In this document: piece after piece, positions 1 through 64,000 of the stretch
Layout of the letters: each line of letters begins with the position of its first letter
Numbering within the stretch: position 1 is the first letter of the stretch
Source of the DNA: Elioraea sp. Yellowstone
GTDB taxonomy: Bacteria > Pseudomonadota > Alphaproteobacteria > Acetobacterales > Acetobacteraceae
Length of the DNA: 64,000 nt
Reading direction: 5' to 3'
Assembly: GCF_006704265.1 (NCBI RefSeq)
Contig: NZ_VIKA01000005.1
Span: forward strand, 1-64,000
Translations under genes and position numbers: made by a program
The notes under the pieces: model-generated
Database searches by the model: none
Seen by the model: only the letters and a program-made list of their open reading frames with translations
Told to the model about the DNA's origin: nothing

Positions 1-1642
1 CGACCCGCGCGCCGCGGCCAGCCGCCGCGCCGAGTGCAGCGCGCAGCGCCGTCGAGGCACGGGGATGATCGGCCAGCGCCTCCGTCAACCGGCGACGCGC
101 GACGGCCGATCCCGGCGCGGCCTCCGGCCCCTCGGGCATCAGCGCCTCGATCTCGGCGCCCTGGGAGAGCTGCAGCGCCTCGAGCTCGAGCATGCGCTCG
201 CGCGGCGTCGGCTCGGCGTTCAGGCCGAGGCCCGTGAGCACGCGCAGGATCGGGAACGACGCCTCGTCGGGGAGGACGGGTCTGAGCGCCTCGGCCGTCG
301 CGGGCTGCTCGCGCAGCGCATCCGCCGCGCGCAGCCTGCCCCGGCCGAGGCGGTCGCGATCGCCCGGCGCGGCGCTCTCGAACAGGGCCTTGCGCACGGC
401 CTCGACGCGCATCCAGCCCTCGGGATAGGCGCGCCAGGCCGCATGGTGATGCTGGATCCAGAGCGCCGCCGCAGCCGCCACCTGGGGCGTCGCCGCAGAC
501 GTGCCGCCGCCGTCGCCGTCGACCACCCGCGCGCAGCCGTGACGCGGCCAGGGCAGGTTCGGCGTGCAGGCGGCGATCGCCGTCGCCATCTTCGCCGGCG
601 GCCCGTAGTTTCCCGCCATGCGCGCGAGGCCGAGATCGGCGTAGGGGCTGTGATCGGCCATCGTCCCGCAGGCGGCGGTGACGCGCCGGAAGCGCGCGGG
701 GAAGACGATGTGCCGCCCGGGCAGGCCGCCGAAATTGTTGCCGGCGGCGGCGGCGATGAACACGCCCCGCTCGTAGAGCGCGTTCACCGCCTCGGCCCAG
801 GCCTGCGAGGCGATGCCGCCCATGCTGATCGTCACCGCGTGGACGAAGCTGGCCTCCGCGCCGGAGAGGTCGTGCACGTGATCGAGGGCGCGCGCGATCG
901 CGCTGGTGCGGAACAGGACGACGCGGTCGGCGACGCGCAGCGGGATCACCTCGGCGAAGGGGGCGGCGCCGATCGCGGGGCCGGCCAGGATGCCGATGGT
1001 GCCTGCGCCATGACCGAGCTGGGTGAGCAGGCCCGAGGTGGTGTCGGCGGCGCTCGTCGGGTCGTCGCCGGCGACGAAGCTGCGCTGATGCACGCGCGAG
1101 ACGAAGGCCGGGCGGCTCTCATGGGCGGGATCGTAGCCCGTGTCGAGATGGGCGATGCGCATGCGCGGCGCGGCCGAGGGATCGAAGATCGAGGCGACCA
1201 GGCGGAACTGCGCATGGTCCTCGTCCTGGTACCAGTCGGGGAACGCGCCGGACTGCGCGCCGCACGGATAGCGGGAGTCCTGCGGCTCGCCCGCGTCGGG
1301 GCAGGCGGCGGCCGCGCGCAGGGCGAGCGCTGGGTCGGCCCCGAAGCGCCAGGACTGCTCGAGATCCGGCTCGGCGAACTCCACTGCAGGGGCGCCGGCG
1401 AAGTCGAACCCCTTCGCCAGCAGCGCATGGCAGAGATCCCAGGGCGAGGCTGCGGGCTCGGCGCCGGCGACGCGCAGAAGCTGCCACTGGGCCGCCGCGG
1501 CGGCGGGGCCGGTCGCCTCCCGGCGGATGCTGACGAACAGCGGCTCCGCCTCGGCCGCGAGCGCACCTGCGTGTCCGAGGCGGAATGGACCCGCCGGCAG
1601 CCGCCCGCCTCGCACGAGCACCGCCGTCCCCTGATCGGCCAT
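1..1642 (-). CDS. Subtilisin-like S8 serine protease (3' end outside window)
   Basis: A minus-strand frame opens at ATG 1642 and runs past the left edge without a stop (547 codons seen). It holds the full S8 triad: Asp in IAHLDTGYDP (about residue 167), His in GHGAGTIGIL (about 211) and Ser in GTSAATPQVAAAAALW (about 382), plus the oxyanion region AAAAGNNFGG near 302. This is a clear subtilase peptidase. No signal peptide or membrane segment is visible: the N-terminus reads MADQGTAVLV and is followed by about 155 residues of non-catalytic sequence, so it may act in the cytoplasm or carry an unusual prodomain. A poorly recognised region of more than 140 residues follows the catalytic domain. 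It is divergent from the CoA-transferase gene. The family is certain; the substrate is unknown. Confidence 0.88.
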   Translation of the reverse strand, partial: MADQGTAVLVRGGRLPAGPFRLGHAGALAAEAEPLFVSIRREATGPAAAAAQWQLLRVAGAEPAASPWDLCHALLAKGFDFAGAPAVEFAEPDLEQSWRFGADPALALRAAAACPDAGEPQDSRYPCGAQSGAFPDWYQDEDHAQFRLVASIFDPSAAPRMRIAHLDTGYDPAHESRPAFVSRVHQRSFVAGDDPTSAADTTSGLLTQLGHGAGTIGILAGPAIGAAPFAEVIPLRVADRVVLFRTSAIARALDHVHDLSGAEASFVHAVTISMGGIASQAWAEAVNALYERGVFIAAAAGNNFGGLPGRHIVFPARFRRVTAACGTMADHSPYADLGLARMAGNYGPPAKMATAIAACTPNLPWPRHGCARVVDGDGGGTSAATPQVAAAAALWIQHHHAAWRAYPEGWMRVEAVRKALFESAAPGDRDRLGRGRLRAADALREQPATAEALRPVLPDEASFPILRVLTGLGLNAEPTPRERMLELEALQLSQGAEIEALMPEGPEAAPGSAVARRRLTEALADHPRASTALRAALGAAAGRGARV

Positions 1643-1790
1643 CCGTGCCGCTCCCATGCCCTTCTGGGATCGTATCATCACCGTTGCGGCGCAGTCACGG
1701 CGTTTCGCGCACGCCTTCGGCCGTCCGTGTGCCGGCGGTGCGACGCGGCGGCTCCCGAGAAGGAACGGACCGTGCCGCATCGCGTTCGCA

Positions 1791-1818
1791 TTGACCCTTC
1801 CGGTGCCACCGCTAGGCT
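1791..1818 (+). promoter_or_regulatory. Candidate sigma-70 promoter for the CoA-transferase operon
   Basis: TTGACC at 1791-1796, a 16-bp spacer and TAGGCT at 1813-1818 lie about 70 bp upstream of the CoA-transferase start, in the 247-bp spacer opposite the protease gene. The -35 is a near-consensus match and the -10 keeps only TAnnnT. This is judged by eye. The rest of the spacer (1643-1889) shows no gene. Confidence 0.4.
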
Positions 1819-1889
1819 GGCCTGCGACGAGACCGCGGCGGGCTGCGGCCGGGCAGCCCGCCGGAAGGATGCGACGGGAGGGCGCCCAG

Positions 1890-3449
1890 ATGAGGCGGGT
1901 GACGGCCGCGGAGGCGGTGCGCGTGGTGCGTTCGGGCGACACGCTGCTGATCGGCGGATCGGGCGGCGGCCATGCGGTGCCGGAGACCCTGATGGCGGTG
2001 CTCGGACAGCGCTTCGTCGAGACCGGCGAGCCGCGCGGCATCACCGCGCTGCATCCCGTAGGCCTCGGCGATGGCGTCTCGCTCGGTGCCAACCATTTCG
2101 CGCACAAGGGGATGCTGAAGCGCGCCGTGGCCGGAACGTTCGTCAACTCGCCCAGGATCTCCGACCTCGCGATCGCCGACGAGATCGAGGCCTGGACGCT
2201 GCCGCAGGGCGTGCTGTCGCAGCTCATGCGCGAGATGGCGGCCGGTCGGCCGGGCCTGCTGACCCGAACGGGGCTGCACACCTTTGTCGATCCGCGCCAC
2301 GGCGGCGGGCGGCAGAGCCCGTCGGCCAAGGAAGATCTGGTCGAACTCGTCACGTTCCGCGGCGAGGAGTATCTGTTCTACAAGCCCTTCCATGTGGACG
2401 TGGCGTTCCTGCGCGGCACCACCGCCGACGAGGCGGGCAATGTCTCGATGGAGCAGGAGGCGGTGACGCTGGAGATGCTGTCGGAAGCGCAGGCGACCAA
2501 GCGCTGTGGCGGCGTGGTGATCGTTCAGGTCAAGCGCATGGCGCGCGCCGGAACGCTGCATCCGAAGATGGTGAAGATCCCCGGCATCCTGGTCGATCTC
2601 GTCGTGGTCGAGCCCGACCAGCGCCAGACCTACGAGACCGCCTATTCGCCCGCCTATTCGGGCGAGTTGCGCACGCCGCTCGATGACATCCCCGTGCTGG
2701 CGCTCGATGCGCGCAAGATCATCGCCCGCCGCGCGGCCCTCGAGTTGTTTCCCGGTGCGATCTGCAATCTCGGCAGCGGCGTGATGACCGGGATCGCCAA
2801 TGTCGCGGCCGAGGAGGGCGTGCTCGATCGCGTGTGCCTGACCAACGAGCAGGGCCATGTCGGCGGCGCGCCCGCCTCCGGCAACGAGGCGGGCGCGGCG
2901 ATGAACCCCGACGCGACGCTCGACCAGCCCTACCAGTTCGACTTCTATGACGGCGGCGGGCTAGACCTCGCGTTCCTCTCGTTCGCCGAGTTCGACCGGC
3001 AGGGGAACGTGAACGTCAGCCGCTTCGGCGGACGGATCATCGGACCCGGCGGCTTCATCAACATCAGCCAGCATGCGAAGCGCGTGATCTTCGGCGGCAC
3101 GCTCGCGGCCAGGGGCGGGGCGCCCAAGGCGGTGCGCGCGGTCGAGCAGATCACCTTCAGCGGCCCTTACGCGCGCGAGCGGAGCCAGCCCGTCATGATC
3201 GTCACCGAACGCGCCGTGTTCCGCCTGGTGCGCGAAGGGGTGGAGCTGGTCGAGATCGCCCCCGAGGCCGATCTCGAACGCGACGTGATCGGGGTGATGG
3301 CGTTCCGCCCGCTCGTCTCGCCGGCGCTGAGGCGCATGGATGCACGCCTGTTCGCCGCGGAGCGCATGGGGCTTGCCGCCGATCTCGCCGCGAGGCCCCC
3401 CAGGCCGCCGCCCGCACGGCTCGCCGATCCCGCCCGGCCGGCGGAGTGA
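1890..3449 (+). CDS. Acetate/propionate-type acyl-CoA:carboxylate CoA-transferase (family I, fused subunits)
   Basis: A 519-residue protein carrying both CoA-transferase halves in one chain, like propionate CoA-transferase or E. coli YdiF. The N-terminal half has the glycine-rich IGGSGGGHAVPETL near residue 20. The C-terminal half has TNEQGHVGGAPASG, where the Glu of the E-x-G motif is the expected catalytic residue forming the glutamyl-CoA thioester, and NVSRFGGRIIGPGGFINI further on. It moves CoA between acyl-CoA and a free acid. The start at ATG 1890 is chosen because GGGAG lies 9 bases upstream; the frame is open further up but without homology. Its stop overlaps the GTG of the MaoC gene, so the two are probably co-translated in acid activation followed by hydration. 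Substrate specificity is not evident. Confidence 0.9.
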   Translation: MRRVTAAEAVRVVRSGDTLLIGGSGGGHAVPETLMAVLGQRFVETGEPRGITALHPVGLGDGVSLGANHFAHKGMLKRAVAGTFVNSPRISDLAIADEIEAWTLPQGVLSQLMREMAAGRPGLLTRTGLHTFVDPRHGGGRQSPSAKEDLVELVTFRGEEYLFYKPFHVDVAFLRGTTADEAGNVSMEQEAVTLEMLSEAQATKRCGGVVIVQVKRMARAGTLHPKMVKIPGILVDLVVVEPDQRQTYETAYSPAYSGELRTPLDDIPVLALDARKIIARRAALELFPGAICNLGSGVMTGIANVAAEEGVLDRVCLTNEQGHVGGAPASGNEAGAAMNPDATLDQPYQFDFYDGGGLDLAFLSFAEFDRQGNVNVSRFGGRIIGPGGFINISQHAKRVIFGGTLAARGGAPKAVRAVEQITFSGPYARERSQPVMIVTERAVFRLVREGVELVEIAPEADLERDVIGVMAFRPLVSPALRRMDARLFAAERMGLAADLAARPPRPPPARLADPARPAE

Positions 3450-3886
3450 GGGCGATGCGGCTCGGCCTCTCCGCCGGCGACAGCGTGTCGTTCAGCAAGA
3501 CCATCACCGAGACGGATCTCGTGCTGTTCGCGGGCATCACCGGCGACTTCGATCCGATCCACATGGACGAGGCCTATGCCCGGACGACGCCGCTGGGCCG
3601 GCGGATCGCGCACGGCGCGCTGGTGCTCGGGCTCTGCAGCACGGTTGCGGCGATGATCGCGAGGCGCGCGCGCGAGGGCGGGGCGGAAGGTGTCGCGCTG
3701 TCGCTCGGCTACGACCGCGTGCGCTTCACCGCGCCGGTCTATCCGGGCGAGACCCTGACCGCGACCTACACGGTCGGCACGGTGGACGAGGCGGCCGCGC
3801 GCACGGTCAGCCCCGTCGAGGTGCGCAAGGAGGATGGCACGCTCGCGCTCGCCGCGACGCATGTGATGACGTGGGTGAGGGGCTGA
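3446..3886 (+). CDS. MaoC-like (R)-specific enoyl-CoA hydratase
   Basis: A 146-residue single hotdog-fold protein. The segment FAGITGDFDPIHMDEAYA contains the hydratase-2 motif, with the Asp and His of D-x-x-P-I-H as likely catalytic residues, followed by RRIAHGALVLGL, typical of MaoC dehydratases that add water to trans-2-enoyl-CoA. GTG 3446 overlaps the TGA of the CoA-transferase (GTGA); an internal ATG at 3455 is an alternative start. The pairing with a CoA-transferase suggests the two handle the same acyl-CoA. From its end to 4063 there is a 177-bp spacer with no recognisable gene. Confidence 0.88.
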   Translation: MRAMRLGLSAGDSVSFSKTITETDLVLFAGITGDFDPIHMDEAYARTTPLGRRIAHGALVLGLCSTVAAMIARRAREGGAEGVALSLGYDRVRFTAPVYPGETLTATYTVGTVDEAAARTVSPVEVRKEDGTLALAATHVMTWVRG

Positions 3887-4063
3887 GGCGGCTGTCCTCG
3901 GCGGCGGCGCGCGATGCCGGCGGCCGCCCGCGCCGCCGCTTCACCTTCCACCGATCCCACCCTTGCGCAAGGCAGCCAGCACCCGCTTGGGGCGCGTTCC
4001 GGCTCGACAGCGCGGCCCGGCGGCGGCAGGGTACCCGGCGACGGATGACGGGAGGGCCCTCCG

Positions 4064-5317
4064 ATCAGCACGCGCACGCTCGACACCGCCGCGGCCGCGG
4101 CACCGCGCCGCGCCCCGCGCGCCGGGTTCAACTACGCCGAAGGCAAGTCGGTCCGCATTCCGCGCCGGCTGCGTTCGATCCTCTCCCTGAACGACCTCGA
4201 AGCGGCCGGGCGGCGGCACCTGCCGCGTCCGCTGTTCGGCTTCGTCGCCGGCGCGGCGGAGGAGAACGCGGCGATCGCGGACAACCGGGCGGCCTTCGCC
4301 GAATGGGGCTTCGTGCCGCGCGTGCTGCGCAACGTCGCGCGGCGGACGAGCGAGATCGAGCTGTTCGGCCAGCGCTGGTCCGCGCCGTTCGGCATCGCCC
4401 CGATGGGGCTCGCGGCGCTGATCGCCTATCGCGGCGATCTCGTGCTCGCGCGCGCGGCCGAGGAGGCCGGCATCGTCAACATCATGAGCGGCTCCTCGCT
4501 GATCCGGCTCGAGGAGGTCGCGAAGGCTGCACCCGCGAGCTGGTTCCAGGCCTATCTGCCGGGCGATCCGGAGCGCATCCTCGGGCTGATCGACCGCGCC
4601 GCGGCGGCAGGCTTCGGCACGCTGGTGGTGACGGTGGACGTACCGGTGGCGGCGAACCGGGAGAACAACATCCGTTCGGGCTTCTCGACGCCGCTCAGGC
4701 CGAGCCTGCGGCTTGCCTGGGACGGAGCGATCCGGCCGCGCTGGCTGCTCGGCACCGCGGCACGCACGCTGCTTCGGCATGGCATGCCGCATTTCGAGAA
4801 TTCCTTCGCCCATCGCGGCGCGCCGATCCTGTCCCGCCGCGCCCTGCGCGACTTCTCGAGCAAAGACCATTTCGACTGGAGCCACATCGCGCTGATCCGC
4901 GAGCGCTGGCGCGGCCGACTGGTGATCAAGGGCATTCTCGATCCCCAGGACGCGCGGCTCGCGCGCGAGCATGGCGCGGACGGGATCATCGTCTCCAACC
5001 ACGGCGGACGGCAGCTCGACTATGCGGTCTCGGCGCTGCGCGCCCTGCCGGCGGTGGTGCAGGCTGCGGGCGACCTGCCGGTGATGCTGGACGGCGGTGT
5101 GCGGCGCGGCACGGATGTGCTGAAGGCGATCGCCTTCGGGGCGCGCTGCGTGTTCGTCGGCCGTCCCTTCCTCTTTGCCGCGGCGATCGCCGGGCATGAC
5201 GGCGTGGCGCATGCGATCGGCCTGCTGGCGACCGAGATCGACCGCGACATGGCGCTGCTCGGCATCACCTCGCTCGCCGAGATGACGACCGAGCGGCTGA
5301 TGCGCGTCACAGGTTGA
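4064..5317 (+). CDS. FMN-dependent alpha-hydroxy-acid oxidase/dehydrogenase, apparently with an ATC start
   Basis: A TIM-barrel flavoenzyme of the L-lactate dehydrogenase/glycolate oxidase/mandelate dehydrogenase family, oxidising a 2-hydroxy acid to a 2-oxo acid. Visible active-site elements are PMGLAALIAYRGD (FMN contacts), the Tyr of FQAYLPGD, the Asp of TVDVPVAANR, and SNHGGRQLDY with the His-Arg pair. Family-like sequence starts well upstream of the first in-frame GTG (4313) and continues back to codon 4064, which is ATC. It reads ISTRTLD, lies 7 bases after GGGAGGG (4050-4056), and an in-frame TGA at 4046 closes the frame. The natural start is therefore codon 4064, either a rare ATC start or a mutated or miscalled ATG. 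Length from there is 417 residues. The product is confident; the start is not. Confidence 0.85.
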   Translation: MSTRTLDTAAAAAPRRAPRAGFNYAEGKSVRIPRRLRSILSLNDLEAAGRRHLPRPLFGFVAGAAEENAAIADNRAAFAEWGFVPRVLRNVARRTSEIELFGQRWSAPFGIAPMGLAALIAYRGDLVLARAAEEAGIVNIMSGSSLIRLEEVAKAAPASWFQAYLPGDPERILGLIDRAAAAGFGTLVVTVDVPVAANRENNIRSGFSTPLRPSLRLAWDGAIRPRWLLGTAARTLLRHGMPHFENSFAHRGAPILSRRALRDFSSKDHFDWSHIALIRERWRGRLVIKGILDPQDARLAREHGADGIIVSNHGGRQLDYAVSALRALPAVVQAAGDLPVMLDGGVRRGTDVLKAIAFGARCVFVGRPFLFAAAIAGHDGVAHAIGLLATEIDRDMALLGITSLAEMTTERLMRVTG

Positions 5318-5356
5318 CCGGTTCCAGCCGCCGATCGCCCTTTCGGCTGGGGTACA

Positions 5357-5371
5357 GGGGGCGGCGCCCCC
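5357..5371. terminator. GC hairpin between convergent genes
   Basis: GGGGGC-GGC-GCCCCC forms a perfect 6-bp stem in the 57-bp gap between the convergent oxidase and pdxJ genes. A looser AGCCG/CGGCT stem lies just before it (5331-5347 region). There is no clear T-run, so termination is inferred from position and structure. Confidence 0.45.
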
Positions 5372-5374
5372 GTG

Positions 5375-6109
5375 TCATTGCCGACGCGCGTTGTCCATGC
5401 GCCGTCGCATCTCCCGGATCGCCGCGGCCAGCCCGATGAAGACGGCCTCACCCACCAGGAAGTGGCCGATGTTGAGCTCGACGATCTCCGGGATCGCCGC
5501 GATCGGCCCGACCGTGTCGAACGACAGTCCGTGTCCCGCGTGCACCTCGAGCCCGATCGCCGCGCCGTGCCGCGCGGCGGCGACGATGCGCGCGAGTTCC
5601 CGCTCGCGCGCCGCGCCGACATGCTCGCAATAGGTGCCGGTGTGCAGTTCCACCACCGGCGCGCCGATCTCGCGCGCGGCGTCGAGCTGGCGCGGATCGG
5701 CCTCGATGAACAGGCTGGCACGGATCCCCGCCTCGGCCAGCGCCACCACCGCCTCGCCCACCGCGGTGCGGTTGCCGATCACGTCGAGTCCGCCCTCGGT
5801 GGTGCGCTCCTCGCGCTTCTCGGGCACGAGGCAGGCGGCGTGGGGGCGCAGCGCGCGCGCGATGCCGATCATCTCCGGCGTCGCGGCCATCTCGAAGTTG
5901 AGCGGCAGCGCGATCTCGTCCTTGAGGCGACGCATGTCCTCGTCGCGGATGTGGCGGCGGTCCTCGCGCAGATGCGCGGTGATGCCGTCCGCTCCCGCTT
6001 CCTGCGCCAGCAGCGCGGCACGCACCGGATCGGGGTGCGCGCCGCCCCGCGCGTTGCGGATGGTCGCGACATGATCGACGTTCACGCCGAGGCGTAGGCG
6101 GGCTGCCAT
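5375..6109 (-). CDS. pdxJ: Pyridoxine 5'-phosphate synthase PdxJ
   Basis: A 244-residue protein opening [20 protein letters not shown] and containing [40 protein letters not shown] and HAGHGLSFD, all diagnostic of PdxJ. It condenses 1-deoxy-D-xylulose 5-phosphate with 3-amino-2-oxopropyl phosphate in the DXP-dependent vitamin B6 pathway, in the cytoplasm. The start at ATG 6109 matches the family N-terminus; the frame continues upstream without homology. It lies 28 bp after rsh on the same strand, a neighbourhood common in alphaproteobacteria, and is likely cotranscribed from the rpoZ promoter. Confidence 0.97.
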
Positions 6110-6137
6110 CGGGGTCCTTTCCTGCTCCGCGGCGCGG

Positions 6138-8318
6138 TCAGGCGCGCGCGCGCTCCACGGCGCTGATCTGGGGACTCGCGCGCAAGGCGGCGATGATGTC
6201 GCCGAGATGGCCGAGGTCGCGCACCTCAAGGTCGATCAGCATCTCGAAGAACTCGGGGGTACGGTTGACGATCTTGAGGTTGACGATGTTGCCCTCGCGC
6301 TTGGCGATGATGGTGGTCAGCGTCGAGAGCGCGCCCGGCTGGTTCGCGGTCAGCACCGTGATCCGGCCGACATGCTTCTGCTGCGCGGTCGGGTCGAGAT
6401 CCCAGGAGACGTCGAGGAAGCGCTCGGGCGTGGCGGCGAAGCTCTCGAGCGTCTGGCAGTCCGCGGTGTGGATCGTCACCCCCTTGCCGGTCGTGATGAT
6501 GCCGACGATGCGATCGCCCGGCAGCGGGTGGCAGCAGCCGGCGAAGTGCACGGCCATGCCGGCGACCAGGCCGCTGATCGGCACCTGGGCGGCCGGGGCT
6601 TCCCTGGCCGGTGCCGGCGGCTTCGGCCTGCCGCGCGCCATCGGCAGCATCGAAGGGACGCGCGCGGTCGGGCGGAGCTCCGGGTAGGCGGCGAACACCA
6701 CCTCGCGCGGGCCGATCGTGCCCGAGCCGACGGCGACATAGAGGTCCTCCACGCTCGCCTGCTTGAACGCCTTGAGCACGGATTCGAGCACCTTCTCGCC
6801 GCCCTCGACCCCTTCCTGGCGGAACGCCTTCACCAGCATGGAGCGGCCGAGCTCGATGTTCTGCGCGCGCTGCTGGGCATGGATGAAGCGGCGGATGCGC
6901 GCCCGCGCCTTGCCGGTGACGACGAACCGTTCCCAGGCGGGATTGGGCGTGTGGCCGCGCGCCGTGACGATCTCCACCTGGTCGCCGTTCTGCAGCTCCG
7001 TGCGCAACGGCATGATGCGTCCGTTGATCTTGGCGCCGACGCAGGTGTCGCCGACCTCCGAGTGGACGGCGTAGGCGAAATCGACAGGGGTGGCGCCGCG
7101 CGGCAGGGTGATCAGGTCGCCCTTGGGGGTGAAGCAGAACACCTGGTCCCGGAACATCTCGAGCTTGGTGTGCTCGAGGAACTCCTCCGGGCCGGAGGCC
7201 TGCTCCAGGATCTCGAGCAGCGAGCGCAGCCAGCGGTACTGGCGCGGCGCCTCCGCCGGCTTCGGCCCCGCCTCCTTGTAGGACCAGTGCGCGGCAACGC
7301 CGTATTCGGCGACCTCGTGCATCTCGCGCGTGCGGATCTGGATTTCGATCTTCTGCGCGCCGGGCAGGATCACGCCGGTGTGCAGGCTGCGGTAGCCGTT
7401 CGGCTTGGGCGTGGAGATGTAGTCCTTGAACCGTCCCGGCACGACGCGGAAGGCCGAATGCACCACGCCGAGCGCCCGGTAGCAGTCGTCGACCGTCTCG
7501 ACGACCACACGGAAGGCCATGATGTCGGAGAGCTGCTCGAAGGCGACGTTGCGCCGGTGCATCTTCAGCCAGATCGAGTACGGACTCTTCTCGCGCCCGG
7601 TGACCTCGGCCCTGATGCCGTGCTCTTCCATCATCCGGCGCAAGTCCTCGGTGACGCGGTCGATCACGTCCGCGCCCTCGCCGCGCAGGAACGCCACGCG
7701 GGCGAGGATCGAGGCATAGGCGTCGGGCTGCAGCTCGCGGAAGGCCAGGTTCTCGAGCTCGGTCTTCACCTGGTCCATGCCGATCCGCTCGGCGAGCGGG
7801 GCGTAGATCTCGAGCGTCTCGGCGGCGATCCGGCGCCGGCGCTTCTCGTCGCGCACGAAGCGCAGCGTGCGCATGTTGTGCAGCCGATCGGCGAGCTTGA
7901 CCAGCAGGACACGGATGTCCTCGCTCATCGCGAGCACGAGCTTGCGGAAGTTCTCGGCCTGCTTGGAGCGGTCGGACTGGAGCTCGAGCCGGGTGAGCTT
8001 GGTCACGCCGTCGACCAGCCGGGCGACGTCGCGACCGAACGCCTTCTCGACATCGGCGAGCGTGACGGGCGTGTCCTCGACCACGTCGTGCAGCAGCGCC
8101 GTGACGATCGAGTTCGAATCGACCCGGAATCCGGTCAGGATGTTCGCCACCTCGACCGGGTGGGTGAAGTAAGGCTCGCCATTGTCGCGTGTCTGGCCGA
8201 CATGGGCCTTGGCGGCGAAGGCGTAGGCGCGGCTGATGGTGTCGGCGTCAGCCCTGGGGTCGTAGGCGCGCACGCGCTCGACCAGTTCGCGGTCGAGAAG
8301 CGCCGTGCCGTCGGGCAC
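6138..8318 (-). CDS. Bifunctional (p)ppGpp synthetase/hydrolase (RelA/SpoT homologue)
   Basis: A 726-residue long RSH enzyme. In order: HD hydrolase domain ([12 protein letters not shown], then LLHDVVEDT near residues 50-90), synthetase domain ([49 protein letters not shown]; about residues 240-350), TGS domain (about 395-455), and a C-terminal ACT domain (last 80 residues). RFKD is the RxKD version of the motif that separates bifunctional enzymes from synthetase-only RelA (ExDD), so this one should both make and degrade (p)ppGpp and run the stringent response alone, as in most alphaproteobacteria. The start is GTG 8318, 80 bp after rpoZ. Symbol use varies (rsh, spoT, relA), so none is given. 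Confidence 0.96.
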
Positions 8319-8398
8319 CGCGGCGTCACCATCGCGGCGCAGGCAGGCGCCCGAACGGCAGCCTTGCCTGCGCCGGTCTCATCGCGGATGCCCCCGTG

Positions 8399-8785
8399 TC
8401 AGCCGCCGCCCAGTTCGCGGGCGATCGCGGCCTCGATGTCGTCCTCGGGGGCCGGCCCCTCCTCGGCGGCCTGCTCCTCGGGGCTGATATCCATGCCGGC
8501 GAAGATGTTGCTCTCGGTCGGCAGCAGGTCCATGACCTCCTCCGAGGCAGGCTCGGGCTCCGGCAGGCGCTGCAGGCTCTTGATGAGGTCGCTCTTCACC
8601 GCCTCGAGATCGATCGTGCCTTCGGCGATCTCGCGCAGCGCGACCACGGGGTTCTTGTCGTTGTCGCGCTCGACCGTCGGCGCCTCGCCCCGACTGATGT
8701 TGCGCGCGCGCTGGGCGGCGAGCATGACGAGCTCGAAGCGGTTCGGGACCTTGAGAACGCAGTCTTCAACGGTGACGCGCGCCAT
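8399..8785 (-). CDS. rpoZ: RNA polymerase omega subunit
   Basis: A 128-residue protein whose first 60 residues ([45 protein letters not shown]) match omega, the subunit that helps fold beta' and contacts ppGpp in proteobacteria. The acidic C-terminal tail (about residues 75-128) is typical of alphaproteobacterial omegas. ATG 8785 follows GGAGGG with an 8-base spacer. It heads the rpoZ-rsh-pdxJ run, placing the ppGpp target subunit next to the ppGpp enzyme. Confidence 0.96.
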
Positions 8786-8827
8786 GCGCTCGACCCTCCG
8801 GCACTGACGTCTGGGGCTGAACTCTCT

Positions 8828-8856
8828 CTAATAGTGATCCCGCGGTCGGAAGGCAA
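8828..8856 (-). promoter_or_regulatory. Candidate promoter of rpoZ-rsh-pdxJ
   Basis: On the minus strand, TTGCCT (8856-8851), exactly 17 bp and TATTAG (8833-8828) match the alphaproteobacterial housekeeping pattern CTTGAC-N17-CTATAT in its extended form (CTTGCC and CTATTA). The predicted transcript would begin about 36 bases before the rpoZ ATG. A small CCTGA/TCAGG stem at 8862-8876 overlaps the folK stop and may end the folK transcript. Confidence 0.5.
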
Positions 8857-8871
8857 GCAATCCTGACCTGT

Positions 8872-9387
8872 TCAGGGCAAGGGGTGGCAGTCCTCGTTCG
8901 CGGGCAGGGCCGCGATCAGCGTCGCGATCGCCACACCCGTGACGGGGTGGCGCCAGCCCGGCGCCACCTCGGCCAACGGGCGCAGCACGAAACCGCGGTC
9001 AGCGAGGCGGGGATGCGGCAGCACCGGCGCACCGCCCTGAACCAGCCCGTCCAGGTCGAGCAGATCGAGATCGAGCGTGCGGGCGGCATCGCGCCCGCCC
9101 CGTACCCGCCCTGCCTCGGCCTCGAGCGCATGCAGGGCCGCGAGCAGGGCTCTGGGCGTCGCCACGCCTGCATAGGCGGCGACGGCGTTGAGGTAGCGCG
9201 GCTGGTCCGAAGGCGGCACCGGGGCGGAGTCCCAGAACCGCGAGACCGCCTGCAGCCGCAGCCCGGGCAGCGCGTTCAGGCGCCCGATGGCCCAGGCGAG
9301 CGTGGCCCGCGGCGGCGCGCCACCGGGCCCGGGCAGATTGGCGCCCAGGGCGACAAAAATCATCTGACATTCTTTCGGAACATGCAC
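8872..9387 (-). CDS. folK: 2-amino-4-hydroxy-6-hydroxymethyldihydropteridine pyrophosphokinase (HPPK)
   Basis: A 171-residue HPPK. Seen: FVALGANLPGP at the N-terminus, SRFWDSAPVPPSDQPRYLNA, the metal/ATP-binding TLDLDLLDLDG, and HPRLADRGFVLRPLAEVAP. It transfers pyrophosphate from ATP to 6-hydroxymethyl-dihydropterin in folate synthesis. The ATG at 9387 has AGGG 7 bases before it; the shorter start at 9363 (MIFVALGAN) fits the family N-terminus better but has a weaker ribosome site. It is divergent from the NYN gene across 88 bp with no convincing promoter hexamers. Confidence 0.95.
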   Translation of the reverse strand: MHVPKECQMIFVALGANLPGPGGAPPRATLAWAIGRLNALPGLRLQAVSRFWDSAPVPPSDQPRYLNAVAAYAGVATPRALLAALHALEAEAGRVRGGRDAARTLDLDLLDLDGLVQGGAPVLPHPRLADRGFVLRPLAEVAPGWRHPVTGVAIATLIAALPANEDCHPLP

Positions 9388-9475
9388 GATACCCTATTCC
9401 CGTCAGCTTCGGTCGTGTTTAGCCTGCGCCGGCGCCGGAATCGCCCAGTGGCACAGGGTTCAGGAGCCAAAGAAC

Positions 9476-10156
9476 ATGTTCGAGAAATCTGAGCGCATCG
9501 CAGTCTTCATCGACGGGTCGAACCTCTATGCGGCGTCTCGGACGCTGGGATTCGATGTCGATTACAAGTCGCTGCATGCGTTCTTCCGAAGCAGAGCCTA
9601 TGTCGTCCGAATGTTCTACTACACCGCAGTGCTGGAGACGGAAGAGTACACGCCGCTCAAGCCGCTGGTCGACTGGCTCGGCTACAACGGCTACACGGTC
9701 GTCACCAAGCCCGCCAAGGAGTTCACGGACTCGACCGGCCGCCGCCGCGTCAAGGGCAACATGGACATCGAACTCGCCATCGACATGCTGGAGATGGCGC
9801 CGCACGTGAACCATGTCGTGCTGTTCTCGGGCGATGGCGACTTCCGCCGTCTGGTCGAGGCGGTGCAGCGCAAGGGCGTGCGCGTGACGGTGGTCAGCAC
9901 GATCCGCACCCAGCCGGTGCTGATCGCCGACGATCTGCGCCGCCAGGCCGACCAGTTCGTCGATCTCGCCGACATCATGGGCGAGTTCACCCGCCGCATC
10001 GTGCCGCCGCGCGAGCCCGGGGCGCCCCGCGAGCCGCGCGAGGGCGAGCGGGTGGGCGTGACGGGGCGGCCCTTCACGGTCGAAACCGTGGGCAGCCCGC
10101 GTGCGACGCCGTCCGAGCCCTGGCGCGGCGTGCCGGAGACCGGCAACGCCGAGTGA
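9476..10156 (+). CDS. NYN-domain (LabA/DUF88-like) putative RNase
   Basis: A 226-residue protein with a PIN-like NYN fold over residues 5-165. The acidic metal-binding set is present: Asp in VFIDGSNLYAA, Asp in GNMDIELAIDM and the Asp pair in LFSGDGDFRRL. LabA-type proteins are presumed nucleases, and the same gene often neighbours rpoZ/folK in alphaproteobacteria, but the specific RNA target is unknown. The C-terminal 50 residues are Pro/Arg/Gly-rich and probably disordered. The last codons overlap the GTG start of the uracil-DNA glycosylase gene by 4 bp (GTGA), suggesting coupled translation. Confidence 0.9.
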   Translation: MFEKSERIAVFIDGSNLYAASRTLGFDVDYKSLHAFFRSRAYVVRMFYYTAVLETEEYTPLKPLVDWLGYNGYTVVTKPAKEFTDSTGRRRVKGNMDIELAIDMLEMAPHVNHVVLFSGDGDFRRLVEAVQRKGVRVTVVSTIRTQPVLIADDLRRQADQFVDLADIMGEFTRRIVPPREPGAPREPREGERVGVTGRPFTVETVGSPRATPSEPWRGVPETGNAE

Positions 10157-10818
10157 GCCGCCGGCCTGCGGCGCCGCCGCGGGACTGCGCGCTCTGCCCG
10201 CGGCTCGCCGGGTTCCGCGCCGAGAACCGTGCGCGCTTCCCGGACTGGCACAACGCGCCCGTCGCCTCCTTCGGTCCGCTCGACGCGCCCCTGCTGATCG
10301 TCGGCCTCGCGCCCGGGCTGCGCGGCGCGAACCGCACCGGCCGTCCCTTCACCGGCGACTGGGCGGGCGAACTGCTCTACGCCACGCTGCTCCGCTTCGG
10401 TCTCGCCGAGGGCGTCTATGGGGCACGGCCGCAGGACGGGCTGCGCCTGACGCGCGCGCGCATCTGCAACGCGGTGCGCTGCGTGCCGCCCGGCAACCGC
10501 CCGACCCCGGCCGAGATCGCCGCCTGCAACCCCTTCCTCGCCGCCGAGATCGCCGCCATGCCAAGGCTCCGCGCCGTGCTGGCGCTCGGTGCGATCGCCC
10601 ACGGTGCGGTGCTGCGCGCGCTCGGCCGGCGCGCCTCCTCGGCGCGTTTCGCCCACGGGGCGCTGCACGCGCTCGACGGGCTGACGCTCGCCGACAGCTA
10701 CCATTGCAGCCGCTACAACACGAACACGGGCCGGCTGACCGAGGCGATGTTCCATGACGTGTTCGCGCAGCTCCTGCCGCGGCTCGCCCCCGCGTCCGGC
10801 GCCAGGACCCCCGGCTAG
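10153..10818 (+). CDS. Family 5 uracil-DNA glycosylase (UDGb type)
   Basis: A 221-residue uracil-DNA glycosylase. Family-5 landmarks: GLAPGLRGANRTGRPFTGDW (motif 1) and DSYHCSRYNTNTGRLT (motif 3). Cys residues at CALCPRL (N-terminal) and CNAVRCVPP are placed to hold a [4Fe-4S] cluster, as in families 4 and 5. It removes uracil, and in family 5 also other deaminated bases, from DNA to start base excision repair. Its GTG start is embedded in the stop of the NYN gene. The downstream MFS gene starts 15 bp later. Confidence 0.93.
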   Translation: MSRRPAAPPRDCALCPRLAGFRAENRARFPDWHNAPVASFGPLDAPLLIVGLAPGLRGANRTGRPFTGDWAGELLYATLLRFGLAEGVYGARPQDGLRLTRARICNAVRCVPPGNRPTPAEIAACNPFLAAEIAAMPRLRAVLALGAIAHGAVLRALGRRASSARFAHGALHALDGLTLADSYHCSRYNTNTGRLTEAMFHDVFAQLLPRLAPASGARTPG

Positions 10819-10833
10819 CGGATCGGGCGGGCC

Positions 10834-12006
10834 TTGCCGCGCGCCACGCCGCCGGTCTGGCTGCTCGCAGCGCTCGTCGCGCTGGGCCCGCTCTCGACCG
10901 ATCTCTACCTGCCGGCGCTGCCGGCGATCGCGGCCGCCTTCGCGACCGATGCAGCGGGCGTGCAGTGGACGCTGTCGGGCTATCTGCTCGGCTTCGCCCC
11001 GGCCCAGCTCGTCTACGGCCCGCTCGCCGACCGTTTCGGCCGCCGCCCGGCGGCGATCGTCGGACTCGCGGCCTATCTGGTCGCGACCCTCGCCTGTGCC
11101 GCGGCACCGAGCCTCGGCCTGCTGACCGCGGCGCGCGTCGCCCAGGCGCTCGGCGCCTGCGGCGGGCCGGTGATCGCCCGCGCGGTGGTCCGCGACACGA
11201 CCGATCCGCCGCGCGCAGCCGCCGTCTTCGCGACCATCGCCGGGCTGATGGCGCTCGCCCCGGCAGCCGGGCCGATCCTCGGCGGTGTCGTCGTCGGCCT
11301 GGGCGGCTGGCGCGCCGCCTTCTGGCTGCTCGCGGTGCTCGCCGGCGCGATCACCCTCGCGACGATCCGGCTCCTGCCCGAGACGGCGCCGGGCCTGGAC
11401 CGCGCAGCGCTCGACCCGGCGCGGCTGGCCGGCGCCTACCGCCTGATCCTGCGCGACCGGCGCTTCCTTGGCTTCGCCGGCGTGACCGCGGCGACCTACA
11501 CCGGCCTGTTCTGCTTCATCTCCGGCTCGTCGCACGTGGCGCAGACGGGGCTCGGCCTCGGCCCCGAGGCCTACGGGGTGATGTTCGCCGCCGCCGTCGC
11601 CGGCTACGTCCTGGGCAGCGCGATCGCCCGCCGCCTGAGCCCGCGCCTCGGAGTCGTCCGCATGGTGCGGATCGGCGTCGCGCTCTGCCTGGCGTTCGGC
11701 TGGTCGGGCCCGGCGGGACTCGCCCTCTTCGGCTCGGGCGTCATTACGGTCACTGCGCCGATGGCGCTCTACATGATCGGTTTCGCGCTTGCCCAGACCA
11801 ACGCCCAGGCTGGCGCCGTCGCCCCCTTCCCGCACATGGCCGGCCGCGCCTCGGCGCTGCTCGGCTTCCTGCAATGGGGACTGGCTGCGTTCGGCGGCCT
11901 CGCCCTGGCCCTGGTGCTCGACAGCGCCGGCTGGGCCATGGCGTTCGGCATCGCGCTCTCGGCGAGTGCCGCCGCGGTCGCGCTTGCCCTGCTGCCGCGG
12001 CGCTGA
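10834..12006 (+). CDS. Bcr/CflA-family multidrug MFS transporter
   Basis: A 390-residue polytopic membrane protein with about 12 hydrophobic segments. The N-terminal LGPLSTDLYLPALPAI, the loop ADRFGRRPAAI after TM2, and motif C in TM5 (LAPAAGPILGG) are those of the Bcr/CflA drug:H+ antiporters (DHA1). It probably exports small toxic molecules. The start is TTG 10834 (LPRATPPVWLLAAL); a ribosome site is poor. It follows the UDG gene by 15 bp but is functionally unrelated. The substrate is not predictable. Confidence 0.9.
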   Translation: MPRATPPVWLLAALVALGPLSTDLYLPALPAIAAAFATDAAGVQWTLSGYLLGFAPAQLVYGPLADRFGRRPAAIVGLAAYLVATLACAAAPSLGLLTAARVAQALGACGGPVIARAVVRDTTDPPRAAAVFATIAGLMALAPAAGPILGGVVVGLGGWRAAFWLLAVLAGAITLATIRLLPETAPGLDRAALDPARLAGAYRLILRDRRFLGFAGVTAATYTGLFCFISGSSHVAQTGLGLGPEAYGVMFAAAVAGYVLGSAIARRLSPRLGVVRMVRIGVALCLAFGWSGPAGLALFGSGVITVTAPMALYMIGFALAQTNAQAGAVAPFPHMAGRASALLGFLQWGLAAFGGLALALVLDSAGWAMAFGIALSASAAAVALALLPRR

Positions 12007-12013
12007 CCCCGGG

Positions 12014-12589
12014 TCAGGCCGAGGGGGGCGGGGCAGCGAGCGCCGCCTCGATCGCGGCGATCAGGTCCGGGCTGTCGGGTGCCGTGCGGGCCCCCCAGGC
12101 GCCGACGATCCGGCCGGCGCGATCGACCAGGTACTTGTGGAAGTTCCAGCGCGGCGGCCCTGCCACGGCCGCGGCCCAGCGGTAGAACGGATGCGCCTCG
12201 CGCCCCGTGACCCGACTGATCTCGGCGAGGGGGAACGAGACGCCGAACTCGACCTCGCAGAACCGCTTCACCGCGGCGTTATCCGTCTGTTCCTGGCGGA
12301 AATCATTCGAGGGCACGCCGACCACCACCAGCCCGCGCGGCTCGTAGCGCTCCCACAGCGCCTGCAGCGCTGCGTACTGGGGAGTGAAGCCGCAGAACGA
12401 GGCGGTGTTCACGACCAGCAGGGGGCGGCCGCGCCAGCGCGCCAGCGGCATGGCCTCGCCCTCGATCGAGGTGAAGGTGAAGTCCCAGGCGGTGTTCGCC
12501 TCGGCCAGCGCGCGGTCGGGGCGGAACGGCGCGAGGGCGAGCCCGAGCGCACCAAGCGCGCCAATCACTCTGCGGATCCGGTCAACCAT
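12014..12589 (-). CDS. Glutathione peroxidase (Cys type), exported
   Basis: A 191-residue thioredoxin-fold peroxidase. NTASFCGFTPQY carries the peroxidatic Cys (Cys rather than Sec), VGVPSNDFRQEQ follows, and PRWNFHKYLVDRAG supplies the conserved Trp-Asn. Residues 1-30 (IGALGALGLALAPF, then DRALAE) look like a signal peptide, so the enzyme may work in the periplasm. ATG 12589 has AGGAGGAGG 3-5 bases upstream. It is convergent with the MFS gene (7 bp between stops). Whether glutathione or thioredoxin is the reductant cannot be read from sequence. Confidence 0.92.
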   Translation of the reverse strand: MVDRIRRVIGALGALGLALAPFRPDRALAEANTAWDFTFTSIEGEAMPLARWRGRPLLVVNTASFCGFTPQYAALQALWERYEPRGLVVVGVPSNDFRQEQTDNAAVKRFCEVEFGVSFPLAEISRVTGREAHPFYRWAAAVAGPPRWNFHKYLVDRAGRIVGAWGARTAPDSPDLIAAIEAALAAPPPSA

Positions 12590-12726
12590 GCGCCTCCTCC
12601 TGCCGAAGCGACCCTCCGGCCCCCTTCCCGGCGGGTGTGCCTGCCGGCACCCTCGTCACGCGGTCGCCGCTCGCTTAGTTTTGTCCTTTGTCCGTCGATG
12701 CAAGGGCAGGGAAAGGACAGAGGCGC

Positions 12727-14370
12727 GTGCTGCCCGAAGCCCCCCGCGACCATCAGGACCTGACCGCCCGCTTCGCCTGGGCGATCCCCCCGCGCTTCAA
12801 CATCGCCGCAGCCTGCTGCGACGCCTGGGCCGACGGCTCGGGGCGCATCGCGCTGATGCATCTCGGCGCCGACGGCCGCCTCGACGTCTGGAGCTTCGAC
12901 CGCCTGCGCGAGGCCTCGTGCCGGCTCGCCAACGTGCTCGCGAGCCGCGGCGTCGCGCGCGGCGACCGGGTCGGGATCCTGCTGCCGCAGCGCCCGGAGA
13001 CGGCGGTCGCCCATCTCGCCGCCTACCGGCTCGGCGCGATCGCGGTGCCGCTGTTCGTGCTGTTCGGGCCGGAGGCGCTGGAATACCGGCTCGCCGATTC
13101 CGGTGCCGCAGCGGTGGTGACGGATGCGGAGGGGGTGGCGAAGCTCGCCGGCCTGCGCGCGCGGCTGCCGGCGCTCGCGACCGTGCTGTCGGTCGAGGGC
13201 GCCGGCGAGGCGGCGGAGGATGCGGTGCGGCTGATGGAGCGCGCGGCCGCCGAACGCACGCCCGCCGACACGTCCGCCGACGATCCCGCGCTGATCATCT
13301 ACACCTCCGGCACGACCGGCCCGCCCAAGGGGGCGCTGCATGCGCATCGCGTGCTGCTGGGCCATCTGCCGGGCGTCGAGCTGCCGCACGAGCTCTTCCC
13401 CCGCCCGGGCGACCTCTTCTGGACCCCGGCCGACTGGGCCTGGATCGGGGGCCTGCTCGACGTGCTGCTGCCGAGCCTGTTCCATGGCGTGCCCGTGATC
13501 GCGCACCGGATGGCGAAGTTCGACCCCGAGGCAGCCTTCGCGCTGATGGCGCGCCACGCCGTGCGCAACGTCTTCATGCCCGCGACCGCGCTCAGGATGC
13601 TGCGCGCGGCCACGCCGCCGCCGGGGTTGGCGCTGCGTTCGGTCGCCAGCGGGGGCGAGACGCTCGGGGAGGAGCTGCTCGAGTGGGGCCGCGCCGCCTT
13701 CGGCCTCACCATCAACGAGTTCTACGGCCAGACCGAGTGCAACCTGGTCGTCTCGAACTGCGCAGGTCTCTACCCCGTGCGCCCGGGCTCGATGGGCCGC
13801 CCCGTGCCCGGCCACGAGGTCGCGGTGATCGGCCCGGACGGCACGCCCCTGCCCCCGGGCGCGCTCGGCGACATCGCCATCCGCCGGCCTGATCCGGTGA
13901 TGTTCCTCGGCTACTGGAACGATCCGGAGGCGACCGCGCGCAAGTTCCGCGGCGACTGGCTGGTCACCGGCGACCAGGGCACGATGGATGCGGACGGGTA
14001 TCTGCGCTTCGTGGGCCGCGACGACGACGTGATCACCTCCGCCGGCTACCGCATCGGCCCCGGCGAGATCGAGGACTGCCTGAACCGCCACCCGGCCGTG
14101 CTGATGTCGGCTGCGGTGGGCAAGCCGGATGCGCTCCGCACCGAGATCGTCAAGGCCTTCGTGGTGCTGCGCGCGGGCGTCGCCCCCTCCGAGGCGCTGG
14201 CGCGCGAGATCCAGGACTTCGTGCGCGCCCGGCTCGCCGCGCACGAGTACCCGCGCGAGATCGCGTTCGTCGACGCGCTGCCGCTCACCACCACGGGCAA
14301 GATCATCCGCCGCGCGCTGCGCGAGGCCGAGCGCGCTGTCACCGAACAATCACGGACCGGTCGGGTGTAG
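12727..14370 (+). CDS. AMP-dependent acyl-CoA synthetase (medium/short-chain type)
   Basis: A roughly 547-residue adenylate-forming ligase that activates a carboxylic acid to acyl-CoA via acyl-AMP. Motifs in order: YTSGTTGPPKGAL (phosphate loop), NEFYGQTECN (A5), WLVTGDQG (A7), FVGRDDDVITSAGYRIGP (A8 hinge) and TTTGKIIRR with the C-terminal catalytic Lys. It resembles acetyl-CoA-synthetase-like medium-chain ligases. GTG 12727 is preferred because AGGGAAAGGA precedes it by 9 bases; TTG 12688 would add 13 residues. The chain preference is unknown. Confidence 0.92.
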   Translation: MLPEAPRDHQDLTARFAWAIPPRFNIAAACCDAWADGSGRIALMHLGADGRLDVWSFDRLREASCRLANVLASRGVARGDRVGILLPQRPETAVAHLAAYRLGAIAVPLFVLFGPEALEYRLADSGAAAVVTDAEGVAKLAGLRARLPALATVLSVEGAGEAAEDAVRLMERAAAERTPADTSADDPALIIYTSGTTGPPKGALHAHRVLLGHLPGVELPHELFPRPGDLFWTPADWAWIGGLLDVLLPSLFHGVPVIAHRMAKFDPEAAFALMARHAVRNVFMPATALRMLRAATPPPGLALRSVASGGETLGEELLEWGRAAFGLTINEFYGQTECNLVVSNCAGLYPVRPGSMGRPVPGHEVAVIGPDGTPLPPGALGDIAIRRPDPVMFLGYWNDPEATARKFRGDWLVTGDQGTMDADGYLRFVGRDDDVITSAGYRIGPGEIEDCLNRHPAVLMSAAVGKPDALRTEIVKAFVVLRAGVAPSEALAREIQDFVRARLAAHEYPREIAFVDALPLTTTGKIIRRALREAERAVTEQSRTGRV

Positions 14371-14411
14371 CATCGCTATACCGCCGCGGCTCGAAGGGGA
14401 GACGGAGGGGC

Positions 14412-15599
14412 TTGCGCAAGTCGGAGGAAGGGGCGGACGGTGTGGCGCTGGCCGGCATCGTCAAGTCGTTCGGTGCGACCCGCGTGCTGGACGGCATCGA
14501 CCTCGCGATCGAGGGCGGCGAGTTCCTCACCCTGGTCGGTCCCTCGGGCTGCGGCAAGTCGACGCTCCTGCGGATCATCGCCGGTCTGGAGACGGCGGAT
14601 GGCGGCACGGTCGCGATCGGCGGCCGGCGGGTCGATCATCTGCGCCCGGACGAGCGCGACGTGGCGATGGTGTTCCAGTCCTACGCCCTCTACCCGCACA
14701 TGACGGTGGCGGGGAACATCGCGACCCCCCTCGAGCTGCGCCGGCTGACGCTTGCGGAGCGTCTGCCGCTCGTGCGCCACCTCTCGCCGCGGCGGCCGAG
14801 GGTCATGCGCGGCATCATGGCGGAGGTGCGTGCGGTCGCCGAAACCCTGCAGATCGGCCATCTGCTCGACCGAAGGCCGGCGCAGCTCTCCGGCGGCCAG
14901 CGCCAGCGCGTCGCCCTCGGCCGGGCGATGGTGCGCCGCCCGCGCGTGTTCCTCATGGACGAGCCGCTCTCGAACCTTGACGCGGCGCTGCGCGTGCACA
15001 TGCGCAGCGAACTCGCCGAGCTGCACGCACGGCTCGGAATCACCTTCGTCTACGTCACCCATGACCAGGTCGAGGCGATGACGATGTCGAGCCGGGTCGC
15101 GCTGATGGACCGGGGCCGCATCCTCCAGCTCGGCACGCCGTCCGACCTCTACGACCATCCAGCCACCCTCGCGGTCGCGCGTTTCATCGGCTCGCCGCCG
15201 ATCAACCTGATCGAGGGTGAGAGCGACGGTGCGGGCGGCGTGCGGATCGATGGCGCGCGGCTGCCGATCGCGCAGGGTGTGGCGGGGGGAACGCGCGTCA
15301 CCGTCGGCATCCGCCCGGAGGCGCTGCATCCTGCACCGCCGCGCCACGACGGACCGGTGCTGCGCGCGCGGCTGAAGCGGGCCGAGAACCTGGGTGCGGA
15401 GTGGCTGCTGCACGCGATCCTCCCTGACAGCGCCGGCACCGCGGTGGTTGCGCGCATCACCGCCGCCGAGCACGAGGCCGCGCAGCGTGCCGGGCTGATC
15501 GGGGAGGAGCTCGCGCTCGCCGTCAGCGCGTCCGGGATGCATCTGTTCGGCGCCGACGGCGCACGCATCGCCGTCCGCCGCCTCGCCGGAGCGGCGTGA
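14412..15599 (+). CDS. ABC importer ATPase, UgpC/MalK type
   Basis: A 395-residue ATP-binding subunit. Walker A GPSGCGKST (about residue 45), Q-loop FQSYALYPHMTV, signature LSGGQRQRVALGRAM, Walker B VFLMDEPLSNLD and switch His in YVTHDQVEAM are all present. A C-terminal TOBE/MalK regulatory region (about 255-395) follows. It energises uptake of a sugar or glycerol-3-phosphate-like solute with the next three genes. The start is TTG 14412 behind GGAGGGG. The region between signature and Q-loop is longer than in E. coli MalK, as in many UgpC proteins. It heads a tightly packed operon, overlapping the next gene by 4 bp. Confidence 0.93.
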   Translation: MRKSEEGADGVALAGIVKSFGATRVLDGIDLAIEGGEFLTLVGPSGCGKSTLLRIIAGLETADGGTVAIGGRRVDHLRPDERDVAMVFQSYALYPHMTVAGNIATPLELRRLTLAERLPLVRHLSPRRPRVMRGIMAEVRAVAETLQIGHLLDRRPAQLSGGQRQRVALGRAMVRRPRVFLMDEPLSNLDAALRVHMRSELAELHARLGITFVYVTHDQVEAMTMSSRVALMDRGRILQLGTPSDLYDHPATLAVARFIGSPPINLIEGESDGAGGVRIDGARLPIAQGVAGGTRVTVGIRPEALHPAPPRHDGPVLRARLKRAENLGAEWLLHAILPDSAGTAVVARITAAEHEAAQRAGLIGEELALAVSASGMHLFGADGARIAVRRLAGAA

Positions 15600-16492
15600 T
15601 GCGCCCGCGCTCGCCGCAGGCGCGAAGCGAGGCACGCTGGGGCGCGATCTTCGCGGCCCCGGCACTGCTGCTGATCCTCACGATCCTGCTCGCCCCCCTC
15701 GCGGTGCTGGTGGCGCTGTCCGTCACCGACTACCGGCTGGGCGCGATCACGGTGCGCCTGGTCGGGCTGGACAACTACGCAGCGCTGCTCGGCGACCCGG
15801 TTTTCCAGCGCAGCCTCCGCAACACCTTCCTCTACGTCGCCTTCGTGCTGCCGGCAGCCGTGTTCGGGGGCCTGGGCGTGGCGCTGCTGGTGCACGCGCG
15901 GATCCGGACGCGCACGGTCTACGAGGTCATCTACTTCCTTCCTGTCACCTCGACGCTGGTGGCGATGGCGACCGTCTGGCAGTTCATGCTGCACCCGACC
16001 CTCGGCCCGGTGACCCCCCTCTGGATGAATCTGGGATTCGGGCGGATCGACCTCCTGAACGATCCCGATCTCGCCCTCGGCACGCTGGCGCTGATCGGCC
16101 TCTGGCAGCTGATCGGCTTCAACATGGTGCTGTTCCTCGCCGGCCTCTCGGCGATCCCGCGCGAGCTCTACGAGGCGGCCGCGCTGGACGGCGCACGCCA
16201 CGCGCCCGATCGCTTCCTGCGCGTCACCTGGCCGATGCTCGGCCCGACGACGATGTTCGTCACCGTGACCTCGACCGTGACCGCCTTCAAGGTGTTCGAC
16301 ACGGTGGTGGTGCTGACGCGCGGCGGCCCGCTGGGAGCGACCGAGACCCTGCTCTACATCCTCTATCTCGAGGGGTTCCAGTATTTCCGCATGGGCTATG
16401 CGGCGGCGATGACGGTGGTGCTGCTGGTGTTCCTCGCCGGGCTTTCGATCCTCCAGGCGCGGGTGATCGAGCGGAAGGTGCACTACGCATGA
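15596..16492 (+). CDS. ABC importer permease, UgpA/MalF type
   Basis: A 298-residue inner-membrane protein with about six transmembrane segments. It begins near RSEARWGAIFAAPALLLILTI and has the EAA loop RELYEAAALDGARHAPDRF, where the ATPase couples. GTG 15596 overlaps the TGA of the ATPase gene. Together with the following permease it forms the heterodimeric channel for the UgpB-like receptor at the end of the operon. Confidence 0.93.
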   Translation: MMRPRSPQARSEARWGAIFAAPALLLILTILLAPLAVLVALSVTDYRLGAITVRLVGLDNYAALLGDPVFQRSLRNTFLYVAFVLPAAVFGGLGVALLVHARIRTRTVYEVIYFLPVTSTLVAMATVWQFMLHPTLGPVTPLWMNLGFGRIDLLNDPDLALGTLALIGLWQLIGFNMVLFLAGLSAIPRELYEAAALDGARHAPDRFLRVTWPMLGPTTMFVTVTSTVTAFKVFDTVVVLTRGGPLGATETLLYILYLEGFQYFRMGYAAAMTVVLLVFLAGLSILQARVIERKVHYA

Positions 16493-17319
16493 GCCCATCG
16501 CGCCTGATCGGACGGATCGCCGCGCACACCGTGCTCGCCGCCGGCGCGGTGGTCATGGCGGCGCCCTTCGTCTGGATGCTGCTCACCTCGATCCGCCCGC
16601 CCGAGGAGGTGTTCGGCGCGGTGTTCGATCCGATCCCCTCGCGCTTCGCCGGCTTCGAGAACTACGGCCAGGCTCTGACGGCGAGCAACCTGCCGCGCGC
16701 GATGCTGAACGGCGTGATCGTCTGCGGCGGCATCCTCGCGGTCCAGCTCATGACCGCGATCCCGGCCGCCTACGCGCTGGCGCGGCTCTCCTTCCGCGGC
16801 CGCGAGCTCCTGTTCGCGCTCGTGCTGTTCGGGCTGACGATCCCGATCCAGGTGCCGGCGCTGCCCCTCTACATCGCGTTCGCGAACCTGCGGCTGCTCG
16901 ACACCTATTTCGCGCTGATGGCGCCGTTCTTCCTCACCGTGTTCGGCCTGTTCCTGTTCCGCCAGTTCTTCCGCACCTATCCGGAGGAAATCCTCCAGGC
17001 CGCGCGGCTCGACGGCATGGGGGAGTTCGAGATCGTCTGGCGCATCGCCGCACCCGCCGCTCTGCCGGCGATCGCGGCCTTCTCGGTCTTCTCGGTGGTC
17101 GCGCACTGGAACGACCTCTACTGGCCGCTGATCGTCATCACCTCGTCGGAGCGCGCGACCCCGGCGCTCGGCATCCTCGCCTTCCGCGACGCCGAGACGG
17201 GCGGCAACTACGGCGCGCTGATGGCGGCCGCATCGCTGATCACCGGGCCGATGATCGCAGGCTTCCTCGCAGCCCGCCGCGCCTTCGTGCGCGGCATCAC
17301 CATGACCGGGGTCCGTTGA
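16489..17319 (+). CDS. ABC importer permease, UgpE/MalG type
   Basis: A 276-residue second permease with about six transmembrane segments. The N-terminal FVWMLLTSIRPPEEVFG and the EAA loop PEEILQAARLDGMGEFEIVW are typical of the MalG/UgpE half. It overlaps the upstream permease by 4 bp (ATGA), so the channel halves are made together. Confidence 0.93.
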   Translation: MSPSRLIGRIAAHTVLAAGAVVMAAPFVWMLLTSIRPPEEVFGAVFDPIPSRFAGFENYGQALTASNLPRAMLNGVIVCGGILAVQLMTAIPAAYALARLSFRGRELLFALVLFGLTIPIQVPALPLYIAFANLRLLDTYFALMAPFFLTVFGLFLFRQFFRTYPEEILQAARLDGMGEFEIVWRIAAPAALPAIAAFSVFSVVAHWNDLYWPLIVITSSERATPALGILAFRDAETGGNYGALMAAASLITGPMIAGFLAARRAFVRGITMTGVR

Positions 17320-17347
17320 CCGACCAGCCCAGAAGGGAGCGACACCG

Positions 17348-18643
17348 ATGCTGACACGCAAGCAACTGTTGACGGGGACCGGGGCCGCCGCGCTCGCTGC
17401 CGCCATGCCGACAAGGCGCGCGGCGGCGCAGGCCCAGGTGACGCTGGACGTCGTGCATGCCTATCCCTCCTTCGCGCGGTTCTTCGCGCCGATCGCCGAG
17501 GAGTTCACCAAGGTGAACCCGAATATCCGCATCGCCTTCCGCCAGATCATCCCGAACTACGACGAACTCCATCAGTCGCTGCTGCGCGGCGCGCTGACCA
17601 ACCAGCTCCCGGACGTGACCTTCTCCGGGTTCAACCGTCTGCCCGAGCTTGCGCGCACCCTCGCCGCGCGCAACCAGATCGTCGATCTCGGCCCGCTGAT
17701 CGCGGCCGAGGGCGCGAACTGGGCGGCGGAGAACTTCAGCCCGCGCATGCTGGCGCTGGGCAAGGTCGACGACCGGCAGTTCGGCATGCCGTTCAACGCC
17801 TCCTCGCCGATCGCCTACTACAACCCCGAACTCGTCGCGCGCGCGGGCGGCAATCCGGACGCGTTCCCGGACTCGTGGGACGGGGTGATCGCGCTCGGCG
17901 CGCGCATCAAGCAGGCGGCACCGAACGCGATGGGCGTCTCCTACTACATCAACAGCTTCGATTCCGACTGGCTCTGGCAGGCGCTGGTGCAGCAGGGCGG
18001 CGGGCGGATGCTCTCGCCCGACGGCAAGACGGTCGCCTTCGGCGACGCAGCCGGGCTTGCGGCGGTGCGGCTCGCGCGGCGCTTCGTCACCGAGTGCGGC
18101 ATGGAGCTGATCGGCGCGGATCAGAACCGCCAGCAATTCGCGACGGGAGGCATCGGCATCATCTTCGACAGCCCCGCCCGGCTCTCGGTGATCACCGGGC
18201 TGGTGGGCGGGCGGTTCCCGCTGCGCACGGCCCCCTTCCCGATCACCGACAAGCAGAAGGGAGGCGTGCCCACTGGCGGCAACGCGGCGGTGATCCTGGC
18301 ACGCGACGAGGCGAAGCGGCGCGCGGCCTGGGAGTACGTGAAGTTCTCCGCGGGTCCGCTGGCGCAGAAGATCGCGGTCGAGATGACCGGCTATCTGCCG
18401 ACCAACCGGCGTGCGCTCGGTCCCGAGTATCTCGGAGCGTTCTACGAGAAGAACCCGAATGCGCGCTCGGCTGCGCTGCAGGCCGACCGGTCGCTGCCGT
18501 GGGAGGACTACGGTGCGAACGGCCCGCGCATCCATCGCGCACAGCAGGAGATCTTGACCTCGATCATGCGCGGCGACCTCACGCCCGAGGCGGGGCTCGC
18601 GCGTCTGGTGGAGCAGACGACGGCGCTGATGCGCGCAGCCTAG
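17348..18643 (+). CDS. ABC importer substrate-binding protein, UgpB type
   Basis: A 431-residue family-1 extracellular solute-binding protein. The N-terminus MLTRKQLLTGTGAAALAAAM followed by ARRAAAQAQ-like residues is a signal peptide. VTLDVVHAYPSFARFFAPIAEEF, QLPDVTFSGFNR, FGMPFNASSPIAYYNPEL and GGIGIIFDSPARLS match UgpB-like receptors for sn-glycerol-3-phosphate, its diesters or oligosaccharides. It is last in the C-A-E-B operon, 28 bp after the second permease. Its stop overlaps the stop of the convergent MmgE/PrpD gene. The exact ligand is not predictable. Confidence 0.92.
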   Translation: MLTRKQLLTGTGAAALAAAMPTRRAAAQAQVTLDVVHAYPSFARFFAPIAEEFTKVNPNIRIAFRQIIPNYDELHQSLLRGALTNQLPDVTFSGFNRLPELARTLAARNQIVDLGPLIAAEGANWAAENFSPRMLALGKVDDRQFGMPFNASSPIAYYNPELVARAGGNPDAFPDSWDGVIALGARIKQAAPNAMGVSYYINSFDSDWLWQALVQQGGGRMLSPDGKTVAFGDAAGLAAVRLARRFVTECGMELIGADQNRQQFATGGIGIIFDSPARLSVITGLVGGRFPLRTAPFPITDKQKGGVPTGGNAAVILARDEAKRRAAWEYVKFSAGPLAQKIAVEMTGYLPTNRRALGPEYLGAFYEKNPNARSAALQADRSLPWEDYGANGPRIHRAQQEILTSIMRGDLTPEAGLARLVEQTTALMRAA

Positions 18644-19998
18644 CCTCGGCCCGACACGGCGCGCGCAAGCGCGCCGATGTCGGGCGCGGCATCGAGGGTC
18701 TCGACCGCGCCGACCAGCGCGGCAAGGTCGAGGCACGGCGGGCGTGCGGCCGCAAGGCACGCCGACGCCTTGGCGAACTGCGCCTCGCGCGAGAGCGGGT
18801 TCGCGGGGCTGCCGAGCGTGTGCTCGACCGTGACGCGCGCAGTCGTGCCGTGCGCCACCTCCACCGTCTGCGGCACGACCGCGTTCGGATCGGGGTTGCC
18901 ATCCTCGATCAGCCGCACGCGGGCCGCCAGCGCGAGCGTCTCAGGGTCGGCCAGCCGCGCGGGCGTGAAGTCGGCGAGGCCGACCGTGCCGAAGCGCAGC
19001 GTGGTCGCGGCGACGAAGGGCAGGCAGAGCCGTGCATAGCTCGGCGTCAGGTCGTCACGGAGCGGGCGGCCGACCAGACGCATCGCCAGCGGCGGCAGAT
19101 GCAGGCGGATCTCGCGCACGGAAGCCGGATCGATGGTCTCGCGCGCGCGCAGTCGTTGCAGCCCGTCGATCACCGGATGCGTCAGCCGCCCCGAGGGGAA
19201 GGGCTTGTGCGACAGCGCCTGCACCTGCCAGGTGCTCCCGAGGGTGGCGAGCGCGGGCGCGAGATCGTGCTCCGGCTCCGTCATCGCCAGGAAGCCGGAG
19301 CGGCCGGTGAGCCACGCCTCCGGTCCGTGCACGCCCGCCGCGGCGAGGTCTGCCGCACGCAGCCCCGCGGCAGCGGCGAAGCCCATCTGCACCGCAAGCG
19401 CGATCGACCCCTCGTGGTGCGCCTGCATCGTTCCGGGAATCTGCCCCAGCAGCAGGCCGGCACCGGCCGAGCCGGTCGCCAGGTCGAAGCCGCGCAGCCG
19501 CGCCACCGCACCATAGGCGCCGAACATCCCCGCCGTCGCCGGACGGAAGAACCGCATCGTGCCGCGCGACGCCGCACCGACCGTGCAGGCGAGCTCGAGC
19601 CCGAACACCACGGCCGAGACGAACCGGAACCCGCCGACCGTCCCCTGCCGTTCCGCCTCGGCGAAAGCGGCGGCGAGCGTGGGCGTCATCGCGTGCACCA
19701 CCGCCGCCTCGTGGATCGCGTCGAACTCCAGCGCGTGGGCCTGGAACGCGTTGACGAAGGCTGCCTGCGCCGTGGGTAGGCGCGTACCCTGCCCCCAGAC
19801 CGTCGCCTCCGACCCCGTGCCCCAGCGCGAGGCTGCGGCGACGATCGCCGGCTGCTTCTCATGTCCCGTGCCGGCGACCCCGACCGCAAGCGTATCCAGC
19901 ACGAACACGCGCGCGGCCGCGCGGGCCGCCGGCGGGATCGCATCGTCCGGCGTCTCCAGCACGTGACGCAGCAGCGCGCGCTCGGCATCCGGCGTCAT
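18640..19998 (-). CDS. MmgE/PrpD-family protein (2-methylcitrate dehydratase-like)
   Basis: A 452-residue member of the MmgE/PrpD fold, which includes 2-methylcitrate dehydratase and cis-aconitate decarboxylase. Visible: LDTLAVGVAGTGHEKQ, AAFVNAFQAHALEFDAIHEA (family D/H-rich segment), PTLAAAFAEAE and HKPFPSGRLTHPVIDG. ATG 19998 is the family-consistent start; open frame upstream lacks homology. It is divergent from hyuB across 115 bp, so a shared regulatory region is plausible, and convergent with the UgpB gene. Many alphaproteobacterial catabolic islands carry such genes with unknown substrate, so the reaction is left open. Confidence 0.88.
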   Translation of the reverse strand: MTPDAERALLRHVLETPDDAIPPAARAAARVFVLDTLAVGVAGTGHEKQPAIVAAASRWGTGSEATVWGQGTRLPTAQAAFVNAFQAHALEFDAIHEAAVVHAMTPTLAAAFAEAERQGTVGGFRFVSAVVFGLELACTVGAASRGTMRFFRPATAGMFGAYGAVARLRGFDLATGSAGAGLLLGQIPGTMQAHHEGSIALAVQMGFAAAAGLRAADLAAAGVHGPEAWLTGRSGFLAMTEPEHDLAPALATLGSTWQVQALSHKPFPSGRLTHPVIDGLQRLRARETIDPASVREIRLHLPPLAMRLVGRPLRDDLTPSYARLCLPFVAATTLRFGTVGLADFTPARLADPETLALAARVRLIEDGNPDPNAVVPQTVEVAHGTTARVTVEHTLGSPANPLSREAQFAKASACLAAARPPCLDLAALVGAVETLDAAPDIGALARAVSGRG

Positions 19999-20113
19999 GC
20001 GGCGATGCTGGCTATGCGCAGCGCGGCGGTCAATCGGCGCGCCGGGTTGCAGACCGCGCCACGCCGTCGGACACTCGCCCTCGTACCCACGACCGCGCAG
20101 GCCCGCCCGCTCC

Positions 20114-21898
20114 ATGACCGCCACGCACGACCCGATCGAGTTCGAGCTCTTCCGCAACGCGATCTTCTCGATCGCAGACGAGATGGCACTGACCGTGTTC
20201 CGCACCACCTATTCGGGCGTGCTGAAGGACAACATGGACTACTCGACCGCCCTCGCCGATGCGGACGGACGGCTGGTCGCGCAGGGACTGACGCTGCCCG
20301 GACATCTCGGCTCGATCCCGACGGCACTTGCGAGCGTCATGCGCCACTTCGGCGATTCGATGAACGAGGGCGACATCTACTGCCTGAACGACCCCTTCGA
20401 CGGCGGCATGCACCTGCCCGACATCTTCGTCTTCAAGCCGCTCTACCACCAGGGCAGGCGGATGGCCTTCGCCGCGACGGTCTGCCACCACACGGACGTG
20501 GGCGGGCGCGTGGCGGGCTCGAACGCCTCGGACTCCACCGAGATCTACGCCGAGGGGCTGCGCATCCCGCCGCTCAAGCTCTACGACCGTGGTGTGCGCA
20601 ACGAGACGCTGATGGCCATCATCGAGCGCAACGTGCGGCTTCCCGTGCGGCTGTTCGGCGACCTGCGCGCGCAGCTCGCCGCCTGCCACATCGCCGAGAC
20701 GCAGCTCGCCGAGCTGATCGCGCGCTACGGCGTGGAGAAGGTCGGCTTGTACATGGAGGAGGTGATCGACTACGCCGAGCGCCTGACGCGCGCGGCGCTG
20801 GCCGAGCTGCCCGACGGGGAGTGGTCCTTCGAGGACTGGATCGACGACGACGGCGTGGATGTCGGCAAGCCGATCCGCCTGTTCGTGACGCTGAGGAAGC
20901 GGGGCGGCCACATGGTGGTGGACTGGACCGGCACGAGCCCGCAGGTGAAGGGCGCCATCAACAACACGCTCTCCTTCACCAAGGCCGCCTCCTATACCGC
21001 CGTGCGGTCGGTGCTGCCCGCCGGCATCCCGAACAACGAGGGCGTGTTCCGCGCGATCGAGGTGATCTGCCCGCCCGGCACGGTCGGCAACGCCGTGCTG
21101 CCGGCGGCCTGCGCCGCGCGCGGGCTGACGGGGTTCCGCATGACGGACTGCGTCTTCGGCGCGCTCGCGATGATGCTGCCCGACCGCGTCTTCGCCGCCG
21201 GCGACGGCGGCAATACCGGCATCTCGATCGGTGGCTGGACGGCCGACCGCAGGCCGTTCATCTATGTCGACTTCACCTGCGGCGCCTGGGGTGCCCGGCC
21301 CTGGGCCGATGGGCTCGACGGCAACAGCCACATATTCGCCAACATGGCCTCCCACTCGGTCGAGGTGACGGAGGTCGAGCAGCCGATCCAGATCCTCGCC
21401 TACGAGTTCGTGCCGGACAGGGCCGGGGCGGGGAAGTTCCGCGGCGGCGTGCCGTTCCGCCGCGACTACCGTTTCCTGGAGGAGGAGGGGACGCTGCAGG
21501 TCCGCTCCGACCGGCGCACCCATCGTCCCTTCGGCCTCTACGGCGGCAGCCCCGGCGCGCCGTCCGAGAACGTGTTGAACCCCGACACCGAGAACCGTCC
21601 CCTGCCCTCGAAGTTCACCATGACGATCCGTCACGGCGAGGTGTTCCGCCACGTGCTCGCCGGCGGCGGCGGCTGGGGCGATCCGCTCGAGCGCGATCCG
21701 GCGCGGGTGCTGCGCGACGTCCGCAACGAACTGCTCTCGGTCGCGAAGGCTGCCGCCGAGTACGGCGTCGTGATCGACGCTGGCGCCGTGGACCCGGCGG
21801 CGACGGAACGCCTGCGTGCCGAGCTCCGCGCGCGGCGCGGCTGGCGCGAGGTGCCGACGGTGCAGCGCACCGATCCGCTGCCGCAGGCCGCGGAGTAG
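20114..21898 (+). CDS. HyuB: hydantoinase B/oxoprolinase-family subunit
   Basis: A 594-residue protein matching the hydantoinase B family: DPIEFELFRNAIFSIADEM, AQGLTLPGHLGSIP, YCLNDPFDGGMHLPDI, DWTGTSPQVKGAINNT and GGGGWGDPLERDPA. With HyuA it forms an ATP-dependent amidohydrolase (N-methylhydantoinase, 5-oxoprolinase) or a carboxylase of the acetone/acetophenone carboxylase class. ATG 20114 matches the family N-terminus. It sits 5 bp before hyuA. Gene order B-then-A and the racemase-family gene at 29.8 kb would fit hydantoin or lactam use, but the substrate cannot be read from sequence. Confidence 0.9.
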   Translation: MTATHDPIEFELFRNAIFSIADEMALTVFRTTYSGVLKDNMDYSTALADADGRLVAQGLTLPGHLGSIPTALASVMRHFGDSMNEGDIYCLNDPFDGGMHLPDIFVFKPLYHQGRRMAFAATVCHHTDVGGRVAGSNASDSTEIYAEGLRIPPLKLYDRGVRNETLMAIIERNVRLPVRLFGDLRAQLAACHIAETQLAELIARYGVEKVGLYMEEVIDYAERLTRAALAELPDGEWSFEDWIDDDGVDVGKPIRLFVTLRKRGGHMVVDWTGTSPQVKGAINNTLSFTKAASYTAVRSVLPAGIPNNEGVFRAIEVICPPGTVGNAVLPAACAARGLTGFRMTDCVFGALAMMLPDRVFAAGDGGNTGISIGGWTADRRPFIYVDFTCGAWGARPWADGLDGNSHIFANMASHSVEVTEVEQPIQILAYEFVPDRAGAGKFRGGVPFRRDYRFLEEEGTLQVRSDRRTHRPFGLYGGSPGAPSENVLNPDTENRPLPSKFTMTIRHGEVFRHVLAGGGGWGDPLERDPARVLRDVRNELLSVAKAAAEYGVVIDAGAVDPAATERLRAELRARRGWREVPTVQRTDPLPQAAE

Positions 21899-21903
21899 CG
21901 CCG

Positions 21904-23988
21904 ATGGCAACGACCTGGCGCGTGGGTGTCGATATCGGCGGCACGTTCACGGACATCGTGCTGCTCGGATCGGACGGCACGGTGCACACACGCAAGATCT
22001 CATCGAGCGTGGACGACTACGCACGCGCGATCGTCGATGGTCTGGCCGCGCTGCTTGCCGAGACCGGCATCGCCGGCCATGCGATCGCGGAGGTCCGTCA
22101 CGGCACCACGGTGGCCTCGAACGCGATCCTCGAGCACAAGGGCGCCCGCACCGCACTGATCACCACCAGGGGCTTCCGCGACGTGCTCGAGATCCGCACG
22201 CTGCGCATGCCCAGGCTCTACGACATCGCCTGGGACAAGCCGCCGCCACTGGTGGAGCGCCGACTGCGCCGCGTCGTCGACGAGCGGATCGACGCACGCG
22301 GCCGGGTCGAACGGCCGCTGGATCCCGTGGCGGCCGAGGCGGTGGTGCGCGCGCTCCTCGACGAGGGCATCGAGGCGATCGCGATCTGCCTGCTGCACGC
22401 CTACGCCAACCCGGCGCATGAGACGCTGCTTGCCGGCATCGTGCGCCGCCTCGCGCCGGACCTGCCGCTCTCCGTCTCGTCCGAGGTGCTGCCCGAGATC
22501 AAGGAGTACGAACGCACCTCGACCACCGTGATCAACGCCTACGTCATGCCGGTGGTCGCGCGCTACCTGCGGCGGCTGCGCAGCGGGCTCGACCGCGCGG
22601 GCGTGCCGGCGCGGCTCTCGCTGATGCAGTCGAACGGCGGACTGATGGCAGCGGAGGCCGCGGCCGCGCGGCCGATGCACATCATCGAATCCGGCCCCGC
22701 CGGTGGTGTCATCGGCGCGCAGGCGGTCGCGCGCATCCACGGCCTCTCCGACATCATCACCTTCGACATGGGCGGCACCACCGCCAAGGCCGCGACCATC
22801 GAGAGCGGGGTGGTGGCACGCGCGGCGGAGTACTCGGTCGGAGCCGGGATCATGGTCGGCTCGCGGCTGCTCACCGGCGCCGGTTACCTGCTGAAGGTGC
22901 CGGCGATCGATCTGGCCGAGGTCGGCGCCGGCGGCGGGTCGCTCGTGCGCGTCGATGCCGCAGGGGCGCTGAAGGTCGGGCCCGAGAGCGCCGGGGCCGT
23001 GCCCGGCCCGGTCTGTTACGATTCAGGCGGCACCGAGCCGACCATCACCGACGCCAACGTCATCCTCGGCTACCTCAATCCATGCCACCTGGTCGGCGGC
23101 GCGGTGAAGCTCAACGCGGACAAGGCGCGTGCGGTGTTCGAGCGCAGGGTTGCCGCTCCGCTCGGGCTCGACCTCGCGCGCGCCGCACACGGGGCGCATC
23201 TGATCGCGGCCTCGAACATGATCCGCGCGATCCGAGCCGTCTCGTCGGAGCGTGGGCGGGACCCGCGACGTTTCGCGCTCTTCGCCTTCGGCGGCAACGG
23301 GCCGCTCTTCGCCTGCGGCATGGCCGAGGCGCTCGGGATGCGGCGCGTGATCGTGCCGCCGTCGCCCGGCCTGTTCTCGTCCTTCGGCCTGCTCTATGCC
23401 GAGACCGAACACCACTATGCGCGCAGCTTCCGCTGCCTGACGCGCGCGCTCGACCTTGCGGCACTGAACGAGGCGTGGGAGTCTCTCGCTGACCAGGCGC
23501 TCCAGCAGCTCGCGGCCGAAGGGTTCCGTGGCGAGGCGGCACGACTGGAGCGCACTGCCGCGCTCCACTATCACGGCCAGAGCTTCGAGCTTGCCGTGCC
23601 CGCCCCCGATGGCAGGATCGACGCGGCAGGTGTGCGCGCGCTCGAGGAGGCGTTCGGCGCCGAGCACGAACGCACCTACGGCCATCGCGCCGGTGCGGAC
23701 GAGCCGGTCGAGCTCGTCTCGATCCAGGTGGTCGGGCGCGGGATCAGGCGGGACTTCACGCTGCCGGAGCGCACATCGACATGCCGCAGGGAGGCGGCGA
23801 TCCCGCAGCGACGCGCCTATTTCGGCCCGGCCTCCGGCTGGATCGAGACCCCGGTGCTGCGCCGTGGCGACCTCGCCCAAGGCGCGGACGGACCGCTGAT
23901 CGTCGAGGAATATGACGCGACCTGCCTCGTGCTGCCGGGCTGGCGAGCGCGGATCGACGAGGGCGCGAACATCGTGATCGATCGATAG
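21904..23988 (+). CDS. HyuA: hydantoinase A/oxoprolinase-family ATP-binding subunit
   Basis: A 694-residue protein. The N-terminal VGVDIGGTFTDIVLL is the actin-fold phosphate loop of HyuA, followed by VRHGTTVASNAILEHKGA and, in the central domain, SNGGLMAAEAAAARP, ESGPAGGVIGAQAVA and TFDMGGTTAKAA. It phosphorylates the ring or carboxylated intermediate for the HyuB partner. ATG 21904 lies 5 bp after the hyuB stop. Its stop is 2 bp from the stop of the convergent TRAP permease gene. Confidence 0.92.
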   Translation: MATTWRVGVDIGGTFTDIVLLGSDGTVHTRKISSSVDDYARAIVDGLAALLAETGIAGHAIAEVRHGTTVASNAILEHKGARTALITTRGFRDVLEIRTLRMPRLYDIAWDKPPPLVERRLRRVVDERIDARGRVERPLDPVAAEAVVRALLDEGIEAIAICLLHAYANPAHETLLAGIVRRLAPDLPLSVSSEVLPEIKEYERTSTTVINAYVMPVVARYLRRLRSGLDRAGVPARLSLMQSNGGLMAAEAAAARPMHIIESGPAGGVIGAQAVARIHGLSDIITFDMGGTTAKAATIESGVVARAAEYSVGAGIMVGSRLLTGAGYLLKVPAIDLAEVGAGGGSLVRVDAAGALKVGPESAGAVPGPVCYDSGGTEPTITDANVILGYLNPCHLVGGAVKLNADKARAVFERRVAAPLGLDLARAAHGAHLIAASNMIRAIRAVSSERGRDPRRFALFAFGGNGPLFACGMAEALGMRRVIVPPSPGLFSSFGLLYAETEHHYARSFRCLTRALDLAALNEAWESLADQALQQLAAEGFRGEAARLERTAALHYHGQSFELAVPAPDGRIDAAGVRALEEAFGAEHERTYGHRAGADEPVELVSIQVVGRGIRRDFTLPERTSTCRREAAIPQRRAYFGPASGWIETPVLRRGDLAQGADGPLIVEEYDATCLVLPGWRARIDEGANIVIDR

Positions 23989-23990
23989 GT

Positions 23991-25277
23991 TCACCCCCGC
24001 GCCGTGCGCGGCAACCAGAGTGCGAGGTCGGGCCACAGGATCAAGAGCGCGATCATCATCACCAGCGTCAGCACGAACGGCGCCGCTCCGATGATCACGT
24101 CGTCGATCCGGCCACGTGGCCTGAGCCCCTGAACCACGTAGAGGTTGATGCCGACCGGCGGCGTGATCATCGCCGTCTCGAGCAGCAGTACCACCAGCAC
24201 GCCCAGCCAGACAGGATCGAATCCGGCGCGGATCAGCAGCGGGATGATGATCGGCACCGTCGCGACCATCATCGACAGCGTCTCCATGAACATGCCGAGC
24301 ACGAGGTAGAAGCCGATCACCACCAGCAGCAGCTCGAGCGGCGCAAGGCCGAGGGAGAGGATGAAGCGGTTCACCAGAGCCGTCAGCCCGATCGAGGTGA
24401 TCACGAAGTTGAGGAAGTAGGCCGCGACCAGGATCGCCATGATCATGGCGGTGGTGCGCATCGTGCCTTCCAGCGCCTCGCGCAGCACCCGCCATGTGAG
24501 CCGGCGACGCCAGGCGGCGACCGCGAGCGCCGCGAGCACGCCGAGCGCGGCCGCCTCGGTCGCCGTCGCGAGCCCTGCATAGATCGAGCCGACGACCGCG
24601 AAGAAGATCAGCATCGGGGGAATCAGATCGGGCAGCGAACGCCACCGTCCCTGCCAGCTCGTCGACATGCGCTCGCCAGCCAGTGTGGGTCGGAACAGGC
24701 ACACCACCAGCACCGTCAGGCTGAAGAGCGAGGCGAGGATGATGCCCGGAACGACCCCGGCGAGATAGAGCTGCGGGATCGAGGTCTCGGTCAGCACGCC
24801 GTAGACGATCATGTTGATCGAGGGCGGGATCAGGATGCCGAGCGTGCCGCCGGCGGCGATCGTCCCGAGGAACAGCCGCTCGCTGTAGCCACGCCGCTCC
24901 ATCTCGCCGAGCGCCACGGTGCCGATGGTCGCGGCCGTCGCCACGCTCGACCCGGAGGTGGCGGCGAACAGCGCGCAGGCGGCGATGTTGGCGTGCATCA
25001 GCCCACCCGGCAGCCAGGGGACCCACTGCACGAGCGCGGCATACATCCGCTCCGCCGTGCCCGAGCGCAGCAGGATCTCGCCCAGCAGCACGAAGAACGG
25101 GATCGCGACCAGCAGGAACGAGTTGGACGTCGACCAGGCGAGCTCGCCCATCGCGAGCGAGAGCGGAAAGCGGGCGTAGATCTGCTCGAGCGCCAGACCG
25201 AGAACGCCGAGCGCGGCCGCGACCGGCACCGCCGCCGCCAGCAGCGCCAGCAGGATGGCGATCGTCGTGACGATCAC
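23991..25277 (-). CDS. TRAP transporter large permease, DctM type
   Basis: A 428-residue membrane protein with 12 or so hydrophobic helices, an N-terminal IVTTIAILLALLAAAVPVAAA and conserved stretches SGSSVATAATIGTVALGEM and GGTLGILIPPSINMIVYG characteristic of DctM. It is the Na+-coupled transport subunit for an organic acid delivered by the DctP receptor. It overlaps dctQ by 4 bp, so the two are translated together. Gene order P-Q-M on the minus strand is the standard one. Confidence 0.93.
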   Translation of the reverse strand: MIVTTIAILLALLAAAVPVAAALGVLGLALEQIYARFPLSLAMGELAWSTSNSFLLVAIPFFVLLGEILLRSGTAERMYAALVQWVPWLPGGLMHANIAACALFAATSGSSVATAATIGTVALGEMERRGYSERLFLGTIAAGGTLGILIPPSINMIVYGVLTETSIPQLYLAGVVPGIILASLFSLTVLVVCLFRPTLAGERMSTSWQGRWRSLPDLIPPMLIFFAVVGSIYAGLATATEAAALGVLAALAVAAWRRRLTWRVLREALEGTMRTTAMIMAILVAAYFLNFVITSIGLTALVNRFILSLGLAPLELLLVVIGFYLVLGMFMETLSMMVATVPIIIPLLIRAGFDPVWLGVLVVLLLETAMITPPVGINLYVVQGLRPRGRIDDVIIGAAPFVLTLVMMIALLILWPDLALWLPRTARG

Positions 25278-25861
25278 CGCTCGGCGATCCGTGCCTCGGC
25301 CGCGCGCATCTCCTCGGCCACCTCCTCGGCGCTGGAGCGGGTGCCGATCAACGCGCTGACGCCGGCGAGATCCCCGCGCAGCAGCCGCGCCAGCACCACC
25401 AGGACAAGCGCGAAGGCGATCGCGACGAACAGGCCGAGGCCGATCAGCCAGAGCGCCTGGGGCACGATCAGCGGTGTCTCCAGGGCCGACTGGCTGCGCG
25501 ACGACGAGGTCCAGGACTGCTCGAACACGCCAATGCCGTGCCAGAACACCAGCGCGAAGAATCCGAGGAACAGCGAGAGACCCACGAGATCGAGCGCGAC
25601 CCGCACCGGTATCGGCGCCAGGAGATAGAGCGAATCGATACGGATATGCGCACGGTCGAGCAGTGCCGCCGCGAGCCCCCAGGCCACGCCGATCGCGAGC
25701 GCGTAGCCCGCAAGCTCGTCCGCGCCGCCGATCGAGACCACGAGAACCTTGCGCAGGAACACATCAAGGCCGATCAGGATCGCGGCGAGCAGGATGAGCG
25801 CGCCACCGAACCAGAGCCCGAACCGGGCCACCGCCGCGGCAGCCGACATCAGCACGCTCAT
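25274..25861 (-). CDS. TRAP transporter small permease, DctQ type
   Basis: A 195-residue protein with four predicted transmembrane segments. LIGLDVFLRKVLV and GGADELAGYALAIGVAWGLAAAL are typical of DctQ. It associates with DctM in the inner membrane. The C-terminal tail (about 35 residues, Glu/Ala/Arg-rich) is cytoplasmic and longer than usual. Confidence 0.9.
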   Translation of the reverse strand: MSVLMSAAAAVARFGLWFGGALILLAAILIGLDVFLRKVLVVSIGGADELAGYALAIGVAWGLAAALLDRAHIRIDSLYLLAPIPVRVALDLVGLSLFLGFFALVFWHGIGVFEQSWTSSSRSQSALETPLIVPQALWLIGLGLFVAIAFALVLVVLARLLRGDLAGVSALIGTRSSAEEVAEEMRAAEARIAER

Positions 25862-25925
25862 CCGGTCCCTTCCTCCGGCCGGAGGGCTCCGGCGCGGAGC
25901 GACACCGCGCCGGAGCCCGGGCCGC

Positions 25926-26981
25926 TCACGGGAGCGGCGCCGTCAGGCCGAGCACCTTGCCGACAGTGTCGTTCCACTCGCGCGTGCACTCCGCCCCGCA
26001 GCGCTTGGCCCAGTTCGCGAGCACGGCCGTCTCGACAAGCCGCTTGTGCACGGCCGCCTCCTCGGGCTTCACCGGCACGAGCGTCATGTTCGCGAGGCGG
26101 CCCATGGTGCAGGGCGGACGGTTGAAGTTGCAGTTGTCCGCCTGGGCATCCGCCGCCTTCAGCGTCTGCCACATCTTGTCCTCGTAGGCCTTCACCTGCT
26201 CGAGCAGGAACTGCTGCACACGCGGCTCCAGCCGGTTCCAGGTGGTCAGGTTGACCGCGAGGACATTGATGCTCCAGCCGAGCGACATCGGATAGATGGA
26301 TTTCGAGACCTCGGGCCAGCGCGCAGTGTTGCCGGAGAGGCTGCCGGTCACCGCACAGTCGACCACGCCGTTGTTCAGCGCCGGCACGACCTCGGCGAAG
26401 GCCATGCTGACGGCGGTCGCGCCCACGCCCTGGAGGAAGTCGCGCATGGTGTTGTTGAAGACGCGGATCTTCTTGCCGCGCAGGTCGGCGAGCCCGCCGA
26501 TCACCTCGCGGCACCAGAACACTTGCGGCGGGTTGCCGCCGAAGGCGAGCAGCTTGGCGTTCCAGTTCCGCTGCATCTGGCGGTCGATCACCGGCCGCCA
26601 CGCCTCGCAGGCCGCGCGCGCCTTGTCGGCGTCGAGCGTCAGCCCCGCGAGGTCGCAGCCCTCGAAGCGCGGGTCGTCGCCTGCCATCTTCGAGATGTCC
26701 ATGCCCGCGAAATCCATCACGCCGAGACGCAGCAGACGCAGCATGGTCTTGTCATCGATGCCCATCTGGTCGAGCGGCGTGATGTCGGCGGTGATCCGGC
26801 CGTTCGAGGCGCGCGGGATCGTCTCGCGCCAGAACGGCACCTCGTCCATGGTCGAGGCGACGGTCGGGCTGTTCAGCCCGATCACCTTGAAGTGGTGCCG
26901 CGGCAGATCCTGGGCCGCCGCGCCGAAAGGCTGAAGCCAGAGCGCGGCGACCGCCACGCCCAACAGGTTGCGCATCCTCAT
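25926..26981 (-). CDS. TRAP transporter solute-binding protein, DctP type, cysteine-rich
   Basis: A 351-residue periplasmic receptor with signal peptide MRMRNLLGVAVAALWLQPFG. KKIRVFNNTMRDFLQGVG contains the conserved Arg that binds the ligand carboxylate, and AFAEVVPALNNGVVDCAVTG is the following pocket segment. It supplies DctQM. ATG 26981 has GGGGAGG 5 bases upstream. It carries at least eight Cys residues (for example FEGCDL, VFWCREV, DNCNF, PPCTMG, AKRCGAEC), unusual for the family and suggesting periplasmic disulfides. The ligand is presumably an organic acid relevant to the flanking HyuAB/aminotransferase genes. Confidence 0.9.
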   Translation of the reverse strand: MRMRNLLGVAVAALWLQPFGAAAQDLPRHHFKVIGLNSPTVASTMDEVPFWRETIPRASNGRITADITPLDQMGIDDKTMLRLLRLGVMDFAGMDISKMAGDDPRFEGCDLAGLTLDADKARAACEAWRPVIDRQMQRNWNAKLLAFGGNPPQVFWCREVIGGLADLRGKKIRVFNNTMRDFLQGVGATAVSMAFAEVVPALNNGVVDCAVTGSLSGNTARWPEVSKSIYPMSLGWSINVLAVNLTTWNRLEPRVQQFLLEQVKAYEDKMWQTLKAADAQADNCNFNRPPCTMGRLANMTLVPVKPEEAAVHKRLVETAVLANWAKRCGAECTREWNDTVGKVLGLTAPLP

Positions 26982-27014
26982 GCGAGCCTCCCCTTCGACC
27001 GAGATCGTCCGAGG

Positions 27015-27096
27015 CGGCAAGACGTCAGGCCGTTCAGCCGATCTGCGGGGGCATGAATGGTGACACCGCTTCGGTGCGGACGGCAAGACGTCAGGC
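27015..27096. repeat. 16-bp direct repeat pair flanking the dctP leader
   Basis: CGGCAAGACGTCAGGC occurs at 27015-27030 and again exactly at 27081-27096, 66 bp apart, in the short gap between the aminotransferase stop and dctP. The second copy contains the aminotransferase stop codon. The intervening bases show no gene. It may be a recent small duplication or a regulator site; nothing more is visible. Confidence 0.6.
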
Positions 27097-28476
27097 GATC
27101 TCGCGCTCCTCGCGCAGCGCCCGGATCGCCCCGCGGAACGCCTCGACCGTCCGTTCCAGGTCGTCCTCGCCATGCACCGCCGAAGCCGGCCCGCCCGGCC
27201 AGGGCGCGAGATCCACACCGCGCGTGCGCATCGCCAGCAGAAGCTTCGTCACCGTCTGGTTGCCGCGCGGGATCTTGAGATCGGCGTAGCCCATCGCAAG
27301 GGGATCGAAGCTGCGCGGGCCGATCGCCAGCCCGTTCGGGTTGACGAACACATGCACGCCGGTGTGGGAGCCGTAGACCGCCCAGGCCACGCCCTCCTGC
27401 TCGATGACGTCGTTCAGCGCGGCGCGCAGCCGTGCGGCATAGGCGTGGGTGCGCGCGATCGCATCCGTGTCACGGATGATCTCCAGCGTCGCGATCCCGG
27501 CTGCCGCCGAGAGCGGATTGGCGTTGTAGGTGCCCTGATGCGGGATCTTCTCGACGCCGCGCGCGGCTGCTCGTTCGGGGTCGAGGAGTTCGAGGAGGTC
27601 GCGCCGCCCGACAACTGCGCCGCCCGGCAGCCCGCCGGCGAGGATCTTGGCGAGCGTCGTCAGGTCCGGGCGGATGCCGAGCGCCTCCTGCGCGCCGCCG
27701 CGCGCGACGCGGAAGCCGGTCACCACCTCGTCGAACACCAGCACGATGCCGCGCCGCGCGGTCTCCTCGCGCAGACGGCGCACGAAGTCCGGGCGCAGCG
27801 GCACCTGACCGTAGCTCGACCCGGTGGGCTCGAGGATCGCCGCGGCGATGTCCGCACCCTGCTCCTCGAGGAGCGCGGCGAGGCCGGCCTCGTCGTTCGG
27901 ATCGACGAACACGACATTCTCGGCCAGTGCCGTGAGCACGCCCGGCGTCGGCGTGCCGTCGTAATGGTTGGTCACGCCGAAGGCCATATGGTCGTGCCAG
28001 CCGTGGAAGTGCCCCCGCAGGCGCAGGAGCTTCCTCCGCCCGGTCGCGGCGCGGGCAAGGCGCAGCGCCATCAGCGTCGCCTCGGTGCCGGAGCTCGTGA
28101 AGCGCACCATCTCCGCGCTCGGCACAAGCTCCTGGATCAGTTCGGCCCAGCGGTTCTCCAGCGCATGGTTGGCGCCGTAATGCGTGCCGCGCGCAAGCTG
28201 CTCGGTCACGCGCGCGGTCACGGCCGGGTGGGCATGGCCGAGGATCAGCGCACCGTGGCCGCCCGCGTAATCGACGTACTCGTTGCCGTCGACATCCCAC
28301 TTGCGCGCGCCCTGCGCGCGCACGATCGCCAGCGGATGCGGCCGCACGTAGCGCGAATCGTGCGTAACACCGCCGGGGAACAGGCGCCGGGCGGCAGCAT
28401 AGTTCGCCGCACTGCCGGGCGTGCGCGCGATGAAGGCAGCGACGATCGGGGAGTTGGTGGGCGGCATGGCGTTCAT
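27091..28476 (-). CDS. Class III PLP aminotransferase, glutamate-1-semialdehyde aminomutase-like
   Basis: A 461-residue fold-type I PLP enzyme. Seen: FPGGVTHDSRYVRPHPLAI (GSA-like N-terminus), GHGALILGHAHPAV, FTSSGTEATLMALRLARAAT (PLP phosphate), LVFDEVVTGFRVARGG (Asp to pyridine N) and LAKILAGGLPGGAVVG with the Schiff-base Lys. It resembles HemL but belongs with catabolic GSA-like aminotransferases, because it lies in a TRAP/HyuAB neighbourhood rather than with haem genes. ATG 28476 follows GAGGGAG by 7 bases, and this ribosome site is inside a hairpin (28481-28506). It is upstream of the dctPQM genes on the same strand. Confidence 0.9.
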   Translation of the reverse strand: MNAMPPTNSPIVAAFIARTPGSAANYAAARRLFPGGVTHDSRYVRPHPLAIVRAQGARKWDVDGNEYVDYAGGHGALILGHAHPAVTARVTEQLARGTHYGANHALENRWAELIQELVPSAEMVRFTSSGTEATLMALRLARAATGRRKLLRLRGHFHGWHDHMAFGVTNHYDGTPTPGVLTALAENVVFVDPNDEAGLAALLEEQGADIAAAILEPTGSSYGQVPLRPDFVRRLREETARRGIVLVFDEVVTGFRVARGGAQEALGIRPDLTTLAKILAGGLPGGAVVGRRDLLELLDPERAAARGVEKIPHQGTYNANPLSAAAGIATLEIIRDTDAIARTHAYAARLRAALNDVIEQEGVAWAVYGSHTGVHVFVNPNGLAIGPRSFDPLAMGYADLKIPRGNQTVTKLLLAMRTRGVDLAPWPGGPASAVHGEDDLERTVEAFRGAIRALREEREIA

Positions 28477-28480
28477 CAGC

Positions 28481-28506
28481 ACGCTCCCTCGGAAAGACGG
28501 GAGCGT
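28481..28506 (-). promoter_or_regulatory. Hairpin that buries the ribosome site of the aminotransferase mRNA
   Basis: In the minus-strand transcript ACGCTCCC, a 10-base loop and GGGAGCGT form a perfect 8-bp stem ending 4 bases before the start codon. The Shine-Dalgarno bases (GAGGGAG) are in the 3' arm, so the folded form would block initiation. No known riboswitch or attenuator was recognised. Confidence 0.45.
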
Positions 28507-28732
28507 GGCGCGGGGTGACACACTTGTCCACCCGGCCCACCGCGGAAGCGGCCGCCGTCGTCCCATGAGCCCGCGAACGGTTCGTCGGCGTATGCCAGCG
28601 CCGGAAGCGGGCGTCCGCCGGGCAGGCCCGGAGGCCGTGCTCCACGGCCCCGGTCCCTCGCCTGTCGGTGTGGCCAGTGGTCCGATCGCGCCGCCGACCG
28701 CGCGGCGGACCGCGTGACGCGCCAGGCCGCCC
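28507..28732. other. Spacer without a gene; weak GC stem downstream of the Bug receptor
   Basis: Nothing protein-like was recognised in this stretch. CCGCCG (28691-28696) and CGGCGG (28703-28708) around a 6-base loop may end the Bug-receptor transcript, but no U-tract follows. Confidence 0.3.
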
Positions 28733-29719
28733 TCAGTCCACCCGCGCGCCGGAACGCTTCACCACCTCGGCCCAGATGCCGAGATCGCGCTCGAGCATGG
28801 CCCGCGCCTCGGCCGAGCCCTGGCCCATCGGGCTCATCCCGAGGCTCTCCACCCAGGCGACGAACTCGGGTTCGCTGATGATCCTGCGGATCTCCTGCTC
28901 GAGCCGGGCGACGATCGGTGCCGGGGTCCTGGCAGGGGCGGCGAAGAGATACCAGGTGGTGGTCGAGAAGCCCGGCAGGTTGCAGGCCTCGGCCATGGTC
29001 GGCACGTCCGGGAAGGCCTTCACCCGCTCCTTGCTGGTGACACCGAGCAGGCGCACCTGGCCCTGCTGCGCCGGACCCACGAGTGCCGGCGTCTGGTGCA
29101 GGAAGATGTCGACCTCGCCGCCGAGCAGCGCCGTCATCGCGAAGGGGCTGCCGCGATAGGGCACGTGCACGATGTCGATCCCGGCAGCGTTCGCGAACTG
29201 CGCGCCGGCGAGATGCGTCGAGGCGCCGTTGCCGGTCGAGGCATAGTTCAGCTTGCCCGGGTTCGCCTTTGCCGTCTCGATCACCGCGCGGCAGCTCGTG
29301 AGGTTCGGCCGCTGGCTCGGCGCGACCGTCAACGCGTTCGGCACGTCGGCGAGCGCGATGATCGGCACGAAGTCCTTCATCGTGTCGACCGGCATGCGGG
29401 CGTAGAGCGCGGGGTTGATCGCCAGCATCGCCGAGGTGGCCATCATGATGGTGTGCCCGTCCGGCTCGGCCTTCGCGACATGATCCATGGCGATGTTGCC
29501 GCCGGCGCCGACGCGGTTGTCGACGATCACCGGCACGCCGAGCGCGCGCGACAGCGGCTCGGCCACCTTGCGGCTGTAGATGTCGGTGCCGGCGCCGTTC
29601 GGGAACCCGCCGATGATCGTCACCGGCTTGCCGGCGATCGGGAAGTGCTGCGCAAGCACGGGGCTGGCGGCAAGCCCGGCAAGCGCGAGGCCGAGGGCGA
29701 GGCGGCGCGAGACTGTCAT
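28733..29719 (-). CDS. Tripartite tricarboxylate transporter receptor (Bug/TctC family)
   Basis: A 328-residue periplasmic binding protein. The signal peptide is MTVSRRLALGLALAGLAASP with a cleavage-like VLAQ. KPVTIIGGFPNGAGTDIYSR, VIVDNRVGAGGNIAMDHVAK and NYASTGNGASTHLAG are standard Bug-fold ligand loops. Bug receptors bind carboxylates or amides for TctAB permeases. No tctA or tctB lies in the window, as is common for the large orphan Bug sets of Acetobacteraceae and Burkholderiales. ATG 29719 follows GGGAGA. It is divergent from the racemase-family gene across 74 bp. Confidence 0.92.
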   Translation of the reverse strand: MTVSRRLALGLALAGLAASPVLAQHFPIAGKPVTIIGGFPNGAGTDIYSRKVAEPLSRALGVPVIVDNRVGAGGNIAMDHVAKAEPDGHTIMMATSAMLAINPALYARMPVDTMKDFVPIIALADVPNALTVAPSQRPNLTSCRAVIETAKANPGKLNYASTGNGASTHLAGAQFANAAGIDIVHVPYRGSPFAMTALLGGEVDIFLHQTPALVGPAQQGQVRLLGVTSKERVKAFPDVPTMAEACNLPGFSTTTWYLFAAPARTPAPIVARLEQEIRRIISEPEFVAWVESLGMSPMGQGSAEARAMLERDLGIWAEVVKRSGARVD

Positions 29720-29793
29720 CGAGGGGTCTCCCAGCACTGGATGGAGCGGGTATTGTCCCGGTCCTGCGCTGGCTTGCAACCGAAGGTTTGCCG

Positions 29794-30549
29794 ATGACCG
29801 TGCCGATGACGCGCTCCCCCGAACCGATGCTCGCCCGCGGCGGCAAGGCCGTCTACGGCGTGCCGCTCGGCATCCTGATGCTGGAGGCACGCTTCCCGCG
29901 CATCCCGGGCGACATGGGCAACGGCACGACCTGGCCGTTCCCGGTGATGTACCGCGTCGTGCGGGGAGCAACCCCGGAGCGCGTGGTGCTGGAGGGCGCG
30001 CGCGGCCTGTTCGACGACTTCCTGCGCGCGGCGGAGGAACTCGTGTCGCTCGGCTGCGAGGGGATCACCACCAATTGCGGCTTCCTGAGCCTGTTCCAGG
30101 CCGAGCTCGCCGCGCGGCTGAAGGTGCCGGTCGCGACATCGAGCCTGATGCAGGTGCCGATGGTGCAGGCGATGCTGCCGCCCGGCAGGCGCGTCGGCGT
30201 GGTGACGGTGTCGGCGCAGTCGCTGACGCCCGCCCATCTCGTCGCCGCAGGCTGCCCGCCGGATCTGCCCTTCGTCGGCACGGAGAACGGACGCGAGTTC
30301 TTCCGGGTGCTGATCAAGGCCGAGAAGGACGACATGGACGTGGCGCTCGCGCGCGAGGACATTCTCGATGCGGGCCGCGACCTGGTCGCGCGCCATCCCG
30401 AGGTCGGGGCGATCGTGCTCGAATGCACGAACATGCCGCCCTATGCGGCGGCGCTCGGCGAGGCGGTCGGGCTGCCGGTGTTCGACATCGTGAGCTTCAT
30501 CACCTGGTTCCATGCCGGTCTCAGGCCGCGCCGCTTCGATCGCGGCTGA
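29794..30549 (+). CDS. Aspartate/glutamate racemase-superfamily enzyme
   Basis: About 251 residues from ATG 29794. Two catalytic-type Cys segments are visible, GITTNCGFLSLF (near residue 90) and VLECTNMPPYAAAL (near residue 210), as in the Asp/Glu/hydantoin racemase and maleate isomerase superfamily that uses a Cys pair for 1,1-proton transfer or isomerisation. GVPLGILMLEARFPRIPGD at the N-terminus is the substrate-loop region of this subgroup. It could be a hydantoin or amino-acid racemase serving HyuAB about 6 kb away; that link is inference. It is divergent from the Bug receptor and convergent with the radical SAM gene with no gap. Confidence 0.83.
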   Translation: MTVPMTRSPEPMLARGGKAVYGVPLGILMLEARFPRIPGDMGNGTTWPFPVMYRVVRGATPERVVLEGARGLFDDFLRAAEELVSLGCEGITTNCGFLSLFQAELAARLKVPVATSSLMQVPMVQAMLPPGRRVGVVTVSAQSLTPAHLVAAGCPPDLPFVGTENGREFFRVLIKAEKDDMDVALAREDILDAGRDLVARHPEVGAIVLECTNMPPYAAALGEAVGLPVFDIVSFITWFHAGLRPRRFDRG

Positions 30550-31518
30550 TCAGCGCGAGCAGGCTGCCCCGCCGAGCACGCAGAACCGCGCGCAGTGCGG
30601 GTGGTTGAGCGGAACCGGACGGGATGCCTCGGCAAGGGTCGCGCCGAGTTCGAACTGCGGATCGTAGGGCAGCAGCGTGCAGGCAACCACGGTGGGGGCC
30701 GCCGCACCCTTGCGCTTCACCACCATGCGCGACGAGGCGCACATCACGCTCCTGGGGCTCTTGCCCAGGATGCCCCAGCAGGCTTCGGTGATCTCGGGCA
30801 CATCCGCGCTGTCGTCCATCTCCGGGAACAGCATCAGCGCGACCGGATCGGCGGGATCGATCGGGATCGCATGGCGGGCGAACAGGGCGGCGAAGCCCGC
30901 GCGCAGGGTCGATTCGTCCTCGCCGCCGAACGCCGCCCGGCCGGCGACATGCACCATGAAGCCCTCGCGCGCGAGCCAGATCAGGCCATCGAGCGCCTTC
31001 GCGAACGCCCCTTCGCCGCGCTCGACATCGTGATGCGCGGCTTCGTAGTGGTCGAGGCTGACGCGCAGCACCAGCCGGTCGGTGCCGAAGCGGTCGCGGA
31101 GCGCCAGCAGCGCGCGCGCCTTCTGCCGCAGCGGCGCCATGGCGTTGGTCAGCACGATCGCACGGTAGCGCGCCGGACGCGCCAGGACGTCGGCCAGCAT
31201 CGCCGGCAGGTCGCGGTTCATGAACGGCTCGCCGCCCGTGAAGCCGACATCCTCGAGCGGCAGCCCGGCCGCCTCCGCCTGGTCGAGATAACCCGCCACC
31301 TCGGCCGCCGTCAGATAGACCAGCGCGTCGTTGGTCGGGCTGCTCTCGATGTAGCAGTTGCGGCAGGCGATGTTGCACAGCGTGCCGGTGTTGAACCAGA
31401 GCGTCCGCAGGCCCGCGAGCGCGACGGCCGCGCGCGCCTCGCCCTTCGCGGTGACGCGCGGGTCGCGGAACTTCGCCGGATCAAGGCGTGCGGGAATACG
31501 GGGGCTTCGGGTGGACAC
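30550..31518 (-). CDS. Radical SAM protein with extra C-terminal cysteines
   Basis: A 322-residue radical SAM enzyme. CNIACRNCYIESSPTND contains the CxxxCxxC cluster motif, and GFTGGEPFMNRD is the GGE SAM-binding motif. The TIM-barrel core ends near residue 230. Additional Cys then occur at VMCASSRMV, VACTLLPYD and HPHCARFCVLGGAACS, possibly for an auxiliary Fe-S cluster. GTG 31518 is the start. It abuts the racemase-family stop exactly. No peptide precursor or maturation partner was recognised nearby, so the substrate is unknown. The 204-bp spacer to 31722 holds no gene I recognise. Confidence 0.85.
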   Translation of the reverse strand: MSTRSPRIPARLDPAKFRDPRVTAKGEARAAVALAGLRTLWFNTGTLCNIACRNCYIESSPTNDALVYLTAAEVAGYLDQAEAAGLPLEDVGFTGGEPFMNRDLPAMLADVLARPARYRAIVLTNAMAPLRQKARALLALRDRFGTDRLVLRVSLDHYEAAHHDVERGEGAFAKALDGLIWLAREGFMVHVAGRAAFGGEDESTLRAGFAALFARHAIPIDPADPVALMLFPEMDDSADVPEITEACWGILGKSPRSVMCASSRMVVKRKGAAAPTVVACTLLPYDPQFELGATLAEASRPVPLNHPHCARFCVLGGAACSR

Positions 31519-31722
31519 GCTCTCACTCTCCTGGCGCGCGCGAGGGCCGAACCATCCCTGCAGTTCGGCCGTGGCCGGTCACAGGTTACGTCGATCGTCT
31601 CCGGGGGGTGCGGGATCGGCCGGCCGAACGAGCCGCAGTGCATCCGTCCAGAGCTGGCGGATCACGACCTCATCCTCGCTTGCGGCCGGGACGAACGCCC
31701 GGTGCGCAGGGAGGGGATACCG

Positions 31723-32133
31723 ATGCACCTTCGCACGAGCCTGAGGGCCGTCGCTGCGGCGGCACTTGCCGTGGGCTGTGTCAAGCCGCCCGAAGCGATC
31801 ACGCCGCAGTATGTGAGCCACATCCAGTACCAGTCGTTGACCTGCGAGCAGATCGCCGAGGAGCATGCACGTCTCTCCGCCAGGCTCACCGAGCTCTCCA
31901 CGCTTCAGCAGGAGAACGCGAACACCGATGCGGCCCTCTTCACGGTCGGGATGCTGCTGTTCTGGCCAGCCCTGCTCGCGATGCCGGCGACCGTTGACCG
32001 CAAGGGCGAGATCGCCCGGCTGAAGGGCGAGCAGGAGGCGTTGGACCGCGTCGCGCTCCGCAAGGGGTGCCTGATCGGGCAACCGGACGCTGACACGGCG
32101 GCTACGGGAACGGGCATCGGCGCGGCGCCATGA
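31723..32133 (+). CDS. Small predicted envelope protein, possible lipoprotein
   Basis: A 136-residue protein of unknown function. It starts MHLRTSLRAVAAAALAVGCV: a short positive region, a hydrophobic stretch and Cys at residue 19, an imperfect lipobox (AVGC). QYQSLTCEQIAEEHARLSAR and LKGEQEALDRVALRKGC form two helix-like, coiled-coil-prone segments around a hydrophobic patch (FTVGMLLFWPALLAMPA). This layout is common among uncharacterised proteobacterial envelope lipoproteins. ATG 31723 is preceded by AGGGAGGGG. It appears to be a stand-alone gene. Confidence 0.7.
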   Translation: MHLRTSLRAVAAAALAVGCVKPPEAITPQYVSHIQYQSLTCEQIAEEHARLSARLTELSTLQQENANTDAALFTVGMLLFWPALLAMPATVDRKGEIARLKGEQEALDRVALRKGCLIGQPDADTAATGTGIGAAP

Positions 32134-32427
32134 ACGCCGCCCGGACCCGGCGCGCCGCCGCGCGCAGCGGGCGGCCCTCGATGGCCTCGACGGGGTCGTT
32201 CACCGGCCCACGGCTGGCATGAAGCCATGGACGGTGGTCGGACCGACAAAGGCCGGAGCCCGCGCGTTTCCGCTCCATCGACAGCGCCGTCGCCTGCATC
32301 GTGCCGCCAAGCCCGGCCATCGCCTCGCACAGGCGGCGCTCGCCGGCGACCGGCGAGCCCCGTTCGTGGTCGTGCCCGGCGACGGAAAGCGGGTCCTCGC
32401 CGCACCATCAGCAGCGTTGGCCGGTGC
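32134..32427. other. 294-bp spacer, no gene recognised
   Basis: Short frames on both strands (for example minus 32320-32102) show no family resemblance and overlap each other. No repeat, hairpin with a T-run or promoter stands out. It could be decayed sequence between the lipoprotein-like gene and the DadA-like gene. Confidence 0.4.
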
Positions 32428-33690
32428 TCATCGGAACCGCGCCGCACTGTAGGGGGCGGGGTCGATCACCGGCGCGCGTCCGGCCAGCAGGTCGGCGACG
32501 AGCGCGGCCGTCTTCGGCGCCGAGGCAAGCCCGACATGGCCGTGGCCGAAGGCGTGGATCACGTCCGCGCAGCCGCTCGCCGGACCGATCACCGGCAGCC
32601 CGTCGGCGATCGACGGCCGGTGCCCCATCCAGAGCGAGAGCCGCTCGGCCGGCAGGTCGCGCGGCAGGCCCGGCAACAGCCTGAGCGCGAGCTGCTTCAG
32701 CACCTCGGCGCGGCGCCAGTCCGGCTCCGCCTCGAGCGAGGCGAGCTCCACCTGCCCGGCGACGCGCAAGCCCTGCGCGGTCGGCGTCAGGGGCGTGCGC
32801 GCATCGCCGATCATCACCGGCGTGCGCACGGTGACCTCCGGGTCGCGGATCACGACGTGGTAGCCGCGCTCGCTCTCGAGCGGCACGCGGTCGCCGAGCG
32901 CGGCGGCGAGCGGCTTGCCGTGCGCGCCGGTCGCGATCACCGCACGGTCGGCCGCGATCTCGCCGGCGTCGCTCCGCACGGCGCGCAGTCGACCGCGCTC
33001 GACCACGAACCCCGTCGCTCGGCCGCGCACCAGCGTGGCACCGCGTGCCGCCGCCGCCGCGACATAAGCGGCGACCAGCGCGCCTGGATCGCGCACGTGG
33101 GCGGCGTCCTCGATCAGCAGCGCGAAGGTGTAGTCGCGCGACAGTGCCGGCTCGCGCTGGTGCAGCTCCTCGGCCGAGAGCTCGATCCAGCGGATGCCGG
33201 CCTCGCGCCGGAGCCGCCAGCCGAGCGCATCCGCATCGAACGCCGCGCGGTCGCGCCAGGCGTAAAGGTGGCCGGCGCGCGCGATCAGCGACGCGGCACC
33301 CGCCTCCGCCGCGAGCGCCTCGTGGCGCGCGACGGCATCGACCAGCAGCGCGGCGAGGGCGCGGCTGGTGCGCTCGAGCTTCGCTACGGTGGCATTGGCG
33401 CGCAGGAACACCGCGAGCCACGGCGCGAGCCGGGGCAGATGGCGCCAGCGGATGGTCAGCGGCCCGAGCGGATCGGCGAGAAACCCGGGCACCTTCCTCC
33501 AGATCCCCGGCACGCCCATCGGCACCACGCTCTCAGGGCTGATCCAGCAGGCGTTGCCGTAGCTCGCGGCCTGCGGCCCGCCCGGCTCGCCGGGTTCGAG
33601 GATCGTCACGCGGTGCCCCTCGCGCGCGAGCGTCAGCGCGGTCGCCGCGCCGACCGCGCCGGCGCCGATCACCACCACATGGTCGGGCAT
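32428..33690 (-). CDS. FAD-dependent D-amino-acid dehydrogenase-like oxidoreductase (DadA family)
   Basis: A 420-residue DAO-fold flavoenzyme. The N-terminal HVVVIGAGAVGAATALTLAR is the FAD-binding GxGxxG segment with the downstream acidic ILEPGEPGG. YGNACWISPESVVPMG and the C-terminal GHRPSIADGLPVIGPASG and HAFGHGHVGLASAPKTA are DadA-like. It is expected to oxidise D-amino acids to 2-oxo acids, passing electrons to the respiratory chain. ATG 33690 matches the family start. It is placed after the AtzH-like gene on the same strand. Confidence 0.88.
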   Translation of the reverse strand: MPDHVVVIGAGAVGAATALTLAREGHRVTILEPGEPGGPQAASYGNACWISPESVVPMGVPGIWRKVPGFLADPLGPLTIRWRHLPRLAPWLAVFLRANATVAKLERTSRALAALLVDAVARHEALAAEAGAASLIARAGHLYAWRDRAAFDADALGWRLRREAGIRWIELSAEELHQREPALSRDYTFALLIEDAAHVRDPGALVAAYVAAAAARGATLVRGRATGFVVERGRLRAVRSDAGEIAADRAVIATGAHGKPLAAALGDRVPLESERGYHVVIRDPEVTVRTPVMIGDARTPLTPTAQGLRVAGQVELASLEAEPDWRRAEVLKQLALRLLPGLPRDLPAERLSLWMGHRPSIADGLPVIGPASGCADVIHAFGHGHVGLASAPKTAALVADLLAGRAPVIDPAPYSAARFR

Positions 33691-33769
33691 CGCCTTCAGT
33701 CCTCGACGTCGGGGGCGGGCGCCCCGGTCGGCCCGCACCCTAGCGCCCCGGCGCCGCGCCGCAAGCCGC

Positions 33770-34167
33770 TCAGCGCAGCTCCAGCGTGCCGGCCTCGTTC
33801 AGCGACACGTGCGCCGAGACTCCACGGAAGCCGATGCCTGCAATGCGCGCCATGATCTCGCTCTCCCGCCCGATCAGGCCGGCAGCGACGCGGCGGCAGA
33901 CGATGCTGGTGACGGCGACATCCCGCCCGAAGGTGGTGATCAGCACCTCCAGCCGTTCCCGCCGCTGGCAGCCGCCGGTCCGTGTGCGGCGGAAGCGGCG
34001 GATCGCCTCCCTGTCCGCCAGGATCTCGCCACCCCGAAGCGGATCGTGCGCGGATCGTCCCAGAGCAGCGCCTCGAGCGCGGGGATGTCGTTGCTCATCA
34101 GCGCCGTCTCGTCCCGGTCGAGCACCGCGCGCGCCTCTGCCACCGCCTCGGGGATGTCGATCTCCAT
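33770..34167 (-). pseudogene. AtzH/HpxZ-like (DUF3225, SnoaL-fold) gene, frameshifted
   Basis: ATG 34167, 8 bases after GGAGG, begins MEIDIPEAVAEARAVLDRDE, then ALLWDDPRTIRFG. The frame then derails, and the family continuation EILADREAIRRFRR, VLITTFGRDVAVTS and VSAHVSLNEAGTLELR lies in another minus frame ending at 33770. Joining the two halves gives one complete domain of about 132 residues. One C is apparently missing on the plus strand next to 34029-34035 (GCCACCCC where GCCCACCCC is expected), which would restore FGVGEILADREA. AtzH/HpxZ proteins accompany amidases in ureide, oxalurate and cyanuric-acid degradation, and an amidase lies divergently next to it. It is either inactivated or a sequence error. 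Confidence 0.78.
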
Positions 34168-34231
34168 GGGCTTCACCTCCTCTGTCCTGCGGGTCAGAGT
34201 GCGCGGGATCGACAGGCATGGGAGAGGCGGA

Positions 34232-35644
34232 GTGACGGAGATCCACCGCATGAGCGCGGCCGACCTGGCCGAGGCGTACCGGACGAGGCGGCTGTCGCCG
34301 GTGGAGGTGATGGAGGCGACGCTGGCGCGCGCCGCCCTGGTGCAGCAGGCGCTCTGCCCCTTCCGCCTGCTCGACGAGGCGGGCGCGCGCGAGGCCGCGT
34401 CCGCGAGCGAGGCCCGCTGGGCCAAGCATGACCCGCTCTCGCCGCTCGACGGGGTGCCGCTCGCGATCAAGGACAACCATGCGGCGAGGGGGATGCCCAA
34501 GCAGTCGGGCAGCCGCACGCGCGAGCCCGTGGCGGAGCGCGAGGACGCGCCGATGGTCGCGCGGCTGCGCGAGGCCGGCTGCGTGATCTTCGCGCGCACC
34601 ACCATGCCGGATCTCGGCTGGAAGGGTGTCAACGACTCGCCGCTGACGGGGGTGACGCGCAACCCCTGGAACCCCGAGCGCACGCCTGGCGGCTCCTCGG
34701 GCGGCGCGGCGGTGGCGGTGGCGACCGGCGTATGTCCGATCGCCACGGGCGGCGACGGCGGCGGATCGATCCGCATGCCTGCCGGTTTCACCGGCGTGTT
34801 CGGCATCAAGCCGACCACGGGGCGCGTTCCGGGCCTGTACGACTCGCCGGCGGGCGATCTGGTCGCGCCAGGACCGCTCTCGCGCAAGGTGGCCGATGCC
34901 GCGCTGGCGCTGGCCTGGATGGCCCGGCCCGATCCGCGCGACCCGATCGCCTCGGCCGTGCCGGCACCGCACTACCCCTCGGTGCTCGCGGAGGGGGTGA
35001 AGGGCCTGCGCGTCGCTGTCTCGTCAACCTTGGGCTTCGCGCCGCCGGTGGACGGCGCGCGGACGGCCGCGCTCGAGGGCGCAGCACGGGCGCTTGCCGC
35101 GGCCGGTGCCGCGGTGACATGGGAGGATCCGCCTCTCTGGAACGCGCGACCGGTGTTCGTCACCCTCTGGGAGGCGGCCTATGCCTCGGCGGTGATGACC
35201 ACACCGGCCGAGCGCTTGACGCTGTTCGACCCCGGTCTGCTGGACGTCGCCCGGCGCGGTCTCGCCCTCTCGGCGGTCGCCGAGAAGCTCGCGCAGGCGG
35301 AACGGACGCGGTTCACCCACGCGATGATCGCGTTCCACCAGCGCTACGACCTGCTGCTGTGCCCGACCCTGCCGGTCGGCGCGTTCCGCGCCGGCCACGG
35401 CGTGAACACGCCGGATCCTGCGCAGTGGCCCGAGTGGTACGACTGGACGCCCTACACATGGCCGTTCAACCTGACGCGGCAGCCCTGCGCGAGCGTGCCG
35501 TGGGGGCTGGATGGCGAGGGGTTGCCGGTGGGAGTCCAGTTGATCGCGGCGCATTTCCGCGAGGACCTGGTGCTGCGCGGCAGCGCGGCACTCGAGGCGG
35601 CGCAGCCCATGGCGATGCCGGAGGACGAACTCTGGAAGAAATGA
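34232..35644 (+). CDS. Amidase signature-family amidohydrolase
   Basis: A 470-residue amidase signature enzyme. The Ser-cisSer-Lys triad is visible: Lys in LAIKDNHAARG (about residue 80), the first Ser in GGSSGGAAVAVA (about 155) and the second in GGDGGGSIRMPAG (about 175-180). It hydrolyses a C-N bond of an amide or ureide in the cytoplasm. GTG 34232 follows GGGAGAGG and gives the family-like VTEIHRMSAADLAEAYRTR; ATG 34250 is an alternative. Its divergent neighbour is the AtzH/HpxZ-like gene, which often accompanies AtzE/HpxY-type amidases, so a ureide- or biuret-like substrate is possible. Confidence 0.9.
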   Translation: MTEIHRMSAADLAEAYRTRRLSPVEVMEATLARAALVQQALCPFRLLDEAGAREAASASEARWAKHDPLSPLDGVPLAIKDNHAARGMPKQSGSRTREPVAEREDAPMVARLREAGCVIFARTTMPDLGWKGVNDSPLTGVTRNPWNPERTPGGSSGGAAVAVATGVCPIATGGDGGGSIRMPAGFTGVFGIKPTTGRVPGLYDSPAGDLVAPGPLSRKVADAALALAWMARPDPRDPIASAVPAPHYPSVLAEGVKGLRVAVSSTLGFAPPVDGARTAALEGAARALAAAGAAVTWEDPPLWNARPVFVTLWEAAYASAVMTTPAERLTLFDPGLLDVARRGLALSAVAEKLAQAERTRFTHAMIAFHQRYDLLLCPTLPVGAFRAGHGVNTPDPAQWPEWYDWTPYTWPFNLTRQPCASVPWGLDGEGLPVGVQLIAAHFREDLVLRGSAALEAAQPMAMPEDELWKK

Positions 35645-35645
35645 A

Positions 35646-35773
35646 GGGGGACCACGCTGGTCCCCCCTGCACAGGGCGTCGCTCCCGCTGGTTGGGACTG
35701 GGGCCCCGACCAACGGGAGGGGCCCTCTCATGGGATTGGGGGTGGGGGGACAAGGGCCAAGGGCCCTTGGCCC
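35646..35773. terminator. Cluster of three GC-rich inverted repeats between convergent genes
   Basis: (1) GGGGGACCA-CGC-TGGTCCCCC, 35646-35666, a perfect 9-bp stem 1 bp after the amidase stop codon. (2) CTCCCG at 35682-35687 pairs with CGGGAG at 35714-35719 and TGGT with ACCA inside it. (3) GGCCAAGGGCCCTTGGCC, 35755-35772, an 18-bp perfect palindrome 11 bp before the CoxM stop. They lie in the 139-bp gap between the amidase and coxM-like genes and probably terminate both transcripts. Confidence 0.6.
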
Positions 35774-35783
35774 CCGTCACGTC

Positions 35784-36581
35784 CTATCCCGCCTTCGCGA
35801 CCGCGCGCTTCGCCATCACGCCCACGAGATGCGCGCGGTACTCCTTGCTGGCATGGATGTCCCCGTTCAGCCCCTCCTGGTCGGTCCCTACACCCTCCAG
35901 CGCGTCCGGCGACCAGTTCCGCGCCAGCGCCTCCTCCATCGCATGATGGCGGAACACGCCGTTCGCGCCCGCGCCGGTGATCGCGACACGCACCCCCGCC
36001 GGCCCCTTGGCGACGAACACCCCCACCATGGCGTAGCGCGAGGCCGGATTGGGAAACTTCACATAGGCGGCCTTCTCGGGGATCGGGAACTCGACCGCGG
36101 TGACGATCTCGTCCGCGGCCAGGGCGGTCGAGAACATGCCGGTGAAGAAATCGTCCGCGGCGATCCTGCGCGTGTTGGTGTGCACGGTCGCCCCGAGCGC
36201 CAGCACTGCCGCCGGATAGTCGGCGGCCGGGTCGTGGTTGGCGATCGAGCCGCCGAGCGTGCCGCGGTTGCGCACCTGCGCATCGCCGATATGCGCGGCC
36301 ATCTCGGCGAGCGCCGGGATCGCCTTCCTCACCTCGGCCGAGGAGGCGACGGCCGCGTGCGTGGTCATCGCCTTGATCGTGACAGCGCTGGCCGAGACCG
36401 AGATGCCGACGAGATCCTGGATACCCGAAAGATCGATGATCGCCGAGGGCCTGGCGAGCCGCTGCTTCAGCGTCGGGATCAGCGTCATCCCGCCCGACAT
36501 CACCTTGGCGTCGGGATCGGCCGCGAGCAGCTTCACCGCGTCGGCGACCGAGGATGGGCGGTGATAGGCGAAATCGTACAT
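35784..36581 (-). CDS. CoxM-type FAD-binding subunit of a molybdenum hydroxylase
   Basis: A 265-residue FAD subunit of the xanthine dehydrogenase/CO dehydrogenase class. KVMSGGMTLIPTLKQRLARP and HIGDAQVRNRGTLGGSIANH followed by DPAADYPAAV are the two FAD-binding segments. It carries electrons from the Fe-S subunit to the membrane quinone pool or another acceptor. It is the last gene of the 17-gene minus-strand run, 13 bp after coxL. Confidence 0.94.
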   Translation of the reverse strand: MYDFAYHRPSSVADAVKLLAADPDAKVMSGGMTLIPTLKQRLARPSAIIDLSGIQDLVGISVSASAVTIKAMTTHAAVASSAEVRKAIPALAEMAAHIGDAQVRNRGTLGGSIANHDPAADYPAAVLALGATVHTNTRRIAADDFFTGMFSTALAADEIVTAVEFPIPEKAAYVKFPNPASRYAMVGVFVAKGPAGVRVAITGAGANGVFRHHAMEEALARNWSPDALEGVGTDQEGLNGDIHASKEYRAHLVGVMAKRAVAKAG

Positions 36582-36594
36582 CGGTCCTCTCCCC

Positions 36595-38976
36595 TCACTC
36601 GGCCGCCATGCGGGGCCGATTGGCGTTGATGATCTGCCAGAGCCTGTGCGGTGTCGCCGGCATGTCGAGGTGGCGCACGCCGTAGTCCTTCAGCGCATCG
36701 ACCACCGCGCCGATCACCGCCGGAGGCGAGCCGATCGCGCCCACCTCGCCGCAGCCCTTGACGCCGAGCGGATTGTGGGTGCAGAGCGTGATCGCGGTGC
36801 CGACCGTGATGTTCGGCAGGTCGTCGGCGCGCGGCATGGTGTAGTCCATCATGCTGCCCGAGAGCAGCTGGCCGTCGGCATCGTAGACGCAGGTCTCGAG
36901 CAGCGCCTGGCCGATCCCCTGCGCGACACCGCCCTGGATCTGCCCCTCGACGATCATCGGGTTGATCACGCGGCCGACATCGTCCACGGCGGTGAAGTTC
37001 ACGACCTCGACCACACCGGTATCGGGATCGATCTCCACCTCGCAGATGTGGCAGCCGCCCGGATAGGTGAAGTTCTTCGGATCGTAGAACGCCGTCTCCT
37101 CCAGACCGGGCTCAAGCTCCTCGATCGGGTAGTTGTGCGGCACGTAGGCCGCGAGGCTCACTTCAGCGAGCGTCTTGGCGCGGTCGGTGCCGGCGACCTG
37201 GAACTTGCCGTCCTTGAACTCAATGTCGTCGGCAGAGGCTTCCAGCAGATGAGCCGCGATGCGCTTGCCCTTGGCGATGATCTTCTCGGCCGCCTTCACC
37301 ATCGCCGACCCGCCCACCGCGATCGAGCGGGACCCGTAGGTTCCCATGCCGAACGGGATCCGGGCGGTGTCGCCGTGCACGATCTCGACCTGGCTCATCG
37401 GCACGCCGAACTGGTCGGCGATGAGCTGGGCGAAGGTGGTCTCGTGGCCCTGGCCGTGACTGTGCGTGCCGGTGAACACGGTGATGCTGCCGGTCGGATT
37501 GACGCGGATGTTCGCGACCTCGTAGAGCCCCGCACGTGCACCGAGCGAGCCCACCACCGCCGAGGGCGCGATGCCGCACGCCTCGATATAGGTCGAGATG
37601 CCGATCCCCCGCAGCTTGCCGCGCCTCTTGGCCTCCGCCCGGCGCGCCTCGAACCCGGCCCAGTCGGCGGCCTTCAGGCAGGCGTCCAGGGTCGCGGTGT
37701 AGTCGCCGCTGTCGTACTGCAGCGCGACCGGGGTCTGGTAGGGGAAGGCGCTCGCGGGGATGAAGTTGCGGCGGCGGATCTCAACCCGGTCCATGCCCAT
37801 CTCGAGGGCACAGATGTCGACCAGGCGCTCGAGCAGGAAGGTGGCCTCCGGCCGCCCCGCGCCGCGATACGCATCCACCGGCACCGAGTTGGTGAACACC
37901 GCCTTCACCTCGGCGTAGATCGCGGGCGTCGTGTACACGCCGGCCAGCAGCGTGGCGTAGAGATAGGTCGGCACGCAGGGCGCGAAGGTGGAGAGATAGG
38001 CGCCCATGTTGGCCTGGGTGCGCACGCGCAGGGCCAGGAACCTGCCGTCCCGGTCCAGCGCCATCTCGGCGACCGTGACGTGATCGCGCCCATGCGCGTC
38101 CGACATGAAGCTCTCGGCGCGGTCGGCCGTCCACTTCACCGGGCGCTTCAGCTTGCCCGCGGCCCAGGTGACGATCGCCTCCTCAGCGTAATGATAGATC
38201 TTGGAGCCGAACCCTCCGCCGACATCCGGGGCGACCACGCGGAGCTTGTGCTCCGGGATGTGCAGCACGAAGGCGCCCATCAGCAGGCGGATCACGTGCG
38301 GGTTCTGGCTCGTGGTGTAGAGCGTGTACTCGCCCGACATCGGGTCGAACTCGCCGACCGCGGCGCGCGGCTCCATCGCGTTCGGGATCAGGCGGTTGTT
38401 GACGAGTTCGAGCCTCGCCACCTTGTGCGCCTTGGCGAAGGCGGCATCGACGGCGTCCTTGTCGCCGAGATGCCAGTCGTAGCAGATATTGCCGGCGACC
38501 CCGTCATGCACCAGCGGTGCACCCGGCTTCTGTGCCGCCTCGAGCGTCGGCACGGCGGGCAGCACCTCGTAGTCGACGCTGATGAGTTCGGCGGCGTCGC
38601 GCGCGCGGCTCCTGGTCTCGGCGATCACCACGGCGACCGGATCGCCGACATGGCGCACCTTGCCGACCGCCAGCACCGGGTGCGGCGGCTCGGCCATCGG
38701 CGTGCCGTCCTTGTTCTTCACCTGCCAGCCGCAGGGCAGGCCGCCGACGCCGTCCGCCGCCATCTCATCGCCGGTGAACACCGCGGCGACGCCCGGCGCT
38801 GCCTTGGCTGCCGCCGTATCGATGCCCCTGATCCGTGCGTGCGCGTGCGGGCTGCGCAGGATCACCGCGTAGAGCTGGCCTGGGCGGTTGATGTCGTCGG
38901 TGTATGTGCCCCGCCCGGAGACGAACCGCAGATCCTCGCGCCGCCTCACGCTTGCGCCGATGCCCTCGAACCCCAT
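36595..38976 (-). CDS. CoxL-type molybdopterin subunit, form II (not a true CO dehydrogenase)
   Basis: A 793-residue catalytic subunit of the xanthine oxidase family. [14 protein letters not shown] (around residue 370) is the form II active-site loop; true form I CO dehydrogenase has AYxCSFR with the Cu-binding Cys, which is absent here. [17 protein letters not shown] (around residue 742) supplies the catalytic Glu. [16 protein letters not shown] and [15 protein letters not shown] are molybdopterin-binding regions. It presumably hydroxylates an aldehyde, N-heterocycle or similar carbon; form II substrates are mostly unknown. The position downstream of the peptide-type ABC transporter and the aldehyde dehydrogenase suggests its substrate comes from the imported compound. 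Confidence 0.94.
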
Positions 38977-39067
38977 CTGAACGCTCCTGTCGTCCCTGTC
39001 GCGTCGCTGCCTCGAGCGCCGCCTTCCGTCGGTTCTTGGCGCGCCTCCGGGCGCGCGGGCGCGCGAT

Positions 39068-39571
<504 letters not shown>

Positions 39572-39663
39572 CCGACGTCTCCCCTCTGTCGCGAAAGAGC
39601 CCGCGCGGCTGCACGGGCCCGGTCCGTTCCTGCCGCAAGTCTCGCCAGCCGCACGGCCCGCCG

Positions 39664-40685
<1,022 letters not shown>

Positions 40686-40689
<4 letters not shown>

Positions 40690-41684
40690 GCGGCGATCGC
40701 CTCGCGCGGTGCGTGATGGCAGGCGACGAGATGCCCGGGAGCCTTCGCCTCGACCGCCGGCGCGACCTTGCGGCAGAGTTCGGTGACGTTCGGGCAGCGG
40801 CTGGCGAAGGCGCAGCCCTCGATCGGTCTCTTCAGGTTCGGCACCATCCCGGGGATCTCCGAGAGCCGGGTGCGTCCCCTCCCCTCGAGCGATGAGCCGA
40901 GCTTCGGCACCGCGCCGAGCAGGCCCTGGGTGTAGGGGTGGCGCGGGGTGGCGAACAGGTCGCGCGCCCGCGCCTCCTCGACCTTGCGCCCGGCATACAT
41001 CACGACGATCCGCTCGGCCATCTCGGCGACCACGCCGAGATCGTGCGTGATCAGCAGGATCGCCGCCCCCACCTTCTTCTTGAGCTCGAGCATCAGGTCG
41101 AGGATCTGCGCCTGGATCGTCACGTCGAGCGCCGTGGTCGGCTCGTCGGCGATCAGGAGCTGCGGGTTGCAGGCGAGCGCCATCGCGATCATCACGCGCT
41201 GGCGCATCCCGCCCGAGAGCTGGTGCGGATACTCCTTCACGCGCCGGCGCGCCTCGGGGATGTGCACGAGCTCGAGCATCTCGATCGCGCGCGCCTCGGC
41301 CGCCTTGTCGTCCATCCCCTGGTGCAGCTTCAGGGTCTCGCCGATCTGCCGCCCGACGGTCAGCACCGGATTGAGCGACGTCATCGGCTCCTGGAAGATC
41401 ATGCTGATCTCGTTGCCGCGGATCGCGCGCATCTCCTTCTCGGTCAGCTTCAGGAGGTCGCGGTCCTTGAAGCGGACCGAGCCGGTGATCTTCCCCGGCG
41501 GCTCCTGGATAAGCCGCATGATCGACATCGAGGTGACCGACTTACCGCAGCCGGACTCGCCGACCACCGCGAGGGTCTCGCCGGCATCGATGTGGAAGGA
41601 GACGCCATCGACCGCCCGCACCGTCCCGTCGACGGTGCGGAAATGGGTGCGCAGGTCCTCGATCTCGAGCAGACGCTCGGCCAT
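40686..41684 (-). CDS. Peptide/opine-type ABC transporter ATPase, DppD type
   Basis: A 332-residue ATPase. [16 protein letters not shown] (Walker A), [15 protein letters not shown] (signature), [16 protein letters not shown] (Walker B) and C-terminal [15 protein letters not shown] are typical of DppD/OppD. ATG 41684 begins [15 protein letters not shown]. The two different ATPases power the single DppBC channel for all seven upstream receptors. Confidence 0.95.
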
Positions 41685-41696
41685 CGCCTTCTCCCC

Positions 41697-42596
41697 TCAG
41701 ATGCGCTTCGCGAGGCGCGGGTCGAGCGCGTCGCGCAGCCCGTCGCCAAGCAGGTTCACCGCCAGCACGGTGAGCGACAGGAACAGCGCCGGGAAGAACA
41801 CGATGTAGGGCGCCACCTGCCAGAGCGCCCGCCCCTCGGCCATGATGTTGCCCCAGGACGGGATGATCGGCGGCGTGCCGGCGCCGATGAAGGACAGGAT
41901 CGCCTCGATGATCATGGCCGAGGCGCAGATATAGGTCGCCTGCACGGTCAGCGGTGCCAGCGTGTTCGGCAGGATGTGGCGCAGGATGATGCGCGGGGTC
42001 GTCGTGCCGGCGGCGATCGCCGCCTCGACGAAGGGCTGCTCGCGCAAGGACAGCACCACGCTGCGCACCAGCCGCGAGACGCGCGGGATCTCGGCGATCG
42101 TGATGGCGATGATCACGTTCTGCACCGAACCGCGCGTGGCCGCCATCAGCGCGATCGCGAGCAGGATGGGCGGGATCGACATCAGTCCGTCCATGATGCG
42201 CATGATCACGCCGTCGGCCATCCGGATGAAGCCCGACACCAGCCCGACCACCAGGCCGAGGAGCGAGGACAGGACCGCCACCGCGAAGCCGACGATCAGC
42301 GAGACGCGCGTGCCGTAGATCACGCGCGTATAGACGTCGCGGCCGAGCATGTCGGTGCCGAACCAGTACTCCGCCGAGGGATGGCGCACCCGCCGCGCCG
42401 GTGCGAGCGCCTGCGGGTCGACCGAGGAGAGCAGCGGCGCGGTGATCGCGATCACGATCATCGTGACGAGCAGCGCCCCGCCGAGCACGATCGAGGGGTG
42501 GCGGCGGATGAAGGTGCGGATGCGCCCGCGCGGCGTCTCGGGCGCGAAGATCTCGACCTGGGCGGGCGCGGCCGCGATGGCGGTGTCGGGACTCAA
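41697..42596 (-). CDS. Peptide/opine-type ABC transporter permease, DppC type
   Basis: A 299-residue permease with about six membrane segments and the OppC/DppC N-terminal extension. LGGALLVTMIVIAITAPLLS is TM1, YWFGTDMLGRDVYTRVIYGT is the conserved family segment, and FVEAAIAAGTTTPRIILRHI is the EAA loop. The start overlaps the dppB stop by 4 bp. Confidence 0.95.
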   Translation of the reverse strand: MSPDTAIAAAPAQVEIFAPETPRGRIRTFIRRHPSIVLGGALLVTMIVIAITAPLLSSVDPQALAPARRVRHPSAEYWFGTDMLGRDVYTRVIYGTRVSLIVGFAVAVLSSLLGLVVGLVSGFIRMADGVIMRIMDGLMSIPPILLAIALMAATRGSVQNVIIAITIAEIPRVSRLVRSVVLSLREQPFVEAAIAAGTTTPRIILRHILPNTLAPLTVQATYICASAMIIEAILSFIGAGTPPIIPSWGNIMAEGRALWQVAPYIVFFPALFLSLTVLAVNLLGDGLRDALDPRLAKRI

Positions 42597-43534
42597 TAGC
42601 GGATCCTCGGGTCGAACACGGTGTAGAGCAGGTCGATCAGCAGGTTCACCAGCACATAGACGAAGCTGAACAGCAGCACGACCCCCTGGATCACCGGATA
42701 GTCGCGCCGCAGGATCGCATCGACCGTCAGGCGGCCGAGGCCCGGGATGGCGAACACGCTCTCGGTCACGACCGCGCCGCCGATCAGGAGCGCGATGCCG
42801 ATGCCGACCACCGTGCTGATCGGCACCGCGGCGTTCTTCAGGGCGTGCAGGAACAGGACGTCGCGCGTGCCCAGCCCCTTCGCCTTGGCCGTGCGGATGT
42901 AGTCCTGCGCCAGCACCTCGAGCATCGTCGCGCGCGTGATGCGCGCGATCAGCGCGATGTAGACCGAGCCGAGGGCGATCGAGGGCAGCACGAGGTTCTC
43001 AACGAAGGGACCGAAACCCTGCGCGATCGGCGTGTAGCCCTGCACCGGCAGCCAGTCGAGTTCGAGCGCGAAGATGTAGGCGAGCAGGTAGCCGACCACG
43101 AAGACCGGAACCGAGAAGCCGAACACGGCGAAGATCATCACCCCGCGGTCGATCCAGCTTCCCGCCTTCCAGGCCGCGATCACGCCGAGCGGCACGGCGA
43201 TGGCGACGGACAGCACGATGGTGAAGACCATCAGCGCGACTGTCGGCTCGATGCGCTGGGCGATCATGTGGCTGACCGGCAGGTTGGTGAAGATCGAGGT
43301 GCCGAGGTCGAAATGCAGGAGCCGCCAGAGGAACTCGGCGAACTGCACGAAGAAGGGCCGGTCGAGGCCGAGCGCGGCGCGGATGCGCTCGACATCCTCG
43401 GGGGTCGCCTGATCGCCTGCGATCACCGCCGCCGGATCCCCCGGCGAGAGGATCAGCATGGAGAACACGACGAAGGCGACCACCAGCATCACCGGAATGG
43501 TGGAGAGGATCCGCCGCGCGACATAGGCCAGCAT
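42593..43534 (-). CDS. Peptide/opine-type ABC transporter permease, DppB type
   Basis: A 313-residue permease, about six membrane helices. MLAYVARRILSTIPVMLVVA and LSPGDPAAVIAGDQATPEDV are the standard DppB opening; QDYIRTAKAKGLGTRDVLF is the EAA loop. It lies 24 bp after the last of seven tandem receptor genes and forms the translocation channel with DppC. Confidence 0.95.
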   Translation of the reverse strand: MLAYVARRILSTIPVMLVVAFVVFSMLILSPGDPAAVIAGDQATPEDVERIRAALGLDRPFFVQFAEFLWRLLHFDLGTSIFTNLPVSHMIAQRIEPTVALMVFTIVLSVAIAVPLGVIAAWKAGSWIDRGVMIFAVFGFSVPVFVVGYLLAYIFALELDWLPVQGYTPIAQGFGPFVENLVLPSIALGSVYIALIARITRATMLEVLAQDYIRTAKAKGLGTRDVLFLHALKNAAVPISTVVGIGIALLIGGAVVTESVFAIPGLGRLTVDAILRRDYPVIQGVVLLFSFVYVLVNLLIDLLYTVFDPRIRY

Positions 43535-43558
43535 CGTTGATCGAGAGCTCCCCGCCCC

Positions 43559-45154
43559 TTATGCCTTCGTGACACCCCAGAACAGCGGCAGCGGCGCCCT
43601 GACGATCCCGCCGACCGTCCGGCGCCATGCCTGATAGGCCATGAACAGTCCCGTCGGTACCCAGGTCATGAACGCCATCGAGGCCCGGTTCAGCGCCGCG
43701 ACCGCCGCCTTCTCCTCGGCCGGCGTGGTCGCCGCGAACCAGACCCCGCGCAGCCGCTCGATCTCCGGATCGCTCGGCCAGCCGAACCAGGCGTCATCCC
43801 CGTTGGTCCGGATCGCGGTGTAGCCCGCCGGGCTCGCGCAGTCCACGCCGGCGTGCCAGGTGTGGAAGATGTTCCATCCCCCCTCGGCGGGTGGAGCCTT
43901 GACCGCGCGCCGGCGCGCCACCGTGCCCCAGTCAGTCGCGACGTAGTCCACCACGCAGCCGAGCTGCCGCAGCAGCCGGTGCGTCACCTGCCCCATCGCC
44001 TTCAGCGGCCCGACATCCTCGGCCACCAGCAGCGTGATCGGCCGTCCATCGTAGCCGCTCTGCGCGAGCAGGGCGCGGGCCCCCTCGAGGTCGCGCGGAC
44101 CGGAGAGGATCTCGCCCCCCGCATCGGAATAGAGCGGCGTGTCCGGGGTGAAGAAGGACGGCGCCCGGCGCCACAGCACGTCGTCGTCGCCGACCACGGC
44201 GCGCATGTAGTCGGCCTGGTCCACCACCATCGCGACCGCGCGGCGGGCGCGCACGTCGTTGAACGGCGGATGAAGGTGGTTGAAGCGCAGGCTGCCGATA
44301 TTGCCCATCGGGTCGGCGATGTCGATCGCGATCTGCCGGTCCCGCCGCAGCACCGGCGCATGATCGGGCGCGACCTGCTCCCACCAGTCGATCTCGCCCG
44401 CTTGCAGGGCGGCGACCGCCGCGGCAGGGTCCGTGCGGACGATCCACTCGATGCGGTCGACGGCGATGCGCTTCCCGCCCGCGGTCCAGTCGGGCGGCTC
44501 GTCGCGCGGCTGGTAGCCGTCGAACCGCTCGAACAGCGCGCGCGCGGCGGGATCCCATTCGTCCTTGCGGAACCGCATCGGGCCGGAGCCGACCGCCTCG
44601 TCGATCTGCACGAAGGGATCGGTGCGCGCGATCCGCTCGGGCATGATGAAGGCGCAGGGCGCGCCGATCGAGCCGAGCGCCAGCAGGAGCCGCGGGAACG
44701 GGGCGGCAAGCACGAGCCGGATCGTGCGGTCGTCCGGCGCGCTGAGCTCCGTGCGCAGCGCGCGGATCGACTGCCCCATCGGGTCGCGCACCATCCAGCG
44801 CTCCAGGCTCGCGACCACGTCCGTGCCGCGTACCGGCTCGCCATCGTGGAACCTGAGCCCGGGCCGGAGCCGGATCGTCCAGACGCGGCCGTCGTCCGAC
44901 CGCTCGTGCCCCTCGGCCATCTGGGGCTTCGGCTCGAGCCTGCTGTCGATGCCGTAGAGCGTGTCCCAGACCAGCATCGCCGCATTGCGCACGACATACT
45001 GCGTGCCCCAGATCGGGTCGAGATTCGCAAGCGGCGCGTGGGGGATGAAGCGGAGCGTGCGCGCGTCCGCCTGCGCGCGGACTGCGGGCGCGGCGAGCGC
45101 GCCCGCGGCCAGCGCCGCCGCGCCGAGCCCGACGGCGCCGCGCCGTCCGATCAT
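43559..45154 (-). CDS. ABC family-5 substrate-binding protein, tandem copy 1 (nearest the permease)
   Basis: A 531-residue periplasmic peptide/opine/nickel-type (SBP_bac_5) receptor. The N-terminus MIGRRGAVGLGAAALAAGAL has a twin-arginine pattern ending APAVRAQ. NLDPIWGTQYVVRNAAMLVW is the mature start, and RPGLRFHDGEPVRGTDVV the family motif. The hinge/pocket segment is AGVDCASPAGYTAIRTNG, then AWFGWPSD. It is most like copy 3: both share the LDPIWGTQYVVRNAA start and the GPLKAMG/APLKAMG region. Its stop is 24 bp before dppB, so it is in the same transcript. The ligand is unknown. Confidence 0.93.
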   Translation of the reverse strand: MIGRRGAVGLGAAALAAGALAAPAVRAQADARTLRFIPHAPLANLDPIWGTQYVVRNAAMLVWDTLYGIDSRLEPKPQMAEGHERSDDGRVWTIRLRPGLRFHDGEPVRGTDVVASLERWMVRDPMGQSIRALRTELSAPDDRTIRLVLAAPFPRLLLALGSIGAPCAFIMPERIARTDPFVQIDEAVGSGPMRFRKDEWDPAARALFERFDGYQPRDEPPDWTAGGKRIAVDRIEWIVRTDPAAAVAALQAGEIDWWEQVAPDHAPVLRRDRQIAIDIADPMGNIGSLRFNHLHPPFNDVRARRAVAMVVDQADYMRAVVGDDDVLWRRAPSFFTPDTPLYSDAGGEILSGPRDLEGARALLAQSGYDGRPITLLVAEDVGPLKAMGQVTHRLLRQLGCVVDYVATDWGTVARRRAVKAPPAEGGWNIFHTWHAGVDCASPAGYTAIRTNGDDAWFGWPSDPEIERLRGVWFAATTPAEEKAAVAALNRASMAFMTWVPTGLFMAYQAWRRTVGGIVRAPLPLFWGVTKA

Positions 45155-45187
45155 CAGGTTGCGATCGCGCTCCGTCCTGCCCTCCCC

Positions 45188-46768
45188 TCAGGCCGATTTG
45201 CCCATGTTGTAGAACAGCACCACGGGGCTCCTCAGCACGCCGGTGACGTTGCTGCGCCAGGCCGAGGGCGAGAGGAAGTGGCCGAGCGGCACATGCGGCA
45301 CGACCTGGAAGGCCTCGACCTGGATCGCGGTGGCGATCCGCTTCTGCTCGGCGAGGTTCGGTGCGTCGAACCACTGCTCGCGCAGCGCCTCGATCTTCTC
45401 GCTGGTCGGCCAGCCGAACCAGGCGTTCGGGCCGTTGGTGCGCATCCCGACCGCGGCCGCCGGATCCATCCAGTCGGGCCCCGCCCAGGTGGTGTGGAAG
45501 ACGTTCCAGCCGCCGCGCTCGATCGGCTCGCGGCTGGCGCGCCGCTGCACCACCGTGCCCCAGTCGGCGGCGACGAAATCGAGGTTCATGCCGAGGCGGC
45601 GCAGCAGATCGGCAGTGACCAGGCTCTGCGCCGCGATCGTGGGGAAGTCGCTCGCATGCAATTGGACGACCCGCTCGCCCCTGTAGCCCGCCTTCGCCAG
45701 CGCCTCCTTGGCCCTCTCGACGCTGCGCACCTTCAGCGCGTCCGCGCCCGCCTCGGTGTGCATCGGTCCGCCGAGCGTCCAGTAGCTGTAGGAGGCGTTG
45801 AACATCTCCGGATGGTCGCCGACCACCGCCTTGAGGTAGTCCTCCTGGTTGATCGCGAGCAGCAGGGCGCGGCGGATCTCGGGGTTGTCGAAGGGCGGAT
45901 GCAGGTGGTTCAGCCGCAGCATTCCGACGGTGCCGATCGTGTCGCGGTTCTCGACGATGATGTTGCGGTTGCGACGCAGCACGGGCAGGAGGTCGTGCAG
46001 CGGGATCTCCCAGAAATCCACCTCGCCAGACTGCAGCGCCGCGCCTGCGGTCGCGGGGTCGGAGATGATGTGCCACTCCATCCGCTCAGCATTGGCGCGC
46101 TTGGCGCCGGAGGTCCATTCCGGCTCCTCCCGGCGCGGCACGTAGCCTTCGAACCTCGCATAGGCGGCACGCGAGCCCGGCACCCACTCGTCGCGCAGGA
46201 AGCGGTAGGGACCGCTGCCGATCCATGACGTGATCTGCTGGTCGGCGCTGGTGCTCGCGACACTCTCCGGCATCACGAAGCAGGGACTGGCATTGGGCTT
46301 CGCGAGCGCGGCGAGCAGATGCGAGAAGGGCCGCTTCAGCCTGATGCGGAAGCGCCTGTCGTCAAGCGCCTCGATGCTGTCGTGGCGCTTGGCGACCTCC
46401 TGGCCGAACCCGTCGCGCGCCCACCAGCGCCTGATGCTGGCCACGCAGTCGCGCGCCAGCACCGGCTCGCCGTTGTGGAAGCGCTGGCCTTCACGCAGCG
46501 TGAAGATGTAGGTCCTGCCGTCATCCTCGATCTGCCAGCCGTCGGCGAGCTGCGGCTTGACCTGGAAGTTCGCGTCCACGCCGAGGATCGTGTCGTAGAC
46601 GAGATAGCTGTGCGTGCGCGTGATCGTCGCGGTCGTCCAGACGGGGTCGAGGCTGGTGAGGTTCGCCTGCGGCACGATCCGCAGAGTGCGGGTGGCGGTG
46701 GCCTGGCCGTGCACCCGCGGTGCCGCGAATGTCGCCGCCGCCGTGGCGATGAATGTCCTGCGCCGCAT
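45188..46768 (-). CDS. ABC family-5 substrate-binding protein, tandem copy 2
   Basis: A 526-residue receptor. The signal MRRRTFIATAAATFAAPRVH carries RRTFI, a good twin-arginine motif. The mature start is LTSLDPVWTTATITRTHSYLVYDTIL. The pocket segment reads AGPDWMDPAAAVGMRTNG then AWFGWPTS; the Asp-Trp-Met there is unique among the seven. ATG 46768 lies 5 bases after GGGGAGG; an ATG 18 bp upstream is the alternative. The sequence is intermediate between the copy 1/3 and copy 4-7 subgroups. It sits 33 bp before copy 1. Confidence 0.93.
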   Translation of the reverse strand: MRRRTFIATAAATFAAPRVHGQATATRTLRIVPQANLTSLDPVWTTATITRTHSYLVYDTILGVDANFQVKPQLADGWQIEDDGRTYIFTLREGQRFHNGEPVLARDCVASIRRWWARDGFGQEVAKRHDSIEALDDRRFRIRLKRPFSHLLAALAKPNASPCFVMPESVASTSADQQITSWIGSGPYRFLRDEWVPGSRAAYARFEGYVPRREEPEWTSGAKRANAERMEWHIISDPATAGAALQSGEVDFWEIPLHDLLPVLRRNRNIIVENRDTIGTVGMLRLNHLHPPFDNPEIRRALLLAINQEDYLKAVVGDHPEMFNASYSYWTLGGPMHTEAGADALKVRSVERAKEALAKAGYRGERVVQLHASDFPTIAAQSLVTADLLRRLGMNLDFVAADWGTVVQRRASREPIERGGWNVFHTTWAGPDWMDPAAAVGMRTNGPNAWFGWPTSEKIEALREQWFDAPNLAEQKRIATAIQVEAFQVVPHVPLGHFLSPSAWRSNVTGVLRSPVVLFYNMGKSA

Positions 46769-46796
46769 GCGAACCTCCCCGTCCACGCCCGTCCTG

Positions 46797-48392
46797 TCAG
46801 GACTTCCTCACGTCCCAGAAGAACGGCAATGGCCCCTTCTGGATGCCGGTGATGTTGCGCCGCCAGGCCTGGTAGCCGAGATAGAACCCGGTCGGGACAT
46901 AGACGACATCGGCCATCGCCGCGGCGTTGATCGCGTCATAGGCCGCCCTCTCCTGCTCCGGCGTGGCGGCGTTCAGCCACTGCTCGACCGCGGCCTCGGT
47001 CTTCGCGCTGGTCGGCCAGCCGAACCAGGCGCCGTCGCCGTTGCCGCGGATCGCATTGTAGGACGCGGGCGCGATGCAGTCGGCACCGGCGTGCCAGGTG
47101 TGGAAGATGTGCCAGCCGCCCTGGCCGGGCGGCGTCTTCATGGCGCGCCGCTGGCCGACCGTGCCCCAGTCCGTGGCGACGAAATCAACGGTCATGCCGA
47201 GCGAGCGCAAGAGCGCGTTCGTCACCTCGCCCATCGCCTTGAGCGGCGCCTGATCCTGCGCCACCAGCACGGTGATCGGCTGGCCGTCATAGCCGCTCTC
47301 CCTGAGCAGTCGCTTCGCCCCCTCGATGTCGCGCGGCCCCTTCAGCACCTCGCCGCCCGCCTCCGTGTAGGCCGGTGTGCCGGGCGTGAAGAACGACGGC
47401 AGGCGCCGCCACAGCGCATCGTCGGAACCGACGATCGCGCGCATGTAGTCCTCCTGGTTCAGCGCCATCTGGATCGCGCGGCGCGCGCGCACGTCGTTGA
47501 ACGGCGGATGGAGATGGTTGAGCCGGAAACTGCCGATGTTGCCGAGCGGATCGGCGATGTCGACCATGACGTTCCGGTTGCGCTTCAGGATCGGCACGAG
47601 GTCGGGCAGCGGTGTCTCCCACCAGTCGATCTCGCCGTTCTGCAGCGCCGCCGCCGCGGTCGCCGGATCGGGCAGGATGTGCCACTCGATCCGATCGAAA
47701 TGGATCCGCTTGCCGCCCGACAGCCAGTCGGCCGGCTCTTCGCGCGCGACGTAGCCCGCGAAGCGCTCGAACACCGCGCGCGAACCGGGCACCCACTCGT
47801 CGCGCTTGAAGCGCATGGGGCCCGAGCCGACGATCTCGGTGATCTGCTGGAACGGATCGGTCCGGGCGATCCGCTCCGGCATGATGAAGGACATCGGCGT
47901 GTTGTTCTTGCCGAGGGCGAACACCATCTTCGGAAACGGCTTGTTCAGGCGGTAGCGGAAGGTGCGATCATCCACCGCCTCGAGCGCGTCCATGCGCGCC
48001 CGGATCAGCTGGCCCATGGGATCGCGGGGCATCCAGCGCAACAGGCTCTGCACCACGTCCGTGGCGCGCACCGGCTCGCCGTCGTGGAACTTCAGCCCCT
48101 CCCGCAGGCGGAAGGTCCAGATCTTGAACTCGGCGTCGTGCTCCTCCCCCTCGACCATCTGCCGCTTCGGCGCGAGCTTGCTGTCCACGCCGTAGAGCGT
48201 GTCCCAAACCAGCGCCGCGGCGTTGCGCACCACGTACTGCGTGCCCCAGATCGGGTCGAAGTTGGCGAGGTTGGCCTGCGGCGCGAAGCGCAGGACGCGC
48301 GCCGCCCCCTGTGCCAGGGCCGGCCTGGCAAGCCCGCTGGCCGCCGCAGCCGTCGCCCCGGCTGCCGCTCCAAGGAATGTCCGTCGCTTCAT
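46797..48392 (-). CDS. ABC family-5 substrate-binding protein, tandem copy 3
   Basis: A 531-residue receptor, sister of copy 1. The signal MKRRTFLGAAAGATAAAASG has the exact RRTFLG twin-arginine core, ending RPALAQG. The mature N-terminus includes NFDPIWGTQYVVRNAAALVW. The pocket segment is AGADCIAPASYNAIRGNG then AWFGWPTS: like copy 1 it has D-C, but Ile-Ala replaces Ala-Ser. It is followed by a 28-bp gap to copy 2 and preceded by a 169-bp gap to copy 4, the widest inside the array, where an extra promoter could sit. Confidence 0.93.
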   Translation of the reverse strand: MKRRTFLGAAAGATAAAASGLARPALAQGAARVLRFAPQANLANFDPIWGTQYVVRNAAALVWDTLYGVDSKLAPKRQMVEGEEHDAEFKIWTFRLREGLKFHDGEPVRATDVVQSLLRWMPRDPMGQLIRARMDALEAVDDRTFRYRLNKPFPKMVFALGKNNTPMSFIMPERIARTDPFQQITEIVGSGPMRFKRDEWVPGSRAVFERFAGYVAREEPADWLSGGKRIHFDRIEWHILPDPATAAAALQNGEIDWWETPLPDLVPILKRNRNVMVDIADPLGNIGSFRLNHLHPPFNDVRARRAIQMALNQEDYMRAIVGSDDALWRRLPSFFTPGTPAYTEAGGEVLKGPRDIEGAKRLLRESGYDGQPITVLVAQDQAPLKAMGEVTNALLRSLGMTVDFVATDWGTVGQRRAMKTPPGQGGWHIFHTWHAGADCIAPASYNAIRGNGDGAWFGWPTSAKTEAAVEQWLNAATPEQERAAYDAINAAAMADVVYVPTGFYLGYQAWRRNITGIQKGPLPFFWDVRKS

Positions 48393-48561
48393 TCGGTCCC
48401 TCCGCTCTCCCTGCGGTTGTCCGGGACCGGCGTTCCCCTGCGCACGCGGTCCGCGACGCTCTGCCGCTTCGGTTCGCGTGTGCCTCCGCAGCTTGCCGTG
48501 CAGCCTAGCGTCCGCGCGGGCGGCCGCAAGAGGGTAGCGCCGCGCCGCCCCCCGCGACCGA
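48393..48561. other. 169-bp gap inside the receptor array
   Basis: This is the longest interruption between the seven receptors. I see no gene, no clear promoter hexamers and no stable hairpin. It separates the copy 1-3 block from the copy 4-7 block. Confidence 0.4.
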
Positions 48562-50148
48562 TCACGCCTTGCGGATGTTCCAGAACACCGGGACCCCCTT
48601 CAGCATCCCCTGCACGTTGCGCCTGAGCGCCGTGAACTGGATGTACTCGCCGAGCGGCAGGTAGGGCACCTCCTGGAAGGCGAGCGCCTGCATCTCGGCC
48701 GCGATCCGCTTCTGCGCGGCGAGATCGGGCGCGTCGAACCAGGCCTCGCGCAGCTCCTCCAGGCGCGCGCTGGTCGGCCAGCCGACCCAGCCCTGCGTGC
48801 CGTTGCCGCGCAGCGGCAGGTGGCCGGAGGGATCGAGGAAGTCGTAGCCGCCGAAGGCAGTGCAGAGCACGCTCCAGCCGCCGCGCTCCACCGGCTCGCG
48901 GCTGTTGCGCCGCTGCACGACGGTGCCCCAGTCCATCGCCTGGAAGTCGACATTCAGCTCGAGGCGGCGCAGCAGGTCGTGGGTCACCTCGGACAGCGCC
49001 TTGGGGGCGTTGATGTCGGTGGGTCCAAGGATGACGATCCGCTCGCCGTTGTAGCCCGAGGCCTTGATCGCGGCGCGCGCGGCGGCGAGATCCCCCTTCA
49101 TCGCCTCCACGCCCGCGCTGGTGGCGAGCGGCGAGACCGAGGCGAAGAAGCCCGTGCCGGTGCGGATGCCGGCCGGATCCGTGCCGTTCACGGCGATCAT
49201 GAAGTCCATCTGGTTGATCGCCGGGACGATGGCGCGGCGCAGCGCCGCGTTGTCGAACGGCGGCTGGAGGTGGTTGAAGCGCATGATCCCGGCAAGCCCG
49301 ACCGGATCCTGGGTCGTCACCTCGATCTGCCGGTGCCGGCGCAGAAGTGGCATCAGATCCGGGTTGGGCTGTTCCCACCAGTCGACCTCGCCGGCCTGCA
49401 GCGCCGCCCCCGCGGTCGAGGCGTCGGGGATGACGCGCCACTCGACACGGTCGAGATGGACGACCTTCGGCCCCGCCGTCAGGCTCGGGGTGCCGGAGCT
49501 GCGCGGCCGGTAGTGCTCGTTGCGCGCGAAGGTCAGCACGCTGCCCGGGACCCACTCGTCCCGGTTGAAGCGGAACGGGCCGGAGCCGACGAACTCCTCG
49601 ATCTGCTTGAAGGGATCGGTCCTGGCGATCCGCTCCGGCATGATGAACGGCACGTTCGAGGACGGCTTGCCGAGCGCGGTCAGGAGCAGGCTGAAGGGGC
49701 GCTTCAGCCGGATCTCGAAGCGCCGGTCGTCGAGCGGCCGCATCTCGTCGAGCAGGGCGGCAAGGCGCTGGCCCATGCTGTCGCGCTTCGACCAGCGCTC
49801 GAGCGAGGCGATGCAGTCGGCCGGGCGCACCGGCTCGCCGTCGTGAAAGCGCAGGCCGTCACGCAGCGTGATGATGTAGCGCTTGCCGTCGTCCTCCACC
49901 GTGTGGCCCTCGGCCATCTGGGGCTCGACCTCGAGCCGCTCGTTGGTGGCGAACAGGGTGTCGAACACCAGGTAGCCGAAATTGCGCGTCACATAGGCGG
50001 TGGTCCAGATCGGATCGAGGCTGCCGGGATTGGCGTGCGGCACCATCCGCAGCACCCGCGCTGCCGCCGGCTGCGCGATCGCCGGCCGCGCGAGCCCCGC
50101 CGAGGCTGCCATCGCCGCGGCACCGAGCAGCAGATCGCGACGCTTCAT
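48562..50148 (-). CDS. ABC family-5 substrate-binding protein, tandem copy 4
   Basis: A 528-residue receptor. The signal MKRRDLLLGAAAMAASAGLA has a twin-arginine RRDLLLG core and RPAIAQ cleavage region. The mature start is PGSLDPIWTTAYVTRNFGYLVF. The pocket segment is GGYDFLDPSGHLPLRGNG then WVGWPTS, with Val where the others have Phe or Ile. ATG 50148 follows GGGAGA. The C-terminal PYLPLGEYIQFTALRRNVQG places it with copies 5-7. It starts 72 bp after copy 5 ends. Confidence 0.93.
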   Translation of the reverse strand: MKRRDLLLGAAAMAASAGLARPAIAQPAAARVLRMVPHANPGSLDPIWTTAYVTRNFGYLVFDTLFATNERLEVEPQMAEGHTVEDDGKRYIITLRDGLRFHDGEPVRPADCIASLERWSKRDSMGQRLAALLDEMRPLDDRRFEIRLKRPFSLLLTALGKPSSNVPFIMPERIARTDPFKQIEEFVGSGPFRFNRDEWVPGSVLTFARNEHYRPRSSGTPSLTAGPKVVHLDRVEWRVIPDASTAGAALQAGEVDWWEQPNPDLMPLLRRHRQIEVTTQDPVGLAGIMRFNHLQPPFDNAALRRAIVPAINQMDFMIAVNGTDPAGIRTGTGFFASVSPLATSAGVEAMKGDLAAARAAIKASGYNGERIVILGPTDINAPKALSEVTHDLLRRLELNVDFQAMDWGTVVQRRNSREPVERGGWSVLCTAFGGYDFLDPSGHLPLRGNGTQGWVGWPTSARLEELREAWFDAPDLAAQKRIAAEMQALAFQEVPYLPLGEYIQFTALRRNVQGMLKGVPVFWNIRKA

Positions 50149-50220
50149 CGTGGTTCTCCCTCCTTCCGGTGCGGCTCGTCGTGCGTCGACTCTGGCGAGG
50201 CAGCCCGCCGCCGGCAACCC

Positions 50221-51798
50221 TCACCCGATCGTCACGCCCCAGAAGAGCGGGATGCCGCCCGGCTGGGCCGCGCCGCGCACGGTGCGGCGATGCGCCATCG
50301 GCAGGAAGTACTGGCCGAGCGGGATGTAGGGCACGTCCTGCATCGCCTGGCGCTGGATCTCGGCGGCGAGGCGCTTCTGCTCCTCGTGCGTCGGCGCCTC
50401 GAACCAGGCCTCGCGCAGCGCCTCGATCTGCGGACTGTCCGGCCAGCCGATGAAGCCCGCCCTGCCGTTGCCGCGCAGCACCAGATGCCCGGCGGGATTG
50501 ATGTGGTCGAGCCCCGCCCATGACGAGAAATAGGCGTTCCAGCCGCCGCGGTCGGGCGGCTCGCGCGAGTTGAGCCGGCGCACCACGCTGCCCCAATCCA
50601 TGGTCTGGTAGTCCACCGTGAGCCCGGCCTTGCGCAGCATGTCGGCGCCGACCTCGCTCATCGCATTCACCGCCGGCACGTCGGTCGCGGCGAGCACGAC
50701 GACCGGCTCGCCGCGATAACCGCTCTCGGCGACCAGCCGGCGCGCGCGCTCGAGGTCGAAGCGCATCGCCTCGAGCCCGGCATCGGTCGCGAGCGGCGTG
50801 CCGGGCGCGAACACGCCGACTCCGGTGCGCCAGAAGCGCGGATCGGCGCCCGCCACCGCCGCGCCGAAATCGGCCTGGTTCACCGCCGGCAGGAGCGCGC
50901 GCCGCAGCTTCGCGTTGTCGAAGGGCGGGTGCAGATGGTTCGGCCGGAAGGTGGCGATGAAGCCGAGCGCATCCGGGATCGCCACCACGAGCTCGCGCTC
51001 GCGCGCCAGCATCGGATGCAGATCGGCGGTGGTGCGCTCCCACCAGTCCACCTCGCCCGCGCGCAGCGCCGAGGCGGCGGTCGCGGGATCGGGGATGATC
51101 CGCCACTCGACGCGATCGATGAGCGGGCGCTTGGGTCCGGCGGTGAACGAGGCCTCGCCCTCGGTGCGCGGGAGGTAGCCCGCGAACCGCTCGTAGACCA
51201 CGCGCGCGCCGGGGACGAACTCGTCCGCGCGGAACCGGAACGGACCCGAGCCGATCACCTCGGCCTGGCCGAACGGCCTGTGCGGATCGGACGCGGCGAT
51301 CCGCTCGGGCATCACGAAACAGGCGATGCTGCCCGGCTTGGCGAGCGCGTCGGGCAGCATGGCGAAGGGACGCTTCAGCCGGATCGCGAAGCGGCGGTCG
51401 TCGAGGGCGGCGATCTCCTCGGCGAGCGCCGCGACGCGCCCGCCCATCGCGTCGCGCGCCGCCCAGCGGCGGATCGAGGCGACGCAGTCGACGCCGCGCA
51501 CCGGCTCGCCGTCGTGGAAGCGCAGCCCCTCGCGCAGCGTGAAGATCCAGCGCAGCCCGCCATCCTCGACGCTGTGGCCCGCGACCATCTGCGGCCGGGC
51601 GCGGTACTCGCCATCAAGGCCGTAGAGCGTGTCCCACACCAGGAACCCGTGGTTGCGCGTCACGTAGGCGGACGAAGCCACGGGATCGAGCACGGCGAGA
51701 TTGGCATGCGGCACGAAGCGCAGCGGCCGCGAGCCCTGCGCGATCGCGGGTGCGGCCAGCACCGCAAGCCCCGCCTTCAGAACCGTTCGACGCTCCAT
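50221..51798 (-). CDS. ABC family-5 substrate-binding protein, tandem copy 5
   Basis: A 525-residue receptor. The signal MERRTVLKAGLAVLAAPAIA has RRTVLK, a full twin-arginine consensus including the Lys. The mature start is LAVLDPVASSAYVTRNHGFLVW. The pocket segment is AGLDHINPAGHLVLRGNG then GFIGWPDS; the DHINPAGH octet is identical in copy 7, hinting at related ligands. The C-terminal PYIPLGQYFLPMAHRRTVRG matches copy 7 closely. An 81-bp gap separates it from copy 6. Confidence 0.93.
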   Translation of the reverse strand: MERRTVLKAGLAVLAAPAIAQGSRPLRFVPHANLAVLDPVASSAYVTRNHGFLVWDTLYGLDGEYRARPQMVAGHSVEDGGLRWIFTLREGLRFHDGEPVRGVDCVASIRRWAARDAMGGRVAALAEEIAALDDRRFAIRLKRPFAMLPDALAKPGSIACFVMPERIAASDPHRPFGQAEVIGSGPFRFRADEFVPGARVVYERFAGYLPRTEGEASFTAGPKRPLIDRVEWRIIPDPATAASALRAGEVDWWERTTADLHPMLARERELVVAIPDALGFIATFRPNHLHPPFDNAKLRRALLPAVNQADFGAAVAGADPRFWRTGVGVFAPGTPLATDAGLEAMRFDLERARRLVAESGYRGEPVVVLAATDVPAVNAMSEVGADMLRKAGLTVDYQTMDWGSVVRRLNSREPPDRGGWNAYFSSWAGLDHINPAGHLVLRGNGRAGFIGWPDSPQIEALREAWFEAPTHEEQKRLAAEIQRQAMQDVPYIPLGQYFLPMAHRRTVRGAAQPGGIPLFWGVTIG

Positions 51799-51879
51799 GA
51801 CACTCCGCAGCCCGAATCCGCGCGCGGACCCTGCCCGAGCCGGCGCGGGTCCGCAACAGGCCGGATGGGAACCGAATGG

Positions 51880-53469
51880 TTACGCGCGGCGGACGTTCAG
51901 CGGCAGCACCATGCCCTTGAGCACGCCGGTGAGCGACTTCCGCCAGGCGGAGGAGACGAAGTATTGGCCGACCGGCCAGTAGGGCAGGTCCTGCCAGAAC
52001 TGGGCCTGGATCTTCCGGCCGATCGCCTTCTGCGCCTCGCCCGTCGGCGCCTCGAACCACTCGTCGCGCAGCGCCTCGAGCGCGGGGCTGTTCGGCCAGC
52101 CGAACCAGGCCCCATCGCCATTGGCGCGCAGGAGGAGATGGCCGGCGGGGCTTGCGAAGTCGATCCCGGCGAACAGCGCGATCAGCGCGTTCCACCCGCC
52201 CTGGCCCGGCGGCTCCTTGCGCGCGCGGCGCTGCAGGAGTGTGCCCCAGTCCATGGTCGCGTCCTCGACCGTCAGGCCGCACTTGCGCATCATGTCGATC
52301 GCGACCTGGGTGAGGTTGAAGTTGTTGACGATGTTGGCGGGGTCGAGGAACACCACCGTCTCGCCCCTGTAGCCGGCCGCAAGCAGGGCGCGCTTCGCCG
52401 CCTCGGTGTCGCGCGGGCCGGTCAGCACGCCGATCCCCTCGTCGCTCGCCATCGGCGAGTTCACGGGGAAGCAGCCCACGCCGTCGCGCCAGAGCGTCCG
52501 GTCCGGCCCCATGATCGACTGCATGAAGTCGGCCTGGTTGATCGCCGGCAGGAGCGCGCGCCGTTTCGCCGGATCGTCGAACGGCGGATGGAGGTGGTTC
52601 GGGCGGAGCGAGGCGACGAGGCCTGAGGTGTCCACCACGTCGACGACCACGTCGCGGTTGCGCTGGAGCACCGGACGGAGGTCGTTCGGCACGGCCGACC
52701 ACCAGTCGATCTCGCCCGTCTGCAGCGCCGCGGCCGAGGTCGCCGCGTCGGTGATGATGTGCCACTCCATGCGCTCGAAATGCGCGCGCTTCGGCCCCGC
52801 GGTCATGCTCGGCGTGCCCTCGCGCGGCACGTAGCGGTCGTAGCGCCGGTAGACGATGCGGCTGCCGACCACCCGCTCCTCGGGCACCAGCCGATAGGGG
52901 CCGGAGCCGATCACCTCGGGGATCGCGGTGGCCGAGTCCGTCTGCGCCAGGCGCTCGGGCATGACGAAGCACGGGTAGGAGGACGGCTTGCCGAGAGCGT
53001 CGAGCATCGGCCCGAACGGGCGGTTCAGCCGGATCTCGAAGCGGCGATCGTCGAGCGCCCTGATCTCCGCCATCCGATTCGCAAGCGTCTGGCCATGCGC
53101 GTCGCGCGTCATCCAGCGCCGGATCGAGGCGACCGCGTCCTTCGCGCGCACAGGCTCACCGTCGTGGAAGGTGGGCCCGCTGCGCAGCGTGAACACCCAC
53201 CGCTTGCCGTCATCCTCCACGACATGACCCTCGGCGAGCTGCGGCTGCGGCCGCATGGACTCGTCGAGTCCGTAGAGCGTGTCCCACACCATGTGGCCGT
53301 GGTCGCGGGTGGGATAGGCGGTCGTCACCATCGGGTCGAGGATGGTGACGTCCGCCTGCGGGATGTACTTCAGCACCCGCGCCGCATCGCCCTGGGCCAG
53401 TGCTGGCGCGGCCAGGGATGTGGCCGCGAGTGCAGCGGTTCCCTTCAGGGCGGTGCGGCGACGAAGCAT
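51880..53469 (-). CDS. ABC family-5 substrate-binding protein, tandem copy 6
   Basis: A 529-residue receptor. The signal MLRRRTALKGTAALAATSLA has RRTALK, a twin-arginine core, and ends APALAQG. The mature start is VTILDPMVTTAYPTRDHGHMVW, where an Asp replaces the Asn usual at the TRN position. The pocket segment is AGIDFASPAGHLLLRANG then AWFGWPNS. It starts only 3 bp after the stop of copy 7, so the two must be cotranscribed. By eye it is somewhat more divergent than copies 5 and 7. Confidence 0.93.
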   Translation of the reverse strand: MLRRRTALKGTAALAATSLAAPALAQGDAARVLKYIPQADVTILDPMVTTAYPTRDHGHMVWDTLYGLDESMRPQPQLAEGHVVEDDGKRWVFTLRSGPTFHDGEPVRAKDAVASIRRWMTRDAHGQTLANRMAEIRALDDRRFEIRLNRPFGPMLDALGKPSSYPCFVMPERLAQTDSATAIPEVIGSGPYRLVPEERVVGSRIVYRRYDRYVPREGTPSMTAGPKRAHFERMEWHIITDAATSAAALQTGEIDWWSAVPNDLRPVLQRNRDVVVDVVDTSGLVASLRPNHLHPPFDDPAKRRALLPAINQADFMQSIMGPDRTLWRDGVGCFPVNSPMASDEGIGVLTGPRDTEAAKRALLAAGYRGETVVFLDPANIVNNFNLTQVAIDMMRKCGLTVEDATMDWGTLLQRRARKEPPGQGGWNALIALFAGIDFASPAGHLLLRANGDGAWFGWPNSPALEALRDEWFEAPTGEAQKAIGRKIQAQFWQDLPYWPVGQYFVSSAWRKSLTGVLKGMVLPLNVRRA

Positions 53470-53472
53470 GGG

Positions 53473-55056
53473 TCAGACTCTCCTCACGTTCCAGAACACG
53501 GGAATGCCGAAAGGCTGCATTGCCCCGGCGATCGAGCGACGGTGGCCCAGCGGCTGGAAGAACTGGCCGAGCGGGATGTAGGGGACATCGGCGAACATCT
53601 GCTGCTGCATCGCCCCGGCGATGCGCTGCTGGGTCTCGAGGTCAGGCGCCTCGAACCACGCCTGCCGCAGCTCCTCGAGCCGCGCGCTCTCCGCCCAGCC
53701 GAACCAGCCCTCCTTGCCGTTGCCACGCAGGGCATGATGCCCGGCGGGGTTGATGTGGTCCAGCCCCGCCCAGTTGGTGCAGAAGATGCTCCACCCTCCC
53801 TTGTCCAGGGACTCGCGGCTGGCGCGCCGCTGCACCACCGAGCCCCAGTCCATGGCCTGGTAGTCGACGTTCAGGCCGAGCCGACGCAGCAGGTCCCCCG
53901 TCACCTGGCTCAGCGCCTGGAGGGAGGCAATGTCGGTGGTGGCGAGCAGCACGATCCGCTCGCCGCTGTAGCCGCTCTCGGCGATCAGCCGCTTGGCGAG
54001 ATCCATGTCCTCGGCGAAGGCGTCGAGCCCGGCCTCGGTCGCGAGCGGCGTGCCCGGCGTGAAGGCGCCGACGCGCGTGCGCCAGTACTTCGGATCGGTG
54101 CCGGCGACCGCGATCATGTAATCGGCCTGCTTCACCGCGGCGAGCAGACCCTTGCGGAACTTGACGTTGCTGGTCGGCGGATGGAGATGGTTCGGCCGCA
54201 GGATCGAGATCAGGCCCAGGGGATCAGGCACGTTGACGACGATCTCGCGGTGCCGCTCGAGGACGGGCCGCAGATCCGCGGTCACGTTCTCCCACCAGTC
54301 GATCTCGCCGGACTGGAGTGCAGCGCCGGCGGTGGCGAAATCCGGGATGATGTGCCACTCGACGCGATCGAAGTGCACCACCTTCGGCCCGGCCGTGCCG
54401 GAGACCTCGCCGCTCGGGCGCGGCTGGTAGCCGGCGAAGCGCTGGAACACCACCTTGCTGCCCGAGATGTACTCGTCGTGCCTGAAGGTGAACGGCCCGC
54501 TGCCGATCAGCTGCTCCGGCTTGATCTGCGTGTAGGCATCGGTGGCGGCGACCCGCTCGGGCATGATGAACAGCACGTTGCTCGGCGGCTTGGCGAGCGC
54601 GTCCAGCATCAGGCCGAAGGGACGCTTGAGGCGGATCCGGAAGCGACGGTCGTCAAGCGCGCTCATCTCCTCGGTGAGCTCGGCGAGCCGGGCTCCCATC
54701 GCGTCCCTCTTGGTCCAGCGCAGGATCGAGGCGACGCAGTCGCGCGCCCGCACGGGCTCGCCGTCGTGGAAGCGGAGCCCCTCGCGCAGGGTGAAGGTCC
54801 AGAGCGTGTCGTCGTCCTCGAGCGTGTGGCCCTCGACCATCTGCGGCTGGGGCCGGTAGCGCTCGTCGAGGCCGTAGAGCGTATCCCAGATCAGGAACCC
54901 CGCGTTGCGCGTGATGTAGGCCGTGGTCCAGACCGGATCGACCACGGTCAGGTTCGCATGCGGGATGAACTTGAGGGTGCGGGCGGCCTGCCCCTGCACC
55001 AATGCCGGCGCCGCAACTGTTGCGGCCGCCGCGCCGAGGAAGGTGCGTCGCTTCAT
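53473..55056 (-). CDS. ABC family-5 substrate-binding protein, tandem copy 7 (first transcribed)
   Basis: A 527-residue receptor. The signal MKRRTFLGAAAATVAAPALV has an exact RRTFLG twin-arginine motif. The mature start is LTVVDPVWTTAYITRNAGFLIW. The pocket segment is AGLDHINPAGHHALRGNG then GWFGWAES, with Ala where the others have Pro. ATG 55056 is the family start; an upstream extension has no homology. It follows the aldehyde dehydrogenase gene by 82 bp and is the first receptor in the transcript. Confidence 0.93.
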   Translation of the reverse strand: MKRRTFLGAAAATVAAPALVQGQAARTLKFIPHANLTVVDPVWTTAYITRNAGFLIWDTLYGLDERYRPQPQMVEGHTLEDDDTLWTFTLREGLRFHDGEPVRARDCVASILRWTKRDAMGARLAELTEEMSALDDRRFRIRLKRPFGLMLDALAKPPSNVLFIMPERVAATDAYTQIKPEQLIGSGPFTFRHDEYISGSKVVFQRFAGYQPRPSGEVSGTAGPKVVHFDRVEWHIIPDFATAGAALQSGEIDWWENVTADLRPVLERHREIVVNVPDPLGLISILRPNHLHPPTSNVKFRKGLLAAVKQADYMIAVAGTDPKYWRTRVGAFTPGTPLATEAGLDAFAEDMDLAKRLIAESGYSGERIVLLATTDIASLQALSQVTGDLLRRLGLNVDYQAMDWGSVVQRRASRESLDKGGWSIFCTNWAGLDHINPAGHHALRGNGKEGWFGWAESARLEELRQAWFEAPDLETQQRIAGAMQQQMFADVPYIPLGQFFQPLGHRRSIAGAMQPFGIPVFWNVRRV

Positions 55057-55138
55057 GTCCCTGTCTCCCATCGCCCTGTTGCGGGTCTGGGCGGGAGCAT
55101 GACGCCTTCGTGACGGCGCTGTCCACACACTCCTGCGG

Positions 55139-56680
55139 TCAGCCCTTCGGCGCGCCGTGGCCGAAGGCGATCGGGGGCGGATCGGCGGTCTCGACCCATA
55201 CCGCCTTGGTGCGCGTATACGCGAACAGCGCCTCGATGCCCGAGGATCGCCCGTGCCCCGAGGCGCCGAAGCCGCCGAACGGCACCGAGACGTGGATCGT
55301 GCGGTAGCCGTTCACCCAGAACGTGCCTGCCCGCACGCCCGCGGCGACGCGGTTTGCGCGGCCGACATCGCGGGTCCACACGGCGCCTGCGAGGCCGAAG
55401 CGGGTGTCGTTGGCGAGCCGGATCGCCTCGGCCTCGCCCTCGAACGGGATCGCGGCGAGCACCGGACCGAACACCTCCTCCTGGGCGATCGCGGCCGACG
55501 GAGCGACACCGGCGAGCAGGGTCGGTGCGAGCCAGAACCCGCCCGCGGGAACCCCCTCCGGCGCAGCACCGCCGGTCGCGAGCACCGCCCCCGAGGCCAC
55601 GCCCGCGGCGACCATCGCCGTCACCTTGGCGTGCTGGCGGGCATTGGCGATCGGCCCCATCTCCGTCGCCGGGTCGAGCGGCGGGCCGAGCCGGATGCGC
55701 TTCGCCCCCTCGGCCACCGCGGCGACGAACCGGTCGTGGATCGATCGCTCCACCAGCAGCCGCGAGCCCGCCACACAGGACTGGCCGCAGCCGGCGAAGA
55801 TCGCCGCCTGGGCGCCGCGCACCGCGGCGTCGAGATCGGCGTCGGCGAACACGATGTTGGCGCTCTTGCCGCCGAGCTCCAGCACGGCGGGGATGCCGCG
55901 CCGCGCGGCCGCCGCGCCGATCAGCGCGCCCGCCTCGGGCGAGCCGACGAAGGTCACCATGTCCACGCGCCGATCGGCGAGCAGTGCGGCCCCCGTGCTC
56001 GGCCCGTAGCCCGGCACCACCGAGACCACGCCGCGCGGTACCCCCGCCTCCTCCGCGAGCTTCCCGAACGCCAGGCTGGTCAGCGGCGTCAGCTCCGAGG
56101 GCTTCAGGATGCAGGCGTTCCCGGCGGCGAGGATCGGCGCGACGTTCCAGCCGGCCGTGAAGAGGGGCGCGTTCCAGGGCGTGATGGCGAGGATCACCCC
56201 CTGCGGCTCGTGGCGGACCGTGACGTGGTGGCTGGTCGGCACCGGGATCACCCGCCCCTCGAGCTTGTCGGTCCAGCCGGCCCAGTAGCGCAGCATGTCG
56301 GCGACGGCCGCGACCTCGCGGCCGCAGTCGCGCAGCGGCTTGCCGCTGGTCGCCGCCTCCAGCACGGCGAGCGCCTCGGCATGGCGCCCGACCGCCTCGC
56401 CCCAGGCCCAGAGCGCCCGGCCGCGTGCCGCCGGCGTCAGCGCGGCCCAGGCGCGGAAGCCCCGCGCCGCCACCTCAGCGGCGTGGGCGGCGACGCGCGG
56501 GCCGGCGTCGCGGTACTCCAGGATCGTCGCGCCGGTCGCAGGATCGACCAGCGCCACGGGCTCGCCCTCGCCCGGAACCAGCCCCCCGTCGATCCAGGAG
56601 CCGGGCGCGGCATCGCCGAGCAGGGCGACGAAGGCGCGCCGGGTCGCCTCGCGGGCGGACAGCGCCGGCGCGTCATTCAT
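55139..56680 (-). CDS. NAD(P)-dependent aldehyde dehydrogenase
   Basis: A 513-residue ALDH-superfamily enzyme that oxidises an aldehyde to an acid or thioester. ITPWNAPLFTAGWNVAPILA (Rossmann/Asn), ELGGKSANIVFADADLDAAV (general-base Glu) and FAGCGQSCVAGSRLLVERSI (nucleophilic Cys) are all present, and EEVFGPVLAAIPF follows. The start ATG 56680 overlaps the end of the upstream HIBADH-like gene by 8 bp, so the two are linked. In context it may oxidise an aldehyde released from the imported compound. Confidence 0.94.
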   Translation of the reverse strand: MNDAPALSAREATRRAFVALLGDAAPGSWIDGGLVPGEGEPVALVDPATGATILEYRDAGPRVAAHAAEVAARGFRAWAALTPAARGRALWAWGEAVGRHAEALAVLEAATSGKPLRDCGREVAAVADMLRYWAGWTDKLEGRVIPVPTSHHVTVRHEPQGVILAITPWNAPLFTAGWNVAPILAAGNACILKPSELTPLTSLAFGKLAEEAGVPRGVVSVVPGYGPSTGAALLADRRVDMVTFVGSPEAGALIGAAAARRGIPAVLELGGKSANIVFADADLDAAVRGAQAAIFAGCGQSCVAGSRLLVERSIHDRFVAAVAEGAKRIRLGPPLDPATEMGPIANARQHAKVTAMVAAGVASGAVLATGGAAPEGVPAGGFWLAPTLLAGVAPSAAIAQEEVFGPVLAAIPFEGEAEAIRLANDTRFGLAGAVWTRDVGRANRVAAGVRAGTFWVNGYRTIHVSVPFGGFGASGHGRSSGIEALFAYTRTKAVWVETADPPPIAFGHGAPKG

Positions 56681-57536
56681 CGCCCGGCTCCGCCTGCCAG
56701 AGTTCGGCCGCGACGCGGTTGAAGTCCTCCCCGTCGGGCACCGCACTGTCCTGGAGCCACAGCCGCCCCACCTCCTCCATCAGCGTGCCGCCGCCGCCGA
56801 CACGGCCGGCCAGGTCGAGCGCGAGACGCAGATCCTTGCGCATCAGCCCGGCAGTGAAGCCGGAGTCGAAGCTGCCCGTCAGGATCCAGCGCGGGAAGTT
56901 CACCTCCGTCGCCGCACTGCGCCCCGAGGCACCGTTGATCACCGCCAGCGCAGCCCCGGCCTCCACCCCGGCCCGCCGCGCGAGCCTGAGCGCCTCGGCG
57001 GCCGTCAGGAGATGCGCGGCGACGAGCAGGTTGTTCGCGAGCTTCGCCACCGCGCCGGCACCCGACGGGCCGACATGCACGACCTTGGCCGCGATCGCCT
57101 CGAGCGCCGGCATGGCGCGCGCCAGCGCCTCGGCCTCGCCGCCGACCATCATGGTGAGCCTGCCCGCGCGTGCCCCCTGCGGCCCGCCCGAGACCGGCGC
57201 ATCGAGCCAGGCGAGCCCTGTCGCGGAGAAGCCGGGGGCGAGCGCGCGCGGCGTCTCGGGGGCGACCGTGGAGGTGTCCACCACCACGCCGCCGGCCATC
57301 ATCCCGGCCGCCGGCAGCGTGGCGGCGACCGCGCGCACGGCCGCATCGTCGGGCAGCGACAGGATCACCACCTCGGCGCCGGTGGCGGCATCCTCGGCAA
57401 CCGCCACCCCGGCCGCTTCCGCCGCCCGGCGCCGCGCCGCATCGCGGTCCCAGCCGCGCACCGCCTCGCCGCGCTCGGCCAGCCGCCCGGCCATCGCGAG
57501 GCCCATCGCGCCGAGCCCGATCACCGCCACCTGCAT
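56673..57536 (-). CDS. 3-hydroxyisobutyrate/beta-hydroxyacid dehydrogenase-family oxidoreductase
   Basis: A 287-residue NAD(P)-dependent enzyme. VAVIGLGAMGLAMAGRLAER (cofactor binding), DAPVSGGPQGARAGRLTMMV (substrate loop) and GAVAKLANNLLVAAHLLTAA with the catalytic Lys are typical of the beta-hydroxyacid dehydrogenase family. ATG 57536 is the family start. It is sandwiched between SDR (16-bp gap) and ALDH (8-bp overlap), so the three likely act in one oxidation route. The substrate is unknown. Confidence 0.92.
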   Translation of the reverse strand: MQVAVIGLGAMGLAMAGRLAERGEAVRGWDRDAARRRAAEAAGVAVAEDAATGAEVVILSLPDDAAVRAVAATLPAAGMMAGGVVVDTSTVAPETPRALAPGFSATGLAWLDAPVSGGPQGARAGRLTMMVGGEAEALARAMPALEAIAAKVVHVGPSGAGAVAKLANNLLVAAHLLTAAEALRLARRAGVEAGAALAVINGASGRSAATEVNFPRWILTGSFDSGFTAGLMRKDLRLALDLAGRVGGGGTLMEEVGRLWLQDSAVPDGEDFNRVAAELWQAEPGDE

Positions 57537-57552
57537 CGCAGACTCCCTTGGC

Positions 57553-58311
57553 TCAGATGCAGAGCCCGCCATCGACATGCAGCACCTGGCCGGTGATGTA
57601 GCTCGCCTCGGGCGACAGCAGGAAGGCGATCGCAGCGGCGACCTCCGCCGGCTCACCCTTGCGGCCGAGCGGGATCTCGGCCTCGGCCGCACTCGACGCG
57701 CCGGCGGCGAGCGCGGCATGCGCACCCGCGTCCTTGCGGATGAAGCCCGGGCAGACCGCGTTCGCCGTGACCCCGCGCGGGGCGAGGATGATCGCGAGCG
57801 ACTTCACCATCGCCTCGACGGCCGCCTTCGCGGCGGCCGAGGCGGGGAACAGCGGCACGCGCGGGCGAAAGGCGTGCGCGACGAAGGAGCTGACCGCGAC
57901 GATGCGCCCGGCCCTGGCGCCGTCGAGGAGCGGCAGCGCCGCGGTCGCAAGGCCGAAGAAGCCGGCCGCGATCGGCGCGTGCGAGCGGGCGAGCCCGGAC
58001 TCGTCCAGCTCGCCCCAGGGCGTGCGGTCGGCGAAGCCGGCATTGGCGACCAGCGCGTCGAGTCCGCCGAAGGCGGCCACGGTCCGCGCGACCAGGGCGG
58101 CGGACACCCCGGGCTCGCCGAGATCGCCGAGCATGGTCTCGACCGCGGCCCCGGCGGCGCGGGCCTCGGCGGCCACCCGGGCGAGCGCGGCCTCGCTGCG
58201 GCGCGTGTGCAAGGCGAGCGCCACACCGGGCGCAGCCAGCTTCCGCGCCGTCGCGGCACCGATCCCGGTTGCGGCGCCGGTGATCAGGATGGTTCTCGGC
58301 CTCGCGTTCAT
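57553..58311 (-). CDS. Short-chain dehydrogenase/reductase lacking the catalytic Tyr
   Basis: A 252-residue classical SDR by layout: TILITGAATGIGAATARKLA (TGxxxGxG), DALVANAGFADR (NAG), IVAVSSFVAHA (Ser) and a C-terminal ITGQVLHVDGGL. The YxxxK active-site motif is changed: FPASAAAKAAVEAM has Ser158 where Tyr is expected, with Lys162 kept. It may therefore have altered or no oxidoreductase activity, or rely on another residue. It is the first gene of the long minus-strand run. ATG 58311 is chosen; an ATG at 58320 would add three residues. Confidence 0.85.
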   Translation of the reverse strand: MNARPRTILITGAATGIGAATARKLAAPGVALALHTRRSEAALARVAAEARAAGAAVETMLGDLGEPGVSAALVARTVAAFGGLDALVANAGFADRTPWGELDESGLARSHAPIAAGFFGLATAALPLLDGARAGRIVAVSSFVAHAFRPRVPLFPASAAAKAAVEAMVKSLAIILAPRGVTANAVCPGFIRKDAGAHAALAAGASSAAEAEIPLGRKGEPAEVAAAIAFLLSPEASYITGQVLHVDGGLCI

Positions 58312-58329
58312 GCTTCGCATGGTAGGGAC

Positions 58330-58346
58330 GTTGCGGCGTCCGCAAC
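58330..58346. promoter_or_regulatory. Perfect inverted repeat in the divergent promoter (operator-like)
   Basis: GTTGCGG-CGT-CCGCAAC, 7-bp arms and a 3-bp centre, lies in the 72-bp spacer between the SDR gene (minus) and receptor 8 (plus). Another small repeat, TCCGC/GCGGA, sits at 58359-58376. Its position and symmetry suit a dimeric regulator controlling both directions. No regulator gene is in the window, and promoter hexamers are not obvious. Confidence 0.45.
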
Positions 58347-58383
58347 AGCCGGGCAGTCTCCGCACACCTTCGCGGAAACGGAC

Positions 58384-59988
58384 ATGCCTCGCCTCGCCCT
58401 CGCCCTTCTGCTCGCGATCGCCCCGATCGGCCTCGGTGCCGCAGCGGCCCAGACGCTGCGCATCGCCTACCAAGGCGACGTGGTCTCGATGGATCCCTAT
58501 GCCGTCAACGAGACCTTCACGACGGCGTTCCTCTCGTACATCAACGAGCCGCTGGTTCGGCGCCTGCCCGACCTGACGCTGGAACCGGGCCTCGCCGAAC
58601 GCTGGGAACGGCTGACCGAGACGCGATGGCGCCTCCATCTCCGCCGCGGCGTCGCCTTCCACGAGGGCGAGCCCTTCACGGCCGCGGACGTGGTCTTCAG
58701 CCTCGATCGCGTGCGCAAGCCGGGCTCGGCGCTGCTCGCGCGCGTGGCCTCGGTGAAGGCCGTGACAGCGGTCGATTCCCACACCGTGGAGATCGAGACG
58801 GATGGGCCGGCCCCGACCCTGCTCGCCGACCTCACCAACATCCTGATCATGTCGAAGCGCTGGGCCGAAGCGCACGGCGCCGAAGACCCGGTGGATATCC
58901 GCCCGCGGCGCGAGAACCATGCCGCACGCCATGCCAACGGCACCGGACCGTTCCGACTTCGTTCCTACGCGCCGGGCGAGCGCACCGTGCTGATCCGCAA
59001 CGAGAGCTGGTGGGACCGGATGGAGGGCAATCTCCGCGAGGTCGTGCTCCAGCCGGTGGGATCGGACCCGACGCGTCTCGCCGCCCTGCTCTCCGGCCAG
59101 GTCGATCTCGCCTGGCCGATTCCCGTGCAGGACATCGCGCGCGTCGCGGCCGCGCCGGGCATCCGTGTCATGGAAGAGATGGACCTGCGGACGATCTTCC
59201 TCGGCATGGACCAGTCAAGCGAGGAACTGCGCTACGCCTCGGTCAAGGGGCGGAATCCGCTTGCGGATCAGCGGGTGCGCGAGGCGATGTATCGCGCCAT
59301 CGACATCGCGGCGATCCGGACGCGGCTGATGCGCGGGCGTGCGACACCGACCGCGCTGCTCAACGGTCCCGGCATCGAGGGGTTCGACGCCGAACAGAAC
59401 GCGCGCCGGCCCGGCTTCGACCTCGCCCGCGCGCGCGCCCTGATGGCCGAGGCCGGCTACGGCGACGGCTTCGAGCTCGGCATGCACTGCCCCAACAACC
59501 GCTACGTCAACGACGAGCAGATCTGCCAGGCCGTCGGGCAGATGCTGGCCAGGATCGGCATCCGCGTGACGCTGACGGCGGAGCCGGCGGCGCAGTATTT
59601 CGGCCGCGCCCAGCGCCGCGACGTCTCGTTCTACATGCTCGGCACCACGCCCCCCACCTATGACAGCTTCTCGACCCTGTTCGGGCTCGTGATGTGCCGC
59701 GAGGAGATGGCACGCGCCCGCGGCTGGCCGGTCATCCGCGGCCAGGGGCAGTTCAATCACGGCGGGTTCTGCGACCGCGAGGCCGACGCGGCGATCGCGG
59801 CCGCGCGCACCGAGCTCGATCCGGCGAAGCGCCGCGCCCATTTCGCCACCGCCTGGCGCGTGATGATCGACCGCTACGCCTACATCCCCCTGCACCAGCA
59901 GGCGCTGGCGTGGGGGATGCGCGAGGGTGTCAGCCTGCGCCAGCGCCCCGATGACGTGCTCGATCTCCGCTTCGTGCGCGTGCCGTGA
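58384..59988 (+). CDS. ABC family-5 substrate-binding protein (eighth, not part of the tandem set)
   Basis: A 534-residue periplasmic peptide-type receptor. The N-terminus MPRLALALLLAIAPIGLGAA is an ordinary Sec signal without twin arginines. LRIAYQGDVVSMDPYAVNET begins the mature part. RRGVAFHEGEPFTAADVVF is the family motif and MCREEMARARGWPVIRGQGQ the variable pocket region. It is more distant from the seven tandem copies than they are from each other: it lacks their GWFGWP segment. It is divergent from SDR and overlaps the flavin oxidase by 4 bp (GTGA). Confidence 0.93.
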   Translation: MPRLALALLLAIAPIGLGAAAAQTLRIAYQGDVVSMDPYAVNETFTTAFLSYINEPLVRRLPDLTLEPGLAERWERLTETRWRLHLRRGVAFHEGEPFTAADVVFSLDRVRKPGSALLARVASVKAVTAVDSHTVEIETDGPAPTLLADLTNILIMSKRWAEAHGAEDPVDIRPRRENHAARHANGTGPFRLRSYAPGERTVLIRNESWWDRMEGNLREVVLQPVGSDPTRLAALLSGQVDLAWPIPVQDIARVAAAPGIRVMEEMDLRTIFLGMDQSSEELRYASVKGRNPLADQRVREAMYRAIDIAAIRTRLMRGRATPTALLNGPGIEGFDAEQNARRPGFDLARARALMAEAGYGDGFELGMHCPNNRYVNDEQICQAVGQMLARIGIRVTLTAEPAAQYFGRAQRRDVSFYMLGTTPPTYDSFSTLFGLVMCREEMARARGWPVIRGQGQFNHGGFCDREADAAIAAARTELDPAKRRAHFATAWRVMIDRYAYIPLHQQALAWGMREGVSLRQRPDDVLDLRFVRVP

Positions 59989-61094
59989 GGATCATCGTCG
60001 TCGGCGCGGGCGCGGTCGGCCTGGCCGCGGCGTGGCGGCTCGCGGAGGCCGGACATGCCGTGACGGTGCTCGAGGCCGGCGCGATCCCCAATCAGACCGG
60101 TGCGAGCTGGGACGAGCACCGGCTGTGCCGGCTGCCCTACGGCGATCAGGACGGCTATGCGCAGCTCATGGCGCCCGCGATGGCGTCGTGGGAGCGCGCG
60201 TGGTCGGCGCTGGGCGAGCGCCACTATGCCGAGACGGGCTGCCTCGCACTCTCGACCGCCGAGGGCGACTGGACGGATCGCTCGCGCGCCTCGCTCGCCC
60301 GGCTTGAGCTGCCGCATCGCGTGATGACGCCGGCGGAGGTGGCCGCGCGCTGTCCGTTCCTGCGCGTGGACGATGCGCGCTTCGGGCTCTGGACCCGGGG
60401 CGGGGTGCTGTTCGCCGACCGGATCACCGCCGGGTTCGCCGCGCTGGCGCGAAGCGCGGGGGCGCGGCTGCTGTCCGAAAGCCCCGCCAGCGCGGTCGAT
60501 CCCGCCGGATCGCGCGTCCTCCTCGCCGATGGGCGGGCGCTCGATGGTGATGCCGTGCTCGTGGCGGCCGGCGCCTGGACCAGCCGGCTCGCGCCCTGGG
60601 TCGGCGACGACCTGACCCCGCTCCGGCAGGTGGTGGTGTACGCGGCGCCACCGCCCGCGCTGGCCGAGGCCTGGCGCGAGGCGCCGATCCTGCTCGACAT
60701 GGGCGGCCCGCGCGGCATGTATGCCGCCCCGCCGGTCGCCGGGCGGCGGCTCAAGTTCGGTTGCGGCGCCCTGAACAGGCCGGGCGATCCCGACACTCCG
60801 CGAACGGCAGGGCCGAAGGACGGCCCGCCCGTGCTCGCCGCATGGCGCCAGCGCCTCGTCGACCACGACGCGTACCGGCTGCTCGAGGCACGAATCTGCG
60901 TCTATTCCCATGCGGCGGACCAGCGCTTCCGTGTCGCCCGCTCCGGCCGCGCGGTGGCGATCACCGGCTGCTCGGGACATGCCTTCAAGTTCGCGGCCCT
61001 GCTCGGCGAGGGGCTCGCGGCCGCGCTTGGCGGCGACGAGGCACCGCTGCGCTGGATCGGCGGCGAGGCGGCCGCCTATGCGCGCGCGGCCTGA
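59985..61094 (+). CDS. Sarcosine-oxidase-like FAD-dependent amine oxidase
   Basis: A 369-residue DAO-superfamily enzyme related to monomeric sarcosine and N-methyltryptophan oxidases. MRIIVVGAGAVGLAAAWRLA is the FAD Rossmann motif, TGASWDEHRLCRLPY the substrate-loop region, and AITGCSGHAFKFAALLGEGL the conserved C-terminal flavin segment. EARICVYSHAADQRF puts a Cys where this family attaches FAD covalently, which is likely but not proven. The start GTG 59985 overlaps the stop of receptor 8, so receptor and oxidase are probably made together. That suggests the receptor's ligand is a secondary amine or N-methyl amino acid (inference). Confidence 0.88.
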   Translation: MRIIVVGAGAVGLAAAWRLAEAGHAVTVLEAGAIPNQTGASWDEHRLCRLPYGDQDGYAQLMAPAMASWERAWSALGERHYAETGCLALSTAEGDWTDRSRASLARLELPHRVMTPAEVAARCPFLRVDDARFGLWTRGGVLFADRITAGFAALARSAGARLLSESPASAVDPAGSRVLLADGRALDGDAVLVAAGAWTSRLAPWVGDDLTPLRQVVVYAAPPPALAEAWREAPILLDMGGPRGMYAAPPVAGRRLKFGCGALNRPGDPDTPRTAGPKDGPPVLAAWRQRLVDHDAYRLLEARICVYSHAADQRFRVARSGRAVAITGCSGHAFKFAALLGEGLAAALGGDEAPLRWIGGEAAAYARAA

Positions 61095-61166
61095 CCGGTC
61101 GCGCGAAGCCGATGCGCCCCCCGCGTCGTCCCCTCTTCGCGGGCGTGCGTACCGATCAGCCGGCAG

Positions 61167-61186
61167 CGCGACGAGAGCCCGTCGCG
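61167..61186. terminator. Hairpin between the flavin oxidase and pcm
   Basis: CGCGACG-AGAGCC-CGTCGCG forms a perfect 7-bp stem in the 228-bp gap after the oxidase stop. There is no T-run. It may end the oxidase transcript or sit in the pcm leader. Nothing else was recognised in 61095-61322. Confidence 0.4.
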
Positions 61187-61322
61187 GCGGTTGTCGTTGC
61201 GTGATGCGGGGCGCAGAGTCGCATCCTGCCCGGGACCGAGGAGAGGAGCCGGGAGAGCAGCTCGGCGATCGCGCAGGATTGCACCGGACAGTCCCGGCGG
61301 AAGCAGGCAAGGTGCACTGGCC

Positions 61323-62000
61323 ATGAAGCCGATGGACGAAGGTCATTTCGCGATCCTGCGCCGCCACATGGTCGAGCTGATCGCGATCTACGGCGACCTG
61401 ATGAGCGAGGAGATTGGCAGGGCCACGTTCGACGAGCGTGTGCTTGCAGCCATGATGCGGGTGCCGCGGCACCGCTTCGTACCCGCCCCGCTCGTGCCGC
61501 TCGCCTACCAGGACGCGCCGCTGCCGATCGGTTTCGACAAGACGATCTCGCAGCCCTTCATCTGCGCGCTGATGGCGGATCTGCTGGCACCGGAGCGCGC
61601 CCATGCCGTGCTCGAGGTCGGCACCGGTCTGGGCTACCAGGCGGCGATCCTGGCGGAGCTCGTCGACCGGGTCTGGAGCGTCGAGGTTGTCGAGGAACTC
61701 GCCACCGAGGCGGCCTCGCGCCTGCGCGAGCTCGGCTACACGAATGTCACGCTCCGGATCGGCGATGGCTCGCGCGGTTGGGCCGAGCACGCGCCGTATG
61801 ACCGCATCCTGGTGACCGCTGCCGCCGAAGCGCCGCCTGCGGCGCTGATCGGGCAGCTACGCCCAGGCGGGCGGATGGTCATGCCGATCGGTCCGCCGGA
61901 CGGGCAGCAGCTGACGGTTGTCGACAAGACCGCCAGCGGAGAGGTTCGTGCCCGGCCGGTGCTGCCGGTCCGGTTCACCCTGCTGGAGACGGTGATCTAG
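61323..62000 (+). CDS. pcm: Protein-L-isoaspartate O-methyltransferase
   Basis: A 225-residue SAM-dependent methyltransferase that repairs isoaspartyl residues. RATFDERVLAAMMRVPRHRF, PIGFDKTISQPFICALMADL, the SAM-binding VLEVGTGLGYQAAIL, and RPGGRMVMPIGPPDGQQL match Pcm. The ATG at 61323 gives the family-like MKPMDEGHFAILRRHM; the frame continues upstream with no homology. The stop TAG is followed at once by an IS element, and the stop lies in the CTAG that flanks the element. Confidence 0.93.
   Translation: MKPMDEGHFAILRRHMVELIAIYGDLMSEEIGRATFDERVLAAMMRVPRHRFVPAPLVPLAYQDAPLPIGFDKTISQPFICALMADLLAPERAHAVLEVGTGLGYQAAILAELVDRVWSVEVVEELATEAASRLRELGYTNVTLRIGDGSRGWAEHAPYDRILVTAAAEAPPAALIGQLRPGGRMVMPIGPPDGQQLTVVDKTASGEVRARPVLPVRFTLLETVI
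61997..62000. repeat. CTAG, left flank of the IS element (possible target duplication)
   Basis: CTAG at 61997-62000 is repeated at 63453-63456 on the other side of the element. The left copy contains the pcm stop codon, so the insertion leaves pcm intact. Confidence 0.6.
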
Positions 62001-62048
62001 CAGCCTGTCGGATTCCCGTGCGGCCTGAAATTGGCGAATCTGCGGTGC

Positions 62049-63398
62049 ATGACGCAGTTCATACCTTTCAGCCGCGATCAGGCCTTCCTGCTGCCGCCGG
62101 AGGCCAAGGACTGGCTTCCGGCGGATGACGTGGCGCATGTCGTGGTGGTGGCGGTGGATCGTGTGCCGCTCGGCGCCTTCGCGGTGCGTCCGATCCCTGG
62201 CGGCAAGCCGCAGTACCATCCACGCCTGCTGCTGGCGCTGCTGATCTACGCCTACGCCAACGGCATCTTCTCCTCGCGCCGGATCGAACGGGCGACGCAT
62301 CGCGACCTCGGCGTGCGCTACGTGGCGGCGAACCTGCATCCCGACCACGACACCATCGCTGCCTTCCGCCGCGCCAACCGCGCCGCTTTCGAGGCGGCCT
62401 TCCTGCAGGTGTTGCTGCTGGCCAAGGAGAGTGGCCTGCTGCGGCTCGGCACGGTGGCGATCGACGGCACCAAGCTGGACGCCAACGCCTCCAAGCTCCG
62501 CTCGGTGCGCTACGACCGCGCCAAGGAACTGCGCGCCACGCTCGCCGCCGACATCGCCGCACTCACCGCCAAGGCCGAGGCCGCTGACGCCGAAGGCCAG
62601 CCCGACCCGCAGGCGCTGCCCGCCGAGATCGCCCGCCGCGAGGCGCTGAAGGCCAGGCTGGATGCCGCCTGTGCCCGGCTGGAGGAACAGGCCCGCGCCG
62701 AGGCCGAAGCCGCCCAGCCAGAGTACGAGGTCAAGCAGGCCGCCTACGACGCAAGGAAGGGCCGCCGGCGCGGCCGTCCGCCGAAGTCGCCCGAGGACGA
62801 CCCACCGCCGACCCGGCAGTCCAACCTCACCGATCCCGACAGCGCGCTGATGCGCCGCTCCGACGCGCATGACTATCGCCAAGCCTACAACGCCCAGGCC
62901 GTGGTCTGCGCCGAGGGCTCGCAACTGATCCTCGCCACCAACCTCACTGCCTGCCCGTCCGATGCGCCGAGCTTCGCTGCGACCATCCTCGGCATGAAGG
63001 ACGGAATCGGCCTGCCAGCGACCGTCATCGCCGACACCGGCTTCGCCTCGGGCGACGCCGTCGCCGCCCTGGAGGCAAAGGGGATCGAGCCGCTGGTCGC
63101 CATCGGCCGCACCCAGCCGGACCGACCCTACGACTTCCGCCCCCCGCCCGACCCGAAGCCGCCACGCCGCATCAGCGAACCCTGGCGTCTGAAGATGCTG
63201 GCCAAGCTGGAGACCGAAGATGCCAAGAAGCTCTACGCCCGCCGCAGGCAGACCGTCGAACCCGTCTTCGGCATCATCAAGGCCGCCCTCGGCTTCGTCC
63301 GCTTCCACCTCCGCAGCCTCGCCAAGGTCCGCGCCGAGTGGACCCTCATCGCCCTCGCCTACAACTGCCGCAGGCTGCACCGCCTGCAGCAGGCATGA
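62049..63398 (+). CDS. IS1182-family DDE transposase
   Basis: A 449-residue transposase. The N-terminal RDQAFLLPPEAKDWLPADDV and RLLLALLIYAYANGIFSSRR form the DUF772-type domain. TVAIDGTKLDANASK has the first Asp, ATVIADTGFASGDAVAAL the second, and RRQTVEPVFGIIKAALGFVR the final Glu in the YREK-like signature. A charged coiled-coil-prone insert (about residues 165-245, Ala/Glu/Arg-rich, then KGRRRGRPPK) lies between the first two Asp residues, as usual for this group. ATG 62049 is taken as the start; a TTG at 62031 is possible. Confidence 0.93.
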   Translation: MTQFIPFSRDQAFLLPPEAKDWLPADDVAHVVVVAVDRVPLGAFAVRPIPGGKPQYHPRLLLALLIYAYANGIFSSRRIERATHRDLGVRYVAANLHPDHDTIAAFRRANRAAFEAAFLQVLLLAKESGLLRLGTVAIDGTKLDANASKLRSVRYDRAKELRATLAADIAALTAKAEAADAEGQPDPQALPAEIARREALKARLDAACARLEEQARAEAEAAQPEYEVKQAAYDARKGRRRGRPPKSPEDDPPPTRQSNLTDPDSALMRRSDAHDYRQAYNAQAVVCAEGSQLILATNLTACPSDAPSFAATILGMKDGIGLPATVIADTGFASGDAVAALEAKGIEPLVAIGRTQPDRPYDFRPPPDPKPPRRISEPWRLKMLAKLETEDAKKLYARRRQTVEPVFGIIKAALGFVRFHLRSLAKVRAEWTLIALAYNCRRLHRLQQA

Positions 63399-63433
63399 CC
63401 TCACCACCCGCCACACCAAAACACAGGCCAAGA

Positions 63434-63452
63434 ACGCAAACCCGACAGACTG
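63434..63452. repeat. Right inverted repeat of the IS element
   Basis: ACGCAAACCCGACAGACTG mirrors the left end at 62001-62019 with four mismatches. CTAG follows at 63453-63456. Confidence 0.7.
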
Positions 63453-63457
63453 CTAGC

Positions 63458-63481
63458 CCGGTTGTGACGCGCCGCAACCGG
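63458..63481. terminator. Hairpin displaced from pcm by the IS
   Basis: CCGGTTG, a 10-base loop and CAACCGG form a perfect 7-bp stem 1 bp after the right-hand CTAG. Without the IS this stem would lie directly after the pcm stop, so it was probably the pcm terminator. Confidence 0.45.
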
Positions 63482-63740
63482 CTCCGCCGCTTACCGACGC
63501 GCCGCTTCGCCCGCCCAGGCGGGACTCCCGGGCGGGATCCGCGGCGGCAGCCGCCCGGTGCCGGCCGCACGTCACGTGTCCGGCCTTGGCCGGTGACCCT
63601 TCCAATGACGGATGATATGGTTCCTCTTACGCACGGCGCATCGGACGGTTTCGTGTCGATCCCGGCGCACTTTCATCCTCATCGTGCCAGATCGAAGCGC
63701 CGCGGCGCGCAACGGCACGGATGAGCGCAGCCGTCCGGCG
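63482..63740. other. Spacer upstream of the cas3-like gene, no gene recognised
   Basis: I see no CRISPR repeats, clear promoter or gene here. It is the presumptive leader/promoter region of the cas3-like gene. Confidence 0.4.
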
Positions 63741-64000
63741 ATGGATCCCTTTCCGCACCCCTGGGGAAAGCTGCGACGACCGGCGCCGAGGCGTGGCCGG
63801 CAGCATTCCTCGCGCTTGCCGATCATTGCGCCGATGTGACTGCCGTCATGGCGGTGCTGCTTGAACTGCCCGTCATCCGGAGCCGCCTCCACAGGCTGAC
63901 AGGCGGTGCGGTGACGGAGGCTCATTGCAGAGCGATCCTGGGCGCCACGTTCCTGCACGACATCGGCAAGGCCAATCGCGGCTTCTGGCGCAAGCAATGG
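63741..64000 (+). pseudogene. Start of a Cas3-like HD nuclease gene, frameshifted and cut by the window edge
   Basis: ATG 63741 reads MDPFPHPWG, the usual Cas3 opening with H-P-W-G-K, but the next bases leave the frame. From 63767 the -1 frame continues KAATTGAEAWPAAFLALADH, then VLLELPVIRSRLHRLTGG and ATFLHDIGKANRGFWRKQW to the edge. This gives the Cas3 HD landmarks: first metal His in ADHCADV and the HD pair in LHDIGKANRGF. One base is apparently missing between GGGG (63763-63766) and AAA (GG-N-AAA would give W-G-K-A). Cas3 degrades DNA recruited by a type I Cascade. The helicase half and other cas genes would lie beyond 64000. Subtype is not determinable. Confidence 0.72.

Follow-up and report, generated by a model that had tools for sequence, protein, structure and literature searches.

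Does the Cas3-like reading frame at the right edge of this window mark the start of a type I CRISPR-Cas locus, as the initial annotation proposed? The window is the whole 64,000-nucleotide stretch of Elioraea sp. Yellowstone DNA that was analysed. Coordinates are those of its contig, which ends at 64966, only 966 bases beyond the window, inside an IS256-family element.

A type I-E Cas3 nuclease domain at the window edge

By profile matches, a type I-E cas3 begins in positions 63741-64000 on the plus strand, which hold the first part of its HD-nuclease domain. The domain matched Pfam Cas3_HD (PF18019; E = 2.6e-22, 80 bits against a cut-off of 23.1), TIGR01596 cas3_HD (53.3 bits; cut-off 43.45), and PADLOC Cas3e (2.1e-21), all far above chance. 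These matches agree with the initial annotation that the N-terminus of a type I Cas3 lies here. In the genome search, the PF18019 match spanned contig positions 63764-64393 and was stop-free throughout, and the DHCADV, HD, GHLREV, GHHGE, and ADW motifs all fall in the HD stretch that runs to 64493. Of the features of a type I-E Cas3, the Cas3-related HD nuclease domain is therefore present. The features of the region are as follows.

61191-62000, plus strand: pcm (protein-L-isoaspartate methyltransferase; Pfam PCMT, 2.5e-57); frame as listed, with the true start probably further in
62001-63452, plus strand: complete IS1182-family element (NCBIfam IS1182, 3.2e-99; terminal repeats and target-site duplication)
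63578-63740, plus strand: cas3 upstream region, homologous by blastn to the intact I-E locus of G003, with 63578 as the left limit of homology
63741-63839, plus strand: original cas3 start and shifted 32-residue frame (MDPFPHPWGKLRRPAPRRGRQ...APM), from translation; ends at TGA
63787/63788, plus strand: one-base deletion relative to relatives, from pairwise DNA alignment with G003 cas3; the G027 frame is unbroken there
63788-64000, plus strand: first part of the Cas3 HD nuclease domain, cut by the window edge and continuing on the contig to 64493

The HD domain shares 78% of its amino acids with the Cas3 of G003, a genome of the same genus whose cas3 precedes I-E genes, and 62% with the Cas3 of G027, from the same family. 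Alignment to the G003 cas3 locus gave 79.8% DNA identity over 922 bases (contig 63578-64493, blastn). The likeness to the intact fused nuclease-helicase genes of G003 and G027 consists of this HD identity and a WGKLRR start motif in both, and the fragment shares its start as well as that motif with G003. The likeness to the G003 locus also includes the region upstream of cas3. Beyond these genomes, plasmid relatives of the HD protein amounted to two matches at ~30% identity, a search for phage relatives matched none, and the only named organisms with a related locus were two partial matches, an Aquabacterium MAG and a Burkholderiaceae MAG. In a third family member (G016, C93:1-5574, 2593-5574), the Cas3 is more distant, with 39% identity over its HD part, and a CRISPR-like repeat array comes directly after it, where the contig ends.

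Upstream, pcm is the nearest host gene. The initial annotation had placed an insertion sequence next to cas3, and a complete IS1182 copy does lie there, with a 455-aa transposase (62031-63398) and CTAG duplications at 61997-62000 and 63453-63456. Its insertion point is the pcm stop codon, 288 bases upstream of the cas3 start. Because the CTAG duplication falls exactly at this stop codon, which lies within it, pcm was left intact. The IS1182 insertion is separate from the lesions in cas3 described below.

A one-base frameshift near the start of cas3

The cas3 ATG lies at 63741 in a frame that opens MDPFPHPWGKLRR (MDPFPHPWG...), and the HD domain lies one frame over. Read correctly, the start runs through MDPFPHPWGKLRRPAP and then into EAWPAAF... 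in the other frame. The corresponding parts of the relatives' genes are MHPFPHAWGKLRRLEPEAWP and FPHAWGKLRRRCSDAWP, each one continuous frame; in G027 Cas3, HAWGKLRR...DAW lies in a single frame, making this the second relative to back the frameshift. The unbroken frame from the start codon that a type I-E Cas3 should have is thus absent, with the gap at 63787/63788.

The initial annotation was correct that a 1-bp frameshift exists, and that a start codon and an HD domain together form a Cas3 N-terminus, but it set the shift between "WG" and "K", joining MDPFPHPWG to KAATTGAEAW. The true frame continues as WGKLRRPAP before the lesion, so "KAATTGA" is an out-of-frame reading, and the interval suggested for re-sequencing (63755-63775) misses the lesion. 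Because the site contains no homopolymer, a sequencing error is less likely here, but it is possible in a frameshift read from a single assembly.

Downstream of the lesion, the only usual start in the HD frame is a GTG at 63836, and the longest remaining open frame is 220 aa. Because this GTG comes after the histidine of DHCADV, the first metal-ligand histidine motif, a product of that frame would lack it. Judged from its sequence, the HD domain alone, lacking both DHCADV and the helicase, would probably be inactive. Functional Cas3 cannot be made here, and the suggestion that interference may be disabled can be put more firmly: the frameshift is backed by two relatives, and I-E interference must be disabled. 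Relaxed selection on the HD fragment in this lineage was not significant (23 nonsynonymous and 15 synonymous changes here vs. 22 and 25 in G003; Fisher p = 0.28), which indicates that the decay was probably recent or that the test was too weak.

Truncation by an IS256-family element

The HD frame stops at 64493, at the HD-helicase junction (...VRAMRLDG-stop), where G003 Cas3 continues with MRLDVVPARAAL into its helicase. From 64494, the sequence reads GTTAATGTCTCTTCGAGTGGTGTAGGAG..., and three other contigs carry the same 77 bases at their ends, next to different flanks, which marks position 64494 as a repeated element's left end. The first bases of this end, GTTAATGTCTCTTCG, contribute the GT and TAA of MRLDG-stop. 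An IS256-family transposase starts at 64648 and is cut short where the contig ends. Its 106 residues up to the contig end belong to this family by their match to PF00872 (Mutator-type, 6e-23), and they match NCBIfam IS256 at 7.8e-11, under the cut-off for the whole protein, which a partial copy would not be expected to reach. The element thus interrupts cas3 where the HD domain gives way to the helicase, and its own bases provide the stop codon. This truncation is enough by itself to disable the gene even if the frameshift is an error.

The left end of the element is found at four places in the assembly. A member of the IS256 family is expected to have paired terminal inverted repeats and an 8-9 bp target duplication. 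Searches of the assembly for the right end with DNA queries, an 18-base end pattern, and an inverted-repeat pattern of free spacer length returned only those left ends, and no duplication was found. Because the right end of this copy was not found in the assembly, its right junction is not seen.

Intact loci in relatives

By contrast with the one-base deletion and the stop at the IS256 end in the gene here, cas3 in the relatives encodes one fused protein in an open frame of 881-896 codons (896 in G003, 884 in G027). The G003 operon, on contig 7, comprises cas3, cas8e, cas11e, cas7e, cas5e, cas6e, cas1e, and cas2e, all recognised by I-E models, and is followed by an I-E array of at least 117 repeats at 61-base spacing. 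This array holds 114 different spacers among 116, and comparing its spacers with the window and the compared loci gave only short matches of chance size.

Search for the rest of the I-E system

The assembly consists of 358 contigs and is estimated to be 100% complete, with a contamination of 0.01. We searched it with the G003 operon as DNA (8.9 kb, beginning shortly before cas3 and ending within cas2), a query in which the HD piece at 63578-64493 served as a positive control. Only this piece matched, together with chance-size pieces of 35-63 bases. Cascade genes, which this query covered as DNA rather than protein by protein, were not found in the assembly. A helicase protein query against the assembly also found nothing, and the superfamily 2 helicase domain that in a type I-E Cas3 should follow the HD domain within one protein is missing from the frame itself, which ends at 64493. 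Neither cas1e nor cas2e was found in the assembly, where the sole match to the Cas1 model was a type II Cas1 and the operon DNA query was negative. The I-E repeat of G003 was likewise absent from the assembly at up to three mismatches, a search that leaves more diverged repeats outside its reach. Three helicase candidates, all on contig 122, matched Cas3-like_C_2 (PF22590) and were rejected. The first looks like an Lhr-type helicase; a phosphoesterase frame lies next to it, and cas genes are lacking nearby. The other two score below the cut-off.

The fragment thus differs from an intact I-E locus in that the helicase, Cascade, cas1e/cas2e, and array were not found in this assembly. The claim that a type I locus starts here fails on the very observation that the initial annotation had named as its refutation, the lack of helicase and Cascade genes downstream, although the HD domain itself is that of a Cas3. 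The related suggestion that other functions persist is not supported for the I-E system, of which nothing beyond the cas3 fragment was found, but it may hold for the genome through a separate type II locus on contig 336. This locus has the following features, numbered within contig 336:12000-31900.

10933-14436, minus strand: cas9, a 1,167-aa frame (TIGR01865, 7e-160)
9995-10999: type II cas1, the sole match to the Cas1 model in the genome
9670-10134: cas2-like frame
8132-9586: 23 CRISPR repeats at ~66-base spacing

The order cas9-cas1-cas2 without further genes is the arrangement of subtype II-C, to which this locus may belong.

Explanations for the cas3 fragment

These observations are very probably explained by a pseudogene: the 5' part of an I-E cas3, encoding its HD nuclease domain, left by a one-base deletion and IS256 truncation, with the rest of the operon lost. 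The sequence shows that the one-base deletion early in cas3 parts the HD domain from its start codon and that the IS256-family insertion at 64494 closes the frame at the HD-helicase junction. We infer that the lineage once had a complete I-E operon and array of the kind seen in G003, and that the part to the right was lost by deletion at or after the IS256 insertion. If any CRISPR immunity remains, the separate type II locus should be its source.

A simple IS256 insertion could instead have split an I-E operon that is still present, its right half being missing from the assembly; interference would then be dead, and Cascade and adaptation genes could persist. A contig that ends inside an IS256 copy fits an assembly broken at repeats, as does the lack of any IS256 right end. 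However, an assembly estimated as 100% complete would then have to lack an array and ~7 kb of unique genes, and queries with the operon DNA, the helicase protein, the Cas1 family, and the repeat revealed no I-E sequence, making this explanation unlikely. Given the unseen right junction, there is a residual chance that a small contig bearing the helicase is missing.

Explanations that leave the fragment a function fare worse. Stand-alone Cas3'' proteins occur in some type I systems, and that precedent, together with an open frame that holds every HD motif and selection that is not significantly relaxed, is consistent with a frameshift that is a sequencing or assembly error and an HD fragment made as a Cas3''-like nuclease ending at the IS256 boundary. 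Yet the lesion has no homopolymer, no partner Cas3' helicase or Cascade was found, and the relatives' I-E Cas3 is one fused protein of 881-896 codons; we consider this explanation quite improbable. Even less credible is rescue of the shifted frame by translational reinitiation, giving the 220-aa product some residual role. The TGA stop and the GTG at 63836 do overlap exactly (63834-63839), but this GTG is the valine codon of the DHCADV motif, the overlap results from the frame change, and the product would have neither the DHCADV histidine motif nor a helicase.

Precedent and implications

That insertions and deletions can ruin a cas operon is known, and the present case is ordinary decay and routine turnover of defence systems; our literature search found no paper describing this particular event. 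Escherichia coli B has had its cas gene cluster destroyed by multiple insertions and deletions, and in E. coli strain Crooks, an IS element lies within an array (PMC3032704). Our case resembles that of E. coli B in that a CRISPR-Cas locus was lost by insertion and deletion with remnants left, and differs from it in that only the 5' part of cas3 was found and the host and IS families are not the same.

Another genus of the family (G011, C14:80000-87000, 2624-6976) has an IS256 relative inside a type I-E-like array, directly after a repeat and with CGGGGAACG on both sides. If this subgroup of IS256 tended to insert in CRISPR-Cas loci, in cas3 here and in the array there, it would be a repeated cause of CRISPR loss. 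We give this notion very little credence, and the single array case is most likely a coincidence.

For annotation, the result is a correction: a match to the Cas3 HD domain should not place this genome among the carriers of type I CRISPR-Cas. The genome is also a clean example of I-E loss alongside a type II cas9 locus, and its genus supplies an intact I-E locus to compare it with.
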